In this document: one piece after another, positions 1 to 64,000 of the stretch
Position numbering within the stretch: position 1 is the stretch's first letter
Layout of the letters: each line of letters opens with the position of its first letter
Assembly: GCF_014202335.1 (NCBI RefSeq)
Contig: NZ_JACHGP010000002.1
Coordinates: 620,001 to 684,000, forward strand
Direction of reading: 5' to 3'
From: Mycobacterium sp. AZCC_0083
GTDB taxonomy: Bacteria > Actinomycetota > Actinomycetes > Mycobacteriales > Mycobacteriaceae
Length of the DNA: 64,000 nt
The notes under the pieces: model-generated
What the model saw: the letters and a program-made list of their open reading frames with translations, nothing else
What the model was told of the DNA's origin: nothing
Databases searched by the model: none
Translations under genes and position numbers: made by a program

Positions 1-1436
1 ATGTGCTGGAGCAGGTTGATCGTCATGTTGTACGACGGTGCGAACGAACTGCGCAGCGGAAACGTCCGGGTCGAAGCCAGACCCGCGACGTCGGCGGGAT
101 CGACCGAGGCGTCATTGGGCTGCCATAGCACGACGGCGTGGCCTTCGACGTCGATGCCCCGGCGTCCCGCTCGGCCGGTCAACTGCGTGTACTCCCCCGG
201 CGTCAGGGGCGCGTGCTCTTCGCCGTTGTACTTCACCAGGCGTTCCAACACGACGGTGCGTGCGGGCATGTTGATGCCCAACGCCAGTGTCTCGGTGGCG
301 AACACCGCCTTCACCAAACCGGCGGTGAAGAGTTCCTCGACGGTGTGCCGGAACACCGGCAGCAGCCCGGCGTGGTGGGCGGCCAACCCGCGCAGCAGAC
401 CCTCGCGCCATTCGTAGTAGCCAAGCACGACGAGGTCGGCCTCCGGCAACTCCGCGCAGCGCCGGTCGATCACCTCGGCGATGCGGGCCCGTTCCTCGTC
501 GTTGGTCAGCCGCAGGGGCGAGCGCAGGCATTGCTTGACCGCGGCGTCGCAACCGGCCCGCGAGAAGATGAACGTGATCGCGGGAAGCAGACCCTCCCGG
601 TCCAACGTGCCGATCACCTCGGGGCGGGCGGGCGGCCGGTACATCGTCGGCCTGCCGCCCCCATGATCCCGACGGCCGGGCCGACCCCGCCCACGCGGCT
701 GCCAGTCGGACAGCCGGTCGGCCTCCTTGCGCAGTGAGATGTGGCGCAGCAGTTCGGCATCCACCAGCACGGGACTGCCCACCGTCTGATCGCCCTCGAA
801 CAGGTCGAACAGCCGGTTGCCGACCATCATGTGCTGCCACAGCGGCACCGGCCGGTGCTCGTCGACCACGACGGTGGTATCGCCCCGCACGGTCTGGATC
901 CAGCCGCCGAACTCCTCGGCGTTGCTCACCGTCGCCGAAAGGCTGACCAGCCGCACCTCTTCGGACAGGTGCAGGATCACCTCCTCCCACACCGCGCCGC
1001 GCATGCGGTCGGCCAGAAAGTGCACCTCGTCCATCACCACGTGTGAAAGCCCCTGCAAGGCAGATGAATTCGCGTACAGCATGTTGCGCAACACCTCGGT
1101 GGTCATGACCACGACGGGCGCGCCTCCGTTGATCGACTGGTCACCGGTGAGCAGACCGACGCTCTCGGCACCGTAACGGCGCACCAGGTCGGTGTGCTTC
1201 TGATTGCTCAAGGCCTTGATCGGTGTGGTGTAGAAGCACTTTCGGCCTGCGGCAAGAGCCAGGTGCACGGCGAACTCGCCGACCACCGTCTTTCCCGCTC
1301 CCGTCGGCGCGCAGACCAACACACCGTGCCCGGCCTCGAGTGCCGTGCACGCCCGCAGCTGGAATCCGTCGAGGGCGAACGGTAGCTCTCCGGCGAAGCG
1401 GCTCAGCTCGGGTGTCAGGTCAGGTGGCTTGGTCAT
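1..1436 (-). CDS. helY: Ski2-like DEAD/DEAH-box helicase HelY (3' end beyond window)
   Basis: The frame is open from an ATG at 1436 to the window edge, giving the first 478 residues of a protein that is normally about 900 long. Walker A APTGAGKT lies at residues 43-50, the DEVH box at about 136-139, an SLSAT motif III follows, and the second RecA domain ends in TGRAGRRG. This is the Ski2/Mtr4 superfamily 2 RNA helicase family, annotated HelY in mycobacteria (Rv2092c). An ATP-dependent role in RNA unwinding is inferred from the family. The start overlaps the tatC end by 17 nt, so translational coupling is likely. Confidence 0.93.
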
Positions 1437-2388
1437 CGACCGTCAGCCGAGACGGAGTGGGTACCGCGGTCGGCGCATCGACGGGCTCGGCCTCACCGAT
1501 CGGGGCGGCCTCGTCGTCCGGCACGTCTAGCGCGGCGCGGCGGGCCTTGCGTCGGTCGTTGAACCTCGCCACCTGGATGGCCAGCTCCAGCAGCAGTGTC
1601 AGCGCGAGCGACAGCGCCAGCATCGAGAACGGGTCCGAGCCGGGAGTCGCCAGCGCGGCGAACACGAAGAGGCCGAAGATCAGCCCGCGCCGCCAGCCCT
1701 TCAGCCGCTCGTAGGAGAGCATGCCGACCAGATTCAGCATGATGATCAGCAGCGGGAACTCGAAGCTGATACCGAACACCAGCAGCAGGTTGATCAGGAA
1801 ACCGAAGTACTGATCGCCCGAGAGCGCGGTGATCTGGACGTCGCTGCCAACCGTCAGCAGGAAGCTCAACGCCTTCGCCATCACCACGTAGGCCAGCACG
1901 GTGCCGCCGATGAACAAGATCGCCCCGAAGCCGACGAACACCGACGCGAACCGGCGTTCCTTCTTGTACAGGCCCGGGGTGATGAACGCCCACAGCTGAT
2001 GCAGCCAGACCGGGCAGGCCAGCACGACGCCCGCGGTGAGCGCGACCTTGAGCCGCAGCATGAACTGGTCGAAAGGCGCCGTGGCCAGCAGCCGGCATTC
2101 CCCGTCAGGGGCGATTGTGGCCCGCGCCGAGGCAGGCAACGAGCAGTACGGACCGCGCAGCCAGTCGCCGAGGCTGGGAAAGCCAAATGCGCCGTGCGTG
2201 TACCAGAAGAAGCCGAGCGTCGTGGTGACGACGATCGCGGCGACCGCGATCAGCAGCCGATTGCGGAGCTCTTGCAGATGGTCGACCAGCGACATCGTGC
2301 CGTCGGGATTGGCCCGCGACCGTCGACGGCGCGGGTCGAACTTCTTGAAGATTCCGGGGGTCTGCACGGGCTCGTCAGTGGACGCCAC
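1420..2388 (-). CDS. tatC: Sec-independent protein translocase TatC
   Basis: The 322-residue protein has the TatC signature [11 protein letters not shown] near residue 37 and six hydrophobic segments spread over residues 45-275, followed by a charged Asp/Glu/Pro-rich tail. TatC is the inner-membrane receptor for twin-arginine signal peptides and works with the TatA product encoded just upstream. The large loop after the first membrane segment (about residues 70-120) is Cys-containing and is typical of mycobacterial TatC. Gene order tatA-tatC-helY is the same as in M. tuberculosis. Confidence 0.95.
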
Positions 2389-2429
2389 TCAGCGACGCGG
2401 CAGCGTGCCGCGGTCGGTGGAGGCGTGTG

Positions 2430-2684
2430 TCAGGCGGGGTGCTTGTCGGAGGACTGCTCCGGCGCGGGCGCCGGGGGTGCCGTATCGACTCGCTCCGAGG
2501 CGATCGGCTTGGCCGGTGCCGCCTCTTCCGGCTTCGAGTCGGCCTGCATCTCCTTGATCTCGGACTTGAAGATGCGCATCGACTTGCCCAATGAGCGCGC
2601 CGCGTCCGGGAGCTTCTTGGCCCCGAACAACAGCACGAACACGGCGATCACGATCAACCAATGCCAGGGTTGTAGACCACCCAA
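2430..2684 (-). CDS. tatA: Sec-independent protein translocase TatA
   Basis: This is a single-pass protein with hydrophobic segment [20 protein letters not shown], then an amphipathic helix and a Pro/Ala-rich acidic tail. It forms the oligomeric pore component of the Tat system. I place the start at a TTG at 2684 (84 residues). The GTG at 2693 directly abuts the purine-rich GGAGGTG, leaving no spacer, whereas the TTG sits 6 nt downstream and gives an N-terminus (MGGLQPWHW) of the family length. It lies 41 nt before tatC. Confidence 0.9.
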
Positions 2685-2690
2685 TTCGGT

Positions 2691-2697
2691 CACCTCC
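2691..2697 (-). promoter_or_regulatory. Shine-Dalgarno that selects the tatA TTG start
   Basis: GGAGGTG on the minus strand is followed by the 6-nt spacer ACCGAA and TTG at 2684. The alternative GTG start is part of this motif itself and would have no spacing. Confidence 0.65.
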
Positions 2698-2714
2698 AGA
2701 AGTCAGTGAGAAGT

Positions 2715-3689
2715 CTACCCGTCGACTTCGACGGCGCTGCCCTCGTAGGCCGCAAGTGCCGCCACGGCCACGTCACGCACCCGATCTGCCAGCGATTGCG
2801 GCTCAAGAACCCGCACCGCGGAGCCGAAGCCCAGCACGAAACGCGCCATCCACTCGTCGGAGGCGAAGGTCATGGCCGCTTCGCACGCGCCGTCGGCCAG
2901 TTCCCGCACGACGCGCAGCGGGTAGTAGTCGAACATCCAGGACGCGCTCCGGTCGATCAGGAGCGTCGCCGAGGGAAGCGACGGATCGGCGTCGAACAGT
3001 GAGGTGTCCGGTCCGGCCTGCACGGCCGGCTCGGGGGGCGTCGACGGTTCGTCGAGCACGTGCGCGTCGACGATGCGGTCGAACCGGAACAGTCGCACCG
3101 CCTCGGCCGAGCGGCACCACGCCTCGAGGTAGCTGTTGTCGCCGACCAACACCACCCGGATCGGGTCGACGATCCTGGTCGACAGCGTGTCGTGCGATGC
3201 GGAGTAGTAGTCGATGCTCAGCGCCCGGCCGTCGCGCACCGCGGCCCGCACCGCTGCGGCCGCGTGGCTCTCCACGGGCGCGGGTTCGTCGACCGCCGTC
3301 CCTGCGCCCTCCTTGGCCGTTCCCGCGGCCGACTCGATCTTGGCGATCGCACTCCTTGCGGCTTCGGGATCGACCATGCCCGGCACGTCGAGCAATGCCC
3401 GCAACGCCACCGAGATGCCCGTCGCCTCGGGCGACGTCAGCCGCAGCGGGTGGTCCATGCCCGCCGAGAAGGTCACTTCGATTGTCTTGCCGGACATTTC
3501 GAAGTCGATCAGGTCGCCTGGGCTGTATCCCGGAAGTCCGCACAGCCACAGCTGTTCGAGGTCTTCGCGCAATTGCTTGACGCTGACGCCGAGGTCGGTG
3601 GCTGCCTCGTCGAACGTGATCCTGGGGTTGGCCTGGAAGTATGGCACCATGTTGAGCAGCCGGACCAACCGCGTGGAAACGCTACTCAT
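2715..3689 (-). CDS. pafC: WYL-domain transcriptional regulator PafC
   Basis: The 324-residue protein has an N-terminal winged-helix region (residues 1-60, with ITFDEAATDLGVSVKQLRED as the helix-turn-helix) and a central WYL domain around residues 150-225, in which YLEAW stands where WYL is usual. PafC pairs with PafB as a heterodimeric activator of the LexA/RecA-independent DNA-damage response in mycobacteria. It overlaps pafB by ATGA, so the two are coupled. It is co-directional with the downstream tatA. Confidence 0.93.
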   Translation of the reverse strand: MSSVSTRLVRLLNMVPYFQANPRITFDEAATDLGVSVKQLREDLEQLWLCGLPGYSPGDLIDFEMSGKTIEVTFSAGMDHPLRLTSPEATGISVALRALLDVPGMVDPEAARSAIAKIESAAGTAKEGAGTAVDEPAPVESHAAAAVRAAVRDGRALSIDYYSASHDTLSTRIVDPIRVVLVGDNSYLEAWCRSAEAVRLFRFDRIVDAHVLDEPSTPPEPAVQAGPDTSLFDADPSLPSATLLIDRSASWMFDYYPLRVVRELADGACEAAMTFASDEWMARFVLGFGSAVRVLEPQSLADRVRDVAVAALAAYEGSAVEVDG

Positions 3690-4681
3690 GCGCTTGCTCC
3701 GTCCGCCTGTGCGCGGAGCCTGGACACCACGTCGTCACGCAACGACTGCGGGTCGAGCACCAGCGCGTCGGCGCCGTACCCGGCGATTTCGCGGGCCAGT
3801 CGGTCCTGCCTGCCGATGTCGACGGCGATCTCGTCGCCCGCCCGGCCTGCCAGCGTGCGCGACACCGTGACCGCCGCCTGCCGCCGCAGTGCGGTGGCGC
3901 GACCCTCGGCCACCCACACCCTGGCCTGCGCGCTTGGCGGCCACTCGGCCACTGCCCCATGCACGATCTCGCGGAGGTCGACGCCGTCGGGGCGCCGCAC
4001 CGCGTCGCGCGGACCGACCGTGGCCACCTCCGAACCGATCCGCGACAGCCTGAAGGTGCGGGTGGCGTTGCGGTCGCGGTCATGGCCGACGAGGTACCAC
4101 CGGCCGCGGTGGGTGACCACACCCCACGGCTCGACGGTCCTGGTGATGAACGGGTCGCTGCGCGACGGGCGGTGCTGGAACTGCACGGCCTGCCCGGAGT
4201 CGATGGCCGCCAACAGAATTCCCAACACCTCCTCCGAGCCGCGAAGGCCTGGCATGGCCGCAGCCGTCGAGATGGTCGCGCCCGCCTCGGGAGTGTCGAC
4301 GTCGACACCCGCCGCCCGCAGCTTGAGCAGCGCTCCCTGGGTGGCGGTGACGAGCTCAGGGGACTGCCACAGTTGGGTGGCCACCGCTACCGCAGCGGCC
4401 TCGTCGGCCGTCAACTCGACCGGCGGCAGCGCGTAGGACTCCTGGTTGATCCGGTAGCCCTCGGTTGGGTCCAGCGACGACACCCGACCGGTCTCGAGCG
4501 GGATGCCGAGATCGCGCAACTCGTTCTTGTCGCGTTCGAACATCCGCGAGAAAGCCTCGTCACTGGGGCTGTCGGCGTACCCGTAGACCGTCGCGCGGAT
4601 CCGTTCGGCGGTGATGAAGGTGCGGGTGGACAGGAGTGCAATGACGAGGTTCATCAAGCGTTCGACTTTGGAGATCCCCAC
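3686..4681 (-). CDS. pafB: WYL-domain transcriptional regulator PafB
   Basis: The 331-residue protein begins VGISKVERLMNLVIALL, matching the PafB family N-terminus. It has a winged-helix domain (residues 1-70) and a WYL domain in which RGRWYLVGHDRD is visible. PafBC controls most DNA-damage-inducible genes in mycobacteria. The open frame extends another 80 codons upstream, but GTG 4681 is chosen by family length and by a TANNNT -10 box exactly 6 nt before it, which suggests a leaderless mRNA. In most mycobacteria pafA lies immediately upstream; here about 6.6 kb intervenes. Confidence 0.93.
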   Translation of the reverse strand: MGISKVERLMNLVIALLSTRTFITAERIRATVYGYADSPSDEAFSRMFERDKNELRDLGIPLETGRVSSLDPTEGYRINQESYALPPVELTADEAAAVAVATQLWQSPELVTATQGALLKLRAAGVDVDTPEAGATISTAAAMPGLRGSEEVLGILLAAIDSGQAVQFQHRPSRSDPFITRTVEPWGVVTHRGRWYLVGHDRDRNATRTFRLSRIGSEVATVGPRDAVRRPDGVDLREIVHGAVAEWPPSAQARVWVAEGRATALRRQAAVTVSRTLAGRAGDEIAVDIGRQDRLAREIAGYGADALVLDPQSLRDDVVSRLRAQADGASA

Positions 4682-4687
4682 CGAAAC

Positions 4688-4693
4688 AGCGTA
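4688..4693 (-). promoter_or_regulatory. -10 box for leaderless pafB
   Basis: TACGCT on the minus strand is followed by 6 nt (GTTTCG) and GTG. This is the spacing expected when transcription starts on the initiation codon, and no Shine-Dalgarno is present. Confidence 0.55.
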
Positions 4694-4712
4694 GGGCCAA
4701 GGGGGTCGAAAC

Positions 4713-4949
4713 ATGCGCACCGAGTGGGCCGGCGAGCGTGGCAAGCTGAAACCACCGTCCGCGTGCGACGCATCTGCCCCCGAACAGGAGGGCACTCGCA
4801 TCCACCGAATCGTGCACATCTGTGTGGTGGCCGTTGCGCTGTGCAGCGTGGCGGCCTGCACCCAGCGCACGGACGGGCACGCCTCTCGTGGCGCGAACAA
4901 CCTGGTCATACCGACGAGCACACACCGACGGACCGGCTACCGATCATGA
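4713..4949 (+). CDS. Possible small lipoprotein or membrane-anchored peptide
   Basis: This 78-codon frame has AGGGGG seven nt before its ATG. A 32-residue polar stretch precedes a hydrophobic segment IVHICVVAVALCSVAAC whose end (SVAAC) resembles a lipobox. A second purine-rich AGGAGG at 4786-4791 precedes an in-frame ATC, leaving open a shorter product starting near residue 30. It overlaps the end of the convergent gene by 6 nt. I recognise no family. It could be a chance frame, although the lipobox and two ribosome-binding-like motifs argue for a gene. Confidence 0.35.
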   Translation: MRTEWAGERGKLKPPSACDASAPEQEGTRIHRIVHICVVAVALCSVAACTQRTDGHASRGANNLVIPTSTHRRTGYRS

Positions 4950-5225
4950 GTTGAGGGCGGTCGCCGCAGCGGCGCCCAGCAGATCGGGTTCGGCGACCGC
5001 GCGCGGCACCCCGGACCGGGCAAGCACGTCGAGCAGTTCTCCGAAGGTGCGGCAGACCGTGACGCGTCCGGTGCGTTCGGCCACGGTCCAGGCTCGCGAG
5101 GCGACCCGGATCCGCAGCCGGGGACTTAGTTGCGTCGCGGCCGCAGCGATGGCGGCGCGACGACGCGGCCCGGCGACCTGCGCTGCCATCGGCTCGTCGG
5201 GACCCGCGCCACACGCTCCGCACAT
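4944..5225 (-). CDS. Unrecognised 93-residue protein ending the accessory operon
   Basis: The protein begins MCGACG, a CxxC pair that could bind metal, followed by an Arg/Ala-rich helical region and a C-terminal stretch TFGELLDVLARSGVPRAVAE. One further Cys occurs at about residue 58. Its ATG shares one base with the stop of the upstream SDR (TGATG), so it should be translationally coupled and is the last gene of the operon. I do not recognise the family. A role alongside the operon's enzymes is only inferred from position. Confidence 0.6.
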   Translation of the reverse strand: MCGACGAGPDEPMAAQVAGPRRRAAIAAAATQLSPRLRIRVASRAWTVAERTGRVTVCRTFGELLDVLARSGVPRAVAEPDLLGAAAATALNS

Positions 5226-5974
5226 CAGGGCATCACGTCACCGGAGTTGGGCCCGAGGACCTGCCCGACGAACAGGTTGCCGCCTGGCTTGGATGCCAGC
5301 AGGACGGCGGTGGGTGCGACTTCGTCGGCGGTACCGAACCTCCCCAGCGGGAGCTCGGCGCGCTTCGCGACCTTCCAGTCCTCCTCGATCCCGTCAAGCA
5401 GCGGCGTTTCGATGGGCCCGGGGGCGATCGCGTTGACCAGCACTCCCTGCGAAGAAACCTCGAGCGCAAGCGACTTGGACATCGCGATGACACCGGCCTT
5501 GGCTGCTGCGTAGTGCGCCAGTGACGCCCCTCCCTTGATTCCGAGCTGTGATGCGACGTTGATGATGCGCCCATCGCCTGCCGCCAGCATTCCCGGCAGC
5601 ACCGCGCGGTTCAGCAGGAACACGCTGGCCAGGTCGACGTCGAGCGTCTCCCGCCACTGCGCCAGCGGCATCTGTACCAGCCGCGATTGGGTGAGGATGC
5701 CGTGCGAGGTGACGAGGACGTCGATGCGACCAAGTACCGCGGCGGCCTCGGCGACGGTGTCGGCCACCTGCTGCTCGTCGGTGGCGTCGAACAACAGTCC
5801 CGCCGCGGCACCGATGTCGGCTGCGGCGCCGACGACCGATTCGGCCCGGTCGGCCAAAACCACCCGGGCACCTGCGGCCAGGAAGTGCACGGCGATCGTC
5901 CGGCCGATACCGCTGGCCGCGCCGGTGACCAGCGCGGTGCGGCCTGCGAGCAGGGTGCTCTGCGGGATGCTCAT
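5225..5974 (-). CDS. Short-chain dehydrogenase/reductase (operon copy 1)
   Basis: A 249-residue classical SDR: the NAD(P)-binding TGAASGIG motif lies near residues 17-24, the NVAS segment precedes the catalytic YAAAK, and the C-terminal region carries the substrate loop. The family oxidises alcohols or reduces ketones with NAD(P)(H). It lies 3 nt downstream of a second SDR and 1 nt overlaps the next gene, so it is part of a tightly packed operon with an MFS transporter, a NodB-type hydrolase and an asparaginase. The substrate cannot be read from sequence. Confidence 0.88.
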   Translation of the reverse strand: MSIPQSTLLAGRTALVTGAASGIGRTIAVHFLAAGARVVLADRAESVVGAAADIGAAAGLLFDATDEQQVADTVAEAAAVLGRIDVLVTSHGILTQSRLVQMPLAQWRETLDVDLASVFLLNRAVLPGMLAAGDGRIINVASQLGIKGGASLAHYAAAKAGVIAMSKSLALEVSSQGVLVNAIAPGPIETPLLDGIEEDWKVAKRAELPLGRFGTADEVAPTAVLLASKPGGNLFVGQVLGPNSGDVMP

Positions 5975-5977
5975 CGG

Positions 5978-6736
5978 TCAGTCCCGCATCGCAACGGTCA
6001 ACGCGCCATCGACGATGATCGCCTGGCCATTGACGTAGGACGCGCCGTCACTGGCCAAAAACGCTGCCACCGAGGCGATTTCCTCCGGACGCCCGACTCG
6101 TCCCGCCGGAATGTAGTCACCGGCGGCCCGCAGACCATCCGGGCCCAGTGAGTTCACCTCATCCAGCGACTGCGGGGTCTCGATGAGGCCGGGGATGATC
6201 GCGTTCGCGCGGATGCCGCAGGGCCCGAACTCGACGGCCAGACTGCGCACCAGGCCGATCACGCCGGCCTTCGCGGTGGCGTAGTGCGCGTGCTCACCCC
6301 ACCCGTACACACCGCCTGCGATCGAGGACACCGCGACGATCGAGCCGCCTGAACCGAGGTGCGGCACCGCCGCGCGTGCGGTGCGCATCACCCCGTGCAA
6401 ATCGACCTGCAGTACGTCGTCCCACTGCTCGTCGGTCATCGCCGCGAACGGTGCCGCGCGCAGGATGCCCGCGTTGGCGATCGCGGTGTCCAGCCGGCCC
6501 CAGCGCGTCACCGCCGCGTCGACGAACGCCGCCACCGAAGCGGTGTCGCGCACGTCCACCTCGATCACCACCGCCTCACCGCCGCTCTCTTCAACGGCGG
6601 CAAGGGTTTTGCCGGGGTCGTGCGGATCACCGGAGTAGCTGCCGATGCCGACGCGGTAGCCGGCGCGCGCCAACGCAACCGCCGTGGCGGCGCCGATGCC
6701 GGACGCCGCGCCGGTGACGATCGCGACGGGGGTCAT
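5978..6736 (-). CDS. Short-chain dehydrogenase/reductase (operon copy 2)
   Basis: A 252-residue SDR with TGAASGIGAA near residues 8-17, the SSIAGGVYGWGEH region and YATAK catalytic motif. Its ATG overlaps the transporter stop as ATGA. The open frame extends further upstream, but the Rossmann strand MTPVAIVTG begins at this ATG. It differs clearly from the neighbouring SDR, so the two probably act on different intermediates rather than being a recent duplication. Function within the pathway is inferred only. Confidence 0.88.
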   Translation of the reverse strand: MTPVAIVTGAASGIGAATAVALARAGYRVGIGSYSGDPHDPGKTLAAVEESGGEAVVIEVDVRDTASVAAFVDAAVTRWGRLDTAIANAGILRAAPFAAMTDEQWDDVLQVDLHGVMRTARAAVPHLGSGGSIVAVSSIAGGVYGWGEHAHYATAKAGVIGLVRSLAVEFGPCGIRANAIIPGLIETPQSLDEVNSLGPDGLRAAGDYIPAGRVGRPEEIASVAAFLASDGASYVNGQAIIVDGALTVAMRD

Positions 6737-8109
6737 GCCGGGGCAACTTCGGAGCTCACGGTGTGCGCGAACATCACCACGACGGCCGAGACGACGGCAC
6801 CGACCGCCCCGACCAGCAATGCGGCAGTCGAGTAACCCACCGACGCCGCAGTCAGCCCGGTGAGGATGAAACCGGCGATGATGGCACCCGGTTGGCTCAT
6901 CGCGCCGATGAACGAGCTGCCGGTGGCCCGGCAGTCGACGCTGAAGCACTCGGCCTGGAAGAACATGATCGCGGCGTACGGACCGAGCAGGAAGAACAGG
7001 CCCATCATGTAGGTGACGATGACGTAGGCCGGGTTGGCGGGGCCGAGCAGCATCGCGGCGAAGAACACCCCGGAGGCCAGCCAGCCGACCGCGATGGTGT
7101 TACGTCTGCCGAACCGATCACCGGCCCAGCCGTGGGCCAGATATCCCATCGCACCCACCAGGTTGGACACCACCACCATCAACAGGGTGTTGGACGCGTC
7201 GATACCCTTGCCGGTCTCCAGCACGGTGGTACCGAGCACCGAAAATGTCTGGATCGCAAACCAATTGAACAACCACGCCACCGAAAGCACGATCGTGTTG
7301 CGCAGGTGCACGCCGTGGAAGATCCGCTTGAACGGTGCCGCGGTGTGGTTGTCGACGTCGTATGCGGCAGCCAGGCTGGCGGCACCGGCGACGTCACCGC
7401 TCTTGCGAAGCGCCCGGACCCGTTGCTGCAGCTCGAATTGCGGACTCTCCCGCAGGGTTCGGCACAGCAGCGCAACGAGCACGGCAGGAATGGTGGCCAG
7501 CAGGAACGCCAGCCGCCACGAGTCGGCACCGAAGATCGCGGTGACGACGGCGACGAACGCGGCGGCAAGCAGCGCGCCGATCGGCCAGCCGGTCTGCACC
7601 ATCGAGTACACGAAACCGCGGTTGCGGCGGATCTTTTCGTCCTCGGTGACGGCATACAGCTCGTTGAGATAGGTGGCGTTGACGGACTGCTCGGCAAGGC
7701 CGAGACCGCTGATCGAGCGGACCCCGATGAGGGAGGCCGCCCCGGTCGTTGCCGCAGTGGCCGCCGATGACGCCGCGGTGCCCGCCACCGAGATGATCAT
7801 CCCCTTGCGGCGGCCCAGCCGGTCGACCATGGGACCGACGCCGAGCACCACGATCGCGGTGCCGACGCTGACCAACGTGGAGACGAGCAGGGCATGGCTG
7901 GTGCTCCAGTGGAACGCTTCGCCGATCCGCGGCAGCAGGGTGCCGAAGAGGATGAAGTCGTACACGGCGATGGTCCACGCGAAGAACGCAATGCTGGTGG
8001 CGCGCCGGGTTTCGCGGACGCTCACTCGCCGGAGCGACGGGGTCTCTCGGGGCGAGCGTAGCGACGGGGAATCGTCGGTGTCGGAGAGCGGATCTGGTGA
8101 GGTGGTCAT
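6733..8109 (-). CDS. MFS transporter of the accessory operon
   Basis: A 458-residue major facilitator protein with about 12 hydrophobic segments starting at residue 40 and the loop motif DRLGRRKGM after the second segment; a second motif DRFGRRNTI follows the seventh or eighth. The arrangement fits the metabolite:proton symporter group that takes up organic acids. The N-terminal 35 residues are polar and Ser/Pro/Arg-rich, and this part contains a copy of the dispersed GAGCGWAGCGAC repeat (8049-8073). ATG 8109 lies 11 nt after the upstream gene. It probably imports the operon's substrate. Confidence 0.88.
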   Translation of the reverse strand: MTTSPDPLSDTDDSPSLRSPRETPSLRRVSVRETRRATSIAFFAWTIAVYDFILFGTLLPRIGEAFHWSTSHALLVSTLVSVGTAIVVLGVGPMVDRLGRRKGMIISVAGTAASSAATAATTGAASLIGVRSISGLGLAEQSVNATYLNELYAVTEDEKIRRNRGFVYSMVQTGWPIGALLAAAFVAVVTAIFGADSWRLAFLLATIPAVLVALLCRTLRESPQFELQQRVRALRKSGDVAGAASLAAAYDVDNHTAAPFKRIFHGVHLRNTIVLSVAWLFNWFAIQTFSVLGTTVLETGKGIDASNTLLMVVVSNLVGAMGYLAHGWAGDRFGRRNTIAVGWLASGVFFAAMLLGPANPAYVIVTYMMGLFFLLGPYAAIMFFQAECFSVDCRATGSSFIGAMSQPGAIIAGFILTGLTAASVGYSTAALLVGAVGAVVSAVVVMFAHTVSSEVAPA

Positions 8110-8120
8110 GACCGAGTCCC

Positions 8121-9029
8121 CTACGCCTTCGGGGTGCGCGGCCGGCGCGCCAGGAAGTCGTCGGCGATTGCGTCGAAGGTGGTCCAGGTGACGCCCTCGT
8201 GCTTGTTGATGTGCTCGATGAGACGCTCGAGCATCAGCAGCACCTGTGGCCGTCCCGACACGTCCGGGTGGATCGTGAACGTGAATACCGCGTAATCGCT
8301 TTCGCGGTAGACCCAGTCGAACTGATCGCGCCACATCTCCTCGATGTGCCTCGGGTTGACGAAGCCGTGGCTGTTCGGGCTGGTCTTGATGAACATCATC
8401 GGCGGCAGGTCGTCGAGGTACCAGCTCGCCGGGATCTCCACCAGATCGGTTTCCTGGCCTCGGATCAGCGGCTTCATCCAGGTGGCCGCCGGCTGGTCGT
8501 AGTTGATCGGTGTCCAAGAGTCGCCGACCCGGACGTAGTAGGGCTCGAAGTCGCGGTGCATCAGCGAGTGGTCGTACTTGATCCCCCGCTCGATCAGCAG
8601 CTCGTTGGTGACCCTGCTGAACTCCCACCACGGCGCGACATATCCGGTGGGCCGCCGACCCGTCTTCGTCGAGATGAGATCGATGCAGTGGTCCAGGATC
8701 TCGGATTCCTGCTCGCGGCTCATCGCGATCGGATTCTCGTGGCTGTAGCCGTGCACACCGATCTCGTGTCCCGCGGCGACCACCTGTTCGAACTGCTCGG
8801 GGAACGTCTCGACGGAGTGCCCAGGCCAGAACCACGTGGTGGTCAGCCCATAGCGGTCGAAGAGCCGGTTGATCCGTGGCACTCCGACCTCACCTGCGAA
8901 CACTCCGCGGCTGATGTCACCCGGCGAGTCCTCGCCCCCGTAGGAGCCCAGCCAGCCGCCAACCGCGTCGACGTCGACGCCGAAGGCCACGAAGATTTCC
9001 TTGCCGTTTGCCTTGGTCACGTGGATCAT
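8121..9029 (-). CDS. NodB/CE4-fold hydrolase (HpPgdA/cyclic imidase/PuuE-like)
   Basis: A 302-residue polysaccharide-deacetylase-family protein. The metal/catalytic motif is seen as [14 protein letters not shown] near residues 16-29, then [11 protein letters not shown] (His-x-x-x-His metal ligands) near residue 90 and a C-terminal IHPDVSGRP. No signal peptide or membrane segment is visible, so it is cytoplasmic and unlikely to act on the wall. The same subgroup includes Helicobacter PgdA, PuuE allantoinase and bacterial cyclic imide hydrolases. With the adjacent asparaginase-like enzyme and transporter, hydrolysis of a small cyclic amide or imide is my preferred reading. Confidence 0.82.
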
Positions 9030-9067
9030 TCCTCTCGAGATTCGTTCCGAACAGCGGATATTGCGGG

Positions 9068-10039
9068 TTACGCGTACACGTCGAGGGCGGCGGCGACGTC
9101 GCCCGGCGGCCGGTCCGATGACAGCAGCAGCGCCAACGCGATACGGGCTTGCGATGCGGGCAGGGTGACCGGAACCGCGCCCGCCGCCACCAGATCGGCG
9201 CCGCCGCCGTCGCCGTAGACCGGCAGAATCGGTCCGGCCGCGACGCGGGTCGACAGCGCGACCACCACCCCGGCACTGGTGATTTCGGCGATGCCTTCGG
9301 CGACTCCCGGCGATGCGTTGCCGATTCCCATTGCGGCAAGCACGATTCCACGGGCCCCGGCCGCGACGGCGGCCCGCAGCAGCGCGTCGTCGCCACCGGG
9401 ATACGCGGCGACGACGTCGATCCGGACCGCGTCGAATCGGGCATCGGGAAGAGCCAGCGCCGTAGGCCGGACTGGGAGACCGTGCAGGCGCGCCGATCCC
9501 GTGAAGACGTCGCCGATGGTGCCCGCCGGGTTGGTGAACGCCGCGAGCTCGACGGTGTGCGACTTGCGTACCCCGCGAGCCGCGAGAATCGCACCACCGA
9601 ACACCACCATCGTGCCGTGCCCGCGGGCGGCTGGGTCGGCGGCGACCGTGATCGCGTCGCGCAGGTTGCGCGGGCCGTCGGTGTCGGCGATGTCGGCTGC
9701 ACGCTGCGCGCCGGTGAGCACGACGGGTTTGGCATCCTCGTGGATGAGGTCGAGCAGGATCGCCGTCTCTTCCATGGTGTCGGTGCCGTGGGTGATCACC
9801 ACGCCGTCGACGTCACCACGATCCAGCTGGCGGGTCACCTCGTCGGCGAGCGTCCGTTGATCGGCGAACGACATCCGATAGGAGCCGATCCGCAGCACGT
9901 CGTGGTGCTCGACGGCAATGTCGTCGCGCACCTCGACGCCGGCCACGAGGGTGGCGGCGTCATCGACGGCCGTGACCGAACCGTTGGTGCGCCGCGACGA
10001 GATCGTGCCGCCGGTGGCGAGGACAACGACGCGAGGCAT
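9068..10039 (-). CDS. Asparaginase family amidohydrolase
   Basis: A 323-residue protein with both asparaginase signatures: LATGGTISS near residues 7-15 (first catalytic Thr) and [13 protein letters not shown] near residue 85 (second Thr-Asp pair). There is no signal peptide, so it is cytoplasmic. It is the first gene of the operon divergent from the LacI regulator. The family hydrolyses asparagine to aspartate and ammonia, but some members act on other half-amides, which would fit the product of a cyclic-imide hydrolase. True substrate is uncertain. Confidence 0.88.
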
Positions 10040-10118
10040 CAGCTCAACCGTTCTGCAGGGGTCATTTCGATTCGCAGTGGCCGCGAACGTGGTGCAGCTC
10101 TCACGTCAGTAGACATCT

Positions 10119-10158
10119 CCCAATCGTTTGACGCAAACCTTTGGGTCAAACGATTGGG
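10119..10158. promoter_or_regulatory. LacI-type operator: long palindrome with two nested sites
   Basis: Two perfect 13-nt arms (CCCAATCGTTTGA at 10119-10131 and its complement at 10146-10158) flank 14 nt. Within the structure are two shorter palindromes of the form TTTG-N3-CAAA, at 10127-10137 and 10140-10150, with centres 13 bp apart. It lies between the operon and the lacI-type gene and abuts the regulator's -10 box, so it probably controls both directions. Confidence 0.75.
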
Positions 10159-10164
10159 TAAAAT
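10159..10164 (+). promoter_or_regulatory. Probable -10 box of the LacI-type regulator gene
   Basis: TAAAAT directly follows the operator palindrome, so a bound repressor would cover this promoter and give autoregulation. Confidence 0.45.
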
Positions 10165-10255
10165 CTGCGGAACGTTGATGTTTCGGCAGACGCGCGCCGA
10201 TAGGGTTTCGCTACGGGAGCGTCAGAGCAGACCCGCCGAAGTTCGAGGAGGGGCG

Positions 10256-11287
10256 ATGACGGACACGGGCGCAGCAGCCGAGGGCCGCCTGGCCCCCGTG
10301 ACGTTGCGGATGATCGCCGACGGAGTCGGGGTCAGCGTGTCGACGGTGTCGCGCGTGTTGAACGCCGGGGACGCCGAGGCCCTGCGATGGGCGTCGGCGC
10401 AGACGGTCGCGCGGATCAGGGAGTACGCGGCATCGAGGGCGTATCGCCCCAATCCGCACGCCGCCAGCCTGCGCACTGCCAGGTCCGGGCTGGTCGGCGT
10501 GCTGGTGCCGCGACTGCAGGACTTCGTGCTCGCGACCATCTACGAGGGGATCGAGGAGGCGGCGACCGAGAACGGGTACTCGACGTTCGTCACGAACTCG
10601 CTCGACGACCCCGCCAACAAGGCGCTCCGCACGGAGATGATGCTGCAGCGTCGCGTCGAGGGGATCATCTTCGGCGATGCCCACCACGACGACCCACTGC
10701 TCGCGGACATCTCAGCCCGCGGCGTTCCGTTCGTGCTGGTTTCGCGCCGCAGCGCCAACTACGTATCGGTCACCTGCGACGACTTACTCGGTGGGCAGCT
10801 CGTCGGGCGCCGCCTGCTCGATACGGGCAGGCGCGACCTCGCCATACTCGCCGGCCTGCCCTTCGCGTCGACCGCCATCGAGCGCACCAAGGGCGCGGTC
10901 GACGCATTCGCCGAGGCGGGGTTTCACGTGCCTGAAGAACGCATCGCGTGGGGCCCGTTCGACGCCGCAGGCGGTCGTGAAGGCGCCGAGAAGCTTCTGG
11001 CCACCGAGCCGTATCCGGATGCGATCTTCGCGACCAACGACTTCGCCGCGATCGGGGCGCTCGGCGTGCTCCGCGACCGGGGCCTGCGGGTACCCGACGA
11101 CATATCCCTGATCGGTTACAACGACACCCCGCTCGCTGCCGAGCTGCCGACGCCGTTGACCACGGTGCACTCCCCCATGCACGAGATGGGCAGGCGCGGC
11201 GTCGATCTGCTCATCGACGTGCTCGGTGGCGGAAGTCCCGAATCGGAGCGGCTCAGCCCGACGCTGGTAATCCGCGATTCGGGATGA
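10256..11287 (+). CDS. LacI-family transcriptional regulator
   Basis: A 343-residue regulator with the LacI helix-turn-helix at about residues 15-37 (MIADGVGVSVSTVSRVLN) and a periplasmic-binding-protein-like sensor domain containing the family landmarks GVLVPRLQDF and LIGYNDTPLA. GAGGAGGGG precedes the ATG at 10256; the open frame extends far upstream but that part is not family sequence. It is divergent from the six-gene operon with the operator between, so it is the likely specific repressor, released by a small-molecule ligand that the sequence does not reveal. Confidence 0.92.
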   Translation: MTDTGAAAEGRLAPVTLRMIADGVGVSVSTVSRVLNAGDAEALRWASAQTVARIREYAASRAYRPNPHAASLRTARSGLVGVLVPRLQDFVLATIYEGIEEAATENGYSTFVTNSLDDPANKALRTEMMLQRRVEGIIFGDAHHDDPLLADISARGVPFVLVSRRSANYVSVTCDDLLGGQLVGRRLLDTGRRDLAILAGLPFASTAIERTKGAVDAFAEAGFHVPEERIAWGPFDAAGGREGAEKLLATEPYPDAIFATNDFAAIGALGVLRDRGLRVPDDISLIGYNDTPLAAELPTPLTTVHSPMHEMGRRGVDLLIDVLGGGSPESERLSPTLVIRDSG

Positions 11288-11296
11288 CCGGACGGC

Positions 11297-12655
11297 TCAC
11301 ATGCTCGCGATGAGCCGCTTGACCCTTTCGTCCACCGACCGGAACGGGTCCTTGCACAACACCGTTCGCTGAGCCTGGTCGTTGAGCTTGAGGTGCACCC
11401 AATCGACGGTGAAGTCACGGCCCGCCGCCTGCGCAGCACTGATGAACTCGCCACGCAGCTTGGCGCGGGTCGTCTGCGGCGGCTCGTTGACCGCGGCCTC
11501 GATCTCCTCGTCGGTAGTGATGCGTGCGGCCAACCCCTTGCGCTGAAGCAGGTCGAACACACCGCGGCCACGCTTGATGTCGTGGTATGCGAGATCGAGC
11601 TGGGCGATCTTGGGGTCGGACAACTCCATGTCGTAGCGATCCTGGTAGCGCTGGAACAGCTTGCGCTTGATCACCCAGTCGATCTCGGTGTCGACCTTGG
11701 CGAAGTCCTGGGCCTCCACGGCGTCGAGCTGGCGGCCCCACAGATCGACGACCTGCTCGATCTGCGCGTTGGGCTCCCTGGTCTGCAGATGTTCGACGGC
11801 CCGGCTGTAGTACTCGCGTTGAATGTCGAGGGCGCTGGCCTGCCGCCCGCCAGCCAGCCGCACGGGACGGCGGCCGGTCAGATCGTGGCTGACCTCGCGG
11901 ATGGCGCGGATCGGGTTGTCCAGTGAGAAGTCGCGGAACGGGACACCCGCTTCGATCATCTCCAGCACCAGTGCGGCGGTGCCAACCTTCAGCATCGTGC
12001 TGGACTCGCACATGTTCGAGTCACCGACGATGACGTGCAGGCGCCGGTACTTCTCGGCGTCGGCGTGCGGTTCGTCGCGGGTGTTGATGATGGGACGCGA
12101 TCGCGTCGTCGCCGACGACACGCCCTCCCAGATGTGTTCGGCCCGCTGACTCAGGCAGAACGTCGCGGCCTTGGGCGTCTGCAGCACCTTGCCAGCGCCG
12201 CAGATCAACTGGCGGGTGACCAGGAACGGCAGCAGCACGTCGGAGATCCGGGAGAACTCGCCGGCCCGCACGATGAGGTAGTTCTCGTGGCAGCCGTAGG
12301 AGTTGCCCGCCGAGTCGGTGTTGTTCTTGAACAGGTAGATGTCGCCGCCGATGCCCTCGTCGGCCAGCCTCTGCTCAGCGTCGATCAGCAGGTCCTCGAG
12401 AACGCGCTCGCCTGCGCGGTCGTGGGTGACCAACTGAACGAGGCTGTCGCACTCGGCCGTCGCGTACTCGGGGTGTGATCCGACGTCCAGGTAGAGCCGC
12501 GCACCGTTGCGGAGGAACACGTTGGAGCTGCGGCCCCACGACACCACCCGACGGAACAGGTAGCGGGCGACCTCGTCCGGGCTCAACCGCCGGTGGCCAT
12601 GGAACGTGCACGTCACACCGAATTCGGTCTCGATGCCCATGATTCGTCGCTGCAC
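11297..12655 (-). CDS. pafA: Pup--protein ligase PafA
   Basis: The 452-residue length matches the family. The N-terminal IMGIETEFG motif supplies the metal-binding Glu near residue 9, and [17 protein letters not shown] supplies the Asp (about residue 57) conserved across PafA and Dop. PafA uses ATP to phosphorylate the C-terminal Glu of Pup and attach it to substrate lysines. GTG 12655 is chosen by family length and by a -10 box 7 nt upstream. It is paralogous to dop in this window. The downstream neighbour is the convergent LacI gene, not pafB. Confidence 0.96.
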
Positions 12656-12662
12656 GTCAACG

Positions 12663-12668
12663 AGCTTA
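12663..12668 (-). promoter_or_regulatory. -10 box for leaderless pafA
   Basis: TAAGCT on the minus strand, then 7 nt (CGTTGAC) and the GTG start. No Shine-Dalgarno is visible. Confidence 0.5.
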
Positions 12669-12807
12669 CGGGTTGCCTCGTCCCCACGTATTGACACCCG
12701 CAAGGCACTCCGCAAATGTTTGTCGCCGGGACCTCGGGCTGGCGTTCGTCGTGGTGGCCGCGGTGGCGGCGGTGGCGTTCTGGGTCAAGCGCGGTGACCT
12801 GCCCAAT

Positions 12808-13464
12808 TCAATTGACGTTCAACGAGCCCGACGGTGCGCCCAGGATCCGTTCGAAGGAGTCGACGTACGCGGCGAGCACGCGTCGGATGTGCGGCCCGCT
12901 GATGTCCGCGCCGACGTTGCCGTCGGCCGCGATCGCATCGATGAATGCATCGGCCAGGTGAATGCCCATTCCGGTGATGATCAGCGACGCCTCGTGCGGA
13001 TGGCCGGTGTCGAAGACGCCCTCGTCGCAGCCCTGCCGGATGATCGCTTCCAGCAGGGGTGCGGTGGTCCGCATCGACTCCTTCGACAGCTTCTGCCGCA
13101 GCAGAGCATCGTCCTCGCGGGGCAGTCGCATGACCGTCGACACCGTGGTGACGTTCTCGGACTTCCACGCGTGTTCGGTCCGGAAGTAGGCGTGCAGCTT
13201 GTCGATCGCACTGAGCTTCGGATCCTCGACGACGGCCCGCAGCTCTCGCAGGGCGCCGTCGCCCATCGCTGCGACGACGCCCTCCAACAGGGCGTACTTC
13301 GACCGAAAGTAGTGATACAGCGCGCCCTTGGACATGCCCGTCTTCACCAGGACGTCCTCGATCGTCATCCGCTCGTAGCCCTTGTCGCGCAACAACTCAA
13401 TGGCGGCGTCGAGAATCTCGCGGCGGCGTGCGGCGTACTCATCGGGCTTGACCTGACGCGCCAA
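12808..13464 (-). CDS. TetR-family regulator
   Basis: A 218-residue TetR protein: helix-turn-helix at about residues 28-50 (MTIEDVLVKTGMSKGALYHY) and an all-helical ligand domain. The start is a TTG at 13464, preceded by AGGAGGT with an 8-nt spacer; the nearer ATG at 13472 is out of frame. It is divergent from a small membrane protein with an imperfect palindrome between them, so it probably represses that gene and itself. The ligand is unknown. Confidence 0.87.
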   Translation of the reverse strand: MARQVKPDEYAARRREILDAAIELLRDKGYERMTIEDVLVKTGMSKGALYHYFRSKYALLEGVVAAMGDGALRELRAVVEDPKLSAIDKLHAYFRTEHAWKSENVTTVSTVMRLPREDDALLRQKLSKESMRTTAPLLEAIIRQGCDEGVFDTGHPHEASLIITGMGIHLADAFIDAIAADGNVGADISGPHIRRVLAAYVDSFERILGAPSGSLNVN

Positions 13465-13518
13465 GGTCTCATACCTCCTGCCGTTGACATCCGTTCGTCG
13501 CCGAGCTTACCTTATTCA

Positions 13519-13539
13519 ATAGACCGTCCGTCGGTTTAT
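13519..13539. promoter_or_regulatory. Probable TetR operator
   Basis: A 21-bp imperfect palindrome with arms ATAGACCG and CGGTTTAT around TCCGT (one mismatched pair) lies between the divergent TetR and membrane-protein starts and just upstream of the latter's AGGAGAG ribosome-binding site. Confidence 0.6.
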
Positions 13540-13557
13540 TAATAGGAGAGTGACGAG

Positions 13558-14052
13558 ATGCCCGACCCCACCCCAGAATCGTTGCAGCGCACGCGGGCAT
13601 TCGCCCGCGTGATAGGACCTTTCGTCGCGCTGGCCACTGTGATCGTCGCGATCCGCTTGCCTGATCTGACGGGCCTGGTGAACGACCTCTTCGCCAACGC
13701 GGTGCTGCCCTGGATCCTCGGCGCCGTGATGCTGGTCTGCGGGCTCCTCGTCATCGCCTTCCACCAGTACTGGTCGAGTGTCGCCGCCGTCCTCATCTCG
13801 TTGTTCGGTTGGTTCGTGGCCCTGCGCGGATTGACGCTGATGGCATTTCCTTCGGCAATCCAGACCGGTGCGGACGCGACCACGACCAACTCCGCGCTAC
13901 TGATCGCTGCGCGGATCTTCTTCGGGCTGCTGACGGTGATGGGTCTGTGGCTTGCGTTCGTCGGCTGGCGACCCCCGAAGCCTGTGGATGAATTCAGCGC
14001 GCCTGCCCGCGACTCTGTCAGCGTGAGGCATGGGGGAAATTCTCGAGGTTGA
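13558..14052 (+). CDS. Four-segment membrane protein, TetR-adjacent
   Basis: A 164-residue protein with four hydrophobic segments (about residues 17-36, 48-68, 74-94 and 112-135) and short polar ends. AGGAGAG precedes the ATG. I recognise no enzymatic motif. Its position opposite a TetR regulator suggests an inducible membrane function. The last 23 nt overlap the next gene. Confidence 0.78.
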   Translation: MPDPTPESLQRTRAFARVIGPFVALATVIVAIRLPDLTGLVNDLFANAVLPWILGAVMLVCGLLVIAFHQYWSSVAAVLISLFGWFVALRGLTLMAFPSAIQTGADATTTNSALLIAARIFFGLLTVMGLWLAFVGWRPPKPVDEFSAPARDSVSVRHGGNSRG

Positions 14053-14308
14053 TCTGACCCAGCTACGCGGGGTCGCCGATCATGTCATGTCAGCGGCCGA
14101 CTCGGCGGCTGAGATGCGTTGGCCCGCACTAGATGCCGACGAACTGCGTGGGTCGGCAGTCGGCGGCATCGCGGCACCGGTTCTCATCGCCGCGAGGCTC
14201 GACGACGTCGTTGCCAACATGCGCGGATGGGCGATGGCGGCGCACCTGTCCGCCGACGCCTTCGAGCGCGCGGAGCACCGCAACGCCGGGCGCATCGACC
14301 CGCCGTGA
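14030..14308 (+). CDS. EspC-like small helical protein, possible type VII secretion target
   Basis: A 92-residue Ala-rich protein predicted to be mostly helical, with LRGVADHVMSAADSAAEMRW followed by a second helix ending DAFERAEHRN. Length and pattern fit the mycobacterial EspC-like (DUF2580-type) family associated with ESX secretion, though assignment rests on pattern only. Its stop overlaps the next gene's GTG as GTGA, so the two are translated together. This pairing of a small helical protein with a helix-plus-hydrolase partner suggests co-secretion or complex formation. Confidence 0.65.
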   Translation: MGEILEVDLTQLRGVADHVMSAADSAAEMRWPALDADELRGSAVGGIAAPVLIAARLDDVVANMRGWAMAAHLSADAFERAEHRNAGRIDPP

Positions 14309-15798
14309 CCCGCCCGACCATCGCACAGGCGCTGGCGTGGCGTCCCGAGGCCTTGCGCGAGCTCGCTGCCGGGTGGGACGCCGCGGCAGACACGGTGCGC
14401 GCCAAAGCCTCGACGGCCTCATCGCCACCGGACTGGCGCGGGCGCACGGCCGACGCGGCATCGGTGCGGATGCGCAGCCTGGTCGAAGAGGCCGACGCGG
14501 TCGCGGGCACGCTTGGCACGGCCGCGGCGGCGGCCCGCGCCGGCTGCGACCGCATCGCCGCGGCACGGGCCGAGCTGCTGGCCAGGGTGGCAGACGCCAA
14601 CGATCTGGGGTTCGTCGTCGCCGACGATGGCTCCGTAGCGCCCGTAGCCGATCATGCGGCGGTAGGCGTGGCGGCCCTGGCCGAGGAGATCGGCGCGGCG
14701 CTGGACCGGTTGGGCGAGGCGGATGCCGACGCCGCGCGGGACATCGACGCTGGTGCTTCCATGGAGGCCGACGTGGTGGCCGACTGGCCGACGATGGACG
14801 GTGACCGGATTGCCGACCAGATCGCGGCGATGACGGCATCCCAGCGCACCCGTCTGATCGAGGAGGCGCCATCGATCGTCGGTAACACCAACGGAGTGCC
14901 GTGGGACATGCGGTTCGCGGCCAACCGCATGAACATCGCACAGGCCGTCAGGGACGAGACCGGCACCGGTCCAGACGCCTTGCGTCGCATCGGCTTCTAC
15001 CTCGATCTGCTGCGCGAGGTCGACGACCCGGCAGGCAGCGGACAGCGCGTCGATCGGCAGATCCTGGCGTTCGATCCGGCCCGGTCCACGCTGGTGGAAC
15101 TGAACGGAGACCTCGAAACCGCAAGGAGCGTCGCAGTACTGGTACCCGGCATGAACACCACCGTCGAGGGGTCGGCCGCGAACACCGACACCGCGAGGCG
15201 CTTCGTCGCGGCGACCCACGGCGAGGTGGCGGCCATCACCTACCTCGGGGGTCCGTTCCCGCACGGCGGCAACGTGGTTGCCGCACTCGCCGAGGCCGCC
15301 GATCCGCACTTCGCGCTGGAGATGGCGCCGAGGTTGGCGGAGTTCAGTGTCGACGTCGACCGCACGGTCGACGCAACCGGCCGTCAGGTGGCCGTGACGT
15401 ACGTCGGACATTCCTACGGCGGCTCCATCCTCGGCACGGCCGAGGCGCTTGGTATGACCGCCGACCGCACGCTCTACGTCGCTGCCGCGGGCGCAGGTGT
15501 CGGCGTCGACGGTCCCGGTGATTGGCACAACCGCAACCCGAACGTGCTGCGGTTCTCCATGACGGCGCCCGGCGACGTCATCGAACTCGTCCAAGGCCTG
15601 CCCGGTGGACCGCACGGCGCCGACCCCGACGAGATGCCCGGTGTGATCCGTTTGGCCACCGGTCATTACGACGACGGCAGACCGATGGCAGGACCGCGGG
15701 CGCACACCGACGTCATCGACCGTCCAGACTCCGATTCGTGGCGCACCATCCTGGCCGTCATCACCGGCGACCGCGAGCACATCCAGGTCGCGGGATGA
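14305..15798 (+). CDS. Alpha/beta hydrolase with N-terminal WXG-like helices (DUF1023 type)
   Basis: A 497-residue protein. The first about 170 residues are Ala-rich helices resembling the helical hairpins of type VII substrates. The rest is an alpha/beta hydrolase domain with nucleophile elbow YVGHSYGGS and a conserved VLVPGMNTTVEG strand-loop earlier. No Sec signal peptide is present. The GTG at 14305 overlaps the EspC-like gene. The layout resembles actinobacterial DUF1023 hydrolases; substrate (possibly an ester or lipid) is unknown. Export by a type VII system is inferred from architecture. Confidence 0.83.
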   Translation: MTRPTIAQALAWRPEALRELAAGWDAAADTVRAKASTASSPPDWRGRTADAASVRMRSLVEEADAVAGTLGTAAAAARAGCDRIAAARAELLARVADANDLGFVVADDGSVAPVADHAAVGVAALAEEIGAALDRLGEADADAARDIDAGASMEADVVADWPTMDGDRIADQIAAMTASQRTRLIEEAPSIVGNTNGVPWDMRFAANRMNIAQAVRDETGTGPDALRRIGFYLDLLREVDDPAGSGQRVDRQILAFDPARSTLVELNGDLETARSVAVLVPGMNTTVEGSAANTDTARRFVAATHGEVAAITYLGGPFPHGGNVVAALAEAADPHFALEMAPRLAEFSVDVDRTVDATGRQVAVTYVGHSYGGSILGTAEALGMTADRTLYVAAAGAGVGVDGPGDWHNRNPNVLRFSMTAPGDVIELVQGLPGGPHGADPDEMPGVIRLATGHYDDGRPMAGPRAHTDVIDRPDSDSWRTILAVITGDREHIQVAG

Positions 15799-15845
15799 TC
15801 TCTGGGGGATAGAGTCGCCGTAGGGACCGACACAAGGGGAATCTC

Positions 15846-16076
15846 ATGGGCTTCAACCCGAAGGATGCCGTCGAATCGGCAAGGGACATCGCGACGAACG
15901 CCGTCGAGCGCTCAGCGGACATCGTCGAAAGCGCTGGTCACATCATCACGGGGGACGTCAGCGGCGGCGTAAGCGGCATCGTCCAGAGCTCGATCGACAT
16001 CGCCACCCACTCGGTCGAGAAGGTCAAGGAGATCGTCACCGGCAGGGACGACGACGAAGCGGAGCAACCGGAGTAG
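15846..16076 (+). CDS. Small amphipathic helical protein
   Basis: A 76-residue protein with repeated Val/Ile/Ser patterning (SADIVESAGHIITGDVSGG, then SIDIATHSVEKVKEIV) that would form amphipathic helices, and an acidic end. AAGGGG precedes the ATG. No family or function is recognised. It is separate from the hydrolase by 47 nt and convergent with a TetR gene. Confidence 0.65.
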   Translation: MGFNPKDAVESARDIATNAVERSADIVESAGHIITGDVSGGVSGIVQSSIDIATHSVEKVKEIVTGRDDDEAEQPE

Positions 16077-16091
16077 CCAAGCGGCGCGCCG

Positions 16092-16649
16092 TCAGGTGGT
16101 GCGCAGCCCGTCCAGCACGAACCCGAGGTGACGGCGCCACACTGCGTCGTCGCCGTCGGACATCGAGATCACCTTCGACATCGCCCAGACCAGCGTGGCC
16201 AGGTCGTTGGGCCCGAAGTCGCGCCGCAGCACCCCTGCGTGCCTGGCGCGTTCCGTCACGGCGTCCATCACTCCCCCTGCACGCCCGCACTCGGCGGCCA
16301 CGTCGACCACGCCGACGGGGCTACGCGAGATCGCGTCGTTGAATGCACGGTCGCGCGCCTGCATGACGAACATGCCGTCGAGGAACCCCGTGAAGCCGCG
16401 CCACGCGTCGGGGTCGGCCAGGGCCGTTGTCGCAAGCCGGTCGAATTCCGCCAACCGCTCCGGCAACACCGCGTCGAGAAGCGCTCCGCGATTCGGGAAG
16501 TGGTTGTACAGCGTGCCGATGCTGACGCCGGCGCTGCGCGCGACCTCGTCGAGGGGCACGTCCACGCCACGCTCGCCGAACAGCTCGGCAGCCGCCGCGA
16601 CCAGGCGATCGCGGTTGCGCGCGGCGTCGGCACGCATGGCCTGTGGCAT
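16092..16649 (-). CDS. TetR-family regulator of the adjacent SDR
   Basis: A 185-residue TetR protein with helix-turn-helix at about residues 34-54 (LDEVARSAGVSIGTLYNHF). A -10 box 6 nt before the ATG suggests a leaderless mRNA. Two TTGAG/CTCAA palindromes lie in the 54-nt gap to the divergent SDR gene, so mutual repression of both genes is likely. Confidence 0.88.
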   Translation of the reverse strand: MPQAMRADAARNRDRLVAAAAELFGERGVDVPLDEVARSAGVSIGTLYNHFPNRGALLDAVLPERLAEFDRLATTALADPDAWRGFTGFLDGMFVMQARDRAFNDAISRSPVGVVDVAAECGRAGGVMDAVTERARHAGVLRRDFGPNDLATLVWAMSKVISMSDGDDAVWRRHLGFVLDGLRTT

Positions 16650-16655
16650 GGCCCG

Positions 16656-16661
16656 ATCCTA
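16656..16661 (-). promoter_or_regulatory. -10 box for leaderless TetR gene
   Basis: TAGGAT on the minus strand, then 6 nt (CGGGCC) and ATG 16649. It abuts the first operator half. Confidence 0.5.
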
Positions 16662-16664
16662 CCT

Positions 16665-16716
16665 AAGTTGAGCTCAACCTCAAGTTCTGGTACTAAGTTG
16701 AGTATGACCTCAACTT
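16665..16716. promoter_or_regulatory. Two TetR operators with AAGTTGAG half-sites
   Basis: Site 1 (16665-16680) is AAGTTGAG directly joined to CTCAACCT. Site 2 (16695-16716) is AAGTTGAG, six nt, then the perfect complement CTCAACTT. Site 2 spans the SDR start codon, so a bound repressor would block both initiation and early elongation. Confidence 0.72.
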
Positions 16717-17432
16717 CTCCTCGTCCCGTCCTCCTCGTCATCGGCGTCGGCCCCGGCCTCGGCATGTCGGTCGCTCACCGGTTCGGCTCCGAGGGCTATG
16801 CCGTCGCAGTGGTCTCCCGCAGCTCAACGCGGCACGCCGACTACCTGAAATCGCTGGCCGACGCGGGCGTGGAGGCCGCGGCATTCGTCGCCGACGCCGC
16901 CGATCCCGGTGCGCTGCGATCGGCGGTCGACGCGGTCCGTGACCGCTTCGGCCGCATCGACGTCGGTTACTACGGACCTGCCGCAGGCCTTCCATTGGCC
17001 GACATCCTCGACCTCGACGCCGCGGGTGCCGAGACCGCGCTGCACGACGTGGTGCCCGCAGTGGACTTCGCCTCGCTGCTCCTACCCGAACTGCGGGAAC
17101 GGGGCGACGGCGGGCTGTTGTTCGCGGGCGGTTTGAGCAGCGTGGTCCCGATGCCCCCGCTGGGCGGCCTGGCGCTGGCGTCGGCGGTACTGCGCAACTA
17201 CGCGCTGACCTTGCATACCGCATTGGCGCCGATCGGGGTCTACGCAGGCACGGTGACCATCGGCGGGCTCATCGACCGGGGCGACCTCCATAGCGCGCTG
17301 GTCGAGGACCCCGATCGGTTCGGGAACCTATCGGTGTCGATCCTGAACCCGGACGAGTTGGCGGACCTGCTGTGGACGTTGTTCCGCGACCGCACCGAGC
17401 CGGAGGCCGTCGTCAATGCCCTGATTGGCTGA
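16704..17432 (+). CDS. SDR-family NAD(P)-binding protein lacking the usual Tyr-x-x-x-Lys
   Basis: A 242-residue SDR-like protein with the nucleotide-binding stretch IGVGPGLGMSVAHRF near residues 13-27. The region expected to hold the catalytic Tyr reads LASAVLRNYALTLHTAL, so the standard YxxxK is not obvious and the protein may be a divergent or non-catalytic SDR. It is divergent from and probably repressed by the TetR gene. The stop codon is inside the first unit of a 21-bp repeat. Confidence 0.82.
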   Translation: MTSTSPRPVLLVIGVGPGLGMSVAHRFGSEGYAVAVVSRSSTRHADYLKSLADAGVEAAAFVADAADPGALRSAVDAVRDRFGRIDVGYYGPAAGLPLADILDLDAAGAETALHDVVPAVDFASLLLPELRERGDGGLLFAGGLSSVVPMPPLGGLALASAVLRNYALTLHTALAPIGVYAGTVTIGGLIDRGDLHSALVEDPDRFGNLSVSILNPDELADLLWTLFRDRTEPEAVVNALIG

Positions 17433-17476
17433 GTCAACGCTCTTATTGCCTGAGTCAACGCCCTGATTGCCTGAGC
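17419..17476. repeat. 21-bp tandem repeat at the SDR 3' end
   Basis: Units start at 17419 (CCCTGATTGGCTGAGTCAAC), 17440 and 17461, the last incomplete. The first unit includes the SDR stop codon and later units repeat the same final codons. It fills the convergent junction with the DivIVA-repeat gene. Confidence 0.8.
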
Positions 17477-17482
17477 CGCACG

Positions 17483-18310
17483 TCAAATCTCCCACTTCAA
17501 GCGCCAAGCCACCGCCGCCACGATCAGCGCGAGAACGCCGATCAGGATGACGACGGGAATCCAGTAAATGCACCCGGGCACGACCAGGATCACCCCAAGC
17601 ATCAGAGGCGTTCGCCAGGTCGTGGGGGCGCGCGTCCCGATCTCCTCGGAAAAGCGGCCGACGTGTTCGAGGAAGGTCTGCGGCGCCCATTCTTCGACCA
17701 GATCCGACGCCAAACCGAATTTCTCGGCGAGCAAGAGCCAGTCCGCCTCTTGGGCAAGGTAAGCGGGCTTCCTCGACTTGGGCGGCTTACGCCATTCACC
17801 CGGTGCCGGGTGCGGCTGAATGGTCAAACCTTGCAAACCGGGTCCGTCCAGGACCAAACCGGCAATCCCGCCGTACTGTGCCGGTTTTGCGGTCACCTCC
17901 GCGAGGAAAGCCGAGGCGATCAGCGCATCGCCGTTCAGGTCGGTCACCCGGATCGAATCCGTGCCCACGTCGATCGCGAGGACCGGTGTCTGCTGGTCTG
18001 AGCTGGCAAACCGATAGAGCAGACAACGGAACGATTCCTCCGGGCCCTTGCCCGGTACGCGGCCGCTCAGTTCCGTCTTGACCCGGTCCAGAAACGCATC
18101 GACCTCGCCTTCGTGGTAACCCAGCTGTCCAATCGGCGGCTTTGAGAACGCCACACCGCGAAGATCCGCTGGCGTGACCCCACCCGGTGCCGTCGGATTT
18201 CGCAGCGATGCCTCGACGCGGTCGACGAACGCATCAACTTCGCCTCGGTGGTAACCGCGGCCGCGGGACGCGTCAGAGAAGGCGACGCTCTCGGGGTCGA
18301 CGTGGTCCAT
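17483..18310 (-). CDS. DivIVA-repeat membrane protein downstream of prcA
   Basis: A 275-residue protein carrying two copies of the DivIVA-like motif, [14 protein letters not shown] near residues 19-32 and [14 protein letters not shown] near 63-76. A middle domain of unknown type follows ([20 protein letters not shown] region), and a C-terminal hydrophobic hairpin lies at about residues 235-270. DivIVA motifs mark proteins of the pole/division machinery. It begins 58 nt after prcA on the same strand, so it may be the last gene of the pup-prcBA operon. A link to the proteasome is inferred from position only. Confidence 0.78.
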
Positions 18311-18368
18311 CGGAAGATGGTCCCACCTCGGACACCGCGACTTCGGGTATTCGCGGACGCCCGCGGTA

Positions 18369-19124
18369 CTAGCCGGCGTCCGATTCCGGCTTGGACTCCG
18401 ACTCCACCACCGGCAGAAGCGATTCCAGCGCGGACGCCGGGATCCGCCGGAAGGCGCGCCGCGGCCTACTGGCATCGAGGATGGCGACCTCGAGCGTCGA
18501 GGTGTCCAACGTCCGAAGTTCGGTACCTGGCGCCGATCCATTGCTGGCGATGCCGACCCGGAGCGCGTCCACGGCGATCTTCACCGCCTCGCTCAGGCTG
18601 GCGTTCTCCGTGAAGGAGTCGTTGAGCGCAGTGATGATCGGCTCGGTGGTGCCACCCATCACCACGAAGTGCGGCTCGTCGGCGATCGACCCGTCATACG
18701 TGATGCGGTACAGCTCGGGCGACTTGACCTCGCCGAAGTGGGCCACCTCGGCCACGCACAACTCGACCTCGTAGGGCTTGGCCTGCTCGGTGAAGATCGT
18801 GCCGAGAGCCTGCGCGTACTGGTTGGCCAATTGGCGACCGCTGACGTCGCGGCGGTCGTAGGCGTAGCCGCGGGTGTCGGCGTACTGGATGCCGCCGCGG
18901 CGCAGGTTGTCGAACTCGTTGAACCGGCCGACGGCCGCGAAGCCGATCCGGTCGTAGATCTCGCTGACCTTCTGCAGTGAACGCGATGGGTTCTCTGCGA
19001 CGAACAGCACGCCGTCGGCGTATGCGAGGGCGACGACGCTGCGCCCCCTGGCGATGCCCTTGCGTGCGAGCTCCGAACGCTCGCGCATCGCCTGCTCGGG
19101 CGAGATGAAGTACGGGAAGCTCAC
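18369..19124 (-). CDS. prcA: 20S proteasome alpha subunit PrcA
   Basis: A 251-residue alpha subunit beginning [20 protein letters not shown], the helix and extension that gate the alpha ring, with the Ntn fold following and an acidic Glu/Ser-rich tail. Seven copies form each outer ring that docks Mpa. It overlaps prcB by 4 nt (ATGA), so the two subunits are made together. Confidence 0.97.
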
Positions 19125-20011
19125 AGCTCGGCCTTCCCGTCGTGCGGACCGGACGTATCAGCGCGCGAACGAGTTTCGATGACCTCGCGGGCCAATGCGG
19201 CGATGCGCTGTTCGGGGATCTCCTCAGCCCCCTCGGCACCGATGACCACGGCCGTCGGATAGATCCCGCGGACCAGATCCGGACCGCCTGTGGCCGAGTC
19301 GTCGTCCGCCGCGTCGTAGAGCGCTTCGACGGCCACCCGCAGCGCAGACTCGGCGTCGGTCACCCGGCTGTACAGCTTCTTGATCGACGACTTCGCGAAG
19401 ATGGAACCCGATCCGACCGACTGATAGCCCTCGACCTCGAGGTTCCAGCCGCCAGCGGCATCGAACGACACGATCCGTCCCGCGGCCTGCGAGTCGGAAT
19501 CATCGAGGTCATAACCCACCAGCAGCGGCAATGCGATGAAACCCTGCAGCGCCGCCCCGAGGTTGCCGCGCACCATGATGGCCAGCCGGTTCACCTTGCC
19601 TGCGAACGTCAGTGGCACGCCTTCGAGCTTTTCGTAGTGCTCGAGCTCGACGGCGTACAGCCGGGCGAACTCGACGGCGATCGCGGCCGTCCCTGCGATG
19701 CCGGTGGCCGTGTAGTCGTCCGTGACGTAGACCTTCTGGACGTCGCGGCCGGCGATCATGTTGCCCTGCGTCGACCGGCGGTCACCGGCGATCAGCACGC
19801 CGCCGGGGAACTTGACCGCCACGATCGTGGTGCCGTGCGGCAGCGCATTCGTCGGACTCGGCGGCACGCCATCGGACCCGACCGTGCTACCTGCCGGGAG
19901 CAGGTGCGGCGCCTGTCGGCGCAGCATCTCCGAGAAGGACGAGGAATCCATCGCAGACGTCGGGGAAATCGATTGGTTGAAGGCCAGCTTGTCGCTATGC
20001 GGCCAGATCAC
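19121..20011 (-). CDS. prcB: 20S proteasome beta subunit PrcB
   Basis: A 296-residue proenzyme. The propeptide ends at LPHG (residue 60) and Thr61 of GTTIVAVKF becomes the N-terminal nucleophile after autocleavage. The Ntn-hydrolase landmarks [10 protein letters not shown] and VGSGS are present. Seven copies form each catalytic ring. GTG 20011 overlaps the pup stop as GTGA. Confidence 0.97.
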
Positions 20012-20202
20012 TGTCCGCCCTTTTGGACGTATGCACGCACGAAGTCCTCGGCATTCTCCTCGAGTACGTCGTCGATCTCGTCGAGCAGATCGTCGGTCTC
20101 CTCCGTGAGCTTCTCGCGACGCTCCTGCCCAGCCGCAGTGGTGCCGGTGGGATCGTCGTCGTCGCCGCCACCACCGCCACGGTGAGTCTGCTCCTGAGCC
20201 AT
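20008..20202 (-). CDS. pup: Prokaryotic ubiquitin-like protein Pup
   Basis: A 64-residue, largely disordered protein with an acidic, coiled-coil-prone central part ([20 protein letters not shown]) and a C-terminal GGQ. The terminal Gln must be deamidated by Dop to Glu before PafA can ligate it to lysines. AGGAGG with a 5-nt spacer precedes the ATG, in contrast to the leaderless dop. It heads the pup-prcB-prcA operon. Confidence 0.97.
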
Positions 20203-20296
20203 CGCCGCCTCCTGCTCGTCATCGGTGGACTAACAGCCCGCCGGTTGGTTCCACACTACCGTTCGAGGGCCGAATTGCCTGGGATCGGCGTCTGCC

Positions 20297-20359
20297 ATCC
20301 CCCGTCGCTTCGCTCGCCCCCGGGAGCGATCCCCCGTCGCTTCGCTCGCCCCCGGAGCG
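20297..20359 (-). repeat. Two tandem copies of the dispersed GAGCGAAGCGAC repeat
   Basis: On the minus strand two near-identical copies of about 31 nt, each containing GGGGGCGAGCGAAGCGACGG, follow each other. They begin at the base after the dop stop codon. Related copies occur at 8049-8073, 35327-35353 and 38565-38589. Confidence 0.8.
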
Positions 20360-21856
20360 TCAGTTCGTCAGCTGTTCCACGAGTTCCGCGGCGCTGTGCA
20401 CCGAATCGAGCAACGCACCGACGTGGGCCTTGCTTCCCCGCAGCGGTTCCAGCGTGGGAATCCGCACCAGCGAGTCGCCGCCGAGGTCGAAGATCACCGA
20501 GTCCCAACTCGCCGCGGCGATGTCCGCGCCGAACCGCCGGAGGCATTCACCGCGGAAGTACGCACGCGTGTCGGTCGGCGGGTTGTCGACCGCATCCAGC
20601 ACCTGTTGTTCGGTGACGAGCCGCTTCATCGAGCCGCGCGCCACCAGGCGGTTGTAGAGGCCCTTGTCCAGCCGGACGTCGGAGTACTGCAGGTCGACCA
20701 GGTGCAGGCGTGGCGCCGACCAACTCAGGTTCTCCCGACGCCGGAAGCCCTCGAGCAATCGCAGCTTGGCAGGCCAGTCGAGGATCTCGGCGCACTCCAT
20801 CGGGTCGCGCTCGAGCAGGTCGAGCACTTCCGCCCACGTCTCGACCACCCTGGCGGCGGCAGGATCCGGGTCACGGCTGTCGACGAGCTTGGCCACCCGG
20901 TCGAGGTAAATGCGTTGCAGCGCAAGCGCAGTCAGCTCACGTCCGTCGGCCATCGCCACCGTCGCTCGAAGCGACGGATCCCGGCTCACCACGTGAACGG
21001 CGTGCACCGGCCGTGCCAATGCCAGATCCGCGAGGTCGAAGCCCTCCTCGATGAGGTCGAGCACCAGGGCCGTGGTGCCCACCTTGAGGTAGGTCGACGT
21101 CTCAGCGAGGTTGGCGTCGCCGATGATGACGTGCAGTCGACGGTACTTGTCGGCGTCGGCATGCGGCTCGTCGCGGGTGTTGATGATGCCGCGTTTCAGC
21201 GTGGTCTCCAGGCCGACCTCGACCTCGATGTAGTCCGCGCGCTGCGACAGCTGGAATCCGGGCTCGTCGCCCCCGGGGCCGATGCCGACCCGCCCCGACC
21301 CCGTGATCACCTGGCGCGACACCAGGAACGGCGTCAGGCCGGCGATGATCGACGAGAACGGGGTCTGACGCGACATCAGGTAGTTCTCGTGCGTCCCGTA
21401 CGAGGCGCCCTTGCCGTCGACGTTGTTCTTGTACAGCTGCAGTTTGACGGCACCGGGCACGCTCGCGACGTGGCGCGCCGCGGCCTCCATGACGCGTTCG
21501 CCTGCCTTGTCCCAGATCACGGCGTCGATCGGGTCGGTGACCTCGGGCGCGGAGTACTCCGGGTGGGCGTGGTCGACGTAGAGCCGCGCCCCGTTGGTGA
21601 GGATCATGTTGGCCGCACCGACCTCGTCGGCGTCGACGACCGGCGGCGGGCCCGTCGCCCGGCTCAGATCGAACCCGCGGGCGTCACGCAGCGGCGACTC
21701 GACCTCGTAGTCCCACCTGGTGCGCTTGGCGCGCTGGATCCCCGCGGCCGCCGCGTACGCCAGCACGGCTTGGGTCGACGTGAGGATCGGATTCGCGGTC
21801 GGGTCGGACGGCGAGGAGATGCCGTACTCGACCTCCGTTCCGATGATCCGTTGCAT
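20360..21856 (-). CDS. dop: Pup deamidase/depupylase Dop
   Basis: A 498-residue PafA paralogue with [10 protein letters not shown] at the N-terminus (metal-binding Glu) and [10 protein letters not shown] placing the catalytic Asp at residue 95. A Dop-specific insertion of about 40 residues follows the first strand (residues 38-78), as expected. It deamidates Pup and also removes Pup from proteins. A -10 box 6 nt before the ATG indicates a leaderless transcript. It lies 157 nt upstream of pup. Confidence 0.97.
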
Positions 21857-21862
21857 ATGGTC

Positions 21863-21889
21863 AGCCTAGGCGACGCACCGCAGTAGCCT
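21863..21889. promoter_or_regulatory. Divergent leaderless -10 boxes for dop and the ThrE-type exporter
   Basis: For dop (minus strand) TAGGCT at 21863-21868 is followed by 6 nt and ATG. For the exporter (plus strand) TAGCCT at 21884-21889 is followed by 6 nt and GTG. Both transcripts start within a 39-bp intergenic gap. Confidence 0.6.
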
Positions 21890-21895
21890 GCGACC

Positions 21896-23134
21896 GTGCC
21901 GTCCGAGCAACCCGACGTAGCCGCGCCCCAGTTCGTGGCCGCGCTCGGTGCTGCCATGTCCGCGGCGAACTATCCGGTCACGATGGTGCACCGGGTGATG
22001 GAACAGACGGCGCGCGCGTACGGCCTCGACCACGAGTTCCTGGCGCTCCCCAACTACGTGCAGGTCGGCAGCGCCTCTGGCGAGGGCATCTACATCGCCA
22101 ACCCCGATTTCAACGTGCGCTACGACCAGTCCTTCCCGCTGGCCAAGTTGGTGGCACGAGCACCGTCGGGAACGGTCAGCCCCGCGGATGGCATGGCAGA
22201 GATCGACCGAATTCGTAATGTGGACAAGCGATTTCCGGTGTGGATCACGGTCATCGGCTATGCGGTGCAGAGCGTCGGGCTTGCACTGATCCTGCAACCG
22301 ACACCGTGGAGTCTCTACGGTGCCGCGGCCCTTGGCCTGCTCGTCGGCGTCCTGAGCGTGATCGGCCGACGCAACGAGGCCATCGGCTACATGCTCCCGA
22401 CCGTCTGCGCGTTCCTTGTCGCGTACATCGTGTTCAGGTTCGAGAGCCGATGGCACGTCGGGACCGACAGCCTGCGCGCGCTCGCGGCGCCGCTCGCCAC
22501 CTTCCTCCCTGGCGCCGCGATCACGCTTGCGGTCATCGAGCTGGCGACCAACCACGTGGTTTCCGGGGCCAGCCGGTTGGTGGCGGGCTTCATGCAGATC
22601 GCCCAGTTGGCCTTCGGCATCCTCATCGCGGCGCAGATCGCGGGCATCCCCGATGCCAGCCTCGTCACGACCCAGTTGAACCGGCTCGGCCCGTGGGCGC
22701 CGTTCCTCGGGGTGCTGGTGTACGGACTCGGCATTTGGCTGAACTTCGCTCCCCCTGCGAAGTTCCTGCCGTGGATGGTGCTGATGCTCTACGTCGCCTA
22801 CGGGGGCCAATGGGTCGGCAATGAACTGCTCGGCAGCTACGCCAGCGGGTTCGGCGGCGGCATGACGCTAATCCTGTTCGCGCTGGCGATATCCCACCGC
22901 CCCAACACACCGCCGACGATGTCGCTGGTGGTGCCCGGTTTCTGGCTGCTGGTTCCCGGGTCATTGGGGTTCATGGGCATCACGCAGCTTCTCGGCACGC
23001 ACAGCTCCGCGGTGTTCACGGCCACGCTGATCTCGATGATGTCCATTGCGATCGGCGTGCAAACGGGACTTCTGCTGTGGCGCGCGGCCATTCAGCTGAC
23101 GGCCTCGCCCGACCGGCGCGCCTTTCACGATTGA
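21896..23134 (+). CDS. ThrE-type threonine/serine exporter family protein
   Basis: A 412-residue membrane protein. The N-terminal soluble region (residues 1-110) has the fold-defining sequence VHRVMEQTARAYGLDHEF of the ThrE (DUF1212) domain, followed by about ten hydrophobic segments. Members export threonine and serine in Corynebacterium. The GTG start has a -10 box 6 nt upstream. Confidence 0.85.
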   Translation: MPSEQPDVAAPQFVAALGAAMSAANYPVTMVHRVMEQTARAYGLDHEFLALPNYVQVGSASGEGIYIANPDFNVRYDQSFPLAKLVARAPSGTVSPADGMAEIDRIRNVDKRFPVWITVIGYAVQSVGLALILQPTPWSLYGAAALGLLVGVLSVIGRRNEAIGYMLPTVCAFLVAYIVFRFESRWHVGTDSLRALAAPLATFLPGAAITLAVIELATNHVVSGASRLVAGFMQIAQLAFGILIAAQIAGIPDASLVTTQLNRLGPWAPFLGVLVYGLGIWLNFAPPAKFLPWMVLMLYVAYGGQWVGNELLGSYASGFGGGMTLILFALAISHRPNTPPTMSLVVPGFWLLVPGSLGFMGITQLLGTHSSAVFTATLISMMSIAIGVQTGLLLWRAAIQLTASPDRRAFHD

Positions 23135-23160
23135 CCGCGAAACCTGGTGGAGGACCGTCG

Positions 23161-24234
23161 ATGACCCCGTCCGAAATAGCCGCGCGACGCGCCGCCGAGC
23201 GCTGGTTCCTCGACCGCGGCCTGCCATCGGTGGTCACGCAGCGCGCACGGCTGCGGGCGGTGTGGCCCCGGTCGGCGCCCGCACTGGCGGGGTTCGCGAC
23301 GGTGGCGCTCTGCACGACGGCCATCTACCTGCTGACCGGCTCGGCGAGGATCGACGTCGACGGCGAACCCACCGCCAAGGAGTGGGTGGTGCTCGTGATC
23401 CTCGTCCTCGCGATACCGCTGGCGGTTCTCGCCGGATGGTTCGTCGCCAGGATGGTGACCAACAGGGCGCAGACGATCAGCGCAGCGGTGTCGGTGGCCG
23501 TCGACGTGGCGTCCGCGGTCATCCAGCGAGACTTCGAGGTCGTCGTCGTCACCGGCGTGGTCGTCGCAATCGTGTTGGCGGCGACGGCATCCGGTGTCGG
23601 CTCGGTGCTCGGGTGGGCCGCCAAGCTGACGCTGTCGCAGCTGGCGGCGGTGGGCGACCTGCTGGTGGGTGCGCTACCGGTGGTGCTGCTGACCGTGTTG
23701 GTGTTCTTCAACGCCCCCGTCTGGGCCATGGCGTCGACGATCAGCCGCGAACGGCTGTGGCTGGCGCTGGCGTTCCTGATCCTGATCGCGGCCACGTTCG
23801 TCGTCTCCGGCCTGCTCAAACGCGTCGAGTCGACGCTGGAGTCCGCGACGGGATCGGTCGCGCTGACCCGGCTGGAGCGGTTCAACGTCGTCTTCGTGCT
23901 TGCGGCGTCGCAGATCACGCAGATCCTGATGGTCGCGATCGTCACCGCCGGTATCTTCCTGGTTCTCGGTCTGATCGTGCTCAGCCCGGAACTCCTTGCG
24001 ATGTGGACGCGCAACGGCCCCAGCGACGGGACGTTGCTCGGCATGACGATCCCGGTGCCGCAGGCACTGATCCAGGTCGCTCTCTTCCTCGCCGCGCTCA
24101 CGTTCATGTACGTCAGCGCACGGGCCGTCGTCGACGGCGAGTACCGCGGGCGGTTCCTCGATCCGCTCATCGACGACCTCAAGCTGACGCTGCTGGCGCG
24201 CGACCGCTACCGGGCGGGCACGCTGCCGCAGTGA
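23161..24234 (+). CDS. Unrecognised multi-pass membrane protein A, paired with two-component system
   Basis: A 357-residue protein with about seven hydrophobic segments. Its N-terminus WFLDRGLPSVVTQRARLR, central LPVVLLTVLVFFNAPVWAM and C-terminal RFLDPLIDDLKLTLLARDRY recur in the protein at 26311-27480, so the two are paralogues. TGGAGGA precedes the ATG. The two flank a response regulator and histidine kinase. I recognise no transport or enzyme motif; a sensing or stress-related membrane role is possible but not shown. Confidence 0.78.
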   Translation: MTPSEIAARRAAERWFLDRGLPSVVTQRARLRAVWPRSAPALAGFATVALCTTAIYLLTGSARIDVDGEPTAKEWVVLVILVLAIPLAVLAGWFVARMVTNRAQTISAAVSVAVDVASAVIQRDFEVVVVTGVVVAIVLAATASGVGSVLGWAAKLTLSQLAAVGDLLVGALPVVLLTVLVFFNAPVWAMASTISRERLWLALAFLILIAATFVVSGLLKRVESTLESATGSVALTRLERFNVVFVLAASQITQILMVAIVTAGIFLVLGLIVLSPELLAMWTRNGPSDGTLLGMTIPVPQALIQVALFLAALTFMYVSARAVVDGEYRGRFLDPLIDDLKLTLLARDRYRAGTLPQ

Positions 24235-24257
24235 TTTGATGGAAGAATCGTCCCGAC

Positions 24258-24947
24258 ATGAAGGTCCTGGTAGTCGAGGACGAACCCCTCCTCGCATCGA
24301 CCCTTGCCATCGGTCTGCGCGCGGAGGGCTGCGCAGTCGTCGGGTCTTCCAACGGTGTCGACGGGCTGTCGCAGGCGGTCGAGAACGACTTCGACGTGAT
24401 CGTGCTCGACATCATGCTGCCCGGCCTGAGCGGTTATGAGGTCCTGCGCCGCATGCGTGCCCGGGACGTCTGGACCCCCGTGCTCATGCTGACCGCCAAG
24501 GACGGCGAGTACGACCAGACCGATGCCTTTGATCTCGGCGCCGACGACTACCTCACCAAGCCGTTCTCGTTCCTCGTGCTGGTGGCCCGGCTGCGCGCCC
24601 TGGTGCGCCGGCCAGCGCCGCAACGCCCGCCGCTCCTGACGGCGGGCTCGTTGTCACTGGATCCCGGCCGCCGGATCGTCGAACGGGACGCGACGCCGAT
24701 CACGCTGACCCCACGCGAATACGGCCTCCTCGAATACCTGATGCGCAACAAGGACACCGTCGTCACCAAGACCGAGATCCTGCACAACGTCTGGGACGCG
24801 CACTACGAGGGCGCCGACAACGTGGTCGAGGTGTACGTGGGTTACGTGCGCCGCAAGATCGACATTCCGTTCGGCACCAACACCATTCAGACCGTCCGAG
24901 GGATCGGTTACAGACTCGAGTCGGGAACAGCCGCCAACGGCAACTGA
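24258..24947 (+). CDS. OmpR-family response regulator
   Basis: A 229-residue regulator: receiver domain (residues 1-120) with phospho-acceptor Asp51 in LDIMLPG and Lys in LTKPF, then a winged-helix DNA-binding domain ending GIGYRLE. The partner kinase is encoded tail-to-tail on the other strand and the two coding ends overlap by 40 nt. Targets likely include the flanking paralogous membrane proteins, inferred from position. Confidence 0.93.
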   Translation: MKVLVVEDEPLLASTLAIGLRAEGCAVVGSSNGVDGLSQAVENDFDVIVLDIMLPGLSGYEVLRRMRARDVWTPVLMLTAKDGEYDQTDAFDLGADDYLTKPFSFLVLVARLRALVRRPAPQRPPLLTAGSLSLDPGRRIVERDATPITLTPREYGLLEYLMRNKDTVVTKTEILHNVWDAHYEGADNVVEVYVGYVRRKIDIPFGTNTIQTVRGIGYRLESGTAANGN

Positions 24948-26290
24948 AGCCTGACCACCGTTCCGCCACCGACGCGATCGCCGATCGACACCGTGCCGCC
25001 GTGCGCCACCACGATCTCCCGCACGATCGCAAGGCCCAGCCCGGTACCGCCCGCGTCGCGCGAGCGGTCTGGATCGAGCCTGACGAAGCGGTCGAACACC
25101 CGCGAACGGTCGACCTCGGGGATGCCCGGCCCGTCGTCGGCAACCCCGACCCGGACGAAGCCGCCCGCGGGGCGCACGTCGACCTCGACGCGCGACCCCG
25201 CGTGCCGCGCCGCGTTGTCGAGCAGGTTGCGCAGCACCCGGGACAGCGCATCGGCGTCCCCGGTGAGGCGGGCCGGGGTGATGTCGGAGCGCACCTCGAG
25301 CGAGGTCTTGCGGCGCAGTCGTTCCACCTCGGCGGACGCGACGTCGTCGAGGTCGACGTCGTCGGTGGCCACCGTGAGCCCCCGCTCATCGGCACGGGCG
25401 AGCAGCATCAGATCGTCGATGAGCGCCTTCATCCGGTGCGCCTCGGGGATCAGCGTGCCGGTGACCAGGTCCGCGCCGAGTAGCTCGGGATGCGTGACCG
25501 TGACCTCGAGTGCCGAGATGATCGTGGTCAACGGGCTGCGCAGTTCGTGTGATGCGTCGCCGACGAAGCGCTGTCGTGCGGCGTGGCCCGCCTCGATCCT
25601 GGCCAGCATCTCGTTCATGGTCACGGCGAGCGCCGCGATCTCGTCGCGGCTGTCGGGCACTGGAACCCGCTCGGTGAGGTCCGATGCGGTGATGTCGGCG
25701 ACGCGGGACCGGATGTCGTCGACCGACCTCATCGAGCGCCGAACCAAAAGGTATGTGGCAGCGCCGGATACGGCGATGACGAAGGGTGCGGCCAATGCCA
25801 GCGCGGCAACCACGGTGCGCACCGTTGACGCGATCGTCGCGCTGCCCTCGCCAACCAGGATGGTGTACGGGGCGTCGGGGCGGTCAACGGTGAGCGCGCT
25901 GAACCTGATCCGGCCGAATGGCGAGGTCTGTTCCGGAATTCCGATGTGCGGACCGCCGCTGACGCCTGCGAGCGGGAGCAGCGGGAAGTCCGGCGCCGAC
26001 GACGACCGGCGCACCACGCTGCCGTCGGCCTTGATGATCTGGATGGCGACGATGCGCTGATCGGTCTGCAGCATTTCGGGCTCGACCCCTTCGGGTCCCG
26101 CAGTCTGGACGGCCTCGGCGATGTCACTGATCCGGCCCGCTGCGGCGCTGTCCACTCCGGACAGCATCGTGCGGTAGAGCACGACGGCAAGGCCGGTGCC
26201 TGCGACGGCGAGGACGACGAACACGACACTGGCCGCGACGAATGCCGAGCGGGCCGATATGCCCCATCTCGACGTCCGTCCCCTCGCCAT
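24908..26290 (-). CDS. Sensor histidine kinase
   Basis: A 460-residue kinase: first membrane segment at about residues 14-38, extracytoplasmic sensor region to about 155, second segment, HAMP linker, H-box FVGDASHELRSPLTT, N-box NLLDNAARHA, and G-boxes DDGPGIP and GGTGLGLAIV. It is the obvious partner of the convergent response regulator. Its ATG is only 20 nt from the divergent start of the second paralogous membrane protein. Confidence 0.93.
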   Translation of the reverse strand: MARGRTSRWGISARSAFVAASVVFVVLAVAGTGLAVVLYRTMLSGVDSAAAGRISDIAEAVQTAGPEGVEPEMLQTDQRIVAIQIIKADGSVVRRSSSAPDFPLLPLAGVSGGPHIGIPEQTSPFGRIRFSALTVDRPDAPYTILVGEGSATIASTVRTVVAALALAAPFVIAVSGAATYLLVRRSMRSVDDIRSRVADITASDLTERVPVPDSRDEIAALAVTMNEMLARIEAGHAARQRFVGDASHELRSPLTTIISALEVTVTHPELLGADLVTGTLIPEAHRMKALIDDLMLLARADERGLTVATDDVDLDDVASAEVERLRRKTSLEVRSDITPARLTGDADALSRVLRNLLDNAARHAGSRVEVDVRPAGGFVRVGVADDGPGIPEVDRSRVFDRFVRLDPDRSRDAGGTGLGLAIVREIVVAHGGTVSIGDRVGGGTVVRLQLPLAAVPDSSL

Positions 26291-26310
26291 AGCGGCTCAA
26301 GTCCACCACA

Positions 26311-27480
26311 ATGTCAGCGGTGTCCGACATGCAGCAGATCCACGACTGGTTTCTCGGTCGTGGGTTGCCGCTGGTCCTGACCCGACGGGTCCGCTCCCGC
26401 GACCTGATCGTCCGGTCCGCACCAGTGGTCAGTGGCGTCGGCGCGCTCACCGCGGCGACCATGCTGCTCGCGGAGATCACCGGTGACGCCCCCGACTACG
26501 GGTACGCCGTGCGTTTGGGCGTCATCGCCGCGGTGCTGGCCGTTGCGCCCTTCGTGCTGTACGTGCTGCACCACAGCGGAACGCGACTCGGCAAGGCGGG
26601 CCGCCGCACCGCCGCCCTGCTGGTGATGGCGATCTTCGTGGTGGTGACGCCGGTGACGGTCGACGGGTGGTCGGCCGCGGCGGCCGCGGAGGCGCCGATC
26701 TTCGTGGTCATCACCCTGCTCGCGATCTGGCTGACCTACGTCGGCTTCGGCTCGATCGCGTTGTGGGCGTTCCGGTTCGCGTGGGTACAACTCGGCGCGG
26801 TGGGTTCAATGATGAGCCGCGCGCTGCCCCTGCTGATGTTGACCGTGGTGGTCTTCTTCACCGGCGAGCTGTGGCAGTTGGCCGCGCGGATGACGCGCCA
26901 ACGACTGTGGCAAGTAATTGGATTCCTCGCATTGATCGCACTGCTCTTCGTCGTGACCACCATCCGCGACGAGGTGCGCGCGCTGCGCGAGGACCGGGCC
27001 GAGCGCAGCGATCCGCGAGCGCTGCTCGCCGGTACGCCACTGGCCGGGTGCGTCGACCAGGAACCCGCCCGCACTCCCCTTTCGAAGGGCGAGCAGTTCA
27101 ACGTCGTCGCGGTGATGGTGGTGTCGCAAGCAATCCAGGTGGTGTTCTTCACCACGGGCGTGTTTGCGTTCTTCCTTGCGCTCGGCGTGATCGCCGTGCC
27201 CGACGACGTCGCGGTGCTGTGGTCGGCCGAGCAGGTGTGTTCGGTGGGCCAACCACCCTGCGCCGGAACGTGGTTCGGCGTTCACGTGCCGGTGCCACAG
27301 ACGATCGTGCACATGTCGCTGATCGTGGCCGTGCTGTCCGGCCTCTACTTCACGGTCAGCACCAGCACCGACCCGCTGTACCGGCAACGCTTCTTCGACC
27401 CGCTGATCGCCGACGTGGCGGTGAGCCTGGCCGGCCGCGACGCCTACCTGACCCTCGAGGAGCGCGGGGTCAGCACCTAG
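26311..27480 (+). CDS. Unrecognised multi-pass membrane protein B, paralogue of 23161-24234
   Basis: A 389-residue protein with about seven hydrophobic segments. Shared blocks with protein A are WFLGRGLPLVLTRRVRSR near residue 13, LPLLMLTVVVFFTGELWQLA in the middle and RFFDPLIADVAVSLAGRDAY at the end, so the similarity runs the full length. It lacks a clear Shine-Dalgarno; an in-frame ATG at 26329 is an alternative start. Its position beside the kinase suggests regulation by, or input to, that system. Confidence 0.78.
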   Translation: MSAVSDMQQIHDWFLGRGLPLVLTRRVRSRDLIVRSAPVVSGVGALTAATMLLAEITGDAPDYGYAVRLGVIAAVLAVAPFVLYVLHHSGTRLGKAGRRTAALLVMAIFVVVTPVTVDGWSAAAAAEAPIFVVITLLAIWLTYVGFGSIALWAFRFAWVQLGAVGSMMSRALPLLMLTVVVFFTGELWQLAARMTRQRLWQVIGFLALIALLFVVTTIRDEVRALREDRAERSDPRALLAGTPLAGCVDQEPARTPLSKGEQFNVVAVMVVSQAIQVVFFTTGVFAFFLALGVIAVPDDVAVLWSAEQVCSVGQPPCAGTWFGVHVPVPQTIVHMSLIVAVLSGLYFTVSTSTDPLYRQRFFDPLIADVAVSLAGRDAYLTLEERGVST

Positions 27481-27485
27481 CCGGC

Positions 27486-29159
27486 TCAGAATGGTGGTAT
27501 CGCGTCGAGCGCCGCGGCTTCGTTCTCGGCTTCGTTGCGTCGGCGTTCGTCGTCGATCCGTTGGCGGCGGTCTTGGGTGCGGGTGGTCTTGCGCCGCGGC
27601 ATGGTCAGCCCCGCGGTGTGCGCCACGGGGGCATCGGTGTCGGTGACGGTGACTGGCGCGGTGGGCAGACACAGGCTGGGGAACAGCAATCGGCTGCCCG
27701 GCCGGGTGGTGTCACTCTGCCCCGATGGCGAGGTCCAGACGACATCGCCGTCGGGTAGCTGTCGGTCACGCCAACCCCGTGGCCCGCCCCAGAAGGTTTT
27801 CAACAAATGATGAAACCTGCACAGGCACTTGAGGTTCGACGCGCACGTGGGCCCATGCGGATACGGAATCGTATGGTCCAGGTCGCACCGGTCCGCGGGC
27901 ACGTTGCAGTGCGGGAAGCGACACGTCAGGTCGCGCGAGCGGACGAAGTCGGCTAACGCCCTGGAGGGTGTGTAGCGGGGTTCGGGTGGGGCGTTGCCCG
28001 GGTGCACGATCGGCACGACTTTGGCGTGCAGGGCGGCGCGGGCCACGACGGGTCCAGGCAGCAGCGGCCCGCCGATGATCACACCGGGCGGGGTGGCCAG
28101 GGGTTCGCCGGGGTCGGCGTTGCTCTCGGCGATGACCTCGGCCAGCGTCATCTCCCGCAGAGGCTTGCTGAACATGGGCGGTGTCTCACCGTCCAGGGAA
28201 GCGTGCTGCGCGGCCGCGTCCGCAGCCGCCTGCGGGTTGTCAGGTGCTGTGGCCGGATCTGCTGGGGTGACACCATCGTCGGGCAGGTCGGGCGGGTCGG
28301 GCTGGTGTGGCCCGGAAGGCTCGTGGGGCAGGTCTGGCTGCGAGGCGGCCGGGGGCAAGGTGACGGAGTCGGCGTGCGCAACGACGTACACGACGACCGT
28401 GCTCGGCTCGGCTGCACCCGCGAAGCAGTGCTCATTGCCGCACAGGCAGGCCAAGCGGTCCTGCCCGTGCGCCAGGGCCCCCATCGCGTCGGAGCGGCGT
28501 TGATCGCGCGTGCGGGGATCGTCGTCGCACACCGTGCAGGCCAGCGCGTCCAGCCGTTGGTCGAGCGCCTCGGCGTCGGTGGCGAACAGGGTGCCCCATA
28601 GCGTGGCCAGCCCGGAGGCGTCGTCGAGGTAGACGTCGATGCCGCGACCGCGGGCGCTCTCCTGCATGCGGCGCACCGCGTACGGGTCGTGCTTGGCGAT
28701 CAGTGCGTCGATGGCCTGGTCGGTCCGGTCCAACGACATCGGCCCCCATCCCTGGACCAGAACGGCCAGTGCCGCGTCGACGGCACGCATCGCGTCGGGA
28801 GCCTTGATCAGTGCGGTCCGGTGCACGATGGTCGAGACCAGGCGGTACCCGATCAGCCCGTCGGCGAACAGCGCGGCGATCTTGGGCAGCCGGTCGCGCA
28901 GTGCAGTGCCGATCAACAGCAGGTGCGAGGCGTATCCCGGCGTGAGTTGTTGGGTCGCACCGATCTCGGCGCTGACTGCACCCCAGTTGTCCAGGAACCA
29001 CTGGTCCCGGTTGGCCGATCCCGATGCGGCGTGGAGGGCGTCGAGCATGGCGACCATCCCGGCCAGCCGGCGTGCGCAGGCGGCGTTCTCGACCCGTGCC
29101 CACGCCAGGGTCGCGGCGGCCCCGGAGGTACGGGAAGCCTCGTCGAGAAGGTCGAACAT
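27486..29159 (-). CDS. DUF222/13E12-type protein with C-terminal HNH domain
   Basis: A 557-residue protein of the mycobacterial 13E12 repeat family. The N-terminal DUF222 region covers about residues 20-320; a Pro-rich acidic linker follows (about 265-320 contains PDLPHEPSGPHQPDPPDLPD). The HNH nuclease-like domain CRFPHCNVPADRCDLDHTIP lies near residue 420, with further CLCRFHH ligands. Members occur in many copies and can serve as phage or element integration sites; catalytic activity of the HNH is not proven. ATG 29159 is chosen because a -10 box ends 7 nt before it. Confidence 0.88.
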   Translation of the reverse strand: MFDLLDEASRTSGAAATLAWARVENAACARRLAGMVAMLDALHAASGSANRDQWFLDNWGAVSAEIGATQQLTPGYASHLLLIGTALRDRLPKIAALFADGLIGYRLVSTIVHRTALIKAPDAMRAVDAALAVLVQGWGPMSLDRTDQAIDALIAKHDPYAVRRMQESARGRGIDVYLDDASGLATLWGTLFATDAEALDQRLDALACTVCDDDPRTRDQRRSDAMGALAHGQDRLACLCGNEHCFAGAAEPSTVVVYVVAHADSVTLPPAASQPDLPHEPSGPHQPDPPDLPDDGVTPADPATAPDNPQAAADAAAQHASLDGETPPMFSKPLREMTLAEVIAESNADPGEPLATPPGVIIGGPLLPGPVVARAALHAKVVPIVHPGNAPPEPRYTPSRALADFVRSRDLTCRFPHCNVPADRCDLDHTIPYPHGPTCASNLKCLCRFHHLLKTFWGGPRGWRDRQLPDGDVVWTSPSGQSDTTRPGSRLLFPSLCLPTAPVTVTDTDAPVAHTAGLTMPRRKTTRTQDRRQRIDDERRRNEAENEAAALDAIPPF

Positions 29160-29166
29160 GCTTTCG

Positions 29167-29172
29167 AATTTA
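29167..29172 (-). promoter_or_regulatory. -10 box for leaderless 13E12-type gene
   Basis: TAAATT on the minus strand, then 7 nt (CGAAAGC) and ATG 29159. Confidence 0.4.
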
Positions 29173-29296
29173 CCGGCCCGCACCGACCGCGACTACCCGC
29201 CGTATCCACGCCTGTGGATGAAAGCCGGACTGTGGACAAACGGCGGTCCCATCACCGAAAGTCAGTGCCCATGCTAATGCGCCAAACTCGAAGGCC

Positions 29297-29854
29297 CTAG
29301 GGCCTCGCCAGCATCCGCGCGACGTGGGTGCGCGCAATCGACTCGGCGTAGGCACCGCTGACCCGGTCCGGTTCGACGGCCACCGAGCACGCGAGACCGT
29401 CGAGCAACGCGAGTAGTTCGACTGCCGCGGCGCGGTCGTCGAGATCAGGTGCTGCGACGGCGATGGTGCGACGCAAGAGGTCCTCGATGGCCAGCCAGTC
29501 GGCGCGGTGCCGTGCCGCCGTGGGCTCGTCGACTGCCGCGCGCGCCAGCCGTAGCAGCCAGGTGACGCTGATGTCGCGGTCGTCGGCGCTGATCAGTGCC
29601 GCAGCCAGTTCGGCCAGCTGCTCGGCGGCTGGCATGTCGGGGCCGATGCGCTCGGCGAGCCGGGCCCGGAACCGGTCGGCAGCGAGGTCCATCGCCGCGG
29701 CGAGCATGGCGTCCTTGGTCGGGAAGTGGTGTTGCACTGCGCCGATCGAGACTCCCGCCAGCGCAGCGACTCTGCGCACCGAGACGCCCTCGAAACCATC
29801 GGCGACCAGAGCGCGCAACACCGCGTCCGCCATGCGCTCATACGACTCGCCCAT
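29297..29854 (-). CDS. TetR-family regulator beside DUF418 gene
   Basis: A 185-residue TetR protein with helix-turn-helix at about residues 25-45 (VRRVAALAGVSIGAVQHHFP). The -10 box TATCAT (29861-29866, minus strand) lies 6 nt before ATG 29854, favouring that start over the GTG at 29857. A perfect 22-bp palindrome lies between it and the divergent DUF418 gene, so it probably controls both. Confidence 0.88.
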   Translation of the reverse strand: MGESYERMADAVLRALVADGFEGVSVRRVAALAGVSIGAVQHHFPTKDAMLAAAMDLAADRFRARLAERIGPDMPAAEQLAELAAALISADDRDISVTWLLRLARAAVDEPTAARHRADWLAIEDLLRRTIAVAAPDLDDRAAAVELLALLDGLACSVAVEPDRVSGAYAESIARTHVARMLARP

Positions 29855-29870
29855 CACCCCATGATAGCCC

Positions 29871-29892
29871 TACCAATACGATCGTATTGGTA
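29871..29892. promoter_or_regulatory. Perfect 22-bp TetR operator
   Basis: The half-site TACCAATACGA is followed immediately by its exact reverse complement. It lies 5 nt upstream of the TetR gene's TATCAT -10 box (29861-29866) and 12 nt before the DUF418 start. Confidence 0.8.
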
Positions 29893-29904
29893 CGGTCGGC
29901 GAAC

Positions 29905-31071
29905 ATGAGCTCCTCTCGACTCGCGTCGCTCGACGTGCTGCGCGGCATCGCGATCCTTGGCACGTTGGGCACCAACATCTGGATCTTCACCCATCCCGAG
30001 GGGCTCATCGGGTACATCAACGGCACACCCGACTCGGGTTGGCGAGGGGTCGAGATCGGGTTGCAGTTGATGACTCAGGGCAAGTTCCTCGGGCTGCTCA
30101 CAGTCATGTTCGGCATAGGCCTTGCGCTGCAACAGCGCTCGGCCCGCCGTGCTGGACAGCGCTGGCCGGGCAGCTACCCCTGGCGCGCCATGCTGCTGCT
30201 GCTCGACGGCATCGTGCACTTCGTCCTGATGACCGAGTTCGACGTGTTGGTCGGTTACGCGATCACGGGCTGGATCGTGTCCTACCTGCTGGTCACCTCA
30301 CCGCGGACGCAGCGGCGCGTGATCGCCGGGGCGGCCGCGGTGCACGTCACGCTGCTGACCCTGGTCACCGTCACGCTGTTCACGCTCCCCCGCGGCGCCG
30401 CTCTCCCGCGGCGCTCGACCCCAATCCGTATGCCGACGGCTCTTGGTGGGATCTGGTGCTCTTCCGCCTGGACCACGTCTTGCTGTTCCGTCTTGAGACC
30501 TTGTTCATCTTCCCGTTGTCGATCGCCCTGTTCCTGGTGGGAGCCGGGCTCTTTCACGCCGGTGTGCTCGAGGAGCGGGGCACGCGCCTGCGCCGGCGGC
30601 TGATGCTGGCCGGCTTCGGAGTGGCGTTGCCCATCGACGTCGCACTCGAGGTGAGCGGAGCAGGCGGCGGCGGTCTGCTGCTCGCCCGGTACGGCGCCGC
30701 GCCGATCGTCGCGCTGGCGATCCTTGCCGTGGTGGCCGAGTTCTACCCCCGCCGCCCCAGCCACCAGCTCGGCATCCGGCCGTCGACTGAAGGAAGTCGG
30801 CCGGATGGCGTTGTCGTGCTACGTGTTTCAGAACCTGGTCGCCTCGGCACTGTGCTACGGCTGGGGCCTGGGCCTTGCCGCCATGGTGCCCGCCGAACAG
30901 CGGGTGCCCGCCACCGTCGCGATCTACCTCGTCGTCGCAGCTGTGACGATGACGATCGCGCATCTGTGGCTACGGCGCTTCGCCCGCGGACCCGTCGAAT
31001 GGCTGTGGAACAGCACGTATCAAGCCATCACACGCCCACGCACGAACCGCGACACCGTCGCAGCCGCTTAG
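29905..31071 (+). pseudogene. DUF418-type membrane protein gene broken by two frameshifts
   Basis: From ATG 29905 the frame encodes a DUF418 N-terminus (SLDVLRGIAILGTLGTNIWI and three more hydrophobic segments). Near 30385-30415 the coding similarity moves to another frame (LDPNPYADGSWWDLVLFRLD onward), and near 30765-30785 it returns to the first frame, ending LSCYVFQNLVASALCYGWG to 31071. Read as given, translation stops at 30603. The complete product would be about 388 residues. The shifts imply one base lost at or near the CCCCC run (30387-30391) and one gained later. Either the gene is recently inactivated or the assembly has two base errors. Confidence 0.8.
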
Positions 31072-32900
31072 AGGTACTGCCCCAGGTTCGACTCGGTGTC
31101 GATGGCCCGGCTGGCACTCGAACTCTTGCCGGTGACGAGCGTGCGGATGTAGACGATCCGCTCGCCCTTCTTGCCCGAGATACGAGCCCAGTCATCGGGA
31201 TTCGTCGTGTTCGGCAGGTCCTCGTTCTCGGCGAATTCGTCGACGATCGAGTCAAGCAGGTGCTGGATGCGCAGACCGTGCTGACCACTTTCCAGGACGG
31301 CCTTGATCGCGTTCTTCTTCGCGCGGTCGACGACGTTCTGGATCATTGCACCGGAGTTGAAGTCCTTGAAGTACATGACTTCCTTGTCACCGTTGGCGTA
31401 GGTGACCTCCAGGAACCGGTTGTCGTCGATTTCGGCGTACATTCGGTCGACGACCTTCTCGATCATCGTCTTGATGGTCAGCGCGCGGTCACCGCCGAAC
31501 TCGCCCAAATCATCGGAGTGCAAGGGCAAGTTCTCGACGAGGTACTTGCTGAAGATGTCCTGTGCCGACTCGGCATCCGGTCGCTCGATCTTGATCTTGA
31601 CGTCCAGGCGGCCGGGCCGCAGGATCGCCGGATCGATCATGTCCTCGCGGTTGGAGGCACCGATGACGATGACGTTCTCGAGGCCCTCGACGCCGTCGAT
31701 CTCCGAAAGCAGCTGCGGGACCACGGTGGTCTCCACGTCGGAGCTGACGCCAGTCCCGCGGGTACGGAAGATCGAGTCCATCTCGTCGAAGAACACGATC
31801 ACGGGGGTGCCCTCGGAGGCCTTCTCCCGCGCCCTCTGGAAGATCAGCCGGATGTGGCGCTCCGTCTCGCCGACGAACTTGTTCAGCAGCTCCGGGCCCT
31901 TGATGTTGAGGAAGTACGACTTCGCCTCGCGGGCGTCCTCGCCACGAACCTCGGCCATCTTCTTGGCCAGTGAGTTGGCCACGGCCTTGGCGATCAATGT
32001 CTTACCGCAACCGGGAGGACCGTAGAGCAGCACACCCTTCGGCGGCCGCAGCGAGTACTCGCGGTACAGGTCCTTGTGCAGGAACGGCAGTTCGACGGCG
32101 TCGCGGATCTGCTCGATCTGCCGCGTCAGCCCGCCGATGTCCTCGTAGCTGACGTCGGGAACCTCTTCGAGCACCAGGTCCTCGACCTCGGCCTTGGGGA
32201 TGCGTTCGAACGCGTACCCGGCCTTGGTGTCGACCAGCAGCGAGTCACCTGGGCGCAGCTTGCGCGGCCGCAGGTCGTCGTCGACGCCTTCGTCCACCTG
32301 GGACGGAGTGTCCTCGACCAAGACCAAGGGCTCGGCAAGCCAGACGATGCGCTCCTCGTCGGCGTGCCCGACGACCAGCGCGCGATGACCGTCGGCGAGG
32401 ATCTCGCGCAACGTGCTGATCTCGCCGACGGCTTCGAAGTTGCCGGCTTCGACCACGGTCAGCGCTTCGTTCAGGCGGACGGTCTGGCCCTGCTTGAGTT
32501 CGCCGACCTCGATGTTCGGCGAGCAGGTCAGGCGCATCTTTCGGCCAGAGGTGAACACGTCGACCGTGTCGTCCTCGTGCGTGCCGAGGAGCACGCCGTA
32601 ACCGCTGGGCGGCTGACCGAGCCGGTCGACCTCCTCGCGGAGCGCGAGCAGCTGCTGGCGCGCCTCCTTCAGCGTGTCCATCAGCTTCGCGTTGCGAGAC
32701 GCGAGCGAGTCGATCCTGGCTTCGAGCTGGTGCACGTCGCGGGCGGTTCGCAGCCCGCTGTTGGCACCTACTGCCTGCTCAAGCTGTTCACGCAGCGCCG
32801 CCGCCTCACGGCGAAGTTCCTCGAGTTCGGCAGCGTCATCGCTCGACATTGGAGTGTCACGATCTTCTCGGTAGGCTCCCGAATGTTCGGACTCACTCAT
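31068..32900 (-). CDS. mpa: Proteasome-activating AAA ATPase Mpa/ARC
   Basis: A 610-residue protein: coiled coil at about residues 20-95 that captures Pup, two OB-like domains to about 245, then a AAA module with Walker A GPPGCGKT (294-301) and Walker B FFDEMD (370-375). The C-terminal QYL is the docking tail for the PrcA ring. Hexamers unfold pupylated proteins and thread them into PrcAB. GGAAGGGG precedes the ATG. It overlaps the end of the convergent DUF418 gene by 4 nt. Confidence 0.97.
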
Positions 32901-33044
32901 GTTGCGCCCCTTCCCGCACCGGAAGTTGGTGCAGTAACAACTTCAACGCTACCGGCGATTCAGTCATTGTGTGCGGTGTAGGAATTCGACACACCAGCAA
33001 CACTGTTAACCTCGTGTTTAGTTGGCCCCGTTGAAAGGACAGCC

Positions 33045-33539
33045 GTGATCTTCAAAACCCTCGTTACCGGCATGGCAGCAGCCGCTGTGGTAGCCGCAGC
33101 CGCGGGTGGTGTGACTTCCATTGCAGCGAGCGCCTCGCCGGCCGCTCCGGCGATCCAGCCGGTCGTGTGGGACATCCCGTTCCCGCAGGCCCCTGCGCCG
33201 GAACTGCAGCCCCAGCTGCTGCAAACCCTTCAGGGCCTCGCCTCAGGCGGCTCGTTCTCCGGAGCGAAGGCCAGCTACATCGAGGGTGGCATCGGCCGCA
33301 TCGAAGGCATCGCCGCGGATCGCGCGTACCGAAACGCCGCGGCAGACGGCAAGTTCCCGCTGACCTTCGTCATCGCCGACATCGACTCTGACGGCGTAAA
33401 CGTGACCGCGAACGTCACCGCGACGGCAGCCACCGGCGGCACCAACTCGCAGCCAGTGACATTCGTCGCAGGCCCGAGCCCCAGCGGCTATCAGATCTCC
33501 AAGCAGTCCGCCTTGGCGCTGCTGAGCTCCGCGGGCTAA
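33045..33539 (+). CDS. Secreted low-molecular-weight antigen, Mtb12 family
   Basis: A 164-residue exported protein with signal peptide TLVTGMAAAAVVAAAAGGVT ending near ASASPA (about residue 31). The mature domain has the Mtb12/CFP2 pattern: EGGIGRIEGIAADRAY, then a cystatin-like sheet. GAAAGGAC precedes the GTG. A second protein of the same general fold follows as a lipoprotein. Function is unknown; the family is known as abundant culture-filtrate T-cell antigens. Confidence 0.85.
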   Translation: MIFKTLVTGMAAAAVVAAAAGGVTSIAASASPAAPAIQPVVWDIPFPQAPAPELQPQLLQTLQGLASGGSFSGAKASYIEGGIGRIEGIAADRAYRNAAADGKFPLTFVIADIDSDGVNVTANVTATAATGGTNSQPVTFVAGPSPSGYQISKQSALALLSSAG

Positions 33540-33548
33540 ACCCATCCG

Positions 33549-34061
33549 GTGCGCAGCACCCCAGCCGTAATCCTGAGCGCCGTCACGACCGTGGCGGCGC
33601 TCGGGGTTGCTGGGTGTGCGCAGACCCCGCCACCCGCGCAGTCGCCGAGCCACCAGCCGACCACGGTCGCCGCCGCTCCGTCGGCCGCCCCGCTGCCGTC
33701 GCCGGATGCGTTGACCGGCGTGCTCTACCGCCTGGCCGACACTTCGATTCCGGTTGAGCAGAAGGTCGGCCTCGTGCAGTACGCGACGGTCGACGACCAG
33801 CCCGTACTGACCAACTTCGGCGAAGCGCTCAAGGCCAACGGCTTCGTGCCGCTCAACGTTGCGGCGACCGACCTCGCCTGGTCGGCCCAACCCGGCAACG
33901 TGTTGGCCAACGTCACGCTCAGCACCGCGGATCCGGCCGTCAAGCCGTTCACCTATCCGATGGAATTCACCCCGCTCCACGACGCCTGGCAGTTGACCCA
34001 GCGCACCGCCGATCAACTTCTGCCGCTGGCAGGCACCACCGCACCCAAACCGTCGAGCTGA
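33549..34061 (+). CDS. Lipoprotein with Mtb12-like domain
   Basis: A 170-residue protein with signal sequence and lipobox GVAGC (Cys23), a Pro/Ala/Ser linker, then LADTSIPVEQKVGLVQYAT and WSAQPGNVLANVTL, which resemble the Mtb12-type domain. It starts 9 nt after the upstream antigen, so the pair is co-transcribed, one soluble and one membrane-anchored. Confidence 0.82.
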   Translation: MRSTPAVILSAVTTVAALGVAGCAQTPPPAQSPSHQPTTVAAAPSAAPLPSPDALTGVLYRLADTSIPVEQKVGLVQYATVDDQPVLTNFGEALKANGFVPLNVAATDLAWSAQPGNVLANVTLSTADPAVKPFTYPMEFTPLHDAWQLTQRTADQLLPLAGTTAPKPSS

Positions 34062-34067
34062 TTCACC

Positions 34068-34339
34068 GTGTGGATCGGCTGGCTGGAGTTCGACGTGCTC
34101 CTCGGTGACGTGCGATCGCTCAAGCAGAAGCGGTCCGCGATCCGGCCCGTGATCGCCGAACTTCGGCGCAAGTTCGACGTGTCCGCCGCCGAGACGGGCG
34201 ACCAGGATCTGCACCGCAGGGCCGGCCTCGGGGTTGGGGTCGTGGCCGCCGACCGAAATCACGTCGTCGACGTTCTCGATGCGGCCGAGCGACTGGTCGC
34301 AGAACGGCCCGAGTTGGAGTTGCTCTCGGTACGTCGCCG

Positions 34340-34364
<25 letters not shown>
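34068..34364 (+). CDS. DUF503 (YlxP-like) protein
   Basis: A 98-residue protein; VLLGDVRSLKQKRSAIRPVI followed by KFDVSAAETGDQDLHRRAGL is the DUF503 signature. Family members are small proteins linked to ribosome maturation or RNA metabolism by gene context only. The GTG start is 6 nt after the upstream lipoprotein. Its last nine codons are the first unit of a 27-bp repeat. Confidence 0.85.
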
Positions 34365-36201
<1,837 letters not shown>

Positions 36202-36205
<4 letters not shown>

Positions 36206-36996
36206 TCGACCCCTACTACCATCGGCTGCCCGCCGATGGCGAGTTTCAGGTGTTCGCGTCCGCCGAGGGCACCGGCAGCAACTGGGACACCACGATCCAG
36301 CACGGATCGCCGCCGTTGGCGTTGCTGACCAAGGCGATCGAGGAGCTGGCCGGCGGCTCCTCGCAGCGGGTAGGCCGTTTGGTCCTGGACATCCTCGGCG
36401 CCATTCCCGTTGCGCCCGTGAAGGTTCGGGCCTGGGTGGAGCGGCCCGGCGCCCGCATTTCCCTGATGGCGGCCGAGATGCTCACGACCAGGCCCGACGG
36501 CACCGACCGCGCGGTGGCCCGGTTGAGCGCGTGGTTGTTGGCAACCACTGACACCGCCGACGCCGTCACCGACCGCCATCCCCCGCTGGTCGAAGGCGCG
36601 GCGGAGCCGCACGCGCATGACTGGCTCGGCGCGCCGGGCTACGTGCAGACGGTCAGCTGGCGCACCCAGGTGACCGCTTCCGGCGAGTCCAACGAGGCGT
36701 GGCTCAGCCCGCTCGTCTCCCTGGTCGACGATGAGCCGCTCACCGACCTGCAGCGGCTGACGATGGTGGTCGACACCGCCAACGGCGTCGGCGCTGCGTT
36801 GGATCCGGACGAGTTCGTGTTCATGAACACCGACACCGCGGTGCACCTGCACCGGGCACCGTCCGGCAACGACTTCGGGCTACGCTCCCGCGGATCCATC
36901 GGACCGGACGGCATCGGCGTCACCACCGCCGAGATCTATGACCGCGACGGCTTCATCGGGACGTCGGCGCAGACACTGCTGGTCCAGCGGCGGTGA
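36202..36996 (+). CDS. Acyl-CoA thioesterase-like double-hotdog protein
   Basis: A 264-residue protein with the double-hotdog pattern: WDTTIQHGSPPLALLTKAIEE early and DEFVFMNTDTAVHLHRAP late. The family hydrolyses acyl-CoA thioesters; substrate length is unknown. GTG 36202 is coupled to the RecB-like gene by GTGA. Its last 44 nt overlap the end of the convergent oxidoreductase. Confidence 0.85.
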
Positions 36997-38005
36997 TGTC
37001 GAGCAGCCGCTCGAGCGTCGCCAGCTGGCTCGGGTAGTCGCCCTCCAACTTGGCCAGCAGCGTCGTGATCCCCGCGTCGCGGTACTTACCCACCCGCTCG
37101 GCGATACCGTCCGGTGTGCCAACGAGATTCGTGAGCCTGCCGAGGTCGATCGGCACGGCTTGGCGGGCTTCGTCGCGTTTTCCTTCCTGCCACAGCGAGG
37201 CGACCTTCTCGACGTCGTCGCCGTAGCCCAGCCTGGTGAACGCGTCGTTGTAGAAATTGCGGCCGCCCGAACCCATCGCGCCGATGGTGAACGCGTACCC
37301 GTCGGCGTGCCTGCGCGCGGCGGCATCGGCGGACGCCTCGTCGTCGTGGATCTCGACGGCGACCGGCGCGACGAGGTCGAGATCGGCCAACGTGCGGCCT
37401 GCGCGCTCGGCGCCTTCGAGGAGCGGACCGAAGAACACCTCTGCAGCCTCGGGGATGAACGCGTTGCCGAGCCAGCCGTCGGCCGCCTCACCGGTGAGTC
37501 GCAGGTTGCGCGGCCCCATCGCCGCCACGTAGACGGGCACGTGGCGTGGATTCACCAGCGGCCGCAGCGCGGTGCCGCTGCTGTCCGGCAGCGGCAGCGG
37601 ATAGATCTCGCCGTCGTGTTCGAGCCGGTCCCCCCTGCTGACGATCCGGATGATCTCGATCGTCTCCCTGGTCGTCTCGACGGGCTTGCGGAACCGGACA
37701 CCGTGCCAGCCCTCCATCACGCGCGGGCCCGACGTGCCGACACCCAACAGGAATCTGCCGCCAGACATCTCCTGCAGGCTCAGCGCGGACGTCGCCAGCA
37801 TCGCGGGACTGCGCGAACCCAGCTGCACCACAAACGTTCCCAGCTTGATCGTCGACGTCTTGGCCGCCACGTACGCCAATCCGGTCAGCGCGTCGTAGCC
37901 CCACACCTCGGGCACCCACAACGAGTCGACACCGATGCGTTCTGCGGCCTCGGCGAACTCCACTGCGCCAGGCGCCCGCGGCTCGATCATGGCGCCGATC
38001 TTCAC
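36953..38005 (-). CDS. F420/flavin-dependent LLM-class oxidoreductase
   Basis: A 350-residue TIM-barrel protein of the luciferase-like family: VPEVWGYDALTGLAYVAAKT, LGVGTSGPRVMEGWHG and the RETIEIIR segment are typical of F420-dependent members in mycobacteria. GTG 38005 follows GAGG with a 5-nt spacer; an ATG 33 nt further upstream is less well supported. Substrate is unknown. Confidence 0.85.
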   Translation of the reverse strand: MKIGAMIEPRAPGAVEFAEAAERIGVDSLWVPEVWGYDALTGLAYVAAKTSTIKLGTFVVQLGSRSPAMLATSALSLQEMSGGRFLLGVGTSGPRVMEGWHGVRFRKPVETTRETIEIIRIVSRGDRLEHDGEIYPLPLPDSSGTALRPLVNPRHVPVYVAAMGPRNLRLTGEAADGWLGNAFIPEAAEVFFGPLLEGAERAGRTLADLDLVAPVAVEIHDDEASADAAARRHADGYAFTIGAMGSGGRNFYNDAFTRLGYGDDVEKVASLWQEGKRDEARQAVPIDLGRLTNLVGTPDGIAERVGKYRDAGITTLLAKLEGDYPSQLATLERLLDITAAGPAVSAPTSR

Positions 38006-38066
38006 GGTTGCCTCACTTTCGTGTCGTTCCAGTCGCACCCACTCGCATCCTTGGCATGCTGCAACA

Positions 38067-38558
38067 GTGCGCTACCGCGATCAGCCAACGATAGAAGTGA
38101 CACAGCGGGTCCGCTGCGATGTCGCCACGCTGTGGAAACACGTCACGGACATCACTCTGCCAGCGCGCTGCTCGACGGAGCTGGAGACAGTCGAATGGCT
38201 CGATGGCTCCGACCACGTCGAGGTCGGTGCACGCTTCTGCGGCCGCAGCAAGCACGACGCGTTCGGCGACTGGGAGGCGGTGTGCGAGGTCGTCGAGGTC
38301 GAAGACCAGCGCCGCTGGGTGTGGAACGTCATCGGGCTCGACGGCATCGGCGCGACCTGGGGGTTCGAGGTGGAGCCGACCAGCGACGGCGCGCTGGTTC
38401 GGCAGTGGGGCCGGATGGGACCCGGACCGTCCGGTCTGACGCCGGCGATCGTCGCGCAACCGGACAAAGAGGCCAGGATCGTTGCGCGTCGGCTGTCCGA
38501 ATGGCAGCAGAACATGCAGGCCAACCTCGAATGGATCCGGTCGCAAGTAGAAGTCTGA
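38067..38558 (+). CDS. SRPBCC-family polyketide cyclase-like protein
   Basis: A 163-residue protein with the SRPBCC pattern: an N-terminal strand then TLWKHVTDITLPARCSTELE and a C-terminal helix RLSEWQQNMQANLEWI. It would bind a hydrophobic ligand. It is divergent from the LLM oxidoreductase (61 nt apart), so joint regulation is possible. GTG 38067 is chosen from the domain boundary. Confidence 0.8.
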   Translation: MRYRDQPTIEVTQRVRCDVATLWKHVTDITLPARCSTELETVEWLDGSDHVEVGARFCGRSKHDAFGDWEAVCEVVEVEDQRRWVWNVIGLDGIGATWGFEVEPTSDGALVRQWGRMGPGPSGLTPAIVAQPDKEARIVARRLSEWQQNMQANLEWIRSQVEV

Positions 38559-38564
38559 TCTTCT

Positions 38565-38589
38565 GGGCGAGCGAAGCGACGGGGGATTC
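38565..38589 (+). repeat. Dispersed GAGCGAAGCGAC repeat after an SRPBCC stop
   Basis: GGGCGAGCGAAGCGACGGGG, ending GGATTC, begins 6 nt after the stop codon, mirroring the position of the tandem copies after dop. Confidence 0.7.
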
Positions 38590-38593
38590 AAAC

Positions 38594-38619
38594 GCTATAT
38601 TTGCTTGCATCTATATAGC
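38594..38619. promoter_or_regulatory. AT-rich inverted repeat upstream of the ArsR gene
   Basis: Perfect 7-nt arms GCTATAT and ATATAGC are separated by 12 nt. The AT content is unusual for this genome and fits an ArsR-type operator in the promoter of the following gene. Confidence 0.5.
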
Positions 38620-38639
38620 TGATCTGCAATATTAGTGGA

Positions 38640-38957
38640 GTGGACGTCTTCGAGGCCGTGGCCGAACCGAGCAGGCGCGCCCTGCTGGATGCGCTCACCG
38701 AGGGCGAACGCACGGCAGGCGAACTGGTCTCCACGCTGCCAGGCCTGACTCAGCCCACCGTGTCCCGGCACCTGCGGGTGTTGCGTGAGGTCGGACTCGT
38801 CGAGGTCCGGCCGGACGCACAGCGCCGCATCTACGCGCTGCGGGCCGACGGCCTCGCCGAGATGGACGAATGGGTCTCCCGGTATCGCCGCTACTGGGCA
38901 GGCCATCTCGACGCGCTGGAGCAACACCTGCAATCGACGCATCTGGAGACGAAATGA
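38640..38957 (+). CDS. ArsR-family regulator
   Basis: A 105-residue winged-helix protein with PSRRALLDALTEGERTAGEL and recognition helix QPTVSRHLRVLREVGLVEV. No metal-binding Cys pair is visible, so it is of the non-metal group that travels with AHSA1-domain genes. It overlaps the next gene as ATGA. It is probably autoregulated through the upstream inverted repeat. Confidence 0.9.
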   Translation: MDVFEAVAEPSRRALLDALTEGERTAGELVSTLPGLTQPTVSRHLRVLREVGLVEVRPDAQRRIYALRADGLAEMDEWVSRYRRYWAGHLDALEQHLQSTHLETK

Positions 38958-39460
38958 TCGGCCGCGAAGGGCAACTCAGCATCGAGGGCGACCGCGCGGT
39001 GCTGCGCTTCGAACGACGACTGCCGTATCCGCCCGCAGCGGTGTGGTCAGCGCTCACCGAACCCAGTCACCGTGACCGCTGGATGGGCAAGTCCTCGATC
39101 GAGCCGCGCGAAGGCGGCGCCATCGAGACGGTGGCGTCGGGCCCGCAACTGCCGCCGGACATGAAGCGGATGACGGGCCGGATTCTGATCTGGGATCCGC
39201 CGCACGTGCTGGAACACGAATGGCACCAGCAGATCGTCGAGCCCGGCGTGGTCCGCTACGAGCTTCACCCGGACGGCGACGCGGGCACTCTTCTGCGGTT
39301 CACCCACCGCGGCCTCGGCGTGCCCAACGCCACCGGTTTCCGGCCCGGTACTCAGGCCTTCCTCGACCGCCTGGAAGCCCACCTCGCCGGCGACCCGCTG
39401 CCCAACTGGGCCGAACGCTATCGCGAGATCGCCGGTGTCCCACCCACCTATGACCGATGA
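38954..39460 (+). CDS. AHSA1/SRPBCC-domain protein
   Basis: A 168-residue protein with the AHSA1 landmarks PYPPAAVWSALTEPSHRDRW and RILIWDPPHVLEHEW. ArsR-AHSA1 gene pairs are widespread, and the second partner is thought to bind a small hydrophobic ligand. ATGA coupling to the regulator supports joint function. Confidence 0.88.
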   Translation: MIGREGQLSIEGDRAVLRFERRLPYPPAAVWSALTEPSHRDRWMGKSSIEPREGGAIETVASGPQLPPDMKRMTGRILIWDPPHVLEHEWHQQIVEPGVVRYELHPDGDAGTLLRFTHRGLGVPNATGFRPGTQAFLDRLEAHLAGDPLPNWAERYREIAGVPPTYDR

Positions 39461-39470
39461 AGGAAAACAC

Positions 39471-40124
39471 ATGAGCGGCAATCACTCCCACGCGACACCG
39501 GTCCTGGCGGTCGCCTATCACTCCGGCTTCGGCCATACGTCCACCCTCGCAGCTGCGGTGGCGGCAGGCGCCGGGACGGGCGGCGCCAAGGTGAGCGTGA
39601 TCGCGGTGGACGCGATGACCGACGCCGACTGGGACGTCCTCGACCGGGCCGACGGCATCATCTTCGGCAGCGCCACCTACATGGGCAACGTGTCAGCCGG
39701 ATGGCAGTCCTTCGCCGAGCAGACGGGGCGCCGCTGCCAGAACGGGACGTGGCGGGACAAGGTGGCCGCCGGCTTCACCAACTCCGGAGCCAAGAGCGGC
39801 GACAAGTTGTCCGCGCTGGTGTCACTTGCGGTGTTCGCCGCCCAACACCACATGCACTGGGTCAATCTCGGCTTGGGAGCGGGCTGGAACAGCGCGGCGG
39901 GCAGCGAGAACGACCTGAACCGGCTCGGGTTCTGGCTGGGTGCGGGCGCGCAGACCGACGTGGACGCCAACCCCGACCAGGTGCACCCCTCCGACGTCGC
40001 AACCTGCGAGCATCTCGGACACCGGGTTGCGGTGGTCAGTCGTCAGATGGTCGCGGGACGCGCTGTGGTGCAACCTATTTCAGCGGCTTCATCTCTTGCA
40101 GCATCGTCGGCACCAACTCGCTGA
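39471..40124 (+). CDS. Flavodoxin/NADPH-quinone-reductase family protein
   Basis: A 217-residue flavodoxin-fold protein: the FMN-phosphate loop AYHSGFGHTSTLA near residues 14-26 and the second loop GSATYMGNVSAG near 70. AGGAAA precedes the ATG. The last 50 nt overlap the convergent FAD oxidoreductase and encode a low-complexity tail (ISAASSLAASSAPTR), suggesting that the stop codon was lost and replaced downstream. Confidence 0.85.
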   Translation: MSGNHSHATPVLAVAYHSGFGHTSTLAAAVAAGAGTGGAKVSVIAVDAMTDADWDVLDRADGIIFGSATYMGNVSAGWQSFAEQTGRRCQNGTWRDKVAAGFTNSGAKSGDKLSALVSLAVFAAQHHMHWVNLGLGAGWNSAAGSENDLNRLGFWLGAGAQTDVDANPDQVHPSDVATCEHLGHRVAVVSRQMVAGRAVVQPISAASSLAASSAPTR

Positions 40125-41457
40125 CGGTCGGGTGGATGTGCATGGTCCGTGAGATCGCCGTGTAGGGCAGTTTCGCGGTCATCACGTCGAGGATGTCCTG
40201 GATGACCTCGTCACCGCCGACGCCGAGGATCGCGGCGCCGAGGATCTCCTCGGTGTCGGCGTCGACCACCACCTTCATGAACCCCTGTGTCTCGCCCTTC
40301 TCCACCGCGCGACCGACGCGGGTCATGGGGCGCTTGCCCACCAACGCCTTTCGGCCGGACTTGCGGACCTCGTCGACCGTCATGCCCGCGCGGCCCAGTG
40401 GCGGATCGGTGTACAACGCGTAGGTCGTGACCCGGTCGCTGACCCGGCGCGGATCGTCGTCGAGCAGGTTGGCGGCCACGATCTCGAAGTCGTTGTACGA
40501 CGTGTGCGTGAAGGCACCCTTGCCGTTGCAGTCCCCCATCGCCCAGATGTGTTCGACGCTGGTCTGCAACTGGTCGTCGACGGTGACGAAGCCCCGCGCG
40601 TCGGTCTCGACCCCGGCGACGTCGAGGCCGAGGTCGTCGGTGTTGGGCCTGCGCCCCGTCGCGACGAGGAGATGCGTGCCGGATACGGGTTCGGCTCCGT
40701 CGCTGGGGTACAGGTCGAACCCGTTGTCCTGCTTGACGATCCGCATCGACGTGGCGTTGACGTGAATGTCGATTCCCTCGGCCTCGAGGATCTCCTTGAT
40801 CGCGGCCGACACGTCCTCGTCCTCGCGGGAGGTCAGCCGCGGACCCTTCTCGACGACACTGACCTTGGCGCCGAACCGGCGGTACATCTGGGCGAACTCC
40901 AGCGCGATGTAGCTGCCGCCGACGATCACCAGATGCGCGGGCAGCACGTCGAGGTCGAGGATGCCCACGTTGGTCAGGTAGTCCACGTCGGCAAGGCCCG
41001 GAATGTCCGGCACGACGGCGCGACCACCGACGTTGAGGTAGATCCGGTCGGCCGTCAGCACCTCGTCGTCGACCCGGATGGTGTGCGGATCCTCGAAGCG
41101 GGCGTGCCCACGGATGAAAGTGCAACCGTCCATTCCCTCGAGCCATGACTCAACGCCGTGACGGTCGTCGAGCATGATGGCGTCCTTGCGCGCCTTGACC
41201 TTTGCCATGTCGACGGTGACATCGCCGGTGCCTCCCCCGATGTTGATGCCGTACTCGGCTCCTCGGCGGGCGACGTGCGCCGTGTGCGCGCTGGCGACCA
41301 GTGTCTTGGTCGGAATGCAGCCGTAGTTGACGCAGGTGCCACCGACCAGCTTGCGCTCGATCACGGCGACGGTCTGTCCTGCCGCGGTCAGCCGCCCGGC
41401 TAGTGGCGGGCCTGCCTGGCCTGCACCGACGATGATGGCGTCGAATTGTCGTGTCAC
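40075..41457 (-). CDS. Class I FAD pyridine-nucleotide-disulfide oxidoreductase
   Basis: A 460-residue flavoprotein: FAD-binding IIVGAGQAGPPLAGRL, redox-active disulfide GGTCVNYGCIPTKT, NAD(P)-binding VIVGGSYIALEFAQ, and interface HIHPTVSE with the catalytic His-Glu pair. It resembles the MerA/RclA-like group often annotated mercuric reductase, but lacks an N-terminal metal-binding domain and the C-terminal Cys pair of MerA. Mycothione reductase was considered but the motif context differs. GTG 41457 begins the FAD fold. Confidence 0.87.
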   Translation of the reverse strand: MTRQFDAIIVGAGQAGPPLAGRLTAAGQTVAVIERKLVGGTCVNYGCIPTKTLVASAHTAHVARRGAEYGINIGGGTGDVTVDMAKVKARKDAIMLDDRHGVESWLEGMDGCTFIRGHARFEDPHTIRVDDEVLTADRIYLNVGGRAVVPDIPGLADVDYLTNVGILDLDVLPAHLVIVGGSYIALEFAQMYRRFGAKVSVVEKGPRLTSREDEDVSAAIKEILEAEGIDIHVNATSMRIVKQDNGFDLYPSDGAEPVSGTHLLVATGRRPNTDDLGLDVAGVETDARGFVTVDDQLQTSVEHIWAMGDCNGKGAFTHTSYNDFEIVAANLLDDDPRRVSDRVTTYALYTDPPLGRAGMTVDEVRKSGRKALVGKRPMTRVGRAVEKGETQGFMKVVVDADTEEILGAAILGVGGDEVIQDILDVMTAKLPYTAISRTMHIHPTVSELVPTMLQEMKPLK

Positions 41458-41467
41458 GGTGGGCAAG

Positions 41468-41950
41468 TCAGATGATGCTGGCGAGGGCGACGACGGCGAA
41501 CCCACCAAGCACCGCGACGGCGTCCTCGGTCAGTGCGACGGGCAGATCGTGTCCACCGTTGCGTTCGACGAGACCGCTACGCGCCCGGTAACCGGCCAGA
41601 GTGCCGAGGACCGCGCCGACCACGCCTGCGCCGGTCGAGCTGAAGGTGTGATGCCAGCCGGCACCGATCACCGCGCCGGCGAATGCGCCAGTGACGAGCC
41701 GCGCGATGAACTGCGGCGGCACCGTACGGCTGGGCGTGGACGGCAGCTGATCGGTGACCAGCTCCACCGCCAGCAGGATGGTCAGGACGGTGACCGTGAT
41801 CGGGTGACCGACCCACTCCGCCCACGTGCCGTCGACGGGAAGCCAGTTCAGCATCGCGCCCCACGCCACCACGGCAGGCGGGGTCAGCGCCCGCAAACCT
41901 GCCACGAAACCGATGAGTAGTGCGAGAACGATGACTAGCACTTGCGTCAT
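41468..41950 (-). CDS. DUF4126 membrane protein
   Basis: A 160-residue protein with about four or five hydrophobic segments and the DUF4126 opening GFVAGLRALTPPAVVAWGA. No function is established. It lies 10 nt upstream of the FAD oxidoreductase, so the two are probably co-transcribed. Confidence 0.82.
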   Translation of the reverse strand: MTQVLVIVLALLIGFVAGLRALTPPAVVAWGAMLNWLPVDGTWAEWVGHPITVTVLTILLAVELVTDQLPSTPSRTVPPQFIARLVTGAFAGAVIGAGWHHTFSSTGAGVVGAVLGTLAGYRARSGLVERNGGHDLPVALTEDAVAVLGGFAVVALASII

Positions 41951-41975
41951 GGCAGGAAGTTAGCACCCAAGCCGG

Positions 41976-42827
41976 TCAGAAGCGACAGAACCTGATGTCG
42001 GATGCCAGGATCGCCTTCGCGCCGATCGCCGCTAGCTCGTCCATGATCGAGTTGACGTCCCTGCGGGGTACCAGGGCCCGCACCGCAACCCAGGCCGGAT
42101 CGGCTAGCGGGGCGATGGTGGGCGACTCGAGTCCGGGGGTGACCTCGGTCGCGGCGTCGAGCACCGTTCGCGGACAGTCATAGTCGAGCATCAGGTACTG
42201 CTGACCGAACACGACACCTTGCACGCGTCCGACGAGTTGGTCACGCGCGGCCGCCCCATCCTGGTCGGGCTCGGCCCGCTCGATGAGCACCGCCTCCGAG
42301 TCGCACAGGGAGTCACCGAACGCCACCAGGTCGTGCAGTCGCAGCGTGCGCCCCGAACCCACCACGTCGGCGATGGCATCGGCGACGCCCAGCTGGATGG
42401 AGATCTCCACCGCCCCGTCGAGTCGGATGACGTTGGCCTCAATCCCGCGGGTCGCCAGGTCCTTTCGCACCAGGTGCGGATACGCGGTGGCGATCCGCTT
42501 GCCCGCCAGGTCCTCGACGGTCCAGCTCTGCCCGGCCGGGGCGGCATAGCGGAAGCTCGCCGAGCCGAACCCGAGCGCCAACCGTTCGGTCACCGGGGCA
42601 TCGGAATCCTGCGCCAGATCGCGGCCGGTGATCCCGAGGTCGAGCTGCCCCGAACCGACGTAGATCGCAATGTCCTTGGGCCGCAGGAAGAAGAATTCGA
42701 CGTTGTTGGCCTGATCGACGACCGTGAGGTCCTTGGGGTCGCTTCGGCGACGGTAGCCGGCCTCGGACAGGATCTCGGCGGCCGATTCGCTCAGTGCACC
42801 CTTGTTCGGGACGGCGACCCGCAGCAT
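41976..42827 (-). CDS. hisG: ATP phosphoribosyltransferase HisG
   Basis: A 283-residue long-form HisG starting [20 protein letters not shown], with PRPP-binding [16 protein letters not shown] and a C-terminal regulatory domain that binds histidine. It catalyses the first step of histidine synthesis. An in-frame ATG at 42869 overlaps the hisE stop as ATGA and would add 14 residues; I keep 42827 because it gives the conserved N-terminus, but coupled initiation at 42869 is possible. Confidence 0.95.
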
Positions 42828-42865
42828 GCCGTTCGTCGATGAGCCGCTTGCGCGAAGAGAATCGT

Positions 42866-43147
42866 TCATAGCTTCGCGTACACGTCGTCGAGTGAAAGCC
42901 CGCGCGAGATCATCAGCACCTGAGTCCAGTACAGCAACTGGCTGATCTCGTCGGCCAGCGCCTCATCGCCCTCGTGTTCGGCCGCCAGCCATACCTCGCC
43001 GGCCTCTTCGAGGATCTTCTTGCCAAGCCCGTGCACCCCGCCATCGAGGGCGGCGACGGTGCCGCTTCCCTCCGGGCGGGTGCGGGCCCGCTCGGTCAGT
43101 TCGGCGAACAGGGCGTCGAAGGTCTTCACGGCAGGCGATTGTTCCAC
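42866..43147 (-). CDS. hisE: Phosphoribosyl-ATP pyrophosphatase HisE
   Basis: A 93-residue MazG-like enzyme with the metal-binding helix [20 protein letters not shown] and the conserved [20 protein letters not shown]. It performs the second step of histidine synthesis on the HisG product. It lies 39 nt downstream of glcP and is coupled to hisG. Confidence 0.95.
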
Positions 43148-43186
43148 GTGCCGTGCATCGAAGTCACGGCGGTTTCGCCACAGCGA

Positions 43187-44659
43187 CTAGGTGCTGGCCT
43201 TTGGCAGTTCGTCGTGCAGGATCTCGGCGTGCATGTCCTCAAGCGATACGCCCTTGGTTTCGCGCACCCACTGCCAGACGAACACGAACGACAGGACAGC
43301 GCACAACGCGTAGAACCCGTAGGCCAGGCCCAGGTGATTGCGCAGTTGCGGGAACGACACGGTGATCGCCCAGTTCGCCGCCCACTGACCAGCGGCCGCC
43401 AGGCCGAGCGCGGCCGCCCGGATCCGGTTCGGGAACATCTCGCCGAGCAGGACCCACACCACCGGACCCCACGACATGCCGAACGCGACGACGAACACGT
43501 TGGCGGCGACGAGTGCGATCGGTCCTGCGGCGCCCTCGAGGAACGGTTTGCCGTCCGCGCCGACCGCCGCGGTACCGAAGATGACCGCCATCGTCGCCAA
43601 CGACACCGCCATGCCGGTCGAGCCGACCAGCAGCAGCGGCTTACGGCCCACCTTGTCGATCAGTGCGATCGCGATCAGCGTGGTGAGGATGTTGACCACC
43701 GAAGTGATCACCGTGATGACGAACGACTGGCTCTCGTCGAATCCGACGGCCTCCCAGAGGACGTTGGAGTAGTAGAAGATCACGTTGATACCGACGAACT
43801 GCTGGAAGACCGACAGGCCCACGCCCACCCAGACGATGCCGTACAGGCCACCCGTCGGCTTGCGGAGGTCATGCCAGGACGGCTTGTCCTCGCGCTCCAG
43901 CGTCTCCCGGATCCTGGTGATAGTGATCTCGAGGTTCTTCTCGCCGAGCAGCATGTTCAGCACCCTGCGGGCTTCCGGAATCTTGTGGCTGGCAACCAGA
44001 TAGCGCGGCGACTCCGGAATGGTGAACGCCAACCCGCCGTACACCAGCGCGGGCACCGCCATCACCAGGAACATCCAGCGCCAGGCCTCCATGCCAAGCC
44101 ACAGCTCCTCGCCTGCGCCGCCTGCGATCTGCGCCAACACGTAGTCGATGGCCAGCGAAAGGAAGATGCCGGACACGATCGCCAACTGCTGCAAGGAGCC
44201 CAGTCGGCCGCGGATGCGTGGTGGTGACGTCTCGGCGATGTAGGCAGGCGCGATCACCGACGCGATACCGACGCCGATACCGCCGACGACCCGGAAGATG
44301 ACGACCAACCACACATTCGGTGCCAAACCCGTCCCGATGGCACTGATGAGAAAGAACACCGCGGCGATCTTCATGACCGAGATACGGCCGATGCGGTCGG
44401 CGATCCGGCCGGCGGTCATGGCGCCTGCGGCCGCGCCAAGCAGCGCCGAGGCCACCGCGAAACCGAGCGAGGCGTTGCCGATGCCGAATTCTTCCTGAAT
44501 CGACGAAACCGCCCCGTTGATGACCGCGCTGTCATACCCGAACAGCAGGCCGCCGAGTGCGGCAACCGAGGCGATGCGGATGGCGGTGCGGCCTGACGAG
44601 AAGTCCTCGTCACTGATTACCGACGAGGAGTCGTCGACGGGTGGACCCTGACCGGCCAT
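43187..44659 (-). CDS. glcP: Sugar-porter MFS glucose permease (GlcP type)
   Basis: A 490-residue transporter with 12 hydrophobic segments and sugar-porter motifs GRIADRIGR, PESPRYL and GRLGSLQQLAIVSG; IGLDKVGRK-type loop appears as LIDKVGRKPLL. In M. smegmatis the glcP gene sits beside hisE and hisG, as here. It imports glucose with protons. GGAAGGAAG precedes the ATG. Confidence 0.9.
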   Translation of the reverse strand: MAGQGPPVDDSSSVISDEDFSSGRTAIRIASVAALGGLLFGYDSAVINGAVSSIQEEFGIGNASLGFAVASALLGAAAGAMTAGRIADRIGRISVMKIAAVFFLISAIGTGLAPNVWLVVIFRVVGGIGVGIASVIAPAYIAETSPPRIRGRLGSLQQLAIVSGIFLSLAIDYVLAQIAGGAGEELWLGMEAWRWMFLVMAVPALVYGGLAFTIPESPRYLVASHKIPEARRVLNMLLGEKNLEITITRIRETLEREDKPSWHDLRKPTGGLYGIVWVGVGLSVFQQFVGINVIFYYSNVLWEAVGFDESQSFVITVITSVVNILTTLIAIALIDKVGRKPLLLVGSTGMAVSLATMAVIFGTAAVGADGKPFLEGAAGPIALVAANVFVVAFGMSWGPVVWVLLGEMFPNRIRAAALGLAAAGQWAANWAITVSFPQLRNHLGLAYGFYALCAVLSFVFVWQWVRETKGVSLEDMHAEILHDELPKAST

Positions 44660-44755
44660 GAGGCTTCCTTCCGCAGCGCTGCGTGACGTGTGTCACACCT
44701 ACGATTGCACAGTCGAAGGAGCGGTAGGGCCGTATCCCGGCCGTGGTTTTCCGGG

Positions 44756-45439
44756 TCAGGCCAGCTGTTCGTCGCGCTCGCCGGAGAGGCTCGCGAAGAT
44801 GCCCCGCAGATCGTCGACGTCGAGTTCGCTCAGCGAACTCACGTGCCTGCGGTACGGACCTCCCGGCACGTCGACGTCGTTGGGTACCACCAGAACCGGG
44901 GCCCCGGCCGCCTCGGCCGCAGCGGTGCCCGTCACGGAGTCCTCGATCGCAAGACACTGCGACGCGTCGAAGCCCAGCAACTCTGCCGCGCGCAGGTACG
45001 GGTCGGGCGCGGGCTTGGCATGCACCACCTCGTCCCCACACACGGTCGCCGAGAAATAGTGGCGGCCAATGCTGTTCAGCGCACGCTCGGTGAGGTCGCG
45101 CCGGGTGTTGGTGACCAGAGCCAGCGGTACGCCCGCCGCGACGAGCTTCTCGAGAAGCTCCTGGGCGCCTGGCAGCCACGGCAGCCCCGTCTCGAACAGC
45201 TCACCGGTGTAGTCGTGCAGCCAGTCGGCGGATTCGGCCATCGCCGCAGGCTCCGGCTCAAGACCGAGTTCGGCGTAGACGGCCCTCATGACGCTCTCCG
45301 ACGAACCGCCCACCGTCGCCTCGCGCGCCTCAGGGCTCAATACGCCGCCGAGACGCGCGCAGAGCGCGTTCATCGATACGTCCCAGAGCTTTTCGGAGTC
45401 GACAAGCGTGCCGTCCATGTCCCAGAGCACCGCTTGCAC
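44756..45439 (-). CDS. HAD-superfamily phosphatase
   Basis: A 227-residue HAD enzyme: WDMDGTLVDSE (nucleophile Asp8), VTNTRRDLTE, Lys in KPAPDPY and IEDSVTGTAAA. The four-helix cap places it with beta-phosphoglucomutase/phosphoglycolate phosphatase types. Substrate is unknown. It is 96 nt upstream of glcP and 38 nt from the divergent NmrA-like gene. Confidence 0.88.
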   Translation of the reverse strand: MQAVLWDMDGTLVDSEKLWDVSMNALCARLGGVLSPEAREATVGGSSESVMRAVYAELGLEPEPAAMAESADWLHDYTGELFETGLPWLPGAQELLEKLVAAGVPLALVTNTRRDLTERALNSIGRHYFSATVCGDEVVHAKPAPDPYLRAAELLGFDASQCLAIEDSVTGTAAAEAAGAPVLVVPNDVDVPGGPYRRHVSSLSELDVDDLRGIFASLSGERDEQLA

Positions 45440-45465
45440 GCCCCAATTCTGTCATGGGCCCGCGC

Positions 45466-45471
45466 TAGCGT
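45466..45471 (+). promoter_or_regulatory. -10 box for leaderless NmrA-like gene
   Basis: TAGCGT is followed by 6 nt (GAAATC) and ATG 45478, with no Shine-Dalgarno. Confidence 0.5.
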
Positions 45472-45477
45472 GAAATC

Positions 45478-46283
45478 ATGACGATTCTCGTGACCGGCGC
45501 CACCGGGAACATCGGCCGCCGCGTGGTCGATCACCTCATCGACCTGGGCGCCAACGACATCCGCGCTCTGACCAGGAATCCCGCGAAGGCCAACCTGCCC
45601 GACACCGTGACACCCGTGATCGGTTACCTCGGCGATCCGGAGTCACTGAGGGCGGCGCTGGCCGGCGTGGAGCGGATGTATCTGGCGCCGTTGCCGCAGA
45701 CGTTGGATGCCACGCTAGAGCTGGTCAAGACGGCAGGCGTGGAGTACGTCGTCGCGCTTTCAGGGAGCGCGCACTGGCAGGAGCACTCCGACGCGATCAC
45801 CGCGTCCGGCGTGGTCAACACCCAGCTCGGACCAGGCGAGTTCTTGGAGAACTTCGCCATGTGGTCGGAGGCCATCAAGGCCACCCACACGGTCCGCGAG
45901 CCGTACCCGGACGTGGTTGCGGCGCCGATCTCGATGGACGACATCGCCAGGGTGGCCGCCGCGCTGTTGGTCGAGCCCGACCCGTCGCACTACGGCCAGT
46001 CCTACGAACTCACCGGCCCACAGGCGCTGACCCGCGCGCAGATCGCCGTCCAGATCGGCGTCGGCATCGGGGTCGACGTCACCTTCGAGGTGTGCAGCCG
46101 GGGCGATGCGGAGGCCGCGCTTCAAGCCAGGATGGGCGGGCAGGCGGCCTGGTATCTCGACCTGCTTGCCGAAGGTGTCAGCGCGCCGCAGCAGGCCAAT
46201 TCACTGGTGACCGAACTGACCGGGACGCCGGCCCAGTCCGTGGCGCAGTGGGCGGCGCGAAACGCCGAGCTCTTCGTCTCGGC

Positions 46284-46302
<19 letters not shown>
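45478..46302 (+). CDS. NmrA-like atypical SDR
   Basis: A 274-residue protein with the Rossmann motif [12 protein letters not shown] near residues 5-16 and the NmrA-type [10 protein letters not shown] after the second strand; no YxxxK is evident. Members bind NAD(P) and act as quinone reductases or redox-responsive regulators. It overlaps the metH end by 19 nt. Confidence 0.85.
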
Positions 46303-50033
<3,731 letters not shown>

Positions 50034-50039
50034 GTGCGT

Positions 50040-50135
50040 CCTTCCATAACGGAAGGCGTCCTTAACTCTGCCGAGCGTGGCGGATACCGGAAGGGGACTG
50101 GCCCCCCCAACTAACCGTTGCAACGCCTCTCGACC
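50040..50135 (-). promoter_or_regulatory. SAH riboswitch with SD-sequestering hairpin
   Basis: On the minus strand the leader contains GAGAGGCGTTGCAACGG and CACGCTCGGC, the conserved blocks of SAH aptamers. P1 pairs 50129-50134 with 50070-50075 (six pairs, one G-U). A hairpin lies at 50093-50106. The pseudoknot pairs AGGCGU (50123-50128) with ACGCCU (50054-50059). CCUUCC (50051-50056) can instead pair with the Shine-Dalgarno GGAAGG (50040-50045). The two helices share 50054-50056, so SAH binding should free the ribosome-binding site and turn metH on, as known for this class. Confidence 0.75.
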
Positions 50136-50179
50136 AGAAAAGTCTACGTCGTCACCCGACATCTGGACGCCCAGCTCGA

Positions 50180-50370
50180 CCCGACCCGCATGGCGACCGC
50201 GGCGCCCTTGAGCACCAGCTCGGGGATCTTGTCGGCAATGTCATAGTTACCAAGGTTAACGAGATTGCAGCCGAACGTGTTTCGTCTCAACCGCGTCAGC
50301 GCCGGTTGTCGTCGAGGGTGAGGTCGGCATCGTGCAGCTGGGTACCCATTGCGCCATCGCCCACCACCAA
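50180..50370 (-). pseudogene. Fragment of a second, M. tuberculosis-type metH
   Basis: Minus-strand translation from 50370 gives LVVGDGAMGTQLHDADLTLD, then a stop; overlapping at 50303 it continues as GADAVET, then after one extra A at 50281-50282 as [20 protein letters not shown] and on to about 50180. These blocks correspond in order to about residues 20-40 and 70-105 of the M. tuberculosis-type MetH, with about 30 codons deleted between them. It is clearly non-functional. The promoter of the present metH must lie in or near it. Confidence 0.82.
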
Positions 50371-50426
50371 GTGACCGCGGAACCCAACCCGCGTGGAGAT
50401 GACGCTCGCGTGTGCCACGCAGGGCT

Positions 50427-50432
50427 TACGCT
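50427..50432 (+). promoter_or_regulatory. -10 box for leaderless PAC2 gene
   Basis: TACGCT, identical to the pafB box, is followed by 6 nt (GGCCTG) and GTG 50439. Confidence 0.55.
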
Positions 50433-50438
50433 GGCCTG

Positions 50439-51299
50439 GTGACAGACCTGCCCAAACTGCACGACACGATCATCGTGGCGGCCTTCGAGGGCTGGAACGA
50501 CGCCGGTGACGCCGCCAGTGACGCGCTCGAGCACCTCGACGCCATCTGGGAGGCCGAGACGCTCGTGGAGATCGATGACGAGGCCTATTACGACTATCAG
50601 GTGAACCGCCCCGTGATCCGTCAGATCGACGGCGTCACCCGTGAGCTGGTGTGGCCGTCGATGCGCATATCGCACTGCCGCCCGCCTGGCAGCGAGCGCG
50701 ACATCGTGTTGATGCACGGCGTCGAGCCCAACATGCGGTGGAGGACGTTCTGCGCGGAGCTGCTGGCGATCGCCGACAAGCTGAACGTGGACACCGTGGT
50801 GATCCTCGGGGCACTGCTGGCCGACACGCCGCACACCCGGCCCGTTCCGGTCTCCGGCGCCGCCTACTCCCCCGAGTCGGCCAAGTTCTTCGGCCTTGAG
50901 GAAACCCGCTACGAAGGGCCGACGGGCATCGCCGGGGTGTTCCAGGACGCCTGCGTGGCTGCCGGAATCCCCGCGGTGACGTTCTGGGCCGCGGTTCCGC
51001 ACTACGTGTCGCAGCCGCCGAACCCGAAGGCCACCGTCGCACTGCTCCGGCGCGTCGAGGACGTGCTCGACATCGAGGTGCCGCTCGCCAACCTGCCGAC
51101 GGAGGCCGAGGAGTGGGAGCTGGCGGTCACCGAGATGACCGGTGAGGACGAGGAGATCGCCGAGTACGTGCAGTCGCTCGAGGAGCGCGGCGACGCCGAG
51201 GTCGACATGACCGAGGCGCTCGGCAAGATCGACGGTGACGCGCTGGCCGCGGAGTTCGAGCGTTACCTGCGCCGCCGCGGTCCCGGGTTCAGGAGCTGA
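50439..51299 (+). CDS. PAC2-family protein (Rv2125 type)
   Basis: A 286-residue protein with the PAC2 opening IIVAAFEGWNDAGDAASDAL and the later AAVPHYVSQPPNPKATVALL, plus an acidic helical tail. The family is named after a eukaryotic proteasome assembly chaperone, and it occurs in actinobacteria that carry the 20S proteasome, but a role in assembly of PrcAB is not established. It is next to metH as in M. tuberculosis. GTG 50439 is supported by the -10 box. Confidence 0.88.
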   Translation: MTDLPKLHDTIIVAAFEGWNDAGDAASDALEHLDAIWEAETLVEIDDEAYYDYQVNRPVIRQIDGVTRELVWPSMRISHCRPPGSERDIVLMHGVEPNMRWRTFCAELLAIADKLNVDTVVILGALLADTPHTRPVPVSGAAYSPESAKFFGLEETRYEGPTGIAGVFQDACVAAGIPAVTFWAAVPHYVSQPPNPKATVALLRRVEDVLDIEVPLANLPTEAEEWELAVTEMTGEDEEIAEYVQSLEERGDAEVDMTEALGKIDGDALAAEFERYLRRRGPGFRS

Positions 51300-51307
51300 G
51301 CCGAGCG

Positions 51308-52252
51308 ATGGCGCTGCTGCGCTCTTGCGCGGCACTGTTGGCCGTGCTGGCCGTCGTTGCGGCCTGCGCATCGGATGCCGGCGACTCCGCTGACTTCGCC
51401 CGCTCGGTCGACATCGGCGGGCGCAGCGTCTACCTGACGTGCCACGGCACTGCCGAGGCGGGCGAACCCACCGTCGTGCTGATCTCCGGTTACCACGATT
51501 CGTCGGACGTCTGGACCGAATCCGACGTGCTCGGCCTGATCGGGTCCGCCACCGGCCCTCCGGTGTTCCCCGCGCTGTCCGCCGCGCACCGGGTATGCGC
51601 CTACGACCGGCCCGGCACGTTGCGCTACGTCGATGGCACCCCGCTGACCGACCGGAGCACACCGGTGGCCCAGCCAAGGACCGCACGGGACCTGGTCGCC
51701 GAACTCCACGACGTGCTGACCGCCGCCGCGGTCCCTGCTCCCTACGTCGTGGTCGGGCACTCACTCGGCGGGCTGATCGCGCGGGCCTATGCCCAGACCC
51801 ACGCGGACCAGGTCCGCGGCGTCGTCTTCGTCGACGCTTTCAGTGCGTCCATTCCCGTCCTCTTCGGCGCCCGCTGGCCCGTCTACCGCGATCAGGGCCT
51901 GAATCCTCCCGCCGACCAGATGCCGGTGGCGTCGATGCGCGGCCCCGACTCCGAACGCGTCGACCTCGACGCCAGCGTCGCCGAAGTGCTTGCCGGGCCG
52001 GCATTTCCGAACGTGCCGGTGGTCGTGCTGACGAAGACGGAACCGTTCGCCGGGCTGAGGTCCTTCCCCGGGCTGCCCGCCGACGAGACCAACCGGCTCT
52101 ACGAGCAGGCTCAGCATGACGTCGTCGCACTCGCACCGGATACGCCCCAGATGATCGCGACCGGCAGCGACCACTACATCCAGTTCTCCCAACCCGATCT
52201 GGTGGTCTTGGCCACCGAACTCGTCGAGCGGCGGGCAGCGGTCAGGTCCTGA
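51308..52252 (+). CDS. Alpha/beta-hydrolase lipoprotein
   Basis: A 314-residue exported hydrolase. Signal sequence LLRSCAALLAVLAVVAAC ends in a lipobox (VVAAC, Cys20). The nucleophile elbow is VVGHSLGGLIA and a late GSDHYIQ supplies the His. It starts 8 nt after the PAC2 gene and its end overlaps the convergent lipoprotein by 11 nt. Lipase or esterase activity on the cell surface is inferred. Confidence 0.87.
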   Translation: MALLRSCAALLAVLAVVAACASDAGDSADFARSVDIGGRSVYLTCHGTAEAGEPTVVLISGYHDSSDVWTESDVLGLIGSATGPPVFPALSAAHRVCAYDRPGTLRYVDGTPLTDRSTPVAQPRTARDLVAELHDVLTAAAVPAPYVVVGHSLGGLIARAYAQTHADQVRGVVFVDAFSASIPVLFGARWPVYRDQGLNPPADQMPVASMRGPDSERVDLDASVAEVLAGPAFPNVPVVVLTKTEPFAGLRSFPGLPADETNRLYEQAQHDVVALAPDTPQMIATGSDHYIQFSQPDLVVLATELVERRAAVRS

Positions 52253-53672
52253 CCGGTTGCGGGGCCTTCCAGGTACCGCTCAGCGCATCGGGTTTCGGCC
52301 AGTACAGCCGCAGGATCACCTGGAACGGCCCCTTGGGCGCGGGTAGCCAGTTGGCCTCCTTGTCCGCGCCGGGCGACTCGTTCTGGATGTAGAGGGTGAT
52401 TCCTCCGTCGGGATCCTTGATCAGACTGGACAGCATCGGCGAGTTGATCAGATACCGGTTCATCGGGTTGGCGACCAGCAGGCTCTGCGGCAGCTCGTAC
52501 ATGGTCAGCGACCAGAAGGCGTTGACCGGCGGCAGCTGACCCGACGCGAAGTGGTAGGTGTACCTGTCGGCACCGGTCAGCGGTTGCCCAGTCGAGTCGG
52601 ACGACGCCCCGGGATAGATGGCCTCGTCCTTGCTGTTGCCGTAGATCCCCAGCACCGCGCCTGCCATCCGGTACAGGTAGTTGCCCGCCAGATACTGTGC
52701 GGTGCCGAACAAGTCGGCCGAACCGACCTGGCCGGTGTCGATCTTGTCCTTCTTGAGCGCGTCGAACTCCGCCCAGGCGTCGGCCATGCCACCTTCGATC
52801 GCCGACCGCATCTCCGGGGTGAGCTCGTCGGCGTGGAACGAGCCATCCGGCCCGATCCCGATGGTGCCGAACCGGTCCCGCATGGCCTTTTCAGCGGGCA
52901 GTACCGGCGCGAATCGCAACGCGAAGTTCATGATCTCGAAGAACTGCGGCGACGTCTTCTGCTGGTCGGGCGTCAGCGGTGGGACGAAGTCGATGGGCGG
53001 GGCTGGTGGGGGTGCCGGCTGGTTCAGGTACACCGACAGCGGCGTGACCTGATAGCCGTTCTGGATCTTCTTGACGCTGTCCAGGTCGGAGGGCCCGAGC
53101 AGTTGGGTGCGGTACAGCACCAGCGCGAGATCGGTATCGCTGCGGATCACCTTGTCGACGCCCTCGGGCGTCGCGCCCTTCCAGTTCGGGCCTGCCAGTA
53201 GGTATTTGCCGCCGCCATTGCCGGTGGTCCGGCTGCCGACGTAGTCGAAGTCGTAGGTGTAGGCGTCGATGAACTGCAGTGAGTAGTAGCGGTCCTGCTC
53301 GATGGGCGGGACGGTCAGCACCAGGGGTTCAGCCCGCAGGTCGGCGCCGACCGTCGAGTACGGGGTGTCGGAGTTCGGCGTCTGGATGGCGGTGTCCTCG
53401 GGCGTGTAAACCCTTGAGGTGTTGTGGATCTCGTTCCAGCCGCCCTTGTATTCCGGATCCTCCTTGTTGACGAAGTAGGAGTACATGACGCGGTAGTCGT
53501 CCACCATCGGGAAGCCGTAGACGTACGCCTCCTTGGCGATGGCGCGCGCCTGCTCGGGTGTGACGGCAGCCGGGCTGGGCGGCGGCGCGGAGCTGATCAC
53601 CTCCGGCGTCTCGGTCTTGGTGCACCCGACCAGTCCGACGACGAGTGCGACGACGGCGACGATCTGTCTCAT
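52242..53672 (-). CDS. DUF1254/DUF1214 lipoprotein
   Basis: A 476-residue lipoprotein: lipobox GLVGC (about residue 17), DUF1254 domain (AKEAYVYGFPMVDDYRVMYS, then NSDTPYSTVGADLRAEP) and C-terminal DUF1214 (FWSLTMYELPQSLLVANPMN). Function of the family is unknown. ATG 53672 has GGAAAAG upstream. It occupies the place where M. tuberculosis has an SDR gene next to mshC, and a fragment of such an SDR lies just upstream. Confidence 0.88.
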   Translation of the reverse strand: MRQIVAVVALVVGLVGCTKTETPEVISSAPPPSPAAVTPEQARAIAKEAYVYGFPMVDDYRVMYSYFVNKEDPEYKGGWNEIHNTSRVYTPEDTAIQTPNSDTPYSTVGADLRAEPLVLTVPPIEQDRYYSLQFIDAYTYDFDYVGSRTTGNGGGKYLLAGPNWKGATPEGVDKVIRSDTDLALVLYRTQLLGPSDLDSVKKIQNGYQVTPLSVYLNQPAPPPAPPIDFVPPLTPDQQKTSPQFFEIMNFALRFAPVLPAEKAMRDRFGTIGIGPDGSFHADELTPEMRSAIEGGMADAWAEFDALKKDKIDTGQVGSADLFGTAQYLAGNYLYRMAGAVLGIYGNSKDEAIYPGASSDSTGQPLTGADRYTYHFASGQLPPVNAFWSLTMYELPQSLLVANPMNRYLINSPMLSSLIKDPDGGITLYIQNESPGADKEANWLPAPKGPFQVILRLYWPKPDALSGTWKAPQPVRT

Positions 53673-53703
53673 CAACGCTTTTCCAGCGCCTCGGTGCGTG
53701 CGC

Positions 53704-53910
53704 TCATCGAGCGGCCGAGCGCGGCCACTTCAACGTGGTGGCCTCGCCGAGTCCCCCACCGAGACTCGATGCTACCTCCGTGAGCAGGCCTTCATCGAGG
53801 TCGGTCAGCACCAGCTTGGCGCCCTTGCCGTGCAGGCGGCGGGCCACTTCAGCGCCGATGCCGTTCGCGCCTCCGGTGATCAGCACGACTTTTCCGTTCA
53901 CAGAACCCAT
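53704..53910 (-). pseudogene. Truncated SDR gene, N-terminal 68 codons only
   Basis: The frame begins MGSVNGKVVLITGGANGIGA, an intact SDR nucleotide-binding motif, and continues through LVLTDLDEGLLTEVASSLGG before a short unrelated tail and stop. The catalytic domain is missing. M. tuberculosis has a full SDR (Rv2129c) beside mshC, so this is most likely what is left of it. The cut lies near 53745. Confidence 0.75.
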
Positions 53911-53957
53911 AGCCCGAAAACGTACTCCAGCCGACGCAGCGGCGGGCCGATCTGGGC

Positions 53958-55196
53958 TTACAGCGCGATGCCCAGCAATGCGTCGACGGCGGCCGCGACG
54001 GCCCGTGGCGCGTCGGTATCGTGTCCGCCGTAATCGAGCGCGTCGGTGCTCCAACCATCCAGTGCAGCAATTGCTTTCGGCGTGTCGAGGTCGTCGGCAA
54101 GGTACTGGCGCACGCGCGCGATCACATCGGCGGCGTCGGGCCCTGCGGGCAGCGTCGTCGCAGCCCGCCAGCGCGCCAGCCGGGTCTGCGCCTCGGCGAG
54201 CACGGCGTCGCTCCAGTACCGGTCGGAACGGTAGTGCCCGGCCAGCAGGCCGAGCCGGATGGCTGCTGGCTCGACGCCGTCGGCGCGCAGCCGGGACACC
54301 AGCACCAGGTTGCCGCGGCTCTTGCTCATCTTGTGGCCGTCCCAGCCGATCATGCCCGAATGCACGTAGTGGCGGGCGAATCGTCGCTCCCCCGTTACGG
54401 ATTCGGCGTGCGCTGCGGAGAACTCGTGATGCGGGAAGATCAGATCGCTACCGCCGCCCTGGATGTCCAGATCGGTGCCGATGCGGCTGAGTGCGATCGC
54501 GGAGCATTCGACGTGCCAGCCGGGACGGCCTTGGCCGAATGGCGACGGCCAGCTGGGCTCGCCGGGCCGCTCGGCGCGCCACAGCAGCGCGTCCAGCTCA
54601 TCACCCTTGCCCGCGCGGTCCGGGTCGCCGCCCCGCTCGCTGAACAACCGCAGCATGGTGTCGCGGTCGTAGCCCGACTCGTAGCCGAACTGCGGCGTGG
54701 CATCGGCGCGAAAGTACACATCCGGGTACTCGGCGTCGTCGACGACGTAGGCGGCACCGGAGGCCAATAGCTTCTCGACCAGTTCCACCACCTCGGCGAT
54801 GGCCTCGGTGGCCGCGACGTAGTCGTGCGGCGGCAGCACCCGCAGCGCCGTCATGTCCTCGCGGAAGAGTTGGGTCTGCCGGTCGCCGAGCTCGCGCCAA
54901 TCCACCCCGTCCCGGTTGGCCCGCTCGAACAGCGGGTCGTCGACGTCGGTGACGTTCTGCACGTAGTGCACGCCGTGCCCCGAGTCCAGCCACAACCGAT
55001 AGATCAGGTCGAAGGACAGGTAGGTGGCCGCGTGACCGAGGTGAGTGGCGTCGTACGGCGTGATGCCACAGACGTACATGGTGGCCGTCTGGCCTGCCGA
55101 CACGGGACGGACTTGGCGGTCGGCGCTGTCGTAGAGGCGCAATTGAGGGCCCTGCCCGGGAAGCTCCGGGACGCTCGGCGCCGGCCACGATTGCAT
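53958..55196 (-). CDS. mshC: Mycothiol cysteine ligase MshC
   Basis: A 412-residue class I synthetase-like enzyme: zinc-binding [17 protein letters not shown] containing the HIGH-like signature, [14 protein letters not shown], and HKMSKSRGN. It joins cysteine to GlcN-inositol in mycothiol synthesis, paralogous to cysteinyl-tRNA synthetase but lacking the anticodon domain. ATG 55196 has a -10 box TAGAGT 7 nt upstream. Confidence 0.96.
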
Positions 55197-55203
55197 GGCG
55201 TCG

Positions 55204-55209
55204 ACTCTA
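55204..55209 (-). promoter_or_regulatory. -10 box for leaderless mshC
   Basis: TAGAGT on the minus strand, then 7 nt (CGACGCC) and ATG 55196. Confidence 0.5.
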
Positions 55210-55293
55210 GGGTGTGCGATCAGAACGTCCTCCAAATGGTGCGTCATCGAGTGATGCGACAACGGTGACGCCGATTACATTCCCGGGGTCTGG

Positions 55294-56049
55294 TTAGAAC
55301 AGCGACCGGATCGCGTCGAGAAGTGTCTTGGACAGCTCCGAACGGCACATGACGAAGTCGGGAAGGTACGGATCACGCCGGTTGTAAAGCAACGGCGATC
55401 CGTCCAGCCGCGACGCATGCAGCCCGGCCGCCTGCACCACGGCCGACGGCGCGGCGGAGTCCCATTCCCACTGTCCGCCCGCGTGCACATAGGCATCGAC
55501 GTCGCCGCGGACGACGGCCATCGCCTTGGCACCGGCCGATCCGATGCCGATCAGCTCGATGTCGAGCATGTCGCGCAGGTACCACAGCACCGTCGGGGGA
55601 CGGCTGGTGCTCGTCGCGATCCGGATCGGGCCCGGCGTGCGCGGCGGGGGTGGCTCGACGGTGTCAGTGCGGTACACCTCGCCGACGGCAGGCAGGCCGA
55701 CCGCGGCATCGGTGATGGCGCCGTCGGCGCCGCCGCTGCGCTGCCACAGGGCGATGTGCACGGCCCAATCGCTGTGGCCGCGCAACGAGAACTCCCTGGT
55801 GCCGTCTACGGGGTCGACGATCCACACGCGGTCGGCGCGCACCCGGGACAGGTCGTCGGCGGCCTCCTCGGACAACACCGCGTCGTCGGGGCGCTCCTCC
55901 TTGAGGCGATCCAGAATCAGCGTGTTGGCGCGGCGATCACCCTCGTCGCCGAGGTCGTACGGGTCGGAGTAACCGATCTCCTCGCGCACCGCCAGCAGCA
56001 ACTCACCGGCTTCACTAGCCACCTGCGCGGCAAGCGCCGCGTCGGTCAC
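55294..56049 (-). CDS. cysQ: 3'-phosphoadenosine 5'-phosphate phosphatase CysQ
   Basis: A 251-residue inositol-monophosphatase-fold enzyme: SEEAADD, metal-binding [12 protein letters not shown] and C-terminal [11 protein letters not shown]. It removes the 3' phosphate from PAP or PAPS and so balances sulfate assimilation. GTG 56049 begins the fold. It lies between mshC and a GNAT-domain gene on one strand. Confidence 0.93.
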
Positions 56050-56059
56050 GCGGGCTCGG

Positions 56060-56725
56060 TCACTTGGGCTCGGCACCGGGCGCGCGGACGACCATCGGGA
56101 CGGCGGGGAAGTACGCCGCAATCTCCGATCGGCTCCGGCGCAGCGCTGCCGTGCCGAAACCGCGGTGGCGGTGGTCCGGGTGAATCCAAATCCGGACGTT
56201 GACCTCGCCGCCGAGGAGCTCACCGAAGACCATGCCGACCTTGTCGCTGCCCTCCTCCGCGACGAACCACACCGCCTCCTCGGCGGACACTCGCCCTAGC
56301 GCGGCGCTGATCTCGTCGTCGATGTTGCCCGCGGGTGCACCCGAGCCGTCGCCCTTGGCGCCGACGTCGCTGGTGCGGGCGCCGAAGATGTCACGGTCGG
56401 CCTCGCCAGAGAAGAGCCGAAGCACGAGGCTCTCCCCCGAGCTGGCCGGGCGATCGCCGAGAGTGAAGCTGAGCTGCTTGTTCAGGTCCTCGAGCTCGTT
56501 GGCGATCTTGCGGCGCGAGTCCTTGGTGAGTTGGGTGAACGACATCGCCATCACGGCTTCTCCGCCAAGGCGTGACGTCTCGAGCAGCGTCGAGATCGCC
56601 TCGACGGCGGCGGCCTTGTCGTCGGCCTCGACGATCACGTCGAGCACCTCGTGCCTGCGGTCGAGCGCCTTCAGGAGGGCATCGGTGATCTCGCGGCGGG
56701 CGGCGGCCCGATCGTGTTCGGTCAT
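56060..56725 (-). CDS. GNAT-like protein with N-terminal gyrase-A-like helical region
   Basis: A 221-residue protein. Residues 1-90 are helical and read like the GyrA/ParC tower: [20 protein letters not shown], then [20 protein letters not shown]. Residues 130-215 form a GNAT-type domain with [20 protein letters not shown] as the CoA-binding motif. It lies 10 nt upstream of cysQ. Substrate is unknown; the N-terminal resemblance could reflect shared helical geometry rather than ancestry. Confidence 0.78.
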
Positions 56726-56786
56726 GACGACGAGCGTAGAACACGCCCGTCCACTGGGAGTGCCCCTTCCCTCGACGCCGAACGGC

Positions 56787-57617
56787 TTAGAACGCCGGCC
56801 ACGGGATCGGGCGGTGCCGGTCGGGGCTGGGCATCACCGGATCATCAAGCAGTCCAACGGCTCTGGCGTAGAGCGCGGTGATCTCGCGTTCGGTGATGTG
56901 CCCGCTCAGCGCGTCGGCCAGCCCGTTCAGCAGCGCGTCGCGCAGACCGGCCACCTGCCCGAGCGTCTCGTCGTCCACGGGCTTGCCCGCCCATCCCCAC
57001 AGCACGGTGCGCAGCTTGTCGTCGGCGTGCAGGCTGACGCCGTGGTCGACGCCGTACACGCTGCCGTCGACGGCGGAGAGGACGTGCCCGCCCTTGCGGT
57101 CGGCGTTGTTGATCAGCACGTCGAAGACGGCCATCCTGCGCAACCTGGCGTCGTCGGCGTGCACGAGGATGACCTCGTCACCCGCGTAGTCGTAGGCCCG
57201 CACGATCGGCAGGTACCCGGAGGGAACGTGGCCGACCGGCAGCAGGTCGATCAGGTCGGGCCCCGCTCCGGGTTCGTCGTCGTCGAGCGCGTCTCCCGGC
57301 TGATCCACCCACCGCTGCAACATGCCGGGCCCTGCGGGGCCGTCACGAATGATGGTGTAGGGCACGATGTTCCACCCGAGCGCGGCGGACACCAGGTACG
57401 CGGCCCGCTCGCGCCCGGCCAGCGTGCCTTCGGGAAAGTCCCACAGCGGCGCCTCGCCGGCGACGGGCTTGTAGACGCAGTGCAGCTCCCGGTCCGCCAG
57501 CCGGGCCTCGCACAGGAAGGTGGCGTTGCTCGCCGAGCGGATGCGGCCAAGGACGGTCAGATCGCCGCACCGCAACACCTCCCCGTCGACTCCCCCGTCG
57601 TCAGGTTTCTGGGTCAT
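56787..57617 (-). CDS. SCO1664-type kinase-like protein (Rv2133c)
   Basis: A 276-residue protein: CVYKPVAGEAPLWDFPEGTL, then MAVFDVLINNADRKGGHVL with the Asn-Asn-Asp catalytic-loop pattern of PI3/4-kinase-like folds, and YGVDHGVSLH. No function is established. ATG 57617 overlaps the upstream DUF3090 gene by 17 nt. This trio with the phosphatase gene is conserved in actinobacteria. Confidence 0.87.
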   Translation of the reverse strand: MTQKPDDGGVDGEVLRCGDLTVLGRIRSASNATFLCEARLADRELHCVYKPVAGEAPLWDFPEGTLAGRERAAYLVSAALGWNIVPYTIIRDGPAGPGMLQRWVDQPGDALDDDEPGAGPDLIDLLPVGHVPSGYLPIVRAYDYAGDEVILVHADDARLRRMAVFDVLINNADRKGGHVLSAVDGSVYGVDHGVSLHADDKLRTVLWGWAGKPVDDETLGQVAGLRDALLNGLADALSGHITEREITALYARAVGLLDDPVMPSPDRHRPIPWPAF

Positions 57618-58185
57618 CGTCGGCCCCACCTAGGGCGCCGCGCAGGTAACCGTTGGTGCGCACGCAGATGTGGCCATCGGGATCGAGCGGCTCGTCGCAC
57701 AGCGGGCACGGTGGGCGCCCTGCGGAGATGACGCGGCTGGACCGCGTCGCAAATTCGCGCGCCGATTCCGGCGACAGGAAGACACGCACGGCGTCGGGGC
57801 CGTCCTCGGCGTCGTCGAGCACGACGGACGCGTCGAACTCGGTCTCGGACACCGCAAGCAGCTCGACGACGACCGTTTCGGCCTCGGAATCCCAGCCAAG
57901 GCCCATGGTGCCCACCCGGAACTCGGCGTCGACCGGCATGATCAGCGGGCTCAGATCGCCGACGTCGCCCTCGGGCGGGATCGGGGTGCCGAATCGGCGG
58001 TTGATCTCAAGCAGCAGCGCTGCGATGCGCTCGGCGAGGACGGCGACCTGCTGTTTCTCCAGCATCACCGACACGACGCGCTTGTCGTGCACGGCCTGCA
58101 GGTAGAACGTCCGGTTTCCTGGCTGCCCGACAGTCCCGGCCACGAAGCGGTCGGGTGAGCGGAAGACGTGAATCGAGCGTGCCAT
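57601..58185 (-). CDS. DUF3090 protein (Rv2134c type)
   Basis: A 194-residue protein beginning MARSIHVFRSPDRFVAGTVG, the DUF3090 signature, with a C-terminal zinc-ribbon-like CPLCDEPLDPDGHIC. AAAGGTG precedes the ATG. Function is unknown. It is coupled to the kinase-like gene. Confidence 0.88.
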   Translation of the reverse strand: MARSIHVFRSPDRFVAGTVGQPGNRTFYLQAVHDKRVVSVMLEKQQVAVLAERIAALLLEINRRFGTPIPPEGDVGDLSPLIMPVDAEFRVGTMGLGWDSEAETVVVELLAVSETEFDASVVLDDAEDGPDAVRVFLSPESAREFATRSSRVISAGRPPCPLCDEPLDPDGHICVRTNGYLRGALGGADDDPET

Positions 58186-58241
58186 GGCACCTTTCAAAAT
58201 ACCGGCATGAGCCCAGCTGTCGTAATCGTCGTGTGGGTGAA

Positions 58242-58931
58242 TCAGTCGGTGGAACCACCAACGACGGCATCGGAGCTGGCATCGGAACTCGGCTCCGGTT
58301 TCGCGAGCAGCGCAGCGGTCAGTGCGGGGCCGGTGTGATTGACGTGCATGACGAAGGGCCGAAGCGTCGTGTAGCGAATCACGCTCATCGCGGCGGGGTC
58401 GACGGTGATCCGCTGAAAGCTATCGAGGTGCGTGCCGAGCGCGTCGGCCAGCACGGCCTTGATCACGTCACCGTGCGTGCAGGCCACCCACAGCACGTCG
58501 CTCTCGTGTTCGGCGGCAAGCCGCCGATCGTGCTCGCGCACCGCCTCCACCGCGCGGGCCTGCACTCGGGCAAGGCCCTCGCCGTCCGGGAACACCGCTG
58601 CGCTTGGCTGCTGCTGAACCACCGCCCACAGCGGCTCCTTGAACAGCTCCTCGATCTTGCGGCCGGTCCACTGGCCGTAGTCCACCTCGGACAGCCGCTC
58701 CTCGATCACCGGCTCCAGGCCGAGCGCGGCGGCCAGCGGCTCGACGGTGCGTTCGCAGCGCAGCAGTGGTGACCGCACGATCGCCTTGACCGGCAACGAA
58801 CCGATGCGCTCGACGACCCCGTTGGCCTGCTCGCGCCCCTTGTCATCGAGATCGATGCCATCGGATCGGCCGGCCAGGGTGTGGGCGGTGTTGGACGTGG
58901 AGCGCCCGTGTCGCAGCAGGATGACCGTCAT
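58242..58931 (-). CDS. Histidine phosphatase (phosphoglycerate-mutase-like)
   Basis: A 229-residue enzyme with the phosphohistidine motif [15 protein letters not shown] (His8), the acidic [10 protein letters not shown] and the second His in [11 protein letters not shown]. It corresponds to Rv2135c, for which phosphatase activity is inferred from the family. ATGA overlaps the upstream uppP stop. Confidence 0.9.
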
Positions 58932-59767
58932 TGCGCGGCAATCGTGCCCGTGGCGAGCAGGATCAGCACGATGACGCCGACGATCAGCCGGTAGCCGACG
59001 AACCAGTACATGCTGTGGCTCACCAGGAACTTCAGGAACCATGCGATGGCGGCGTAACCGATCACGAAGGCAATGACGGTGCCGACCAACAACTGCAGCC
59101 CCGTCGCGCTCATGCCTGCGCCTTCGGGGTGGAAGGCATCGGGAAGCGAGAACAGGCCGGACGCGAGCACGGCGGGGATGGCCAGCAGGAAGCCGAACCG
59201 CGCCGCAGCCTCACGCTTTTGCGCCATGAAGAGTCCCGCGCTGATCGTTGCGCCCGACCGGGACACCCCAGGGATCAGCGCCAGACACTGGACCGAGCCG
59301 ATGACGAGGCTGTCGCGCCAGGTGAACTGCTCGATGGTGCGGGTCTGCTTGCCGAAGTACTCGGCAGCGGCGATGACGGCGGAGAAGACGACCAGCGCAG
59401 TCGCGATGATCCACAGGTTGCGGACGTCGCCGCGGATGTAGTGCTTGAAGAGCAGCCCGGCCGCCCCGATCGGGACCGAACCGAGGATCACCCACCAGCC
59501 GAGCCAGTAATCGGGCGTTCGCCGCGCCTTGTCGAACAGTCCGCCGAACCATGCCTTCACGATCCGCACGATGTCGCGAGCGAAGTAGATCAACACCGCA
59601 ATCTCGGTGCCGATTTGAATGACGGCGGTGAACGATGCGCCTGCGTCGTCGTGGAAGAACATCTGGGACACGATCGCGAGGTGACCGGACGAGCTGACCG
59701 GGAGGAATTCGGTGAGGCCTTGGACTACCGACAGCACGACCACCTGCAGCCAAGACACGTCAGTCAC
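58928..59767 (-). CDS. uppP: Undecaprenyl-diphosphatase UppP (BacA)
   Basis: A 279-residue membrane enzyme with signatures [14 protein letters not shown] near residue 17 and PGVSRSGAT near 165, and about eight hydrophobic segments. It recycles the lipid carrier for cell-wall synthesis and confers bacitracin tolerance. GTG 59767 has a -10 box TACGGT 7 nt upstream (59775-59780). Confidence 0.96.
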
Positions 59768-59774
59768 GCCGAAG

Positions 59775-59780
59775 ACCGTA
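59775..59780 (-). promoter_or_regulatory. -10 box for leaderless uppP
   Basis: TACGGT on the minus strand, then 7 nt (CTTCGGC) and GTG 59767. Confidence 0.45.
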
Positions 59781-59794
59781 CCGTGCGGCCCCTG

Positions 59795-60106
59795 TCAGTG
59801 CGCTGAACGAGGTACCTGTTGTGCGTCGGCGACGGCGTCCCGCACGGCGGCGGCCAGACTGCGCTCGTCGCTGACGTCGACGTTTGCCACGCTGTGGCTG
59901 GCCACGGCCATCACCTCATCGGCCTGCGGAACGGGCCCCGCGAGCCGCGGACGGTAGATCTCGACCATCAGGAGCTGCCGCTCGATGCGAAAGGAAAACG
60001 GGCGACCATCGCCGACGCGGCCAAAACCGCTCGCGTACATGCCAGTTGAGATGTCTTCGATGGTGAAGGCGTCGCCGGCTACCTCAGTGTTCGCCGTCAT
60101 GGTCAT
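59795..60106 (-). CDS. Conserved hypothetical protein (Rv2137c type)
   Basis: A 103-residue protein without membrane segments; recognisable stretches are FSFRIERQLLMVEIYRPRLA and a helical end. It occupies the position of Rv2137c between uppP and lppL. Function is unknown. ATG 60106 has a -10 box TAGGGT 6 nt upstream. Confidence 0.8.
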   Translation of the reverse strand: MTMTANTEVAGDAFTIEDISTGMYASGFGRVGDGRPFSFRIERQLLMVEIYRPRLAGPVPQADEVMAVASHSVANVDVSDERSLAAAVRDAVADAQQVPRSAH

Positions 60107-60112
60107 GTCCGA

Positions 60113-60118
60113 ACCCTA
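60113..60118 (-). promoter_or_regulatory. -10 box for leaderless Rv2137c-like gene
   Basis: TAGGGT on the minus strand, then 6 nt (TCGGAC) and ATG 60106. Confidence 0.5.
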
Positions 60119-60176
60119 CCTCTGGTACGACCGCCCGGGGAGCGGGAGTTGACGAATCCGTAAACGGGGGCTTGCC

Positions 60177-60182
60177 TACACT
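60177..60182 (+). promoter_or_regulatory. -10 box upstream of lppL
   Basis: TACACT at this position overlaps the first possible TTG start (60182), so that TTG would lie upstream of the transcript and cannot be used. Confidence 0.45.
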
Positions 60183-60226
60183 TGCCCATCGACGCACATC
60201 CACTTCGCATATCCGAAAGCTACCCT

Positions 60227-61264
60227 TTGCCGCCGCATCGCAAACTCGCAAGTCGCCTAGTTCACAGTGTCGCGATCTCCGTGATGGCGGTTGCACTAGC
60301 GGGATGCTCGACGAAGACGGCCGACGCTCCGCCGCCGACGATCGCGCCCGCCAATGCGGCCGACTCGCCACCGGTCACCGCCCCACCGGCAGGCGAGGTG
60401 CACCCGTTGAACGGCCCGGGCCTGGCGAGCACGTTCGACCGTGCGAGCCACACGCTGGTCGTTCTCGGTAGTGATCCTGCGGGGCGGTCCGTGCTGACCT
60501 TGGTTCCTGGTACGCCGCCGTCGCTGCCGGCGCGGACGGTGCCCCTGCCCGCGGCCGCGACGGCGCTGACCGGCGACGGCCACGGCACCGCCTTCGTCTC
60601 GACCAGGGGCGGCTACTTCCGCGTCGACGTCACCGGAGGCACGGTGACCCGACTCGACGTCGACGGCGCGGAGGACACCGAGTTCACCGCAATCGCCCAT
60701 CGTGACGACGGCAAGGTCGTGCTGGGCAGCGCCGACGGCGCGGTGTACACGTTGAGTTCGGACACCGCGGTTGGCGCCAAGCTGGCGATCTTCGCCCGCG
60801 TGGATGCCCTTGCCGCACAGGGTGACACGGTCGTGGTGCTGGATCGTGGCCAGACGTCGGTCACCACCGTCGACGCGTCGGGAACGCACGCCGAACATTC
60901 GTTGCGGGCGGGTGACGGCGCGACAACCATCGCGGCCGATTCCGCGGGGCGGGTACTGGTCGCGGATACGCGTGGCGACGAGTTGCTGGTGTTCGGCGCG
61001 GACCCATTGATGCTGCGGCAGCGCTACCCGGTGCCGGGCGCGCCGTACGGGCTGACCGGTTCGAACAGGTTGGCCTGGGTGTCGGAGACGGCGACGAACA
61101 GCGTCGTTGGTTACGATCTGGCCACCGGAATACCCGTAGAGAAGGTGCGTTATCGAACCGTGCAGCAACCGAACTCCCTGGCCTTCGACGACGACGCCGG
61201 CACGCTGTACGTGGTGTCGGGTTCAGATGGGGGCGTGCAGGTGATCCCCCGGGCGGTCCCATGA
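60227..61264 (+). CDS. lppL: Lipoprotein LppL
   Basis: A protein of about 345 residues: signal sequence SVAISVMAVALAGC with lipobox ALAGC, a Pro/Ala linker, then repeated beta-propeller-like blades such as VVLGSADGAVYTLSSDT and RVLVADTRGDELLVFGADPL. I choose TTG 60227 because the -10 box excludes the TTG at 60182. It is coupled by ATGA to the next gene and leads the lppL-DUF5703-pyrD unit. Function is unknown. Confidence 0.85.
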   Translation: MPPHRKLASRLVHSVAISVMAVALAGCSTKTADAPPPTIAPANAADSPPVTAPPAGEVHPLNGPGLASTFDRASHTLVVLGSDPAGRSVLTLVPGTPPSLPARTVPLPAAATALTGDGHGTAFVSTRGGYFRVDVTGGTVTRLDVDGAEDTEFTAIAHRDDGKVVLGSADGAVYTLSSDTAVGAKLAIFARVDALAAQGDTVVVLDRGQTSVTTVDASGTHAEHSLRAGDGATTIAADSAGRVLVADTRGDELLVFGADPLMLRQRYPVPGAPYGLTGSNRLAWVSETATNSVVGYDLATGIPVEKVRYRTVQQPNSLAFDDDAGTLYVVSGSDGGVQVIPRAVP

Positions 61265-61518
61265 CGTCGGCTCAGCGTGGCCGGATGCCCGCGGGCTGGG
61301 AATCGGACCTGTCCGACGAGTACGAGTGGGCACCGCTGCGACTTCCCCCGGACGTGACGCGGTTGTCCGCATCGACGCGCCTGTCGATCGAGGCCGAGTA
61401 CCGCGGTTGGGAGCTGACCCGAGTGCGCCTGTACACCGACGGTAGCCGTCGAGTTCTGTTGCGTCGCAAGAAGTCCGCCGCGGACCGGCGGGCCACCGAC
61501 CCGCCAGGCACCGCGTGA
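61261..61518 (+). CDS. DUF5703 protein upstream of pyrD
   Basis: An 85-residue protein with the core [20 protein letters not shown] and a basic C-terminus. Overlaps of 4 nt on both sides (ATGA with lppL and GTGA with pyrD) place it firmly in the operon. No function is known. Confidence 0.85.
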
Positions 61519-62579
61519 TCTACCGCGGGCTGCGCCGGGTGTTCTTCCTTGTTCCACCCGAACGGATCCACACCTGGGTCTTCGCGGGCCTTCGCACCGC
61601 AACGGCACCTCGCCCGCTGCGGCGCGGCCTGACCCGGTGGATGGGCCCGACGGACCCGGTGCTGGAGAGCACGGTGTTCGGCGTGCGCTTCCCCGGCCCG
61701 GTCGGCTTGGCTGCGGGGTTCGACAAGGACGGCACCGGCCTGAACACGTGGGGCGCCTTGGGTTTCGGATACGCCGAGGTCGGCACCGTGACCGCGCGAG
61801 CGCAGCCGGGCAACCCGCGGCCGCGGATGTTCCGGCTGGCCGACGACCGCGCACTGCTCAACCGGATGGGCTTCAACAACCACGGCGCTGGCGAACTCGC
61901 GCTGCGGCTGACGCGGCACAGCTCCGACGTGCCGATCGGCGTGAACATCGGCAAGACCAAGGCGACGCCAGCGGAGGACGCCGTCGCCGATTACGCCGAG
62001 AGCGCACGACTGGTCGGCCCGCTGGCGGCGTTTCTGGTGGTCAACGTCAGTTCACCGAATACGCCCGGCCTGCGTGACCTGCAGGCGGTGGAGTCGCTGC
62101 GACCCATCCTGGCTGCGGTCAAGGCGCAGACGCAGACGCCGGTGCTGGTGAAGATCGCGCCGGATCTGAGCGACGACGACGTCGACTCGATCGCCGACCT
62201 TGCCGTCGAACTGGGACTCGCGGGCATCGTGGCCACCAATACGACGGTGTCGCGCGAGGGCCTGCTGACCCCAGGAGTCGACACACTTGGCCCCGGCGGC
62301 ATCTCGGGCGCCCCCGTCGCGCGGCGCTCTGCCGAGGTGCTGCGCAGGCTCTACCAACGGGTCGGCGACCGCCTGGTGCTGATCAGCGTCGGCGGCATCG
62401 AGACGGCCGACGACGCGTGGGATCGGATCACCTCGGGCGCGTCGCTGGTGCAGGGGTACACCGGCTTCATCTACGCGGGCGGCTCTTGGGCCAAGGACAT
62501 CCACGACGGCCTGGCCCGCCGACTGCACGACGGCGGCTTCGCCTCGCTCGCCGACGCCGTCGGTTCTGCTGTGCGTTAG
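61515..62579 (+). CDS. pyrD: Dihydroorotate dehydrogenase (quinone), class 2
   Basis: A 354-residue flavoenzyme: N-terminal membrane-association helix ([20 protein letters not shown]), FMN barrel with [23 protein letters not shown] and the active-site Ser in [10 protein letters not shown]. It oxidises dihydroorotate to orotate in pyrimidine synthesis, passing electrons to quinone. Its end overlaps the convergent PEBP gene by 4 nt. Confidence 0.97.
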
Positions 62580-63103
62580 GGCTGCTCGTACGTGCCGTGG
62601 ATGACGGCGCGGGCGATCGCGTGGCCGAAGAGGTTGAAGCCCAGATACGCAGGCGTGGCGTCTTCGGGGAGATCCAGCTTCTCCACGTCGACCGCATGCA
62701 CTGCGATGAAGTAGCGGTGCGGGCCGTGTCCGGCAGGCGGGGCGGCGCCGATGAAGCGCTTCAGGCTGGCGTCGTTGGCCAGCGTGATCGCATCGCCGGG
62801 AAATCCGCTGCTGCTGCCGTCACCAACGCCGGCGGGCAGCTCCGTCACCGTTGCGGGCAGGTTGGCCACCGCCCAGTGCCAGAACCCCGACCCCGTCGGT
62901 GCATCCGGGTCGTACATCGTCACCGCGAAGCTGCGCGTCGTCTCGGGGAACCCCGACCAGCTCAGCTGCGGCGAGACGTCGGAGCCACCGGCGCCCATGA
63001 TTCCGCTGACCTGGTCGTTGGATAGCGGTTGGCCGTCGGTGACCGACTCGGAGGTCAAGGTGAAAGAGGGCAGCTTGGGCAGATCGTCGTACGGAGTGCT
63101 CAT
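62576..63103 (-). CDS. PEBP/YbhB-family protein (TB18.6, Rv2140c)
   Basis: A 175-residue phosphatidylethanolamine-binding-protein-fold member: [34 protein letters not shown] and [13 protein letters not shown]. There is no signal peptide. The family binds anionic or small ligands; role in mycobacteria is unclear. Confidence 0.93.
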
Positions 63104-63135
63104 GTGTGGATCCTCTCGTGATCTTCGTTTTCGGG

Positions 63136-64000
63136 TCAGCAGTGCAACAGGAAGTGTTCGAGCACCCGGGTGCCGAATTCGAGTGCCTCAACGGGTACCC
63201 GCTCGTCGACGCCGTGGAACAGCGCCGCGAAGTCCAACTCGGGCGGCAGCCGCAGCGGGCTGAAGCCGAAACAGCGAATACCCAGGCGCGCAAAGTGTTT
63301 CGCGTCGGTGCCACCGGACAGCATGTAGGGCACGATGCGTGCGTCGGGATCGGCGGTCAACAAGGCCGCGTTCATGGCGTCCACCAGATCCCCGTCGAAG
63401 GTGGTCTCGTAGGAGGGCAACTGAGTGATCCACTCCCTGCTGACGTTCGGGCCGATCAGCTCGTCGACCGTCGCCTCGAACGCCGCCTGACGTCCGGGCA
63501 GCACCCGGCAGTCCACCACCGCCTCGGCCGTGGCCGGGATGACGTTGGCCTTGTAGCCGGCCTTGAGCATCGTCGGGTTGGCCGAATCCCGGATCGTGGC
63601 GCCGACGATGCGGCCGATCGGTCCGAGCTTGGCGATCACGCCGTCCAGGTCGGCCGAATCCGGGTCGAATTCATACCCGGTTTCCTCGCCGACGGCGGTC
63701 AGGAATTGCGCGACGGGGTCGGTCATGACCAACGGGAACTCGTAATTGCCAAGGCGTGCCACCGCCTCCGCGAGCATCGTGACGGCGTTCTCGGCGTGCA
63801 CGAACGAGCCGTGCCCGGCACGACCACGGGCGGTGAGACGCATCCAGCTCATGCCCTTTTCGGCGGTCTCGACGAGGTAGAGGCGCCGCTCGCCACCGTC
63901 GCGGCGCGGCACGGTCAGCGAGAACCCGCCCACCTCGCCGACGGCCTCGGTGACGCCGTCGAACAGGTCGGGGCGGTTGTCCACCAGCCACTGGCAGCCG
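63136..64000 (-). CDS. dapE2: M20-family metallopeptidase/DapE-like (5' end beyond window)
   Basis: The frame is open to the right edge, giving the C-terminal 287 residues of an enzyme usually about 440 long. [15 protein letters not shown] begins the dimerisation lid, [10 protein letters not shown] and the metal-ligand region [10 protein letters not shown] follow. The order after TB18.6 matches Rv2141c (dapE2). Substrate could be an N-acylated amino acid or a dipeptide; succinyl-DAP specificity is not shown. Confidence 0.88.

Follow-up and report, generated by a model that had tools for sequence, protein, structure and literature searches.

SAH riboswitches are a class with ON behaviour, reportedly first described by Wang and colleagues in 2008. 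The genes considered here resemble those of the SAH riboswitch regulon of Proteobacteria (PMC4239095), which has a core of ahcY and metF and includes metH in Comamonadaceae; they differ from it in that the available part of that study deals with Proteobacteria only, and adenosine deaminase is not mentioned there. SAH riboswitches have also been identified in Mycobacteriaceae, a finding taken to point to horizontal transfer (Sun 2013, PMC3766115); the accessible portion of that paper specifies neither a gene nor an expression platform, and reports no covariation and no connection with native metH. The exchange of methionine synthases in actinomycetes is on record as well (Young 2015, PMC4428469). 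In the sections of that paper at hand, most rapid growers are reported to carry a conventional MetH in the site of MetHa, beside ML1306 (the name of this type of neighbour is adopted from there), and M. marinum and Frankia to retain a fragment of MetHa; the paper does not settle why the exchange took place, and neither SAH nor S-adenosylhomocysteine occurs in the main text, as far as it is available. The same holds for SAH in the available text of a study on metH and metE regulation in M. smegmatis (PMC8088520). Nothing joining the SAH riboswitch with the MetH exchange, or describing the mycobacterial switch, was found in the open-access literature, nor any paper pairing the SAH riboswitch with adenosine deaminase. 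The riboswitch in Mycobacteriaceae and the MetH exchange are each already published; what is apparently new is the link between them, and adenosine deaminase as a target.

The metH leader analysed here (50137-50033, minus strand) has the layout of a SAH riboswitch, and most probably turns metH translation on upon SAH accumulation, as far as can be predicted from its sequence. It is similar to the Rfam family RF01057 in P1, P2, core letters, pseudoknot and place upstream of SAH-cycle genes. It differs in scoring under the family cut-off, in having other pseudoknot letters with the pairs kept, and in its long P2.

Layout of the metH leader

The open frame at 46284..50033 on the minus strand, metH, starts with GTG and encodes a conventional (E. 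coli-type) cobalamin-dependent methionine synthase; the product matches the NCBIfam metH model TIGR02082 with 1715 bits and NF007024 with 2129 bits. All leader features listed hereafter are on the same strand. The conserved core blocks GAGAGGCGTTGCAACGG and CACGCTCGGC are located at 50131-50115 and 50079-50070, respectively. P1 results from the pairing of GUCGAG (50129..50134) with CUCGGC (50070..50075), and has six pairs, one of which is U-G. The pseudoknot strands AGGCGUU (50122..50128) and GACGCCU (50054..50060) form seven pairs, six of them Watson-Crick (50128-50123 with 50059-50054) and the last an extra U-G between 50122 and 50060. P2 (50081..50117) is closed at its base by CGG (50117-50115) and CCG (50083-50081), and has a long, G-rich apical part.

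The Shine-Dalgarno (SD) sequence GGAAGG (50040..50045) is separated by six bases from the GTG (50033-50031), which is in the metH frame. All but one of the 140 genus leaders read GGAAGG there, the exception being GGAGGG. The anti-SD strand CCUUCC (50051..50056) can form six pairs with the SD (50045-50040). The last three bases of the pseudoknot 3' strand, 50056-50054, double as anti-SD, so that the two helices are mutually exclusive. Upstream, a -10-like element, TAGACT, is found at 50141..50146. A TANNNT motif is located 8-10 nt upstream of the core in 140 of 140 genus leaders, against a shuffled rate of 8%, and 7-15 nt upstream of it in 82 of 120 loci outside the genus, among the matches listed. 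Given this position, transcription would begin at P1, with a start near 50134.

The earlier note on this DNA had described the core blocks within 50040-50135, a P1 and a pseudoknot of six pairs each, and three bases common to the pseudoknot strand and the strand sequestering GGAAGG. Each of these was found in place on the minus strand, the pseudoknot being one U-G pair longer. The presence of a riboswitch layout before metH is hence confirmed; its interpretation as a SAH riboswitch with an anti-SD switch is supported, ligand and direction being predicted.

That RF01057 would match the leader was also implied by the earlier note. A match was obtained, and its extent (50047..50137) is taken here as that of the aptamer, but the score of 25.7 bits is under the Rfam cut-off of 37 (E 0.011). 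In 551 bases around the site this was the sole match among 4227 Rfam families at E up to 10, and at E up to 1 the metH leader was the only RF01057 match in the 8.6-Mb genome (E 0.04). No match was returned by the genome scan at E 0.001, and no family matched the window (the whole 64-kb stretch of DNA analysed) at the Rfam gathering thresholds. Similarly, 269 of 297 genomes of the genus have a RF01057 match at E up to 1, and none of the 297 sampled reaches the cut-off, which is a database reporting threshold and not a structural trait. The 30 best genus matches are all located directly upstream of metH. In the RF01057 alignment, the pseudoknot strands are AGGCGUU/GACGCCU here and GAGCGCU/GGCGCUC in the printed consensus, every pair being kept. 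The structure line of the Rfam model lacks the pseudoknot pairs, and matched changes in the two strands would thus be penalised twice, which likely explains the sub-threshold score. The long P2 insert may add its own cost.

Conservation and pairing in the genus and beyond

The 140 genus leaders come from 139 genomes (138 distinct), since two of them (L012 and L046) share one genome. Half were picked by RF01057, and the other 70 by MetH protein alone, through the 30 best matches and 40 lower rows; only the latter 70 are free of motif selection. Core blocks, pseudoknot partner and anti-SD are present in 140 of 140. The core is near invariant and P2 is freely variable, with loops of 9-40 nt. Only one leader has a changed pseudoknot, by an A-to-G substitution that maintains pairing. 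One P1 pair varies, being U-G in 121, U-A in 11 and C-G in 8 leaders. An insertion separates P1 from the pseudoknot strand in one leader (L097:123-225), where the remaining parts are intact.

Forty-four of the 140 leaders, having P2 loops of 18-22 nt, were aligned (alignment A1; L001 and L097 were left out). The pseudoknot is identical in 44/44, and in 31 of 43 leaders the apical anti-SD pair is one of G-C, G-U, A-U and C-G. RNAalifold detected no two-sided change in this alignment, and picked a GGCG/CGCC helix over P2 and the pseudoknot. A covariance model made from the same 44 leaders (R1) gives the metH leader 88.5 bits and matches 265 of 297 genus genomes, or 251 of 275 if the better genomes are considered. 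No match was found with it in any of seven MetHa loci. In the family it matches 32 of 301 genomes: 28 are of the genus, three are strong matches in two other genera, also upstream of metH, and one is weak. There is therefore an annotation gap, as all 297 genus genomes are under the Rfam cut-off, yet 265 of them hold the element.

Inside the genus P1 and pseudoknot vary too little for a test of covariation, the pseudoknot being mute on its pairing, and leaders from the whole class were aligned for this reason. In other actinobacteria the conventional MetH is 70-87% or about 56% identical to the product of this metH, and the native type about 36%. A RF01057 match within about 200 bases upstream of metH is present in 11 of 39 such genomes, corresponding to 5 of 33 with a MetH identity of 70-87% and to all six with about 56%. 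Three of the 39 exceed the Rfam cut-off, and the best (G611, 41.3 bits) has a MetH 87% identical. Named genomes were scanned in addition with a pattern in which both core blocks were fixed, C replaced the genus T in the pseudoknot strand, and pseudoknot partner and SD were left free. At least 120 loci were identified, in Amycolatopsis, Micromonospora, Actinoplanes, Frankia, Kribbella, Streptosporangium and Nocardia carnea, among others. The Rfam cut-off is passed by L201 and by 6 of 16 pattern loci, making 7 of the 17 class loci examined.

Though free in the pattern, the pseudoknot partner is GGCGCC in 113 of 118 loci among the matches listed, compared with 9.6% in shuffled sequences. Of the five partner readings other than G, two (L266 and L293) come from a match located upstream of the actual strand. 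The two of 120 pattern loci that lack the strict partner pattern read GTGCC, which still pairs. The class alignment (A2) includes 56 leaders, namely 14 from the genus, three from two other genera of the family, eight of L201-L210, and 31 of 34 chosen pattern loci. L262, L294 and L318 were not included; in L294 and L318 the anti-SD helices are short, a trait not counted in this alignment. Pairing is found in 99.7% of the pseudoknot cells, and in 94.5% of the cells of the whole structure, against 32-45% when the structure is slid. At the pseudoknot pair where the genus has U-A, the 56 leaders show C-G (36), U-A (19) and U-G (one), a change that may correspond to few events, because cells count sequences and not events. 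Several pair types occur at each of the three variable pairs next to the base of P2. Four of five measures are higher than in shuffled alignments (at most 4 of 500 shuffles are as high); pairs with two-sided changes, 6 against 5.1 in shuffles (135 of 500), are not above.

The anti-SD helix varies in a comparable manner, CCTTCC being associated with GGAAGG in the genus, and mostly CCTCC(C) with (G)GGAGG elsewhere. Its fourth pair is T-A in 139 genus leaders and T-G in one; in the 118 other loci among the matches listed it is C-G in 92, T-A in one, T-G in one, unreadable in six and C-A in 18, some of which may be register errors of the search expression. In 106 of the same 118 actinobacterial loci the pseudoknot strand is overlapped by an anti-SD helix with a minimum of five pairs, against 7% when downstream sequences are shuffled; by this test the helix is absent in 12. 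The overlap of pseudoknot and anti-SD is thus a class-wide design, and the mycobacterial platform, called unusually clear in the earlier note, is not peculiar to mycobacteria. Covariation among related mycobacteria, to which the note had also appealed, did not emerge for the pseudoknot, near-invariant in the genus (139 of 140 identical), but matched changes are found class-wide in pseudoknot, P1, P2 and anti-SD. The comparative support for the predicted ON switch is strong.

The native MetHa site and the probable exchange of the gene

A decayed remnant of MetHa is recognizable at 50165..50370 on the minus strand (tblastn E 2.7e-16). The tract 50370-50281 corresponds to residues 21-50, and the tract 50290-50165 to residues 75-116; the frames are broken. 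The gene at 50448..51296 on the plus strand, which is Rv2125/ML1306-like, is a conserved neighbour of native metH: in all seven MetHa loci the gene preceding MetHa is a match to it. The remnants are interposed between this gene and the riboswitch. Downstream genes common to the window and the MetHa loci lie within 1.5 kb in three of the seven. The native MetH of these seven genus genomes is about 36% identical to the product of the metH under study. Ten of 60 loci, that of the window among them, retain recognizable pieces of MetHa. The locus has a conventional metH in the native site and has lost MetHa, as in MetH switching; this metH, together with its leader, appears to occupy the place of the native actinobacterial MetHa, the original gene being apparently displaced, a point absent from the earlier note. 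Further along the locus, on the minus strand at 53958-55262 and 55294-56223, are frames presumably resembling mshC and cysQ.

Native MetH (at least 86% identical to the query, one partial) was found in 24 of 297 genus genomes, and none of the 297 has both MetH types together. The riboswitch, as detected by the genus model, is present in 0 of 24 MetHa genomes vs 265 of the remaining 273, with the qualification that 12 of the 32 genomes having no match were assigned by absence from the match list. Six of the eight non-MetHa genomes with no match have no metH or a fragmentary one; G059 and G139, each in many contigs, have a conventional MetH and no match. As the riboswitch tracks the replacing metH and is absent from the 24 genomes keeping MetHa, the swap of the gene likely swapped its control too.

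In a tree of 50 MetH sequences, each represented by its first 480 residues, the 17 conventional sequences of the genus are found beside G611 (100/100), with a separate branch for the native type (100/100). Remnant, shared neighbours and tree together make it very likely that metH and its riboswitch were acquired jointly from another actinobacterium and inserted at the native site. Family f28 was considered as general donor and discarded, because among 24 of its genomes tested only G611 has a RF01057 match beside metH. Three sequences from two other genera of the family nest within the conventional group of the genus in the same tree. At these loci (L169, L170, L179) the element and its metH may result from a second, outward transfer.

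Proposed switch, alternative readings and sister genes

According to the mechanism proposed, in the absence of SAH the anti-SD helix would cover GGAAGG. SAH bound in the core would stabilise the pseudoknot, which would claim the three common bases; the ribosome site would then be free and MetH made, and the removal of SAH would thereby be coupled to remethylation of the resulting homocysteine. The predicted ON direction derives from the three-base overlap and from the behaviour of the class. In free folds of the 140 leaders the anti-SD helix has a mean probability of 0.95, and of 0.999 in the metH leader under study. Once the pseudoknot strands are occupied, the unpaired fraction of the SD rises on average from 0.02 to 0.43, being higher in 136 of 140 leaders, and from less than 0.001 to 0.28 in the metH leader; as the occupied strand includes the three anti-SD bases, the comparison is partly circular, and shows only that in the model the SD is not fully hidden again. 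Plain folds of the leader do not exceed those of shuffled sequences in stability (z 0.48 and -0.23), and folding energy was discarded as evidence. The GGCG/CGCC helix is a doubtful candidate for a defined OFF helix: it is present in the RNAalifold structure and in one window fold, but is improbable in longer transcripts, with a mean probability of 0.03.

The genes downstream of 120 loci, among the matches listed, are metH in 69 and ahcY in 38, followed by genes for adenosine deaminase (4) and MOSC-like products (4), with 5 unassigned. NCBIfam models confirm the assignment of one ahcY and of two adenosine deaminases. The element is accordingly found upstream of genes recycling or clearing SAH, metH at this locus, and metH, ahcY and adenosine deaminase at the sister loci. 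Adenosine deaminase is the enzyme removing the adenosine freed by SAH hydrolysis; its gene follows core and pseudoknot partner at L221, L240, L315 and L330.

Other readings of the leader have been weighed against a SAH-responsive ON switch. The frame is open from the ATG at 50162 through metH, and were this ATG the true start, the conservation would be that of an N-terminal extension. The lengths of the P2 loops in 140 relatives, however, leave remainders of 0, 1 and 2 in 48, 39 and 53 cases, which breaks the reading frame; GGAAGG and GTG are well spaced 3' of the aptamer, and the upstream end of the frame falls within the MetHa remnant. Loop lengths and placement of the start signals indicate a leader, and the coding reading can be dismissed as hardly conceivable. 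It is also very improbable that the riboswitch is a relic which hitchhiked with metH and is no longer functional. Arrival with a transferred gene and a score under the Rfam cut-off would suit such a fate, but the core is near invariant in all 140 leaders while P2 drifts, and the element is retained in 265 of the 273 genus genomes devoid of MetHa.

Several core letters depart from the Rfam consensus, and a genuine RNA fold whose core has drifted to a different ligand, SAM or a related compound, could be imagined. Many of the departing letters, though, fall in both pseudoknot strands with all pairs kept, and the neighbours across the class are SAH-removal genes, ahcY being second among them (38 of 120 among the matches listed); a change of ligand is improbable on these grounds. 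A SAH riboswitch with another output, acting through mRNA decay or transcription termination, or turning the gene OFF instead of ON, is unlikely. The GGCG/CGCC helix of RNAalifold and of one window fold could be a further state, but the anti-SD/pseudoknot overlap, shared by 106 of 118 other loci among the matches listed and by the 140 genus leaders, fits translational ON control.

If the SAH-responsive ON switch works as proposed, mycobacteria bearing it raise MetH upon SAH build-up, and those keeping MetHa have no such control at metH; the MetH exchange would gain a directly testable cause. It seems somewhat more probable than otherwise that MetH switching in mycobacteria changed the regulation no less than the enzyme, a SAH-sensor metH having displaced a sensorless MetHa, with remethylation following the SAH load, at the level of metH, only in riboswitch bearers, and that elsewhere in actinobacteria this sensor controls a SAH-clearing set composed of ahcY, metH and adenosine deaminase. 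With the latter as a target, the SAH regulon would also cover the second product released when SAH is hydrolysed.

Some genes behind the motif are of a different kind. The products at L289, L295, L312 and L334 have been named MOSC-like by our own assignment; the one tested has no NCBIfam match at E 1e-10, and no connection of these genes with SAH is evident. In Nocardia carnea (L254, 7747-7000) the product of the gene behind the motif, one of those left unassigned, is presumably, judging by a sequence motif, a SAM-dependent methyltransferase, a SAH producer.
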